This document shows positions 1-29,114 of a stretch of 29,114 nt of DNA, one piece after another. A program made the position numbers and the translations under genes. A model generated the notes under the pieces. That model worked only from the letters and a program-made list of their open reading frames with translations, was not told where the DNA came from and did no database searches. Origin of the DNA: a bacterium. GTDB lineage: Bacteria; Elusimicrobiota; Elusimicrobia; UBA1565; UBA9628. The stretch's first letter is position 1, and the number at the start of each line of letters is the position of its first letter. The stretch spans positions 1 to 29,114 of the forward strand of contig JAJYOT010000021.1 in assembly GCA_021796015.1 (NCBI GenBank), written 5' to 3'.

Positions 1-2
1 AT

Positions 3-416
3 TTGGGCCGTGCGGGCGAAGTTAAGCAGGTTTCGATTGGTTACGCCCGCAATTATCTTTTTCCTCGGGGTTTGGCGGTTGAAGCGACGGAATCCGCTTT
101 GAAAGGGTGGGAAAAGGGCCGCGCCAAACGCGAGAAGATTTTTGCCGAAAAGCTTGAAGAGTCCAAATCCTTGGCTCAAAAATTAGCGGAAGTCAGCTTG
201 TCTTTTTCTCAACCGGCCAGCCCGGAAGGCCGCCTTTTCGGTTCCGTCGGGAAAACTGAAATCGTTAAAAGCCTTAAAACTTGCGGCTATTCCGTTAAAA
301 AAGAATCCGTGATGATTGATTCCCCGTTTAAGGCGACCGGTTCTTATGAAGTGCCCTTGAGACTTTTGTCCGATGTGACGGCCAAAATTAAGGTCACTGT
401 CACCGCGCGAGAATAA
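3..416 (+). CDS. rplI: 50S ribosomal protein bL9, 5' end missing
   Basis: Ribosomal protein L9 binds 23S rRNA near the base of the L1 stalk. The first visible residues, LGRAGEVKQVSIGYARNYLF, match the classical L9 N-terminal block (G-GKAGE-K-VS-GYARNYL-P-GLA), and the following charged stretch (about residues 35-65) is the long helix that joins the two globular domains. Normal L9 begins about ten residues earlier, so the true start lies upstream of the window; the TTG at position 3 is an internal Leu codon and not a start. The C-terminal domain looks complete and ends at TAA 414-416. It sits directly before dnaB, a very common bacterial order (rpsF-ssb-rpsR-rplI-dnaB). Confidence 0.95.
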   Translation: MGRAGEVKQVSIGYARNYLFPRGLAVEATESALKGWEKGRAKREKIFAEKLEESKSLAQKLAEVSLSFSQPASPEGRLFGSVGKTEIVKSLKTCGYSVKKESVMIDSPFKATGSYEVPLRLLSDVTAKIKVTVTARE

Positions 417-468
417 GACCCACCTCGCAAAGTCTTTTTGACGTAGCCAATTGGCTGGAGTTTTTTTT

Positions 469-1872
469 ATGGCGCAACTTGACGTGAATCTCCCGCCTCA
501 AAATATCGAAGCCGAAGGGGCGGTGTTGGGCTCGATGCTCATCGAGCGCAATGCCGTTGAAAAAGCTCTCGATATCCTTTCGGAAAGAGATTTTTACCAA
601 GAGGCCCATCGGCGCATTTTTTCCGCGATGGCGGCGATTTATGAACGCGGGGAAGCAGTGGATTTGGTGACTGTGGCCGCGGAATTAAAAAAGTCTAAGT
701 CCTTAGATGACATTGGCGGAATGGCGGGGTTGACTGCCTTAGTCCACAAGGTTGCGACCGCCGCTCATGTTGATTATTATGCCCGTATCGTCAAAAATAA
801 ATCTATTTTAAGAGAATTAATTTCGGTCGCGACTCAAATCGTGGCTGAGTGCCACCAAGAAGCCAAGGAGCCGTCTGGAATATTGGACGAGGCCCAAGAA
901 GCGGTCTTGAGAGTGTCGGAAAAACAAGTTTCCCGCGGAATTGCCTCCGTTGAAGAGTTGACGCACGAGGTAATTGCGACCATTGAGGCGGCGCATAAGA
1001 GAAAGGCGGCTGTGACTGGAATTTCTTCGGGGTTGAGGGATTTTGACCGTTTGACGACCGGTTTTCAAAAATCGGATTTGATTCTTATTGCCGCTCGCCC
1101 TAGCCAGGGAAAAACCGCCTTGGCTTTGAACATCGCCTCTTCCGTTGTACTGGCAAAGGAACCGAAGACCGTTCTTTTCTTTTCGATGGAAATGTCCAAG
1201 CACGCGATTATGGAGCGCATGATCGCGGCCGAGGCGGGGGTGGATCTCCAAAAAGTAAAAACTGGGTTTTTCCCAAGGGAAAAATGGACGGATTTGACCA
1301 ATGCCGCCGCCCGGTTTTCCGAATCGCCTCTTTATGTCGTGGACACTCCGGGTCTTTCTGTTTTAAACGTGCGCTCAATCGCGAGACAATTGACGGTTGA
1401 TTTGCGCCGAAAAGGGAAATCCTTGGATTTGGTCATTCTTGACTACCTTCAGCTCATGCGCGGCAGTTCTTCAAGAATGGAGAGCCGCCAACAGGAAGTG
1501 TCGGAAATTTCTCGCGGTCTTAAATATTTAGCTCGCGACTTAAATATTCCGGTCATTGCCTTGTCGCAGTTGTCCCGCCGTCCGGAGGAAAAAGGTCGTT
1601 CCGACAGTCGTCCGCAGCTTTCGGATTTAAGAGAAAGCGGCGCCTTGGAGCAAGATGCCGATCTGGTTGCCTTTATTTACCGAGAGGCTTACTATAAGCA
1701 AAATGACCCTTCCGTAGACGATAAAAAAGCGGAAATTATCATTTCAAAGCAGCGCCAAGGTCCCACGGGAATTGTCAATGTCATGTTCTTGCGGCAATAT
1801 ACCCGGTTTGTGGATGTTGATTCTCGTCCAGAAATGGAAGAACCCGCGCCTTTTCAGGCCCAATTTGATTGA
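469..1872 (+). CDS. dnaB: Replicative DNA helicase DnaB
   Basis: Hexameric 5'-3' helicase that unwinds DNA at the replication fork. The 467-residue protein has the usual length. The N-terminal DnaB domain (about 8-110, with the typical NIEAEGAVLGSML block) is followed by the RecA-like ATPase core: Walker A RPSQGKT at 210-216 and Walker B around D325 in LVILDYLQLM. The ending DADLVAFIYR...SKQRQGPTG is typical of DnaB, and no intein interrupts the core. I chose ATG 469 because GGAG at 457-460 is well spaced; an in-frame TTG at 451 would add six residues and overlap that ribosome binding site. The alr start overlaps its stop codon. Confidence 0.97.
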   Translation: MAQLDVNLPPQNIEAEGAVLGSMLIERNAVEKALDILSERDFYQEAHRRIFSAMAAIYERGEAVDLVTVAAELKKSKSLDDIGGMAGLTALVHKVATAAHVDYYARIVKNKSILRELISVATQIVAECHQEAKEPSGILDEAQEAVLRVSEKQVSRGIASVEELTHEVIATIEAAHKRKAAVTGISSGLRDFDRLTTGFQKSDLILIAARPSQGKTALALNIASSVVLAKEPKTVLFFSMEMSKHAIMERMIAAEAGVDLQKVKTGFFPREKWTDLTNAAARFSESPLYVVDTPGLSVLNVRSIARQLTVDLRRKGKSLDLVILDYLQLMRGSSSRMESRQQEVSEISRGLKYLARDLNIPVIALSQLSRRPEEKGRSDSRPQLSDLRESGALEQDADLVAFIYREAYYKQNDPSVDDKKAEIIISKQRQGPTGIVNVMFLRQYTRFVDVDSRPEMEEPAPFQAQFD

Positions 1873-3008
1873 CCCCCTCGGCACTTCTCTTACCGAAGCG
1901 TTTTTTTAGGCCTACCTGGGCCGAAGTTAATCTTTCTTATCTCCACGAAAATTTTAGAATTTTACGCAGCAGGCTTCCTGCGAAAGTTAAAATTTTATTT
2001 GTGGTAAAAGCTGATGCGTATGGACATGGCGCGGTTTTTTTGGCGAAAGAGACTGAGCGGTTGCGTTTAAAAGGAAATCCAGCGGCTGATTTTTTCGGAG
2101 TTTCCTCGGTCGAAGAGGGGGCGGCGCTGAGGCAAGTCGGAATTAAAACGCCCATCTTGATCTTGGGGAGCTTGTATCCTTTTAAGAGTTTCTTGGAAGC
2201 GGCTCGTCTCAGCTTGATTCCCACGGTTTCAAGCTTGGAGGGGGCGCGTCAGTTAAATGCCATGGGACTCAAACTTAAGAAACGCTTGGCGGCCCATCTT
2301 AAAATAGACACGGGCATGGGGCGGGTCGGCGTCAGCCCTCAAAATGCCTCTGAGATCATTGATTTTCTATCGAAGAGCCGCGGAGCCGTTCTTGCGGGAA
2401 TTTATACGCATTTTTCTTCAGCCGAAAGTGATTCTGGATTCACACGGCTTCAAATTCAAAGATTGAGCCAGGTTCTTAAAAACAAAGGCCTTAAAAATGG
2501 CAAAATATTGGTCCATGCTTCTAATTCCGCTGGGGTTTTAAATCACCCAGAGGCGAATTACGACATGGTGCGTGTGGGCGGCGCCTTATACGGGTTGTGG
2601 CCGGGGTTTAAGCCGCTTCTGAGTTTTAAGGCGAGAATTGTGTTTATTAAAAAAATTGAGAAAGGCGCCTCGGTGGGTTACGGAAGAACCTTTCGCGCAT
2701 CGAGACCCTTAAGGATTGCGACGGTATGCGCGGGTTACGCTGACGGCGTTTCGCGAACTCTCTCAAATAAAGGAGAAGTCTTGGTTGAAGGTCGCCGTTG
2801 TAAAATTATAGGAACCGTGACGATGGATATGCTGATGATTGATGTAACCGACGTTTTTGAAGCGCGTATAGGAAGCGAGGTTGTTTTGATCGGCGAACAA
2901 GGAAAAGAACAAATTTCGGCCATGGAAATCGCAAATTTCTCCAACACTATCCCCTATGAAGTTGTTTGCGCTATCTCACGGCGGGTCCCGCGGGTGTATC
3001 AGCGATGA
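1869..3008 (+). CDS. alr: Alanine racemase
   Basis: PLP enzyme converting L-Ala to D-Ala for peptidoglycan. Family hallmarks are present: the PLP-binding lysine in VVKADAYGHG (K47), the second catalytic base tyrosine in VGYGRTFR (Y271), and the C-terminal MDMLMIDVTD block. Length (379 residues) is normal. The start is most likely TTG 1869, which overlaps the dnaB stop as TTGA, since homology (RPTWAEVNLSYL) begins within 20 residues and no ATG or GTG lies in between. Its own stop overlaps the next start as ATGA, so it is co-translated with the lipid-transport genes downstream; the functional link is only envelope biogenesis in general. Confidence 0.95.
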   Translation: MTPSALLLPKRFFRPTWAEVNLSYLHENFRILRSRLPAKVKILFVVKADAYGHGAVFLAKETERLRLKGNPAADFFGVSSVEEGAALRQVGIKTPILILGSLYPFKSFLEAARLSLIPTVSSLEGARQLNAMGLKLKKRLAAHLKIDTGMGRVGVSPQNASEIIDFLSKSRGAVLAGIYTHFSSAESDSGFTRLQIQRLSQVLKNKGLKNGKILVHASNSAGVLNHPEANYDMVRVGGALYGLWPGFKPLLSFKARIVFIKKIEKGASVGYGRTFRASRPLRIATVCAGYADGVSRTLSNKGEVLVEGRRCKIIGTVTMDMLMIDVTDVFEARIGSEVVLIGEQGKEQISAMEIANFSNTIPYEVVCAISRRVPRVYQR

Positions 3009-3793
3009 ACGAGCTTTTTGAACGGTTGGGAAAAAAAATCCTTGTTTCCTTTGAGTCCTTGGGGCGTTTCGCTGTTTTTGTTCGCTCGCTTATCCACTGG
3101 GTTGTCTCGGGTTATTTTGAGTGGAAGCAGATTCTGATTCAGATGCTGAGAATCGGGGTTGAATCCATGCCGGTCAGCGTCATGACGGCTTTTTTTACTG
3201 GGATGGTCCTGGCCCTTCAATCCGGCGAATCCTCCAAACATTTCCTTAACGAACCCCTTTTTATCGGTACCTTGGTCAGTTTTGCCATGGTGATGGAGCT
3301 GGCTCCGGTGATGACCGCCTTGGTGGTGAGCGGACGCGCGGGCGCGGCGATAGCAGCGGAACTTGGCACCATGAAGGTCACCGAGCAAATTGACGCTTTG
3401 TACACCTTGGGGACCGATCCCATTCGCTATCTAGTAATCCCCAGGGTCGCGGCTTTTTTGATTGTTTTGCCTTTGCTCACGGTGATGTCTGATTTTTCGG
3501 GCATCGCGGGCGGATATTTGGTCGCCAAGATAAAATTTGGCATTGCGCCCAATGTCTATTGGCACGATATTATCGACAATATGCGCATTCGTCATTTTGT
3601 GCATGGCTATATTAAAACCTACGTTTTTGCTTTTGCCATTGCCTTGATTTGTTGCTTTAAGGGAATTGAAACCAGAGGCGGGGCGGAGGGAGTCGGCAAA
3701 TCAACGACGGCGGCGGTCGTCATCAGCATGGTTTCCGTTTTGATCTTGGACTATTTCGTAACGGCGATTTTGGTTGCTTTGGGAATTACATGA
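3005..3793 (+). CDS. mlaE: MlaE-family ABC transporter permease
   Basis: Inner-membrane permease of an Mla/Ttg2-type phospholipid transporter that moves lipids between inner and outer membranes. The 262-residue protein has about five hydrophobic segments and the family signature around residues 100-150 (ELAPVMTALVVSGRAGAAI, then the AELGTMKVTEQIDAL block and DPIRYLVIPR). ATG 3005 overlaps the alr stop; a longer reading from TTG 2966 would run through the alr C-terminus and is unlikely. It is followed with ATGA overlap by the ATPase and then the MCE protein, the canonical E-F-D order in many diderms. MlaB and MlaC partners are not in the window. Confidence 0.94.
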   Translation: MNELFERLGKKILVSFESLGRFAVFVRSLIHWVVSGYFEWKQILIQMLRIGVESMPVSVMTAFFTGMVLALQSGESSKHFLNEPLFIGTLVSFAMVMELAPVMTALVVSGRAGAAIAAELGTMKVTEQIDALYTLGTDPIRYLVIPRVAAFLIVLPLLTVMSDFSGIAGGYLVAKIKFGIAPNVYWHDIIDNMRIRHFVHGYIKTYVFAFAIALICCFKGIETRGGAEGVGKSTTAAVVISMVSVLILDYFVTAILVALGIT

Positions 3794-4596
3794 TTGAGGC
3801 TAAAGGCGTTAAAAAAAGCTACGGGTATCGCCATATTCTTCGCGGTATTGACTTGGCGGTCGAGACCGGGGAAACCTTGATTATTATCGGCGGCTCCGGA
3901 ATGGGCAAAAGCACCTTCTTAAAATGCGTCATTGGCCTGACCGCGCCTGATGATGGAACCATTGCCGTTGATGGAATAGAAATCGGGCGTTTAAAAAATG
4001 ATAGAGATTGGGCGCGCTATCGCCAAAAAATTGGGTATTTGTTTCAGGAAGGCGCTTTGTTTGATTCTTTAAGCGTTTGGGAAAACGTTTCTTTCGGACT
4101 TCGCTATTTGACCGAGATCCCGCCATACCGTTATCGAAAAATTGCTTCCGAAAAACTGGAACTGGTGGGGCTTAAGGATGTCGAAGATCTTAAGCCCTCG
4201 GAGTTATCGGGAGGAATGAAAAAGCGCGTTGCTTTAGCTCGTGCGATAGCCTCAGACCCCTCTTATATTTTGTATGATGAACCAACCACGGGTCTTGACC
4301 CGATTATGTCGGATGTAATTAGCGATTTAATGCTGGATTTACAAAAGAAATTAAATGTGACTTCTATCGCGGTGACGCACGACATGAAATTGGCCTATAA
4401 GGCCGCCAGTCGTATTGCGATGCTTCATGAGGGGAAATTCCTAGCGGTAGGAACTCCGGAAGAAATTAAATCAAGCAAAAACCCTTATGTGCGCCAGTTT
4501 ATTGATGGAAAAAGCGTCGGTCCCATCCACATGAAGTTGCGAGATTTCGACCCGGCAGAGGAAACTGAAGAACAAGGACGAACTCGTGTCTCTTGA
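3790..4596 (+). CDS. mlaF: MlaF-type ABC transporter ATP-binding protein
   Basis: ATPase that powers the MlaE permease. Walker A is GGSGMGKST near residues 38-46, the ABC signature is LSGGMKKRVALARAI, and Walker B with the D-loop is YILYDEPTTGLDP, followed by the switch histidine in VTHDM. The replacement of the usual Q-R after LSGG by M-K-K-R is typical of the MlaF/Ttg2A group and separates it from most ABC ATPases. The 268-residue length fits. It starts in ATGA overlap with mlaE and ends inside the next gene, whose GTG start lies 11 bases upstream of this stop. Confidence 0.94.
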   Translation: MIEAKGVKKSYGYRHILRGIDLAVETGETLIIIGGSGMGKSTFLKCVIGLTAPDDGTIAVDGIEIGRLKNDRDWARYRQKIGYLFQEGALFDSLSVWENVSFGLRYLTEIPPYRYRKIASEKLELVGLKDVEDLKPSELSGGMKKRVALARAIASDPSYILYDEPTTGLDPIMSDVISDLMLDLQKKLNVTSIAVTHDMKLAYKAASRIAMLHEGKFLAVGTPEEIKSSKNPYVRQFIDGKSVGPIHMKLRDFDPAEETEEQGRTRVS

Positions 4597-5926
4597 GGCA
4601 AAAGTTGGGGCCTTTGTCGCTCTGGGGCTTTCCCTCGTTGCCGCTTCCATTCTTTTGTTGGGAAACTATCATTTTGGAAAGCGCTATTTTATTTACGTCA
4701 CCTTTCATGATGTTTCCAATTTGAACCGGAACGCGGCGGTTAAGCTTTCGGGCGTGGACGTGGGGCAGGTCGAGGATATTCGTCTTGAGAATGACCATGT
4801 CGTTCTTAAGCTTTCAATTAAAGAGGGCGTTCCCATTTATCAAGATTCGGTGTTTACGATTGGTTCGACCGGAATCATTGGGTCTAAATACCTGGAAATC
4901 GATCAGGGCCACGCGTCCTCAAGCCCCGTTGTTCCCAATGCGACGGTCGCTGGAACCGAAGCAACCGACATTCAGGCTTCTATCGCGCATGCCTTGGGGA
5001 GCATTCAGAAGATGCTTGATGACTTAAACGGCCCGGGGCCGAACGGATCCTTGGTTCAAAACTTGCGCGGGTCGGTCGCCAATATGCGAAAACTAACGGC
5101 CAACCTTAACGATTTGATCGCGACCATCAAGCCCTCGGCGGAACAGACGATGGCCAAAACCGGAGCTGTCACCGACAAATTAGACACCTTGCTGTCAAAA
5201 TCTAACGAAATGATGACGAGTCTCACGACCAGTGAGGGAACGGTAGGGGCTCTTCTTCACGATCCAAAAATGAAACAGAACGTTGAGAACACCTTGGCCA
5301 GTGTTAAAGAGGCGGCTTCAACCGCTAATGATATGCTCAGCCGCATTAATCAATTTCGCGTTTTTTGGAATTTAGACGAACGCTATGAACCCGCGATTGC
5401 CGGAGGACTCGCGGATGCGGGGGTCAAAATAGTTCCCCGGGACGGCCACTATTACTACGGCGGCATTGAGAATATGGGGAACCCGACCAACGCGACGGTC
5501 AAGGGCTATAACTATGAAAGGCTCAATACCATTGACGCTTTGCTCGGCTTTACCGGGAAATGGTATGACCTGGGCTTTGGAGTTGTTCGCTCGGCCGGCG
5601 GCGGACGCCTGACCCTGACTCCCTTTTACAATAATCCGATTGGCAAGCATTTTAGCCTATTTACTCAGGCGTATGATTTTGGTCAAAACCGAATCGTCAA
5701 CGGCGTGCATTTTGACAAGCCTTCTTACGATGCTGGAATTTTAGCGTGGATTAACAAATACTGGGCCGTGGGAGCCCGGGTGGATGATATCGCTCAAGAA
5801 CCGGTTTTTCAGGGCTGGGTGCACCTAAACTTCGAGGATAAAGATATTTCGTATCTCTTTGGTCTTATGGCTTATGGCGCCGCTGGAACTAAAGGGAGAA
5901 GTCCCAATCATGATCCGGGACAGTAG
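4586..5926 (+). CDS. mlaD: MlaD-like MCE protein with long C-terminal domain
   Basis: Periplasmic substrate-binding component of the lipid transporter, anchored in the inner membrane. A single N-terminal membrane segment (about 8-27) is followed by an MCE domain (about 36-112; VKLSGVDVGQVEDIRL and GSTGIIGSKYLEI). A helical, coiled-coil-like stretch (about 150-255) leads to a C-terminal region (about 265-446) rich in alternating aromatic and polar residues, reminiscent of outer-membrane beta-strands. E. coli MlaD is only about 180 residues and lacks this tail. The GTG start at 4586 is preceded by AAGGA and overlaps mlaF by 11 bases. A bridge from inner to outer membrane is a reasonable inference but not shown. 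Confidence 0.9.
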   Translation: MSLEAKVGAFVALGLSLVAASILLLGNYHFGKRYFIYVTFHDVSNLNRNAAVKLSGVDVGQVEDIRLENDHVVLKLSIKEGVPIYQDSVFTIGSTGIIGSKYLEIDQGHASSSPVVPNATVAGTEATDIQASIAHALGSIQKMLDDLNGPGPNGSLVQNLRGSVANMRKLTANLNDLIATIKPSAEQTMAKTGAVTDKLDTLLSKSNEMMTSLTTSEGTVGALLHDPKMKQNVENTLASVKEAASTANDMLSRINQFRVFWNLDERYEPAIAGGLADAGVKIVPRDGHYYYGGIENMGNPTNATVKGYNYERLNTIDALLGFTGKWYDLGFGVVRSAGGGRLTLTPFYNNPIGKHFSLFTQAYDFGQNRIVNGVHFDKPSYDAGILAWINKYWAVGARVDDIAQEPVFQGWVHLNFEDKDISYLFGLMAYGAAGTKGRSPNHDPGQ

Positions 5927-5929
5927 GTT

Positions 5930-7312
5930 ATGCCACGCTTAAAAACCGTTTATCGCTGTCAAAGTTGCGGTTTTGGGGCGGCTAAGTTTTTGGGGCAATG
6001 TCCTTCCTGCCAGGCCTGGAATTCCTTGGTTGAGGAAGTAGTGGAGGAAATCTCTTCTTCGTCCGTCAAAAATCATTCGCGCCTCTTGACTGATTTCTCA
6101 TCTGAAGTCATTCCCTTGGCGGATATTCAGCCCGAGCCTTCGGTTCGTCTCCCTACGGGAATTTTGGAGCTCGACCGTTTGCTTGGAGGGGGGTTAGTCA
6201 AAGGGCAAATTGCTTTGCTTGCGGGACCGCCGGGAATTGGAAAATCAACCCTAGCGCTTCAAGCGGCGGCGCTTTTGTCCGAAGCCGGACGCAAGGTTCT
6301 TTACGTTTCCGGAGAAGAGTCTTTGGAACAGATTTCAAGTCGGGCCAAGCGTTTAAACTTCGCTCAAAGCCGACTCTCTCTTTTATCGGAAACTGATTTG
6401 ACCAAAATTATCACGGCTCTTGGGAGTTTTGAACCGGAGGTTTTAGTTCTCGATTCCATTCAGACCGTTTATCATCCTGATCTCGATTCCAGCCCCGGAA
6501 CCGTCGCCCAAGTCAGGGAGTGCGCCGCTCAAATTTTGCGCTTTTCCAAAAATAAAGGGATTTCAGCTTGCCTCTTGGGTCATGTAACGAAAGATGGAAG
6601 CGTCGCGGGTCCCCGAGTATTAGAGCATTTGGTAGACACCGTTCTCTATTTTGATTCGGAACGCCAAGACGTCTTTCGGGTTTTGCGGGCGCAGAAAAAC
6701 CGTTTTGGGCCGACGGATGAGGCGGGGTTTTTTGAGATGAGCGCCTTGGGTCTCAAAGAAGTTAAAAGCGTTTCCTCATTATTTTACGATGGAAATAAAA
6801 TAAATGAAAAACCAGGCCGGGCGATTTCAGTTGCGATGGAAGGGTCTCGCCCCGTTCTCATTGAGGTTCAAGCCTTGGTTGTCTCAACCAAATACCCTCT
6901 TCCCCGGCGCATGGCGACCGGGCTTGATCTCAATCGTGTTCTCGTCTTATTGGCTGCGATGGAGAAACATTTGCGCTTAAGGCTTGAGGATAAAGACGTG
7001 TTTTTAAATCTTGCCGGCGGCGTTAAAATCAGCGATCCGGCCTTGGACTTGGCGGTGTGCGCTTCGGTTTTAAGCTCCGCGTATGACGCCCCGGTTCCCA
7101 AAGACATGGCCGTTATGGGGGAGGTCAGTTTGTTAGGAGACATCGGCAACGTTTCCCGGATGGATCAGAGACTGAAGGAAGCGGGGAAGATGGGGTTTAA
7201 AAAAGTATTAACGCCGGGCGGTAAGGGAAAGGGAGATGGGTTGACTTCGGTTCAAGCGCTTTCAGTCTTGGATTTGAAGCAAGCCTCTTCAGCGCTTTTT
7301 GGAGGGAAATAA
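5930..7312 (+). CDS. radA: DNA repair protein RadA (Sms)
   Basis: RecA-related branch-migration helicase in recombinational repair. All domains are visible in order: the four-cysteine zinc finger (C10, C13, C24, C27), RecA-like ATPase with Walker A GPPGIGKST ending near K105, the RadA-specific KNRFG motif at 256-260, and a Lon-protease-like C-terminal domain (about 285-455). At 460 residues it is full length. ATG 5930 lies three bases after the mlaD stop. The next two genes (membrane PIN-TRAM, ispDF) reproduce the radA-yacL-ispD-ispF order of Bacillus, without disA. Confidence 0.97.
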   Translation: MPRLKTVYRCQSCGFGAAKFLGQCPSCQAWNSLVEEVVEEISSSSVKNHSRLLTDFSSEVIPLADIQPEPSVRLPTGILELDRLLGGGLVKGQIALLAGPPGIGKSTLALQAAALLSEAGRKVLYVSGEESLEQISSRAKRLNFAQSRLSLLSETDLTKIITALGSFEPEVLVLDSIQTVYHPDLDSSPGTVAQVRECAAQILRFSKNKGISACLLGHVTKDGSVAGPRVLEHLVDTVLYFDSERQDVFRVLRAQKNRFGPTDEAGFFEMSALGLKEVKSVSSLFYDGNKINEKPGRAISVAMEGSRPVLIEVQALVVSTKYPLPRRMATGLDLNRVLVLLAAMEKHLRLRLEDKDVFLNLAGGVKISDPALDLAVCASVLSSAYDAPVPKDMAVMGEVSLLGDIGNVSRMDQRLKEAGKMGFKKVLTPGGKGKGDGLTSVQALSVLDLKQASSALFGGK

Positions 7313-7313
7313 A

Positions 7314-8315
7314 ATGATGCTATGGATGTTTAGAGCTTTAATTGTGTTGGCTTGTCCCGCGATTGTGTATTTTGAGATTACGAAAGATTGGCGCGGTCTT
7401 ATGGTAGGGCTGGTCGTGGGTCTTGTCATTGTCGGTTTTGAAATGTTGGTCGCTGGAATTAGTTTGCTGACGATGATTTCCGGAATCTTGGGAGCTTCCG
7501 GCGGTATCATTGTCGCCAAGCTTGTGGATTATACGGTCTTTCAAATCGGCAATAATGCGCTTTATGCCGCTTGGGCCCATTATGCCGCTCTCCGTTATTT
7601 TGCGTTTGCGGTCCTCGGTATGATTTTGGCGATTCGCAAATTGCCCGAGTTTGACGATTTAGACAAAGATATTCTAAAAATGGGAAAAAAACGCGGCGCT
7701 GATCTCAAAATATTGGATACCAGCGCCGTGATTGACGGGCGGCTCGTGGACATTGCCGAAACGCATTTCCTTTCTGGAACCTTTATCGTCCCGCGCTTTG
7801 TTTTGTCCGAGCTTAATTTGTTGGCGGATTCCTCAGATTCCATGAAACGCGCGAAAGGCCGCCGGGGTTTGGATATTTTGTCGCGTCTTCAGGAGAATTC
7901 AGAACTGCCGGTTAAAATCATTGATACTGATTTTGCTGATATTAAATCCGTGGATGGTAAAATTGTGCGCTTGGCCAGCGATCTGGGAGCGAAAGTTCTC
8001 ACTACTGATTTTAACCTTAATAAGGTGGCGTCTCTTCAAGGGGTCGTTTGTCTCAATGTCAACGATTTAGGGCTTGCGCTTAAGCCTGTGGCTTTGCCGG
8101 GAGAGAACATGGCGGTTTTCGTGATGAAAGAAGGAAAAGAAAAAGAACAAGGGGTTGGTTATTTGGATGACGGGACCATGGTGGTTGTTGATGACGGCCG
8201 TCGGCATATCGGTAAGCGCGTGGAAGCCGTCGTTATGTCCATTCTTCAAACCTCGGCCGGGCGCATGATTTTCACGAAAGCGCGCGCCGCCCAAGCCGAA
8301 GAGAAGGCCGTTTAA
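7314..8315 (+). CDS. Membrane-anchored PIN-TRAM domain protein (YacL-like)
   Basis: Four predicted membrane segments (about 1-105) are followed by a PIN ribonuclease-fold domain (about 130-245) and a C-terminal TRAM RNA-binding domain (about 275-330). PIN-type acidic residues are visible: D135 and D141 in LDTSAVIDG, E166 in VLSELNLL, and a further acidic pair in TTDFNLN. YacL-family proteins are putative membrane-tethered RNases; the substrate is unknown. Start ATG 7314 has GGAGGG at 7301-7306 with good spacing; the adjacent ATG 7317 is also possible, while TTG 7299 lies upstream of that site. Length is 333 residues. It ends in TAATG overlap with ispDF. Confidence 0.9.
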   Translation: MMLWMFRALIVLACPAIVYFEITKDWRGLMVGLVVGLVIVGFEMLVAGISLLTMISGILGASGGIIVAKLVDYTVFQIGNNALYAAWAHYAALRYFAFAVLGMILAIRKLPEFDDLDKDILKMGKKRGADLKILDTSAVIDGRLVDIAETHFLSGTFIVPRFVLSELNLLADSSDSMKRAKGRRGLDILSRLQENSELPVKIIDTDFADIKSVDGKIVRLASDLGAKVLTTDFNLNKVASLQGVVCLNVNDLGLALKPVALPGENMAVFVMKEGKEKEQGVGYLDDGTMVVVDDGRRHIGKRVEAVVMSILQTSAGRMIFTKARAAQAEEKAV

Positions 8316-9475
8316 TGCGTTCGTTTGCCGTCATTGTCGCCGCCGGTTCTGGATCCCGGATGGGAAAGCCCAAGCAGTTTTTGCCTTTAGCGGGGAAAAC
8401 CGTGGTTGAATGGTCGCTCAAGGCTTTTTTGGACACGCCTGAAATTGAAGGCGTCATTTTAGTGACGACGGCAGAAAACATCAAAGAACATTCAAAAAGG
8501 CTTTCTTCCGATAAGGTTAAGCTGGTCGAAGGCGGCGCGACTCGGATGGAATCGGTGCGGCGCGGTTTTAAAGCGGTTCCCGAGGATGTTGATTTAATTG
8601 CTGTTCATGACGGAGCCAGGCCCTTGATTACCCCGCAGGTGATTCATGAGGTTTTGGAAGAAGCCTACGAATCGGGGGCGGCGGTAGCGGCGGTAGCGGT
8701 GAAAGATACCCTCAAAAAAGTAACCAATAAACAGCTTTGGGTTTCGGCGACCCCGGTGCGCAGTTCCTTTTGGATGGCGCAAACCCCCCAATGCTACCGT
8801 CGGGAGATTTTAGAAGAAGCCCTTCAGAAGTTCGCGGATGAAAAAAACGCGACCGATGAAAGCCAATTGGTCGAAAAATCCGGCCACCGGGTGAAGGTGG
8901 TGACGGCGTCTTATGAAAATATTAAGATAACTACTCCAGAGGACTTGGTTATGGCGGAAAGCTTGATGGAAAAGCGAATGGGAGGGCAAAAGAAAATCTC
9001 CGTGGGAATTGGCTATGACGTTCACAAATTGGTGGCGGGTCGAGATTTGTGGCTGGGGGGAATTAAGATTAGTCACTCCAAGGGGCTCTTAGGGCATTCG
9101 GACGGAGATGTTGTTTTGCACGCGGTTGGAGACGCTATTTTAGGCGCCTTGGGGGAAGGGGAAATTGGAATAATGTTCCCGCCGGACAACCCAAAAATCA
9201 AGGGAATCGCAAGCAAGGAAATTATCGCGGCCATCATGGATAAAGTCGCGCAAAAAAAGGCTCAAATTTCCCATGTCGATATCAATGTTTTGGCGGAAGA
9301 GCCGAAACTGAAACCCCATTATGGAGCGATAAAAACTTCGCTGGCTTCCCTCTTAGGTCTTCCCGAACAATCCATCAACGTCAAAGCCAAAACCCATGAA
9401 GGTCTTGATTCCATCGGAGAAGGCAAGGCCATGGCCTGCCAAGCGGTCGCTTCCGTTTTAATGCCCTTGCCATGA
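8315..9475 (+). CDS. ispDF: Bifunctional IspD/IspF of the MEP isoprenoid pathway
   Basis: Fusion of 2-C-methyl-D-erythritol 4-phosphate cytidylyltransferase (IspD, about 1-225) and 2-C-methyl-D-erythritol 2,4-cyclodiphosphate synthase (IspF, about 230-386). IspD shows the nucleotide-binding AAGSGSRMGKPKQF and VHDGARPLI. IspF shows its metal ligands D235 and H237 in GYDVH and H269 in the GHSDGDVVLH block, plus the NVKAKTHEGL motif near the end. The D-to-H spacing matches IspF (D8, H10 and H42 in E. coli numbering). It provides prenyl precursors, which the polyprenyl synthase at 17828 would consume. The stop overlaps the next gene as ATGA. Confidence 0.96.
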   Translation: MRSFAVIVAAGSGSRMGKPKQFLPLAGKTVVEWSLKAFLDTPEIEGVILVTTAENIKEHSKRLSSDKVKLVEGGATRMESVRRGFKAVPEDVDLIAVHDGARPLITPQVIHEVLEEAYESGAAVAAVAVKDTLKKVTNKQLWVSATPVRSSFWMAQTPQCYRREILEEALQKFADEKNATDESQLVEKSGHRVKVVTASYENIKITTPEDLVMAESLMEKRMGGQKKISVGIGYDVHKLVAGRDLWLGGIKISHSKGLLGHSDGDVVLHAVGDAILGALGEGEIGIMFPPDNPKIKGIASKEIIAAIMDKVAQKKAQISHVDINVLAEEPKLKPHYGAIKTSLASLLGLPEQSINVKAKTHEGLDSIGEGKAMACQAVASVLMPLP

Positions 9476-10047
9476 GCCGCACACGCCTTCCTTTTTTGTG
9501 GGGCTTACTATTAGTCTTGACCTCGATAGGGTTTCTCCTTTCCGCTTCCTCGCAAGAGGGTTCCTCTAAAACCATTGATTACTTGGTTTCCGTCAAAGGT
9601 CATCATTACCGTTTCCAGCAAATCGGTACTTTTACTTATTTTGTTTGCGTCAAAAAAGATTCTTCCAACGATTGTCAGAAAATTCAAGCGCTCAATCTAC
9701 AGGCTAACGTGGATTGGGACGGCTTAAAAGCCAAGGCAAAAAAGAAAAGCCTTAAAAACCCAGATGCTATTTTGGCGAAAGAGACTTTTGTCGATCAATA
9801 CGGCGGGCCTTGGGAAATTGACTTGCGAATAGCTCACGCTTCTGATGCCCCGCAAAATTTCTTGAAACCTTTTCATGCCAAGGTCCTAGCCCCTTTCTGG
9901 GGATACAAGGTCTCTCAATCGCCCTCCGGCGATATTTTGTCGGCCCAAGTGCTTCTCAAAAAATCAGAATGGGAGGCGGCAAAGAAAGACCTGGGGCTTA
10001 TTCCTTCCAAGAAGAAAAAATTCAGCTTCGGCAGCTTGTTTCAGTAA
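9472..10047 (+). CDS. Exported or membrane-anchored protein of unknown function
   Basis: I do not recognise this 191-residue protein. It has a hydrophobic N-terminus (about 7-26) after two arginines, consistent with a signal peptide or anchor. The body is soluble and basic, with two cysteines close together (the CVKKDSSNDC stretch, about 58-68) that could form a disulfide. A lysine-rich stretch lies near residues 85-100 and the tail is also lysine-rich. The start overlaps the ispDF stop as ATGA, so it is translated from the same operon. A role in the envelope is a guess from the signal sequence only. Confidence 0.75.
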   Translation: MSRTRLPFLWGLLLVLTSIGFLLSASSQEGSSKTIDYLVSVKGHHYRFQQIGTFTYFVCVKKDSSNDCQKIQALNLQANVDWDGLKAKAKKKSLKNPDAILAKETFVDQYGGPWEIDLRIAHASDAPQNFLKPFHAKVLAPFWGYKVSQSPSGDILSAQVLLKKSEWEAAKKDLGLIPSKKKKFSFGSLFQ

Positions 10048-10065
10048 GCTTTGTCCGTCTCCCTG

Positions 10066-10218
10066 TTAAACATCCGGCGGCTCGAAGCTTTTTAAAATTT
10101 CCAACAGGTTTATTTCCATTAGATTTAGATTTCCCGTAGTGTCCAGATTTTGACGGCGGAAACAGCCTTTCACGGCCTTTAATTGCGCGATTGTCCTGGG
10201 TCCTTTGCCGTCCGCCGT
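10066..10218 (-). other. Open frame in the intergenic gap, possible gene remnant or small ORF
   Basis: The gap 10048-10316 has no convincing complete gene. On the minus strand a 50-codon open stretch ends at a TAA (10068-10066) and begins just after a TAG. It reads like protein in its last 30 codons (NLDTTGNLNLMEINLLEILK), with possible GTG and ATG starts giving 35 or 17 residues. No ribosome binding site stands out and the other side is the promoter region of the + strand gene. It may be chance, a small protein or a decayed gene end. Confidence 0.15.
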
Positions 10219-10255
10219 CTAGGACTTTTGACCCATGTGGGTTTTCCCAGGCGGT

Positions 10256-10264
10256 TGCTAGAAT
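10256..10264 (+). promoter_or_regulatory. Extended -10 promoter element
   Basis: TGCTAGAAT fits an extended -10 (TGn plus TAGAAT). No -35 hexamer is well placed. It would start transcription near 10271, giving a leader of about 46 bases before the ATG at 10317. The core GCTAGAAT recurs before the tRNA and, as GCTATAAT, before two other genes in this window. Confidence 0.4.
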
Positions 10265-10316
10265 AGATATGATGCGCTGTCAGGCGCTGAAATCGTATGA
10301 AGAGGTAAAAACAGAA

Positions 10317-10850
10317 ATGAAAAACGTGAAAGCTCAAGTCGTTGCCGCTCTTTTTGGGGTGGGAGTGATTTTTCCGCTTCGAGCGCGAGCGGACCAGTGG
10401 GCTCCGACGAATATCCCAGCGACGGTCGCGGGGCTTAAGACGGCAGCCTCCAAGGCGGCCAGATCGAATCAAGCCAAACCGGTCTTGGTTTCGGCCGCAG
10501 GCGGCGGTTCCTGCATTATTTCTAATCCCGGTGTCATGAAGGTATATGGAGTCTGGTATTTTGGCGGGAAGGATTGGCAGGAGGATGAGACAGCGCACTA
10601 TTCGATTCCCATGGAAGCATGGAACAAGGCGCATAAATCAATGCTGGAAGCGATTCGACGTCTTAAAGCTACCGGTTATTCCATTGTTGAGGCCCACATT
10701 CTTGGCGACGAAGAAAACAGCTCTGGTGGTAGTGGTTCTATTGTGACTAAAAACCAGGTGGGTAGCCTAGATCCGAACGGTGAGTGCTACCAGTACGTCA
10801 TTTACTATACCGTCTCTTTAAAAACATTATCCCAATTATGCAGTAAGTAA
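10317..10850 (+). CDS. Secreted protein of unknown function
   Basis: Unrecognised protein of 177 residues. ATG 10317 gives a clean signal peptide (MKNVKAQ, hydrophobic core, then ARADQW with likely cleavage after ARA), and AGAGG at 10301-10305 precedes it. In-frame ATG codons at 10269 and 10272 would give an acidic, atypical n-region and are less likely. The mature part has a Gly/Ser stretch before its first cysteine (GGGSC), a GVWYFGGKDWQEDE segment, a helical middle, a GSGG linker and two cysteines near the end. Three cysteines in total would leave one unpaired. It stands alone between a putative promoter and the mtaB promoter region. Confidence 0.7.
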   Translation: MKNVKAQVVAALFGVGVIFPLRARADQWAPTNIPATVAGLKTAASKAARSNQAKPVLVSAAGGGSCIISNPGVMKVYGVWYFGGKDWQEDETAHYSIPMEAWNKAHKSMLEAIRRLKATGYSIVEAHILGDEENSSGGSGSIVTKNQVGSLDPNGECYQYVIYYTVSLKTLSQLCSK

Positions 10851-10897
10851 CGCGGTTTAAGACCCAGATGGGCGCGTGAGGGAGTTTTCTCGTGTTC

Positions 10898-10930
10898 CGC
10901 CGCTCGTTTATTTTGATCCGACGAACGGCG
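10898..10930 (+). other. Imperfect inverted repeat upstream of mtaB
   Basis: A ten-base arm (CGCCGCTCGT, 10898-10907) pairs with ACGAACGGCG (10921-10930) with one C-A mismatch and a 13-base loop. No T-run follows, so it is a poor intrinsic terminator for the upstream gene. It may still slow or end transcription, or act as an operator. The rest of the 140-base gap holds only the -10 element at 10976. Confidence 0.25.
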
Positions 10931-10975
10931 CCTTGAGGCTGTCGTCCTCGGCGAAGTTTTTAAGGGCGCGAGAAA

Positions 10976-10983
10976 GCTATAAT
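10976..10983 (+). promoter_or_regulatory. -10 promoter element for mtaB
   Basis: GCTATAAT contains a perfect TATAAT at 10978-10983. Transcription would begin near 10990, at or one base before the GTG start at 10991, predicting a leaderless mRNA; no Shine-Dalgarno sequence is present. No clear -35 box is seen. Confidence 0.45.
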
Positions 10984-10990
10984 TTATTAG

Positions 10991-12241
10991 GTGAAAGCGT
11001 TTTTTAAGACCTATGGTTGCCGGGTCAATCAATACGAGACCGAAGCCCTCAGGGAAAAATTAACCAAGAACCGCTTCGCGGAGGTTTCGGATAATTTCGC
11101 CTCGGCGGATATTTGCGTTATCAACACCTGCACGGTGACTGAAGAGGCTGATCAGGATGCTTTGCGTCTCATTCGGAAAATTTCCCGCAGAAACCCATTG
11201 GCTCGGTTGGTAGTCACTGGATGCTTGGCTTCCCGCAGTCCGGAAATGATTCAAAACGCCGCTCCCCAGGCCTTGATTGTCGGCAATAAGGATAAGGAAA
11301 ATATTCCCGCCTTAATTGGTTGCGGCCTTGCCCCGGCGCCGTCTTCCATCAGCGGGTTTTGGGGACACTCCCGCGCTTTTATCAAGATTCAAGACGGCTG
11401 CGACATGGGATGTTCTTTTTGCATTATTCCCTCGATTCGCCCGCGATTATTCTCTCGTCCTTTTCAAGAGCTTAAGATGGAAATTGAAGGCTTGATTCAA
11501 AATCGTTGTCCTGAAGTGGTCTTGTGCGGGATTCGACTGGGACGATACCTTTCTCAAGATTTAGAGGGAAGGCGAATTGATTTTGTGGGGCTTTTAGAAC
11601 GTTTGATTCAAATTCCAGGAGATTTTCGCATTCGACTTTCTTCTCTTGAAATTACCGACGTGACGGATCGCTTTATCAATTTATTCGCGAGTTCTGAGGG
11701 AAAAATAGCGCCGTCGCTTCACCTTCCTCTTCAAGCGGGATCAGATAAAACCTTGAAAGAAATGAAGCGCTGGTATACGAGCGATTTTTTCCGAAAACGC
11801 CTGAAAGCTTTGCGTGAAAAAATTCCTCATTGCGCGGTTTTTAGCGACGTGATGTCGGGTTTTCCCGGGGAATCTGAAGCGGATTTCGAGGAAAGCTTGA
11901 ATTTCATTCGCGAAATGAAGTTCGCCGGCCTTCACCCATTTAGATATTCCGCGCGTCCTGGAACCGAAGCGGAAAAAAGGTCCGATCAGCTCACGGAAAA
12001 AACAATTCTTGCGCGCGGGCAAGAATTACGTTTATTGGATCGCCGCTTACGGACTCAATTTGCGGCTCATTCGCTAGGAAGCAAGCGTCGGGTGGTCGTC
12101 GAAGGGCGTCCGGGAAAACCTGAGGGCCTTTGCGAAGATTTTCTGAGCGTATCTTTAGATCGCTATCCCGGCCCCGGTTTTGCCTGGGTTCGGGTTCATT
12201 CGTTAAAAGACGAGATGGCCTTCGCCGAAGTTTTAAAATGA
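10991..12241 (+). CDS. mtaB: tRNA t6A37 methylthiotransferase, MtaB type
   Basis: Radical SAM enzyme of the MiaB/MtaB family that adds a methylthio group to N6-threonylcarbamoyladenosine at tRNA position 37. The UPF0004 N-terminal domain has its three cluster cysteines (C10 in TYGCRVNQYETEA, C47 in NTCTVTEEAD, C78 in VTGCLAS). The radical SAM CxxxCxxC is C137, C141, C144 in GCDMGCSFCIIP, and a TRAM-like C-terminal domain follows (about 355-416). The YGCRVNQYETEA motif and length of 416 favour MtaB over MiaB or RimO. GTG 10991 is the only start that keeps the N-terminal motif, and it appears leaderless. The stop overlaps the next gene as ATGA. Confidence 0.9.
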   Translation: MKAFFKTYGCRVNQYETEALREKLTKNRFAEVSDNFASADICVINTCTVTEEADQDALRLIRKISRRNPLARLVVTGCLASRSPEMIQNAAPQALIVGNKDKENIPALIGCGLAPAPSSISGFWGHSRAFIKIQDGCDMGCSFCIIPSIRPRLFSRPFQELKMEIEGLIQNRCPEVVLCGIRLGRYLSQDLEGRRIDFVGLLERLIQIPGDFRIRLSSLEITDVTDRFINLFASSEGKIAPSLHLPLQAGSDKTLKEMKRWYTSDFFRKRLKALREKIPHCAVFSDVMSGFPGESEADFEESLNFIREMKFAGLHPFRYSARPGTEAEKRSDQLTEKTILARGQELRLLDRRLRTQFAAHSLGSKRRVVVEGRPGKPEGLCEDFLSVSLDRYPGPGFAWVRVHSLKDEMAFAEVLK

Positions 12242-15200
12242 TCGTTTCTTATGGCCCGTTTCACCCGGCCCTTGAAGAAGCCTTTGCTTCTCACCTTCAG
12301 GAATTAATTTCTTCCGGCGAAGTTCCGGTTTGCGTGGTTGTTCCTTCCAGGCGCATGGCGTCTCGTCTTGAACGCCTCTTAGCCGTTGAGAAAGAGCTCT
12401 CTCTTCTCAATGTGCATTTTCATACTTTTTACAGTTTGGCGTGGTCGCTCGCTCGGGAGGAGGATCCCTTGGAAGGCATTTTTCTTTCAGAGCCAGTTTT
12501 CTTTAACCGCTTGGTGGATGCTTTAGCGGAAACCGAAATACCGGCTTCTCTCTGGCCGAGGAAATCAAAAAAGCCCAAGGCTTTTTCAGACAGCGTGCGC
12601 GCAAGCTTGCGGGACCTCATTGATGCCAACCTTGTTTTTGAGGACCTTGATAGTCACTGGGAAGAAATTCGCGAATTTGAAGGGGGAAATATTCTTGAGC
12701 CTTTGTGCCGCTTTGCCCAGGCTTACCGGGCTAAATTAAAAACCCTGGGAATTTTCTCCCTGGCGGAATTGGTTCGTTTTTCTGCCCAAAAATCAGAAGG
12801 GTCGCATTTTCTAGGGCAGTTTCGGGAAATCATTTATTACGGGTTTTATGATTTGACCGGGCTTCAGCTTGATTTTTTTGAGAGCGTGACGAGAACTCAT
12901 CCCTGTCATTTGTTTTTTCCCTATATAAAATCCCATCCCGCTTTTGCTTTTGCGAAAGATTTTTTTGAACAAAAATTGGCGGTCCATGAATTGAGAGAAT
13001 TAAACCCTGGGTTTGAGCGGAAAGCCCTGGGGCCTGTTTTAAAAAATCTTTTCTCGCCCGCGGAAAAAGCACTTTCTTTAAGCCAGCCAATTCGCTTTGT
13101 GTCAGCTTCCGGATTGGAGGACGAAATTTGGTTTTCGGCCAAGGAAATATTGCGACTGGTTGAAGAGGAAAAAATCAGGTTTGATGAAATTGGAGTTGTC
13201 GCTCGTTCGCTTGAGAGCGCCCGAAGTTTGATTGACCGTATTTTTGAAGAAAATCAAATTCCCCTGGACATGAAGGCCAAAGAGCCACTTCTGCGCCATC
13301 CTTTGGCCAAAACGCTTTTAAATTTTTTGAGTTTAGTTCGCCGGGATTTTCCTAGCTATTTGGTCGAGGATATTATTTCTTCTCCCTATTTTAATCCTGA
13401 AAATATCGAGAGTCAGAATTGGAAATGGAGCATTCGGCGCATCACTAAAGACTTAAAGCTGAGCGGCGGCTGGCTTCAATGGAATGGGCGTCTGGGGGAA
13501 ATAATCTCAAGGAAAGCCGATATCATGGAGAATTTTCCATTGAAACCTGCAAAGGAGCTTTGGAATTTTTTAATTCTTTGGCGGGAAGTTTTAAGCGCTC
13601 ATCCTGCTTCCTGGTCTGGTTTTGCCAAAGCCTGTGCGGATTTAATTGAGCGCTTCTTTAAATTGCCCGAGGGTTTTTCCGTTCAGGAAAAAGAGGCTTT
13701 GGAATTATTTTTAGACGCGCTAAAAACGTTATCTTTGCTTGACCGAATATCACGTCCCAGGGATTTTGCCGATGGCCTAGACGCTCTTGAGGAAAAACTT
13801 AGGCGTTCGTCTTTTGAGACTTCATCGGGGATTAAGGGGGTTAGAGCGCTGGATGCGATGGCCGCTCGAGGCGAATCTTTTCGGGTTTTGTTTGTTTTTG
13901 GGCTTAATGAGAGCGTCTTTCCGCGAACAATCTCAGAAGACCCTATTTTAAGAGATCAGGCGCGCGCTTTTTTGCGGCATCCCCTTGGATATTGGATTCG
14001 TCCGAAAAAGGAAGGCTATGAAGAAGAAAAACTTTTATTTTATCTTTTAGTTTCTTCCGTTCAGGAACAACTCTACTGCGTTTATTCCCGTTCCGATGAG
14101 GAAGGACGCGAACAAGCGCCGTCTTTTTACCTTTATGAGTTGGCGCGGGCCGCGAATAAAACTTTGACGGAGACCGATATTTTAAGGGTCCCGAGAAATA
14201 TCGAAGAAAAACTAAATATGGTTGATCCGCGGTATCTTTCTCCGAATGAAATGGGGCTTTACGCGTCTTTCCGGAATCAAAGCGCCGTCCTCTATCTCAA
14301 GGCTCTTCATCTTCCCCAGGCGGAGATTTTGGAAGTGGGGCTTAAAGCGGCTTTGGAACTCAATGAGTATTCATCTAGTGGAGAAAGAGATGGAATAGTT
14401 GAGACGCCTAAAGATTTTCTTCAAAAATGGAAACATAACGTTTCTTCCAGCGGTCTTGAGCTTTACGCCCAGTGCCCGTTTCGTTTTTTTGCCGCGCGCG
14501 TCTTAAAACTTACGGAAGAAGAAAAAAATGCCAAAGACGAGCTTTCGCCTAAAATTGTGGGAATTATCTATCATGACATTCTGAAGCGTTTTTACTCCTC
14601 TCTTTCGTCTTTAGTTTTTGAAGGTAAAAAATCTTATGATGGTTTTTTTGAGCGCGCCGTTGAGGACTCTTTTGCTGAATACGACTCAAATAAGCTTGGG
14701 GTCTATCCTCTTTTGTGGTTGTCGGCCAAAAATAACATGAGCGCGCATTTACGAAGATTAGTCGAATGGGACATCCGTCGTCTCCAAGAAAAAAATATGC
14801 GTCCCTTGGAATTTGAAAAAGAATTTCGTGCGAATATTTCCGGTCCGTTTGTTTGCGGCTTTCGCGGAGTTTTTGATCGAATTGACGGGAGTTTGGACGA
14901 GCAAAAGCTTGAGATTATTGATTATAAGACGAGTTGGAAGAAAGGCAATCCCAAAAAATTGATTGAAGATGGGAGTTATTTTCAACTTCCGCTTTATTTT
15001 GAGCTCCTCTCTAAAAATGATCCCGCGAGGGAAATCGAGGGGGGGGTTCTTTATGAAATCGAAGGAAAATCTCAAGACCTGCTTCCTTCCACTTACCCTT
15101 ACTCTTTTTCGGATTGGCAAGCGCAACGAGAGAGTTTTTTTAAAAACGTGTCACGTCTTTTAAGCTCCATCGAGCTCGGTTATTTTCCGATAAAACCCGA

Positions 15201-15327
15201 TGACCAGAGTGAATACGGCCATTGTAGTTATTGCCGGTTTCAAAACCTTTGCCGAAAGAACCACTCTCATTCAAGATACCGCGCCAAGACATTCCTCGAA
15301 AAAATATTTACGGAGAAAGCGAATTGA
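12238..15327 (+). CDS. AddB/RexB-like helicase-nuclease subunit
   Basis: Large (1029-residue) protein of the AddB family, which with AddA processes double-strand breaks for recombination. The N-terminus has a degenerate helicase-like phosphate loop (VCVVVPSRRMASRLERLL). The GLNESVFPR motif lies near the middle, and the C-terminal PD-(D/E)XK nuclease has D880 in FDRID and D895-Y-K897 in IIDYKT. The four cysteines of the AddB iron-sulfur staple are all present: C746 in QCPFRFF and C996, C999, C1005 in CSYCRFQNLC. No AddA homologue is visible in the window. Start ATG 12238 overlaps the mtaB stop; an upstream reading would run through mtaB in another frame. Confidence 0.85.
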   Translation: MIVSYGPFHPALEEAFASHLQELISSGEVPVCVVVPSRRMASRLERLLAVEKELSLLNVHFHTFYSLAWSLAREEDPLEGIFLSEPVFFNRLVDALAETEIPASLWPRKSKKPKAFSDSVRASLRDLIDANLVFEDLDSHWEEIREFEGGNILEPLCRFAQAYRAKLKTLGIFSLAELVRFSAQKSEGSHFLGQFREIIYYGFYDLTGLQLDFFESVTRTHPCHLFFPYIKSHPAFAFAKDFFEQKLAVHELRELNPGFERKALGPVLKNLFSPAEKALSLSQPIRFVSASGLEDEIWFSAKEILRLVEEEKIRFDEIGVVARSLESARSLIDRIFEENQIPLDMKAKEPLLRHPLAKTLLNFLSLVRRDFPSYLVEDIISSPYFNPENIESQNWKWSIRRITKDLKLSGGWLQWNGRLGEIISRKADIMENFPLKPAKELWNFLILWREVLSAHPASWSGFAKACADLIERFFKLPEGFSVQEKEALELFLDALKTLSLLDRISRPRDFADGLDALEEKLRRSSFETSSGIKGVRALDAMAARGESFRVLFVFGLNESVFPRTISEDPILRDQARAFLRHPLGYWIRPKKEGYEEEKLLFYLLVSSVQEQLYCVYSRSDEEGREQAPSFYLYELARAANKTLTETDILRVPRNIEEKLNMVDPRYLSPNEMGLYASFRNQSAVLYLKALHLPQAEILEVGLKAALELNEYSSSGERDGIVETPKDFLQKWKHNVSSSGLELYAQCPFRFFAARVLKLTEEEKNAKDELSPKIVGIIYHDILKRFYSSLSSLVFEGKKSYDGFFERAVEDSFAEYDSNKLGVYPLLWLSAKNNMSAHLRRLVEWDIRRLQEKNMRPLEFEKEFRANISGPFVCGFRGVFDRIDGSLDEQKLEIIDYKTSWKKGNPKKLIEDGSYFQLPLYFELLSKNDPAREIEGGVLYEIEGKSQDLLPSTYPYSFSDWQAQRESFFKNVSRLLSSIELGYFPIKPDDQSEYGHCSYCRFQNLCRKNHSHSRYRAKTFLEKIFTEKAN

Positions 15328-16634
15328 ATTTCCTTGAATATCAAAAAAAAGAGCTCCATATCGAGGGGCTTCGGGCTGCATCCGTGGCTCTGGAATTTAA
15401 GACCCCGCTTTACGTCTATTCTCAATCAAAGATTGTCGAGCGATACCGGAAACTGTCCCATTTTTTTTCTTTGCGACCGACTTTAATCGCTTATGCACTT
15501 AAAGCTAATTCTAACCTCCATCTTTGCCGGATTCTTCAAAGAGAGGGGGCGGGGGCGGAAACGGTTTCAGGCGGCGAACTTCTTTTGGCCTATCGAGCGG
15601 GTTTTAAATCTTCTCAAATTCTGTTTTCCGGAGTCGGTAAAACTCGGGAAGAAATTAGGCTTGGAATCAAACTCGGAATTTTATCTTTTAACGTCGAGTC
15701 TTTTGAGGAGTTGAAAGTTATATCCCAAGAAGCTTCTAAAATGCGGCGGGTCGCTCCGATTTCGGTTCGAATTAATTTCCCTATCGAAGCTAAAACCCAT
15801 CCTCACACGATGACTTCCGGCCGCTCCTCTAAGTTTGGGGTCGAGGAAAAAGAAGCCTTTGAGATATACCGGTGGTCTCAAAAACAGCGTTTCTTAAAGA
15901 TTGTGGGCCTTCATTCTCATGGCGGGTCTCAGCTGTTTTCCGCGACGCCGTATATTCAGACGGTAAAACTTGCCGGAAAATTTATTCGCTGTTTAAAAGA
16001 GCAAAATATTTCTTTATCTTTTGTGGATATGGGAGGCGGGTTTGGAGTTGGCGCGGTCCAGGCCAAAGGCCGAGCGTCCTCGTCGTGCTTTGGGGAATGC
16101 GTCAGCGACAGGGAGGGAAAAGAGGCGGAGGAAGATTCTCGGTTGTCTCAAATCGCCCGCGCCTACGCCCGTGAATTTAAGGACTTTCCTTCCCTTAAGC
16201 TCATCATCGAGCCGGGGCGTTTTTTAGTCGCAGAAAGCGGGATACTTTTGACCCGGATTGTTTACGTCAAAGGCGTGGGCAAACGTCAGTTTCTCATCGT
16301 AGATGCGGGAATGAATGATTTTTTGCGTCCGGCTCTTTATGGGGCGCGCCATCCGGTTATTCCAGTCGTTAAGAAAAAAGGGAAATCCGGATTTTTCGAC
16401 GTGGCGGGCCCTGTTTGCGAATCTGCTGATTTTTTTGTCCGAGGGAGAAAATTCATTTCTCCCCAAGCCGGGGATCTCTTGGCGGTTCTTGATGTCGGAG
16501 CTTACGGATTTTCGATGAGCTCTCATTACAATTTTCGCCCTAGAGCGGCGGAGGTCTTGGTCAGGGGAAAAACCGCGCGCCTGATCCGCCGCCGTGAGTC
16601 TTTCGGGGATTTGAGTAAGACGGAATCGCGATAA
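15324..16634 (+). CDS. lysA: Diaminopimelate decarboxylase
   Basis: PLP enzyme for the last step of lysine synthesis, decarboxylating meso-diaminopimelate. PLP lysine K60 lies in LIAYALKAN; the HSHGGSQ glycine-rich loop, the EPGRFLVAESG phosphate-binding motif and the catalytic cysteine C365 in GPVCESAD are present. Length is 436 residues from TTG 15324, which overlaps the AddB stop as TTGA and has GGAGA at 15312-15316. An earlier in-frame start would lie inside the AddB nuclease. A charged, low-complexity insertion (about 250-275; SSSCFGECVSDREGKEAEED) interrupts the barrel after the VDMGGGFG motif and is longer than usual. Arginine or ornithine decarboxylase of fold type III is less likely given CESAD. 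Confidence 0.93.
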   Translation: MNFLEYQKKELHIEGLRAASVALEFKTPLYVYSQSKIVERYRKLSHFFSLRPTLIAYALKANSNLHLCRILQREGAGAETVSGGELLLAYRAGFKSSQILFSGVGKTREEIRLGIKLGILSFNVESFEELKVISQEASKMRRVAPISVRINFPIEAKTHPHTMTSGRSSKFGVEEKEAFEIYRWSQKQRFLKIVGLHSHGGSQLFSATPYIQTVKLAGKFIRCLKEQNISLSFVDMGGGFGVGAVQAKGRASSSCFGECVSDREGKEAEEDSRLSQIARAYAREFKDFPSLKLIIEPGRFLVAESGILLTRIVYVKGVGKRQFLIVDAGMNDFLRPALYGARHPVIPVVKKKGKSGFFDVAGPVCESADFFVRGRKFISPQAGDLLAVLDVGAYGFSMSSHYNFRPRAAEVLVRGKTARLIRRRESFGDLSKTESR

Positions 16635-16638
16635 AAAA

Positions 16639-16713
16639 TGGTGCGCTCGCCGGGAATCGAACCTGGATATCAAGCTTCGCAGGCTTGCACACTATCCGTT
16701 GTGTTACGAGCGC
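16639..16713 (-). tRNA. tRNA-Arg, anticodon GCG
   Basis: On the minus strand a complete cloverleaf of 75 bases, including an encoded CCA, folds. The seven-pair acceptor stem is GCGCTCG with CGAGCGC, the D stem ACAC/GTGT has an eight-base loop AACGGATA, the anticodon stem is CAAGC/GCTTG with loop CTGCGAA (anticodon GCG, Arg codon CGC), and the T loop is TTCGATT. The variable loop has four bases, and the T stem CCAGG/CCCGG has a central A-C mismatch. A20 and C35 agree with arginine identity, and the discriminator base is A. Six T residues follow the CCA. The lysA stop lies four bases beyond its 3' end on the other strand. Confidence 0.93.
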
Positions 16714-16733
16714 CTAAAAACCGCAACATTTAT

Positions 16734-16741
16734 ATTCTAGC
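16734..16741 (-). promoter_or_regulatory. -10 promoter element for the tRNA gene
   Basis: Minus-strand GCTAGAAT, followed by ATAAAT, lies about 20 bases before the 5' end of the tRNA and just after the PAP2 stop codon. No -35 hexamer is convincing. The same GCTA(T/G)AAT core is found before three protein genes in this window. Confidence 0.35.
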
Positions 16742-16745
16742 TATT

Positions 16746-17237
16746 TTAGACCTTTAAATGCTCGCCCATTATTCCCGTCTTATTCTTGAGCGCCCAATAA
16801 ACCACGGCGGTGGTCGCAATTGAGATGATGACGCTTCCCGCTATATCGATTGGATGATGAACGCCGACATAGACTCTTGAAAAACCGACTAGGAAAGTCA
16901 GAACCCAAGCGGCGGACGATAGTTTTTTTGAGAAAGGGAACGCCCAGGACGAGATCGCGGCGCACAATAGGGCGTGATCGGATGGAAAGCCGTTGTCGGG
17001 ATCGTGCGGGATCATGGGCGGAAAATGACCTACGACGAAGGGCCTTGGGTCGTAATAAAAAATCCCGATGAGGCGGGCGATGATCAAAATGAGCGGGCAG
17101 GCGAAGGCGGCGAGGAGTAGCATTTTTTTCCTGACGGAGTTCGCTTGCCTCAAAAAGTAAATGAACGCGATGATGATAATCGCGATGAATAGATATTTCG
17201 CTCCAAAAATGGCGAGAACTTTTGCGGGAGTCGTCAT
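16746..17237 (-). CDS. PAP2-family membrane phosphatase
   Basis: Small (163-residue) membrane phosphatase of the PAP2 superfamily, likely acting on a lipid phosphate such as undecaprenyl or polyprenyl diphosphate at the outer face of the inner membrane. Motif 2 is PSDH (85-88, in place of the usual PSGH) and motif 3 is SRVYVGVHHPID with S120, R121, H127 and D131. Motif 1 is weak: RP at 65-66 lacks the lysine seven residues before. About five hydrophobic segments are visible. Start ATG 17237 overlaps the DUF2127 stop as ATGA; a reading from 17303 would run through that gene. It may use the same lipid class that the divergent polyprenyl synthase makes. Confidence 0.85.
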   Translation of the reverse strand: MTTPAKVLAIFGAKYLFIAIIIIAFIYFLRQANSVRKKMLLLAAFACPLILIIARLIGIFYYDPRPFVVGHFPPMIPHDPDNGFPSDHALLCAAISSWAFPFSKKLSSAAWVLTFLVGFSRVYVGVHHPIDIAGSVIISIATTAVVYWALKNKTGIMGEHLKV

Positions 17238-17707
17238 CGCGCCGCCATCCGGCGCTCCCAGTAAAGGAGGGCGACAATCGTCAGGTCCAAGAAAAAAAAA
17301 CACGCCAGCGCCAAGGAGCGCGTGTAGCTTAGCTGGTAAGCTTCATAGGCCATGAAGAGGCTAAAGAAGACCATCGCCCAGGGATAAACCCATTCCCGTC
17401 CTCTCAACAAGTTGACGGCGAGCGCTATTTTCAAAACGCCATGAATCAAAAGGTAGACGATCGCGAATAACTTGACGTTGCTGGTGAGATGGGCGGCAAG
17501 CGAGCGAAGATGGGTAGCCACGAAGTCCTTTGGATCCTCGGTCAACTCGTGCTGGGTCAAGACGATGACCATGCGGTTGAGGGCTCTTCGATTGAAAATT
17601 GATAGGAGAACTCCTCCCGCCATCTCAAGAACCCCGTCCACCGTCTTAAACGCCAAGCTGACGCGAAACAGGCGGTGGGGGAAATTCGACGTGTTTAGGA
17701 ATGGCAT
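17234..17707 (-). CDS. DUF2127 membrane protein
   Basis: The 157-residue integral membrane protein resembles the DUF2127 family: an N-terminal FKTVDGVLEMAGGVLL block, a middle HELTEDP-x-D segment, then an IVYLLIHGVLKIALAVNLLR block and further membrane helices (four in total). The function of the family is unknown. It is the first gene of a short minus-strand pair with the PAP2 phosphatase (ATGA overlap) and is divergent from the polyprenyl synthase operon across a 120-base gap. No strong ribosome binding site or promoter is visible before ATG 17707. Confidence 0.8.
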   Translation of the reverse strand: MPFLNTSNFPHRLFRVSLAFKTVDGVLEMAGGVLLSIFNRRALNRMVIVLTQHELTEDPKDFVATHLRSLAAHLTSNVKLFAIVYLLIHGVLKIALAVNLLRGREWVYPWAMVFFSLFMAYEAYQLSYTRSLALACFFFLDLTIVALLYWERRMAAR

Positions 17708-17804
17708 GTGAAATAAGACGTCTTTTGATTTAACATTTTAACGGGGCGGGGGCGCAACGCTTGCTTGGCTTGGCAACGTTTTTAATGGCGGAGTTTTCCC
17801 AGAA

Positions 17805-17813
17805 TGCTATAAT
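17805..17813 (+). promoter_or_regulatory. Extended -10 promoter for the radical SAM/prenyl operon
   Basis: TGCTATAAT is a perfect extended -10 element. Transcription would start near 17820, only about eight bases before the ATG at 17828, and no Shine-Dalgarno sequence intervenes, so the first gene is almost leaderless. No -35 box is evident. The rest of the 120-base divergent gap (17708-17827) shows nothing else I can name. Confidence 0.5.
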
Positions 17814-17827
17814 AAATCCCTAACGCT

Positions 17828-18781
17828 ATGTTGACTTTACTTAATCTTGAAGATTCGGTCGAGCGGGTTCGGCTCGGCATGGAAAACCGCTCAAAGCGCT
17901 TGTCCGGCCGCGTGGGAGAAACCCTGGCCGGATACGTCGGTCGCCCGGGGAAAATGCTGCGGGCGCGCTTTTGCCTGCTATTGGCCAAGGCCTTGGGCGT
18001 GGACGAGAAAAAAGCGGAGGCGGCCTCCCGCGCGATGGAATTTGTTCATAACGCTTCTCTTTTGCATGATGACTGCGTCGATAAAGCCGACACCAGGCGG
18101 GGACAGGCGACCCCGAACGCTCTTTATGGAAACACAGTCGCTCTCCTTTTGGGCGATCTCGCTTTTTCCCAAGGACTTGAGGAAGCCATCGACATCTCTC
18201 CGCGCGCGCCGGAACATTTGGTAACGACGGTTCGGGAAATGGCGGCCGGGGAACTGCAGGAAGAGTTTTTGAAGGGAAGCACCGAGGTTTCGGTTGAGGC
18301 GTATTTAGGAATTGCCGCCCGGAAGACCGGCGCTTTGTTTGAGTGGTGCGGAAAAGTTCTCTCCGAGATAAGCCCCTTTCCCCATGAGTCGGCCGATCCT
18401 CCGAGGCTTTCCTTATCGGCTGGAATCTTGCTTCAGATCGTGGATGATATTCATGATTTTCTCCTGACCGAGGAAGTTTCGGGGAAGCCGGCGGCCCAGG
18501 ATTTAATGAACCGCCGTTTGACCTTGCCTTGTATTCTCGCGCTTCAAAATCCGAAAACCCGAGGAAGTTTTCTGGACTTATGGGAACGCGGCGAAACCGA
18601 CTCAGACGCGATCAAAAAGGCGATTTCCTTTGTTAAGGCGGAAGGATTCTTGGATGAGGCTAGAACTAAGGGCCGAGAAATCGTCGATTCCATGAAAACT
18701 CTCTGCCAGGGCCTGCCTTTGAAAAACGAAGCGAAGGATTTGTCCTTTTTTATCGAAGTGATGGCCAAGCGAGAATTTTAA
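17828..18781 (+). CDS. Polyprenyl diphosphate synthase
   Basis: Trans-prenyltransferase that condenses isopentenyl diphosphate with an allylic primer. The first aspartate-rich motif is D81-D-x-x-D85 (LLHDDCVD), followed by the R-R-G of ADTRRGQ. The second is D206-D-x-x-D210 (QIVDDIHDF), and the GRPGKMLRAR start block is typical. It is 317 residues long; chain length cannot be told from sequence here, although the residues before the first motif (NASLLHDD) lack bulky aromatics, compatible with a long product. It is the first gene of a coupled operon and overlaps the PqqD-like gene as TAATG. With a UbiA-family enzyme three genes on, it most likely supplies the prenyl donor for that enzyme. Confidence 0.92.
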   Translation: MLTLLNLEDSVERVRLGMENRSKRLSGRVGETLAGYVGRPGKMLRARFCLLLAKALGVDEKKAEAASRAMEFVHNASLLHDDCVDKADTRRGQATPNALYGNTVALLLGDLAFSQGLEEAIDISPRAPEHLVTTVREMAAGELQEEFLKGSTEVSVEAYLGIAARKTGALFEWCGKVLSEISPFPHESADPPRLSLSAGILLQIVDDIHDFLLTEEVSGKPAAQDLMNRRLTLPCILALQNPKTRGSFLDLWERGETDSDAIKKAISFVKAEGFLDEARTKGREIVDSMKTLCQGLPLKNEAKDLSFFIEVMAKREF

Positions 18782-19221
18782 TGTCGTACCAATCTCTTCT
18801 TAAGAAAGCTTGGAAGTCGGGGGATTTTGCCGTATCGGAAGAAGACGCAAATTCTAAAGACGCATTCAACGTTCAAAACCGCGAAAACGTGCGGCGCGAA
18901 CTTGAGGAAATCATCGAAAGAGAAGCGGCGGACGCGTCCGCGTGCTTGGCCGCATCAAAGGGAGGAGTTATGAAATTAGCGCCGTTTGTGAAATTTAGAG
19001 AAGAGAAATTTGGAGCGGTTCTTTTTGAAACGCGTTCCGAGAAAGTTTACACCTTAAGCCCGACAGGCGCGGCGGTCGTTCGCGAGATCATCGCCGGAGC
19101 CGATTCCTCGTCATTAATTGGAAAACTTAAGGAAAAATACGAGGATGCGGGGGGGAACATGGAGAAAGAAGCCGTGGGCTTTTTGACCGATCTCAAAGGC
19201 AAGGGCCTCATCGTCGAATAA
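18781..19221 (+). CDS. PqqD-family peptide chaperone with N-terminal extension
   Basis: The C-terminal 83 residues look like a PqqD/MftB-type RiPP recognition element: KLAPFVKFREEKFGAVLFET, then a YTLSPTGAAVV strand-helix block and a final helix LTDLKGKGLIVE. Such proteins bind the leader of a precursor peptide and present it to a radical SAM enzyme. The first 63 residues are a charged extension not seen in ordinary PqqD proteins (about 90 residues). ATG 18781 overlaps the previous stop as TAATG, but a second in-frame ATG at 18970 has a strong GGAGG just before it, so a short PqqD-only form may be the main or an additional product. The stop overlaps radical SAM 1 as TAATG. Confidence 0.8.
   Translation: MSYQSLLKKAWKSGDFAVSEEDANSKDAFNVQNRENVRRELEEIIEREAADASACLAASKGGVMKLAPFVKFREEKFGAVLFETRSEKVYTLSPTGAAVVREIIAGADSSSLIGKLKEKYEDAGGNMEKEAVGFLTDLKGKGLIVE
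18961..18965 (+). promoter_or_regulatory. Strong internal ribosome binding site in the PqqD-like gene
   Basis: GGAGG, within AAAGGGAGGAG, lies four bases before the in-frame ATG at 18970. Initiation there would yield an 83-residue protein that is exactly the PqqD domain. It is among the strongest Shine-Dalgarno sequences in the window. Confidence 0.5.
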
Positions 19222-20198
19222 TGGCCTCCATAGCCCAAGTTAAGGAAACGGGCGAGTCCGTTTCTTCCGAGGATTTAGGCGCGCCCCTTTACGTCGCCTG
19301 GCAGATTACCAATGAGTGCAATCTTGCTTGCCTTCACTGCATCGAGGAATCCGGCCCGGGAAAAGCCTTTAAAGACGAGTTGAGTAAAGACGAGGCTTTT
19401 TCCATCATCGATCAATTGATTGCCGGACAGGTGCCCTACGTTTCTTTTTCCGGCGGAGAGCCGATGGTCCACCCGCATTTTTTCGAGATGGTCGAAAGAA
19501 TCATTAAGGGTGGGGTAGGTCTTAAAATCGAGACCAACGGTCACTACCTGACTCCGGAAAATTGCAAACGCCTTAAGGCTCTCGGGGTTAAGGCCGTCCA
19601 GGTGTCTTTAGACGGGGCCAATCCCGCGTCTTTTAATAAGATGCGGATTCACGGGCGCTTTGAATCAGCTACCGAGGGAATTAAAAATCTAGGCATTGCG
19701 GGCGTGCCGATTGAGATTAATTTTGTTCCGGCGAAATTTAACATCAAGGAAATTTCCGAGGTCGTGGACTTGGCATATAAACTTGGAGCTTACAGTTTCT
19801 ATACCGGAAAAATCATGTATACCGGCAACGCCGTCAGGACTTGGAAAATAACCGCGCCCGACGACGCCGATTACCCGGCGTTTTTTGACGCCTTGCGCGC
19901 CAAATCCAAGGAGTATGAAGGCCGAATGAGGGTTTACTTTCACGAGATGGGACTTTTGGAAGAGCTCAAGTATCGCCTGGAAAATCCGGCGGCTCTCTTC
20001 ATCATTTTGCCCAACGGAAAGGTCAAGCTCATCAACGCCCTTCCTTTTGTCTGCGGAAATTTGCGAAGCCAGTCCCTGGGCCGGGTGTGGAAGCATTTTC
20101 AAGAAGCCTGGAAAAACCCGAAGGTTTATGGTTTTGTTCAAGAACTGGAAAAAGATCCGACCGTGGTGTCGAAACTTCATAAATGGGTCGAGGTTTGA
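19221..20198 (+). CDS. Radical SAM protein 1 (PqqE/MftC-like, degenerate SPASM)
   Basis: Radical SAM enzyme of 325 residues with CxxxCxxC at C33, C37, C40 (NECNLACLHC), the SAM-binding FSGGEP, and later ETNG and VSLDGA strands. The tail (about 255-325) has the layout of a SPASM domain (LPNGKVKLINALPFVCGNLR, then SLGRVWKHF), but only one cysteine remains, so it probably lacks auxiliary iron-sulfur clusters. It is about 40% alike by eye to the proteins at 21114 and 22270. The gene follows the PqqD-like gene with TAATG overlap, as in PQQ and mycofactocin clusters, which suggests a peptide substrate. The reaction cannot be deduced. The next gene starts on the base after its stop. Confidence 0.88.
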   Translation: MASIAQVKETGESVSSEDLGAPLYVAWQITNECNLACLHCIEESGPGKAFKDELSKDEAFSIIDQLIAGQVPYVSFSGGEPMVHPHFFEMVERIIKGGVGLKIETNGHYLTPENCKRLKALGVKAVQVSLDGANPASFNKMRIHGRFESATEGIKNLGIAGVPIEINFVPAKFNIKEISEVVDLAYKLGAYSFYTGKIMYTGNAVRTWKITAPDDADYPAFFDALRAKSKEYEGRMRVYFHEMGLLEELKYRLENPAALFIILPNGKVKLINALPFVCGNLRSQSLGRVWKHFQEAWKNPKVYGFVQELEKDPTVVSKLHKWVEV

Positions 20199-21110
20199 GT
20201 GTCTGAAGCGGCTACGGCTCAGCGCGCGGGCGTTTTAAGTGCGCCGCTCCGCGTTTTTTCCCTGATTCGCTATCGTTTCTTTCTCTATGCGGGGCTTCTT
20301 CCCTATCTTTTGGGTTCCGCCTGGGCCTACGGCATGGAGAAAACATTCTCGCTTCATTTGTTTTCTCTGGGGCTTTTCGGGATTTTTCTTTCTGTCGTTG
20401 GAGTCGAGTCTTTTAATGAATACTTCGACGCCCGCATGGGGACTGATCGCGTCTTTAATCCTTCCGATGATGAATATATTCCGGAGTGGATGTTGTGGTT
20501 GGGAATTGCGGCCTTTGCGGTCGCGGCCACGGTGGGGTTTTATCTGTCGAAATTCGGAGGACTCCCCGTCATCGTTTACACCCTACTCGGGGGTCTTGCC
20601 GCGCTTTTTTATGTGGGTCCGCCCATTCGTTGGGTTTACCGGGGAATGGGAGAACTCATGATCGGCCTTTCCTACGGACCCTGGATGACCTTGGGAAGTT
20701 TAGCGCTCTACACCCATCATTTTTCCCGAGGGGCTTTGGCGGCATCGTTAGTGCCCGGGCTCTTAATCATGTCCTTGGCCGTCGTCAACGCCATTCCGGA
20801 TTTTTATCAAGATCGCTTGGTTGGGAAACGGAACCTCGTCGTAAGATTGGGAAGAAAAAACGGCGTATTTCTGTATTTAGGCCTTTCCGCCTTGGGACTT
20901 GCGGTTTCAGTTGGAGGAGCGGTTTTAGGCGTTTTTCCCAAAGGCGCTTTCTTTGCGGCCTTGGCCGGGTTTCCATTTTGGATGCTCAGCGCCAAAACGG
21001 CTTTAAACGCCTGGGATAGCCCGCGCCTGTTTATTCCGGCTATTAAAAACATCGTTTTGTGTTATTTGGTCGCGACTTCGGTCTTTACGCTGAGCTTGAT
21101 TGTTAAATAA
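20199..21110 (+). CDS. UbiA/MenA-family prenyltransferase
   Basis: Integral membrane enzyme (303 residues, about eight to nine hydrophobic segments) that transfers a prenyl chain to an aromatic acceptor. The first metal-binding motif is N73-EYF-D77-x5-D83 (SFNEYFDARMGTD) and the second is D201-xxx-D205 followed by GKRNLVVRLG; both match the MenA branch of the family. No other menaquinone genes are in the window. Its place between two radical SAM genes, in an operon that starts with a polyprenyl synthase, suggests the acceptor is the product of the radical SAM chemistry, perhaps a modified aromatic residue. GTG 20199 directly follows the previous TGA. A plain quinone-pathway enzyme cannot be excluded. 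Confidence 0.9.
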   Translation: MSEAATAQRAGVLSAPLRVFSLIRYRFFLYAGLLPYLLGSAWAYGMEKTFSLHLFSLGLFGIFLSVVGVESFNEYFDARMGTDRVFNPSDDEYIPEWMLWLGIAAFAVAATVGFYLSKFGGLPVIVYTLLGGLAALFYVGPPIRWVYRGMGELMIGLSYGPWMTLGSLALYTHHFSRGALAASLVPGLLIMSLAVVNAIPDFYQDRLVGKRNLVVRLGRKNGVFLYLGLSALGLAVSVGGAVLGVFPKGAFFAALAGFPFWMLSAKTALNAWDSPRLFIPAIKNIVLCYLVATSVFTLSLIVK

Positions 21111-21113
21111 AAA

Positions 21114-22079
21114 GTGAAAATTTTTGAACTATCGGCTCCGAGTTTTGTCGCCTGGCAAATGACCCGGGATTGCAACCTCGCATGCCTCCATTGCTGTACT
21201 GATTCCGCGCCCCATAAGCCTTTTCCTAACGAACTAAATCGCGAGGAGGCTTTGTCGATCGCTTCCCAAATAATCCAAGCCCAGGTTCCCTATGTTTTAT
21301 TGGCTGGGGGAGAGCCCTTAACCGTCCCACATTTTTTTGAAGTCGCGGAGGCTTTGGGCCGAGGTGGAGTTTACCTTAAAGTCGAAACCAACGGACAAAT
21401 TTTCGGAGAAAATGAGGCGGAGAGGCTTTCGCATTGGCCGATTCGATCCCTTCAAATTTCAATTGATGGAATGACCCAGGCAGTTTATTCGAAAATGCGG
21501 CCCGGGGGAGTTTTGGATAAAACCCTTTCCGCCTGCCGCGCGGCGCGAAAATTCAATCTCCCGCTTGAAATTACCTTTGCCCCGACTCAAATCAATATCG
21601 CGGAGGCGGAAGCGGTCATTGACTTGGCTGCGAGTCTCGGGGCTTTTCGTTTTAACAGCGGAAGCTTGATGAGAATCGGGACCGCCGCAAAACTTTGGGA
21701 CAGGCTCAATCTCTCTTTTTCGGAATACGAAAAATTTTATAATCTGCTTGAGAGAAAAGAAAAAGAATTGGCCGGAAAGATGGAAGTTACATTTAGGCCG
21801 TTTTCCATCGAGGAAGATTTAAAGACAAAAAAAGGGGCTATGCCCGCGACTCTTTTAATTTTACCGGATGGGCGCGTTCGAGTGTCGGGTTTTTTACCGT
21901 ATACCTGCGCCGATTTGAGAAAAGAAAATTTGATTCAATCTTGGAGGATGTGCCAAAGGGCCTATCAAAATCCTAAGATATCTTCAGGTTTTGATGAGAT
22001 TCTCAAAGACAATTCGGTTTTGGCTTTGGCGAATCACTTGAAGCCTTTGGAAGAAAGCGATTTGCCGGCAATGGTCTGA
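21114..22079 (+). CDS. Radical SAM protein 2 (degenerate SPASM)
   Basis: Paralogue of the radical SAM proteins on either side (321 residues). CxxxCxxC is C20, C24, C27 (RDCNLACLHC, followed by another Cys), with LAGGEP for SAM binding and ETNGQ and ISIDGM strands. The SPASM-like tail (LPDGRVRVSGFLPYTCADLR) retains one cysteine at the expected place and another in RMCQRAY, too few for a normal SPASM cluster set. The GTG start at 21114 lies three bases after the UbiA stop with no evident ribosome binding site, so translation is probably coupled. A 71-base gap follows, then the candidate precursor peptide. The exact reaction is unknown. Confidence 0.86.
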   Translation: MKIFELSAPSFVAWQMTRDCNLACLHCCTDSAPHKPFPNELNREEALSIASQIIQAQVPYVLLAGGEPLTVPHFFEVAEALGRGGVYLKVETNGQIFGENEAERLSHWPIRSLQISIDGMTQAVYSKMRPGGVLDKTLSACRAARKFNLPLEITFAPTQINIAEAEAVIDLAASLGAFRFNSGSLMRIGTAAKLWDRLNLSFSEYEKFYNLLERKEKELAGKMEVTFRPFSIEEDLKTKKGAMPATLLILPDGRVRVSGFLPYTCADLRKENLIQSWRMCQRAYQNPKISSGFDEILKDNSVLALANHLKPLEESDLPAMV

Positions 22080-22085
22080 CCGAAC

Positions 22086-22154
22086 ATGGTTGAGGGAATG
22101 CCGCTTCCAGTGTTCGTAGGATGGCGGCGAGCCGGCACGAAGGAGAAAGAATGA
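22086..22154 (+). other. Possible 22-codon leader ORF and hairpin before the precursor gene
   Basis: In the 71-base gap, an ATG at 22086 opens a 22-residue frame (MVEGMPLPVFVGWRRAGTKE plus two) that ends in ATGA overlap with the precursor start. It has no clear ribosome binding site. The same gap can fold: GCCGC 22100-22104 with GCGGC 22124-22128, extended by TCC 22106-22108 with GGA 22119-22121 around a ten-base loop. Either could tune precursor expression, or both could be chance. Confidence 0.25.
22140..22145 (+). promoter_or_regulatory. Ribosome binding site of the precursor peptide gene
   Basis: AAGGAG lies five bases before the ATG at 22151. In an operon where most genes rely on overlapping stops, this strong independent site supports the short ORF being real and highly translated. 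Confidence 0.6.
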
Positions 22155-22273
22155 ACGACCAAAAAAACGTGAGCGAGGGGGCGAAAGCCTCGAAAAAGCT
22201 CGTCTGGGAAACTCCCAAAATGGAAGAGGTTTCCGAGCGGGTGATGGCGCAGCCCTACATTCGGTTCACGTGA
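22151..22273 (+). CDS. Candidate precursor peptide for radical SAM modification (40 aa)
   Basis: Short gene encoding 40 residues. The N-terminal half is polar (MNDQKNVSEGAKASKK) and is followed by LVWETPKMEEVSERVMAQPY and the end IRFT. The W19-x-x-P22 motif after a lysine pair, then alternating acidic and hydrophobic residues, resembles PqqA and other peptides bound by PqqD-type chaperones. Near the C-terminus Q34, P35, Y36 and F39 offer possible modification sites; in PQQ and mycofactocin the acted-on residue is a tyrosine at a similar position. AAGGAG precedes the ATG, and the stop overlaps the radical SAM 3 start as GTGA. No homologue is claimed. It could be a regulator instead, but size, motif and context favour a precursor. 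Confidence 0.72.
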   Translation: MNDQKNVSEGAKASKKLVWETPKMEEVSERVMAQPYIRFT

Positions 22274-23256
22274 CTCACGAGAGGGGGGCGCGGATTGCAG
22301 ATTATAGCGCTCCCCTCTTTCTTGCTTGGCAGTTGACCAACCGTTGCACCTCTTTTTGCCTTCATTGTTGCGAGGAGTCCGGCCCGGACAAGGCCTGGAA
22401 AAAGGAGCTTTCCAAAGAAGAAGCGCTGAGCTTGTCTTGCCAGATCGTTGAATTAGGAATTCCCTATGTCGCTTTCGGAGGCGGAGAACCGCTTTTAGTT
22501 GAACATTCTTGGGATGTTTTTGAGATTTTAAGCCGCGGTGGAACTCAAATTAAAATCGAGACCAACGGGCTTTTCATCGACAAGGCGGCTATTGAACGCT
22601 TGAAACATCTTGGAATTTCCTCCATTCAAATCAGCGTCGACGGTTCAACTCCGGAAATTCATGAGCGCGTTCGCCCCAGCGGATCCTGGAAGAAAGCCGT
22701 CAATTCTCTAAAGGCCTTATCCGAGGCCGGGCTTGAGCCGGAATTTGTTTTCGTGCCGAACCGATTGAATGTGGAAGATGCCGTTTCGGCTTATGAGTTG
22801 TCCGCTGAACTAGGCGCTCGCCTTTTTGTGACCGGCCCCATGATGCGCTTGGGCCGGGCCGCGGCGGCCTGGGAGCGTTTGGGGGTTTCGGATAAAGAGT
22901 GGCAAGAAACGCTTCAAAAAATTAAAGAGCGGGCCGCTTCTATGGGAAATCCGGTCAGGATTTCGGCTTACCCTTGGGACATTCGGCGGGAAGCGATAGT
23001 GAGACTTCAAAATCCGCAGTCGATGGTCTTGGTCGTTCCCGATGGTAAGGTGAAACTTCTCAATGCTCTTCCTTTCTACGCGGCCGATTTAAAGAAAGAT
23101 AAACTCGACCTCGCTTGGAAAAAAGCCGTTGAGGCTTGGCGTTCGCCTGTCGTCAAGAAGTTTGTAGAGGGGATGCAGGACAATCCCGCTCTTTTACTTC
23201 ATGCCAATGAGTGTTGGGATTCTTGGGATGAATTAAAACAAGCCGATCAAAGATGA
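22270..23256 (+). CDS. Radical SAM protein 3 (degenerate SPASM), coupled to the precursor
   Basis: Third radical SAM paralogue, 328 residues. CxxxCxxC is C26, C30, C33 (NRCTSFCLHC, then Cys), with FGGGEP, ETNG and ISVDGS motifs. In the SPASM-like tail (VPDGKVKLLNALPFYAADLK) even the single cysteine kept by its paralogues has become alanine; only one cysteine (NECWDSW) remains near the end. GTG 22270 overlaps the precursor stop as GTGA, so the two are translationally coupled, the closest pairing in the cluster. This makes it the best candidate to act directly on the peptide. The stop overlaps the caspase start as ATGA. The reaction type is unknown. Confidence 0.88.
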   Translation: MTHERGARIADYSAPLFLAWQLTNRCTSFCLHCCEESGPDKAWKKELSKEEALSLSCQIVELGIPYVAFGGGEPLLVEHSWDVFEILSRGGTQIKIETNGLFIDKAAIERLKHLGISSIQISVDGSTPEIHERVRPSGSWKKAVNSLKALSEAGLEPEFVFVPNRLNVEDAVSAYELSAELGARLFVTGPMMRLGRAAAAWERLGVSDKEWQETLQKIKERAASMGNPVRISAYPWDIRREAIVRLQNPQSMVLVVPDGKVKLLNALPFYAADLKKDKLDLAWKKAVEAWRSPVVKKFVEGMQDNPALLLHANECWDSWDELKQADQR

Positions 23257-24800
23257 ATCCTCGGACTTTTTCACTTTTACTTTTCATTTCTTTCTTCCTG
23301 TCGCGCGGGGCCTTAGCGGGCCTTAATTCTAATTTTTTAAGCGCTGTTTCAAATGGAGATTTGTCTGAAGCGCGGAGACTTGTTTCTCAAGGCGCTTCCG
23401 TTAATGCCGCTAACTCTTCGGGAGACACGGCCTTGATGGAAATAGCTTCCGGTGGACACACGGATATGCCGCAATTATGGAGAAATACCAACTTCATCGA
23501 ACCTACATTTCAGTTTCCAAAGTTTCGCCCGATGAGCGTTTCGGTTGCTCCTTCTCAAGAGGGAATGCTCATCGCTGGTTTTCTAATCCGGCATGGGGCG
23601 GATGTCAATTTACAGAATAAGTATGGACATACCGCCTTAATGCTGGCCGCAAAATATGGACAAGCGGATTTAGTGAGAATTCTTTTGAAACATGGCGCGA
23701 GGGTGGGAATGCGCGATAACAACGGACATACGGCCTTGGATTATGCCTATCAGATGGAGCATCAGCAGGTTGCGGCTTTAATCGAGGATTACCGTCTTCA
23801 TCCGCCCTCTTTTGGCGCCCGTCGTGATGTAGAACGCTTGTCGGGCCGGAATTTGTCAAAGGAAGAAATGACCCGCATCGCTTCTCGCGTCGCGGAAGAG
23901 GCTCAAAATTCAACTCAGAAAAATATCGCGCATCGCTTGGATGTTTTAGCCAAAGAAATTGAAAGCCTTAAAGAGTCAAAGAAGGCCAAGAACCCTCCCG
24001 AGATTAAAAGCGACGTGGACAGGCCCGATTATCATAGTTCGGTTAAGCCTGATGATTTTGCGATAGTCGTCGGCGTTCAAAAATATGCCGGAAGCGTTAT
24101 GCCTTCTGAATTTTCTCAGCGAGACGCTATAGCCGTTCAAAAGCATTTTTTTGCTTTGGGTGTTCCCGAGGAGCATCTGCGTCTTTTGCTTAATGAGAGG
24201 GCGACTAAAAGCGATCTTGCGGCTTATCTGGAAGATTGGTTGCCTAAAAATGTCAAAAAAGATTCCCGCGTCTATTTTTATTTTTCTGGGCACGGCGCTC
24301 CCAACCCGGACACCGGAGAGGCTTATTTAGTTCCCTTTGACGGTAATCCAGAATTTTTGAGTAAGACCGCCTATCCCTTAAAAAAACTTTATCATGATCT
24401 TTTGAAAATTTCTGCCCATCGCGAGATCGTCATTTTAGACTCCTGTTTTTCCGGGGCGGGACCGCGTTCAATTATTCGTCCTGGTCTTCGCCCCCTTGCG
24501 ACTCATCTTAACTCCGGCTTTGTTCCCGGAAACGGCAGAATTGTCGTCTTGACCGCCGCAGAGGACAATCAAACCGCCGAAGTAATTCAAAGGCAAGGCC
24601 ACGGGCTTTTGACCTATTATTTTTTGCGCGGTCTTAATGGAAAAGCCCTTAATCAACTCAAACGCGTGACTATGGGTTCTCTTTATGATTATCTTTTGCC
24701 CGAGGTTGAGTCCCAGGCGGATTTAAAAAACCATTCCCAGAATCCCCAGCTTTTGCCAAGGTCTGTTCGCGCGAAGATTTTTCCTGTTGTTTTGCGGTAA
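23253..24800 (+). CDS. Exported ankyrin-repeat caspase-like (C14) protease
   Basis: Protein of 515 residues with a signal peptide (about 1-22, ending GALA), ankyrin repeats (about 25-60 and 95-165, e.g. NKYGHTALMLAAKYGQADLV), a charged coiled-coil-like linker (about 180-250) and a caspase-fold domain (about 262-500). The catalytic dyad is H347 in FSGHGAPNPDTGEAYLVP and C398 in ILDSCFSGAG. Family C14 enzymes cut after Asp or, in metacaspases, after Arg/Lys; the specificity here is unknown. ATG 23253 overlaps the radical SAM 3 stop as ATGA, so it belongs to the same operon. A role in processing or sensing the peptide product outside the cytoplasm is inference. The neighbouring ankyrin protein at 24839 may be a partner. 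Confidence 0.88.
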   Translation: MNPRTFSLLLFISFFLSRGALAGLNSNFLSAVSNGDLSEARRLVSQGASVNAANSSGDTALMEIASGGHTDMPQLWRNTNFIEPTFQFPKFRPMSVSVAPSQEGMLIAGFLIRHGADVNLQNKYGHTALMLAAKYGQADLVRILLKHGARVGMRDNNGHTALDYAYQMEHQQVAALIEDYRLHPPSFGARRDVERLSGRNLSKEEMTRIASRVAEEAQNSTQKNIAHRLDVLAKEIESLKESKKAKNPPEIKSDVDRPDYHSSVKPDDFAIVVGVQKYAGSVMPSEFSQRDAIAVQKHFFALGVPEEHLRLLLNERATKSDLAAYLEDWLPKNVKKDSRVYFYFSGHGAPNPDTGEAYLVPFDGNPEFLSKTAYPLKKLYHDLLKISAHREIVILDSCFSGAGPRSIIRPGLRPLATHLNSGFVPGNGRIVVLTAAEDNQTAEVIQRQGHGLLTYYFLRGLNGKALNQLKRVTMGSLYDYLLPEVESQADLKNHSQNPQLLPRSVRAKIFPVVLR

Positions 24801-24838
24801 GGTGGGCCAATTCTTATTTCGTCACGAGTTCCTAACGG

Positions 24839-25753
24839 TTAGTGAATACTTGCCTCGGGATGAGAGAAGATCCAGTTCTTGATTATGGCGGCGATTTTGG
24901 GAGACGAGGCCAGGTTTTCAGCGGTAAATCCATGTTTGTCCGTGGCATTGACATTGGCCCCTGCTTTTAAAAGAGGTTCAATCACTTTAGCTTCGCCTAG
25001 CATGGCAGCGGTCATGAGCGGTGTATTGCCAATATTATCCTTGGCATTGACGTTGGAACCTGCTTTAAGAAGAGGCGAAACCACATTGGCTTTGCCAAGA
25101 ATGACGGCATCGATTAGGGCGGTATGGCCGTTTTTATCCGTGGCATTGACATTGGCCCCGGCTTTAACAAGAGGTGTAATCACGCTGGCCTGACCGAAGC
25201 CAGCCGCGATCATGAGCGCGGTATTGCCGTCTCTATCCATGGCGTTAATATCAGCGCGGGCCTTGGCCAAGATAGAGATTACGTTTGCATGACCATTCAT
25301 GGCGGCGCTCATTAGTGCGGTCCTTCCAGTTCTATTTTTGACATTGACCTTGGCCCCGGCTTTGATAAGGGTTAAAACGACATTGGCGTGGCCTTTTTCA
25401 GAAGCATAAATGAGCGCGGTATTGCCCAGTTTGTCCTTAGAATTGAGCTTGGCCCCGGCTTTAATAAGACATAGAACTACATCGGATTTCCCGAGCATGG
25501 AGGCATACATGAGCGCGGAAAGTCCGTCTTTATTAGTTATGTTTACATTCGCCCCGGCCTTAAGAGCTTTCTTGACTTGAGCGATGTTTCCATTGTAAAC
25601 CGCGGAGATCAGCCTATGATTTTTATCCGCTGCTCTGGTTTTCCCAACACAGAGAAGCGGAAAAGCCAAGACTAAGATTAAAAGTTTAATATTTGATTCA
25701 AGGTGGGCGCGTCCTTTTCTTAAGAATCTATTTTGCGATAAAGAAAATCTCAT
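24839..25753 (-). CDS. Exported ankyrin-repeat protein
   Basis: Protein of 304 residues with a hydrophobic export signal (about 20-41, ending KTRA) after a long basic n-region, then seven to eight 33-residue ankyrin repeats of the regular form NTALMxAAxxGxANVIxxLL-KAGANVNA-DKxG and a short C-terminal cap. Ankyrin repeats bind proteins; there is no catalytic domain. Start ATG 25753 is preferred over an upstream reading from 26029, which would cross the divergent gene and carries no recognisable domain. A promoter with a 17-base spacer ends seven bases before this ATG. It converges on the ankyrin-caspase gene, 38 bases away. Repeats are similar enough at the DNA level for internal recombination. 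Confidence 0.88.
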   Translation of the reverse strand: MRFSLSQNRFLRKGRAHLESNIKLLILVLAFPLLCVGKTRAADKNHRLISAVYNGNIAQVKKALKAGANVNITNKDGLSALMYASMLGKSDVVLCLIKAGAKLNSKDKLGNTALIYASEKGHANVVLTLIKAGAKVNVKNRTGRTALMSAAMNGHANVISILAKARADINAMDRDGNTALMIAAGFGQASVITPLVKAGANVNATDKNGHTALIDAVILGKANVVSPLLKAGSNVNAKDNIGNTPLMTAAMLGEAKVIEPLLKAGANVNATDKHGFTAENLASSPKIAAIIKNWIFSHPEASIH

Positions 25754-25759
25754 GGGAGT

Positions 25760-25788
25760 AGTGTAAGAGATTTCTGCTCTAAAAACAA
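25760..25788 (-). promoter_or_regulatory. Promoter of the ankyrin-repeat gene, likely leaderless
   Basis: On the minus strand TTGTTT (25788-25783) and TACACT (25765-25760) are separated by 17 bases. The predicted transcription start, seven bases after the -10, is the A of the ATG at 25753. No Shine-Dalgarno sequence is present. Confidence 0.55.
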
Positions 25789-25800
25789 GAGTTGGGTACA

Positions 25801-25829
25801 TTGACAAAGGCCCAAACTCGGCGCATAAT
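25801..25829 (+). promoter_or_regulatory. Promoter of the cysteine-rich protein gene, likely leaderless
   Basis: TTGACA (25801-25806, perfect -35) and CATAAT (25824-25829) are separated by 17 bases. The predicted start site, seven bases on, is the A of ATG 25836. There is no Shine-Dalgarno sequence. This is the best sigma-70-type promoter in the window. Confidence 0.65.
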
Positions 25830-25835
25830 GATTTC

Positions 25836-26519
25836 ATGAGAAAATTCGCCCTTATCCCAGCCTCGGCGGTTTTGATGGGAAGCGCTTTAGTTATCTTGTC
25901 CAGGGCCCAACAGTTCCCAACACTCAATGGGCAGGTTTCTGGATACCAAACCGATAACACCGAGGTTGATTTTTCGAGGCTGAAAAATAATTTCACCCAT
26001 AATGATTCCGTAAAATCCGTTTCCGGCAATCAGTTCGAGGTTTCTCAGCCATCCGTGCGCGCGCCGACCGTGCGTTCGGCTTTTCATGGAGGCTTGTCCG
26101 GGGAATACGTTGCGGGAGACGTGATTTCCTCGCCCAACCCTCCATCGCCGCAAGACTCGGGGACGAATACTTCTTGTTCCATTGAGCGATGCGTTGAGTG
26201 GAACTCGAAAATTTGCGTGAGAAACGGGGTCATCCACTGCGAGGCCTCCTATTCCGCTCTTGCGGAAGAAGAACTCGAGAGTGTGTGTAAGCCAAAATGT
26301 AAAAGCCGGTGTCGAGAGAGCGAACACGCCGGCTTTTATCGGGGATCCTGCCAAAAAGACTGTTTGAATCATTGCCTTCAAAACGACGCCGCTTATCAAA
26401 AATCCCTGAATCTCGGTAAACAATGTGAAGCGAAGATTCAAAAAGACCAGGAACTTCAGCAGGAATGTTTTTATCAGGCGCGGTATGGTTGTAAGGAAGG
26501 AACAGATTCGTGCTCTTAA
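25836..26519 (+). CDS. Secreted cysteine-rich protein of unknown function
   Basis: Unrecognised 227-residue protein. An N-terminal signal peptide (MRKFALIP, hydrophobic core, cleavage probably after SRA) is followed by a low-complexity polar region (about 25-110) and a cysteine-rich C-terminal half with 14 cysteines from C114 to the last residues. Spacings such as CKPKCKSRC and CQKDCLNHC suggest a compact disulfide-bonded or metal-binding fold. An even cysteine count fits periplasmic or extracellular disulfides. It has its own strong promoter and is divergent from the ankyrin protein. Its stop overlaps the stop of the convergent glycosyltransferase gene by three bases. Confidence 0.72.
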   Translation: MRKFALIPASAVLMGSALVILSRAQQFPTLNGQVSGYQTDNTEVDFSRLKNNFTHNDSVKSVSGNQFEVSQPSVRAPTVRSAFHGGLSGEYVAGDVISSPNPPSPQDSGTNTSCSIERCVEWNSKICVRNGVIHCEASYSALAEEELESVCKPKCKSRCRESEHAGFYRGSCQKDCLNHCLQNDAAYQKSLNLGKQCEAKIQKDQELQQECFYQARYGCKEGTDSCS

Positions 26520-28111
26520 GAGCTCTTGGATGTGTCTTTTAACTGAAAAAGATAAAGAGCGTTCTTGTAGTTTAATTGTGGAAAAGCGGTTTCCGGTATG
26601 AATCGCGGAGGCGCGGCGTCCGGCAAAACTGGAACTTTCCCGATGACGGTATAGCGCGTTTTAAGAAATTCCTGGATTTGATTTCTAAAATAAATTCCTA
26701 AATCCGATCCGATGACTTGGGAACCCGCGATATCGCAATAGACGATCATCTTAGGTGGGGATTTTTTCAGACGAGACAACTCCTTAATGATTTGGGCTTG
26801 ATCCTTTGGAAACAAGGTCAAGGGATAAGAGGTGATATAGGGCGTTGCGGAGTCTCTTCCGCTATAAATATAAATTTCAGGCTCCGATCCAAAAACATAA
26901 ATTTTTCGCCCGGGACGGGTTCTTTTTTGGATTTCTTGAGCGATGAGTTTCGATTCAAAAAGAGGATTGGGATAGAGAAGGGTTTTTGAAAGTTTAAGAG
27001 GAGATTCCTCAAAATAGGCGCGGCTTTGAATGAGAACCGGGCAGAGGCAAACCGCGAGAATTAAAACCCCAAGAGAATGCGCGGACAACCGATATTTTTC
27101 GCGAAGGCATTCAAGGCCTTGCGCCGCGAGGACAGCCAGCGGCGGATAGACGGTGAAAAAGTAATGCGGGAATAAAAAAAGCCCGGTCATGGCGCCCATG
27201 AAGCTCGTTCCCAGCCAGAGGGTCGCCAAAACGCCGAAGCGGTTCTCCTCGCTGATTTTAAGAATGCTGAGAGCGTAAAGACAAAGCGCCCAAATCGTCA
27301 AGTTCGGGAGAACGACTTTCATTCCGTACCAGCCGCCCCACCAGATTAAAACGTGTCGGAGAATGGCCGCTCCTCCCAGTTTTGAAATAATTTCTATGTA
27401 TCGCCCGTTATTGAGAAAGGCTTGTTCGATGAAGGGGCGCAGGTCCGAACGGACAAAAAAATAAAAAACAAAGGCCGTGGGAAATAAAAGAAGGCCGGCG
27501 CCAAAGAGGGCGGTTTGCTTGAGAGCCCGCACGCGGGCGGAGCCTAAAATTAGAAATGGAATAATCCCGAGGATAAACCAGAAGACGGTTTGTTTGGTCA
27601 TGAGCGCCATTCCGCAAAAAAGGCCCGATACAAATGTCCAAAATAAAGGTCGCGGGCTTTTCCAAAACTTAACCAGCGCCCAAACGGAGACGGCGTTAAA
27701 TAAAACTAAAAACATCTCGCAATTGGCCGAAAATAAATCAGCCAAGGGGGCTGAACTTAATATCGCGAAAATAGCCGGAGCGGCCAGGCGCGAAGCCGGA
27801 TGCCAGGTTTGCGGAGTCAAGAGAAAAAGAAAGACCATTGTCAGACACGCGAAGATAAAACTGAGAATTCTAGGCGAAAGAGGGTTGGCTGAAAACCCAT
27901 AAGCGAAGCGGTAGAGAAAGAAAATGAGCGGAGGTTTTTGGTTATAGGCGTCTTGATAAGGCAAGCCCCCGTTGGAGAGAAGGCGCGCTTCATAGGCGTA
28001 TTCGCCCTCATCGCTGATGAGGGGAATTGAAAGTTGGTTTCTTCGCAATAAGAATAGAACCGAGGGCAGAACAATCAAAAGAAAAAGCGCGGAGAGCTTT
28101 TTTGAGGGCAC
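26516..28111 (-). CDS. ArnT/PMT-type membrane glycosyltransferase
   Basis: Membrane protein of 531 residues with roughly eleven to thirteen hydrophobic segments, resembling the GT39/GT83 (PMT_2) superfamily that transfers a sugar from a polyprenyl-phosphate donor to lipid, glycan or protein at the periplasmic face. The diagnostic first loop is present: acidic D34-E35 in SDEGEYAYEARLL, then the PYQDAYNQKPPLIFFLY block. The C-terminal part (about 400-531) is a soluble periplasmic domain with KIYVFGSEPEIYIYSGRDSA. The start is GTG 28111, five bases after the PAP2 stop; a longer reading to 28621 would run through the PAP2 gene in another frame. The acceptor is unknown. Confidence 0.85.
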   Translation of the reverse strand: MPSKKLSALFLLIVLPSVLFLLRRNQLSIPLISDEGEYAYEARLLSNGGLPYQDAYNQKPPLIFFLYRFAYGFSANPLSPRILSFIFACLTMVFLFLLTPQTWHPASRLAAPAIFAILSSAPLADLFSANCEMFLVLFNAVSVWALVKFWKSPRPLFWTFVSGLFCGMALMTKQTVFWFILGIIPFLILGSARVRALKQTALFGAGLLLFPTAFVFYFFVRSDLRPFIEQAFLNNGRYIEIISKLGGAAILRHVLIWWGGWYGMKVVLPNLTIWALCLYALSILKISEENRFGVLATLWLGTSFMGAMTGLFLFPHYFFTVYPPLAVLAAQGLECLREKYRLSAHSLGVLILAVCLCPVLIQSRAYFEESPLKLSKTLLYPNPLFESKLIAQEIQKRTRPGRKIYVFGSEPEIYIYSGRDSATPYITSYPLTLFPKDQAQIIKELSRLKKSPPKMIVYCDIAGSQVIGSDLGIYFRNQIQEFLKTRYTVIGKVPVLPDAAPPRFIPETAFPQLNYKNALYLFQLKDTSKSS

Positions 28112-28116
28112 TCGTT

Positions 28117-28683
28117 TTAAGCTTTCGATTGCTGGAAAATGCCGGTTTTCCTCGCGGCTCGTATGATGACAAACGCGATTAAAGAGCCCAGCACGGCTCC
28201 TCCAATCACGTCGAATGGATAATGGACGCCCACATAGACGCGGCTGTAAGAGACGATGACGGCGGCGGAGTAAAAAAACGGGGTTAAAGCCGGATAGGCG
28301 GCGCTGAGCACCGCCGCGGCCGCGAACATATTGGCCGCGTGATTGGAGGGAAAACTGAGCTTTCCGCCAAAAGGAGCTCTCAAGGTGACGGGAATTCCGG
28401 CGAGGGGGGGGCGCAGGCGGCCGACCAAGGGTTTGACGATTCGGTAGGCGATGAGGTCGGTCAATCCCGCGACAATCCCCAAAACTAAAATAACTCTCAG
28501 GGCTTCGCCTTTTCTTTTCCAAATCCAGAAAAGGATGATGGCGGGCAAAAGAACGAAGCGGACAAGAGAGATTTTGTGAAAGTCGGTGATTGTGGGCATC
28601 ACGTAGTCCAGCGGGCGGCAAACAAGAACGCCGTTGATGATGTGGAATAAATAACGATCCAGGGATACGATTATTTCTCTCAT
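28117..28683 (-). CDS. PAP2-family lipid phosphatase
   Basis: Protein of 188 residues with about five membrane segments and all three PAP2 motifs intact: K84-x6-R91-P92 (KPLVGRLRPP), PSNH at 112-115, and SRVYVGVHYPFD with S147, R148, H154 and D158. It probably dephosphorylates a lipid carrier such as undecaprenyl diphosphate, or a phosphatidylglycerol phosphate type substrate. ATG 28683 overlaps the stop of the upstream TRL-like gene as ATGA, and the glycosyltransferase follows five bases later, so recycling of the polyprenyl-phosphate released by that enzyme is a sensible inference. The motif 3 stretch is nearly identical to that of the other PAP2 gene at 16746. Confidence 0.9.
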   Translation of the reverse strand: MREIIVSLDRYLFHIINGVLVCRPLDYVMPTITDFHKISLVRFVLLPAIILFWIWKRKGEALRVILVLGIVAGLTDLIAYRIVKPLVGRLRPPLAGIPVTLRAPFGGKLSFPSNHAANMFAAAAVLSAAYPALTPFFYSAAVIVSYSRVYVGVHYPFDVIGGAVLGSLIAFVIIRAARKTGIFQQSKA

Positions 28684-29114
28684 GTTTTTTGCCTTGTGTT
28701 TTGATTGGATATCTTAAATGCGTGCGCTGAAAGCAGCAAGCATTGGCGGGTAAAAATCCCTAAAACAGTGATGATGTGGGTATCAACTTTAACGTCATAA
28801 ATCCCTGAAATATCAGGGCGCGTCTTTAAAATGTTTTTAACCGCCTTGTTGTATCCGTTCTCGCCATAAGCCCCCGAAACCTTGGTCGCGTTCAAAGCCA
28901 AGGAAATCGGAATGCTTAAGGCATAGGCGCAACTTTTTCCAAGAACGTTTCCCATGTCCGTTATATTTTTAGGCAGTTCCCAATGCGTCGAGGGCTCAAA
29001 AGAAAGGGTTCCTTGAACGTCATAAATAATGAAATATCCGCTGGGAGCGACGATAGATGGTTGGGAGGTGTAGGTAGCGGAAAAAGCGTTGATGGGAAGA
29101 AAAGCGGCGATTAA
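28680..29114 (-). CDS. Exported TRL-like protein, 5' end missing
   Basis: The frame stays open from the right window edge to TGA at 28682-28680 (144 residues seen). The first visible residues (LIAAFLPINAFSATYTSQPS) look like the end of a signal peptide with cleavage near FSA, so little of the mature protein is missing. The segment from about 65 on (GKSCAYALSIPISLALNATK, later GYNKAVKNILKTRPDISGIY and TVLGIFTRQCLLLSAHAF) resembles the TRL-like family of small envelope proteins (G-x-SC near the start, a GI-YDVKVD strand, then LGIF-x-C), whose function is unknown. An internal ATG at 28955 is unlikely to be the start because it would remove the signal. Coupled by ATGA to the PAP2 gene. Confidence 0.55.
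   Translation of the reverse strand, partial: LIAAFLPINAFSATYTSQPSIVAPSGYFIIYDVQGTLSFEPSTHWELPKNITDMGNVLGKSCAYALSIPISLALNATKVSGAYGENGYNKAVKNILKTRPDISGIYDVKVDTHIITVLGIFTRQCLLLSAHAFKISNQNTRQKT

Follow-up and report, generated by a model that had tools for sequence, protein, structure and literature searches.

Among the described systems closest to the locus reported here are those for PQQ and mycofactocin. PQQ, a quinone cofactor, is made from a short ribosomal peptide (PqqA) with the help of an RRE protein (PqqD) and a radical SAM maturase (PqqE), and PqqA carries W, P and Y at a spacing like that in the peptide of the present operon. Mycofactocin is likewise a peptide-derived redox cofactor that involves an RRE and a radical SAM enzyme (MftA/MftB/MftC), and the C-terminal end of MftA is Val-Tyr. 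Respiratory isoprenoid quinones, to our knowledge, come from chorismate, 4-hydroxybenzoate or homogentisate; the ring of caldariellaquinone is said to derive from tyrosine. Caldariellaquinone of the Sulfolobales is described as a respiratory isoprenoid quinone (PMC10821996).

The window (the whole stretch of DNA analysed, 29,114 nucleotides of an Elusimicrobiota contig) carries an operon of eight genes at 17828..24800, all on the + strand, and the layout given in the first-pass annotation is borne out by the positions and Pfam matches (Table 1). The near-seamless junctions described there hold for six of seven, which lie between -4 and +3 bases (in order -1, -1, 0, +3, +71, -4 and -4), but the largest gap, of 71 bases, lies directly ahead of the peptide gene, so that the operon runs tight apart from this one interval. 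RNA folding of the gap gave no significant structure (z -0.23 in the window), and a hairpin was rejected as a candidate because six folded stretches yielded no signal. The peptide gene comprises 40 codons and is preceded by AAGGAG. The caspase had been regarded as part of the unit, but a same-strand homologue occurs only in the window and 5 of 77 related loci; it was therefore rejected as a pathway member and, although coupled in this operon, is probably a passenger.

Table 1. Genes of the operon, with their positions in the window and the match or feature behind each assignment.
Gene product	Position	Strand	Match or feature
Polyprenyl diphosphate synthase	17828..18781	+	PF00348, 156 bits
PqqD-like RRE protein	18781..19221	+	PF05402, 36.7 bits
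Radical SAM 1, core maturase (predicted)	19221..20198	+	PF04055, 87.7 bits
UbiA-superfamily prenyltransferase, MenA type	20199..21110	+	PF01040, 68.8 bits
Radical SAM 2, accessory maturase (predicted)	21114..22079	+	PF04055, 69.5 bits
Precursor peptide, 40 aa	22151..22273	+	Relatives and constant tail
Radical SAM 3, accessory maturase (predicted)	22270..23256	+	PF04055, 85.1 bits
Exported ankyrin-caspase protein	23253..24800	+	PF00656, 40.9 bits, and ankyrin repeats

The peptide combines a leader of the form WxxPxxE(E/D)VS with the tail MAQPYIRFT. Its relatives number 452 at E <= 1, and with a profile 2,668 of the 3,431 candidates scored pass E <= 0.01. The tail stands at the C-terminus of 229 of the 232 top-scoring sequences. 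Across the 77 related loci and the window, MAQPYIRFT-stop is encoded by 52 different DNA sequences; this identity is partly a product of the search, since [RQ]VMAQPYI or the WxxP leader formed part of the patterns that retrieved the loci. RFT-stop is in neither pattern. Judged from these sequences, the 40-residue peptide gene is real, and the constancy of its tail appears to be that of a cofactor precursor.

The conserved core has four components, namely the precursor peptide, a PqqD of the RRE type, radical SAM enzymes (one to three of them) and a prenyltransferase resembling MenA, and the gene set is spread over several bacterial phyla. All four core genes occur together in 64/77 loci, in two gene orders, which supports the earlier suggestion that a PqqD/radical SAM/peptide unit of PQQ or mycofactocin style is joined here to isoprenoid chemistry. 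Among the 13 loci without the full core, ten have the peptide near a contig end, where the missing genes would be cut, and three (L043, L064 and L067) carry the peptide with no contig end to account for the gap. Radical SAM genes without any short peptide had been named as the case that would count against such a pathway; instead, 17 of the 198 Elusimicrobiota genomes searched encode the peptide and exactly these 17 encode radical SAM 1, with presence and absence agreeing in 198/198 (a sample from a larger group, mostly drafts and including non-independent related genomes).

The PqqD-like gene is present in 64/77 related loci, and its product contains an RRE at residues 64-146 behind an N-terminal helical extension. 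The predicted structure (pLDDT 75.6) gave its best PDB matches to PqqD and to TfuB1 and TbiB1 in complex with leader peptides, and on this model the protein likely binds the peptide leader. A radical SAM gene is found in 74/77 loci. Radical SAM 1 has CxxxCxxC (within the first 80 residues in 63/66 ORFs) and one further conserved cysteine, C278, and the conservation analysis revealed no SPASM cysteine set; its nearest solved structures are SkfB and PqqE. The best NCBIfam model of radical SAM 1 and 2 is the heme enzyme AhbD, far under its cut-off, and that of radical SAM 3, which has at least 2,038 relatives among 7,999 candidates scored, is MftC, also under the cut-off. Among 68 UbiA-bearing ORF sets (window included), radical SAM 2 and 3 are both present in 55 and radical SAM 1 stands alone in 11.

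A UbiA-type prenyltransferase is encoded in 69/77 related loci, with the NxxxD and DxxxD motifs kept and N73, D77, D201 and D205 conserved. All 27 cluster UbiA family members (27/27) matched MenA (DHNA prenyltransferase) models, the window's own falling under every MenA cut-off (92 bits vs 264). A polyprenyl synthase homologue lies on the same strand in 32/77 loci, whose records are titled Elusimicrobia or simply 'bacterium', and likely makes the prenyl tail, to judge from its sequence.

The link to respiration and to missing quinone pathways goes beyond the first-pass annotation. NuoH is encoded in 17/17 peptide-bearing Elusimicrobiota genomes, and the heme-copper oxidase gene COX1 in 14/17, vs 11/181 of the others (Fisher p 2.5e-12, without correction for kinship). 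MqnC occurs in nine other Elusimicrobiota and in none of the 17, while MenB was over the cut-off in 0/198 genomes; COX1 is absent from three of the 17, and neither of the two pathways is present in four of the genomes that encode COX1. UbiE/MenG was detected in only 1/17 peptide genomes vs 9/9 MqnC genomes (E <= 1e-25), so that the Elusimicrobiota product is presumably not finished as ordinary menaquinone. In a set of 23 cluster-bearing genomes, including nine Elusimicrobiota and two Planctomycetota (Rhodovibrio, L035, lies outside it), MenD, MenB and MqnC were over the cut-off in 0 each, and MqnA/D was absent at E <= 1e-10 (0/23). Proteins resembling MenB and MenD under the cut-offs are each present in 18/23 genomes, with the MenB-like protein of G018 scoring 286 bits; among all of these, identity was assigned only to the best MenB-like one of Rhodopila globiformis. 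Seven of the nine Elusimicrobiota have exactly two UbiA homologues: besides that of the cluster there is a single second one, which the models name CtaB in G001. Further homologues occur in G008 and G009 as well as in both Planctomycetota genomes. It had been considered that the cluster's UbiA might be a genome's only MenA acting on an ordinary quinone substrate. Where all UbiA homologues were assigned (five in R. globiformis, two in G001), it is the sole MenA-like one, and no ordinary pathway is over threshold in either genome, which leaves the proposal standing. In some oxygen-breathing bacteria, the cluster appears to replace the known routes to quinones.

Six nqrA-F-type genes lie upstream of the cluster in L063 and again in L046, and the later ones of the series in L061; an ORF of 153 residues is located between nqrF and the peptide gene. 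Seven proteobacterial loci, of which three belong to Rhodopila, have a COQ10/RatA-type START-domain gene (PF03364) next to the cluster. In Elusimicrobiota, the neighbours common to 7-18 loci are, by Pfam, housekeeping or unclear (purH, ligA, nusB, an aminotransferase, PPK2, a MarR-type regulator, DUF4279 and one without a match), and Mur ligases beside L072 and L075 were dismissed as having no general link with the cluster.

Rhodothalassium, which is reported to contain menaquinone, encodes a second MenA-like protein besides the cluster's, and no known menaquinone pathway is over threshold in its genome or in that of Rhodopila. The draft genome of R. globiformis has no MenB, MenD or MqnC over the cut-off, and its four non-cluster UbiA homologues are CtaB, UbiA, BchG and a HAD-type UbiA. 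An extra UbiA in GR16-43 resembles the last of these in its first residues. The MenB candidate of R. globiformis was rejected, scoring 464.7 bits to BadI (cut-off 467.6) vs 318.8 to MenB; its gene neighbours, viewed by eye from ORF starts only, resemble acyl-CoA genes. MqnC candidates in R. globiformis and a Kiloniellales MAG were rejected as well, with CofGH over the cut-off. R. globiformis is reported to contain menaquinone (PMC12542754, PMC9640540).

Collectively, we hold with moderate confidence that the operon yields an isoprenoid redox lipid, most likely a respiratory quinone, by maturing and prenylating the peptide. Binding of the WxxPxxEEVS leader would fall to the PqqD-like RRE protein and modification of the tail MAQPYIRFT, most likely at its sole tyrosine, Y36, to radical SAM 1, as PqqE acts on PqqA; radical SAM 2 and 3, where present, would tailor the peptide further. 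A peptidase would then release an aromatic piece, to which, after this release, the MenA-like UbiA may join the polyprenyl chain supplied by the synthase, and the putative quinone would carry electrons to the oxidase branch from either complex I or Nqr. The lipid-anchored, peptide-derived cofactor earlier put forward as a product is accordingly likely, given a PqqD/radical SAM/peptide unit joined to isoprenoid chemistry. More tentatively, and with considerably less confidence, the tail tyrosine may become the ring of menaquinone or a menaquinone-like quinone, which would account for reports of menaquinone in Rhodopila, Rhodovibrio and Rhodothalassium; menaquinone itself is doubtful as the product, since 16/17 Elusimicrobiota lack UbiE/MenG and Rhodothalassium has its second MenA-like protein. 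No such pathway was found in the open-access literature searched.

It is unlikely, though the strongest of the alternatives, that the product is a membrane-anchored redox cofactor of particular enzymes, i.e., a prenylated analogue of PQQ or mycofactocin, rather than a member of the mobile quinone pool. The design (RRE, radical SAM maturase, short peptide) is that of PQQ and mycofactocin, and many cluster hosts are Proteobacteria that make ubiquinone too, with UbiA over the cut-off in R. globiformis and Rhodothalassium. However, this leaves unexplained both the position after nqr genes and the respiring, cluster-bearing Elusimicrobiota in which no other quinone pathway was detected, and no partner enzyme is common to most loci, the most widely shared non-core ORF cluster being a purH-like gene in 18/78. 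Somewhat less probable still is that the peptide serves as a scaffold or regulator, while the radical SAM enzymes build a small-molecule (naphtho)quinone head from a free metabolite for UbiA to prenylate. The kinship of this UbiA to MenA, which accepts a naphthoate, the AhbD matches of radical SAM 1 and 2 and the menaquinone reported in R. globiformis would fit, but an RRE, a leader and a constant-tail peptide are the usual sign of a peptide substrate, and the solved structures closest to radical SAM 1 are those of peptide maturases.

A prenylated signalling peptide, the other product earlier thought plausible, or an ordinary RiPP natural product has precedents in known RiPPs that carry prenyl groups and in short peptides that are exported. 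Such a product is nonetheless very improbable: the tail, identical in 229/232 top-scoring peptides and constant across phyla, makes a signal unlikely, the cluster is linked with oxidases, and no non-core ORF cluster exceeds 18/78 loci, in neighbourhoods annotated in part. That two unrelated pathways merely share an operon by chance is least credible of all and is largely refuted by the 64/77 and 198/198 counts and the two gene orders, even if the caspase shows that passengers can join.

If the preferred reading of a peptide-derived lipoquinone is true, deriving a quinone from a ribosomal peptide would give a central bioenergetic molecule a new origin, would connect the cofactors of RiPP type with electron transport in the membrane and would explain how some respiring bacteria live without known quinone genes. 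MAQPYIRFT would then be a cheap genomic marker for such a quinone, and the idea can be put to a direct test in purple bacteria that are in culture and have had their quinones measured.

In comparison with known systems, caldariellaquinone resembles the predicted product as a respiratory isoprenoid quinone with a ring said to be tyrosine-derived, but it is archaeal, whereas the 77 cluster loci include no archaeal record title. The menaquinone pathways (Men and futalosine/Mqn) share with the cluster a MenA-like prenyltransferase and a polyprenyl synthase, and the cluster appears to take the place of Mqn in some respiring Elusimicrobiota; unlike them, it occurs in 23 genomes without MenB, MenD, MqnA/D or MqnC over threshold and in Elusimicrobiota hosts of which 1/17 has UbiE/MenG. 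Radical SAM 3 is closest to the MftC model of mycofactocin, under the cut-off, but the operon has no MftD/E/F-type gene, its peptide ends in RFT, prenylation is predicted, and the MftC model scored the three radical SAM proteins at 132.8, 96.8 and 103.3 bits vs a cut-off of 265, placing them outside mycofactocin. Similarly, the operon is set apart from PQQ by PqqE scores of 77.4, 55.3 and 56.6 bits vs a cut-off of 381, by a peptide without the ExxxY motif (MAQPY, with M where Glu stands), by Pfam results without PqqB or PqqC among its eight genes, and by the prenyltransferase found in 69/77 loci. With a peptide encoded beside its maturase, a PqqD-fold RRE and a CxxxCxxC maturase akin to peptide radical SAM enzymes, the operon probably belongs among RiPP systems with RRE-guided radical SAM maturation.

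The first-pass annotation had described eight genes here, and these prove real: polyprenyl synthase, PqqD-like protein, radical SAM 1, UbiA, radical SAM 2, the 40-residue peptide, radical SAM 3 and an ankyrin-caspase follow one another on the plus strand at 17828-24800 of the window, with junctions of -1, -1, 0, +3, +71, -4 and -4 bases. Related clusters were found at 77 database loci, whose record titles name Elusimicrobiota, unnamed bacteria, alpha-, beta- and gammaproteobacteria (including Rhodopila globiformis, Rhodovibrio sodomensis, Rhodothalassium salexigens, Acidocella and Acidiphilium), Planctomycetota, Lentisphaerae, Omnitrophica, one deltaproteobacterium and one Ktedonobacter. The title of L032, Bordetella parapertussis, is probably a mislabel, since this record is a metagenome bin of about 5 Mb. 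An Elusimicrobiota host is most likely for the window: an Elusimicrobia record (L003) is among the nearest loci, and two close-relative genomes, G005 (of L001) and G006 (of L004), belong to the same phylum sample as the complete Elusimicrobiota genome CP096137. By tblastn, peptide, PqqD, a radical SAM gene and UbiA occur together in 64/77 loci, with UbiA in 69, a radical SAM gene in 74, the polyprenyl synthase in 32 and the caspase in five. A contig end lies close enough to the peptide to have cut off the absent genes in 10 of the 13 incomplete loci, leaving three true exceptions (L043, L064 and L067); L043 is a second, incomplete copy that has a peptide of its own and shares contig JADGRP010000208.1 with the complete cluster of L030. 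Among 68 UbiA-bearing ORF sets, window included, 55 have the layout (polyprenyl synthase)-PqqD-radical SAM 1-UbiA-radical SAM 2-peptide-radical SAM 3, 11 have peptide-PqqD-radical SAM 1-UbiA with a single radical SAM gene, and two have neither.

Coordinates of features in the window, related loci and genomes
Feature	Location	Observation
PqqD N-terminal helical extension	window 18781-18969	about 63 residues; kept in Elusimicrobiota rows, absent or different in most others
Adjoining ankyrin-repeat proteins	window 24839-26029 and 23253-24800	opposite strands; caspase domain in one
ORF between peptide and full radical SAM 3	L001:10214-11716	500 residues, preceded by a further partial radical SAM 3 match; perhaps an insertion
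Radical SAM 2 match	G006:C7:36782-37714	close-relative genome; one internal stop
Solitary peptide	L067:7234-7299	Planctomycetota; no core gene on either side in 15.5 kb examined
START-domain neighbour	L050:11077-11568	COQ10/RatA type (PF03364); like genes in six other loci, one representative scanned with Pfam
Second MenA-like protein	L085:9168-10160	Rhodothalassium salexigens; flanked by a NapC/TorC-like cytochrome on one side and a RatA-family protein on the other

The peptide has 452 relatives at E <= 1, and 2,668 sequences reach E <= 0.01 in a profile search that scored 3,431 candidates. Among 232 different sequences drawn from the best 120 of each of two lists, 229 end in MAQPYIRFT, two have one residue changed and one has an unrelated end. 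Across the 77 loci and the window, the tail is encoded by 52 different DNA sequences with the same residues in all, an identity that partly reflects search selection, because the patterns used to find the loci ([RQ]VMAQPYI and W[EQ][TK]P[KSC][ML]E[ED]V) included tail or leader residues; neither pattern contained RFT-stop.

Known menaquinone pathways were not found in the 23 cluster-bearing genomes searched: none has MenD, MenB or MqnC over cut-off, or MqnA/D at E <= 1e-10. Weaker relatives occur (MenD-like in 18/23, MenB-like in 18/23, MqnC-like in 8/23); identification covered three of these, the best MenB-like protein and the MqnC-like protein in R. globiformis and a CofGH in G020. Seven of the nine cluster-bearing Elusimicrobiota carry two UbiA homologues, the cluster's and one other, the latter lying within a few kb of COX1 in four of the seven and being CtaB by model in G001; G008 and G009 carry more. 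In the Lentisphaerae and Omnitrophica genomes, the cluster UbiA is the sole homologue.

Related genomes that keep the radical SAM genes without a short peptide had been named as a point against the first-pass proposal; of 198 Elusimicrobiota genomes sampled in a single draw, 17 carry the peptide, and radical SAM 1 occurs in exactly those 17. MqnC (E <= 1e-40) is present in nine genomes, six of them over cut-off and all without the peptide. No MenB exceeds the cut-off in the 198, and relatives at E <= 1e-40 occur in three, two of them peptide genomes, at 141-179 bits (cut-off 343). NuoH is found in 17/17 peptide genomes, 9/9 MqnC genomes and 88/198 overall, and COX1 in 14/17, 7/9 and four genomes with neither marker (peptide versus COX1, Fisher p 2.5e-12, uncorrected for kinship). 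The peptide and MqnC sets thus act as alternatives, since they do not overlap and both come with NuoH and mostly COX1. The four COX1-only genomes (G084, G119, G177 and G194) would reflect draft gaps or another pathway.

A rather unlikely reading is that the product is menaquinone or something passing for it. UbiE/MenG occurs in 9/9 MqnC genomes, 13 genomes with neither marker and only 1/17 peptide genomes (G023, of the single-radical-SAM type), and this scarcity counts against ordinary menaquinone as the Elusimicrobiota product. The 13 methylase-only genomes (G027, G051, G053, G068, G080, G102, G108, G133, G140, G141, G163, G173 and G196; some matches under cut-off) have no MqnC, peptide or MenB over cut-off, and possibly use yet another quinone route.

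Menaquinone has been reported from cultured hosts. In published descriptions, R. globiformis makes menaquinone-9 (PMC12542754), its membranes contain menaquinone by HPLC, with one molecule placed at the QA site from density in a 2.24 A structure (PMC9640540), and MK-10 is reported for Rhodovibrio (PMC7179689). The five UbiA homologues of R. globiformis are CtaB, UbiA, BchG and a HAD-type UbiA, all over cut-off, plus the cluster's MenA-like protein; the best MenB-like protein of the species resembles BadI most closely, and the MqnC-like one is CofGH. With other candidates eliminated, the cluster is, judged from gene content, the best candidate source of menaquinone in this species. Rhodothalassium, whose menaquinone is MK-10, is a less clean case, with CtaB, UbiA, BchG and a second MenA-like protein besides the cluster; no Men or Mqn genes exceed cut-offs in R. 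salexigens.

Neighbouring genes also touch on quinones. In L063 (uncultured bacterium), six genes in nqrABCDEF order lie upstream, each matching an Nqr model best, B and D over cut-off and the A-like one also bearing RnfC-like 4Fe-4S motifs; a 153-residue ORF without family separates them from the peptide. L046 (Planctomycetota) has the same set before the cluster, and L061 (uncultured bacterium) the later nqr genes only. Nqr is a quinone reducer. Seven proteobacterial loci (L030, L040 and L049-L053) have a PF03364 START-domain gene (COQ10/RatA type) close by; COQ10 binds coenzyme Q. V/A-ATPase subunit genes lie upstream in L073 and a methyltransferase downstream in L069. The most shared non-core ORF clusters reach 18, 16 and 14 of 78 loci, window included. 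Of the ten scanned with Pfam, three resemble purH, ligA and nusB, one is a START-domain gene and one has no match; the other five encode PPK2, a DUF4279 protein, a regulator kinase, a MarR-type regulator and a class I/II aminotransferase.

Collectively, the product is probably a peptide-derived, prenylated respiratory lipoquinone of predicted chemistry. This reading accounts for a tail that does not vary, for the presence of an RRE and a MenA-like enzyme, for the link with oxidases and the lack of known pathways, and for nqr and START-domain genes nearby. MenA models are matched by 27/27 cluster UbiA members, the window member falling below every cut-off, and NxxxD and DxxxD are conserved. The PqqD part resembles RRE proteins in sequence and predicted fold (pLDDT 75.6; N-terminal part weaker). 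CxxxCxxC is kept in 63/66 radical SAM 1 ORFs, with one more conserved cysteine, C278. The best NCBIfam matches are AhbD (heme b synthase; cut-off 500) for radical SAM 1 at 133.5 bits and radical SAM 2 at 106.9 bits, and the mycofactocin maturase for radical SAM 3 (103.3 bits; cut-off 265), all under cut-off, which therefore places the three enzymes outside every named family; the predicted structure of radical SAM 1 (pLDDT 89.9) is nearest to SkfB and PqqE, both peptide maturases.
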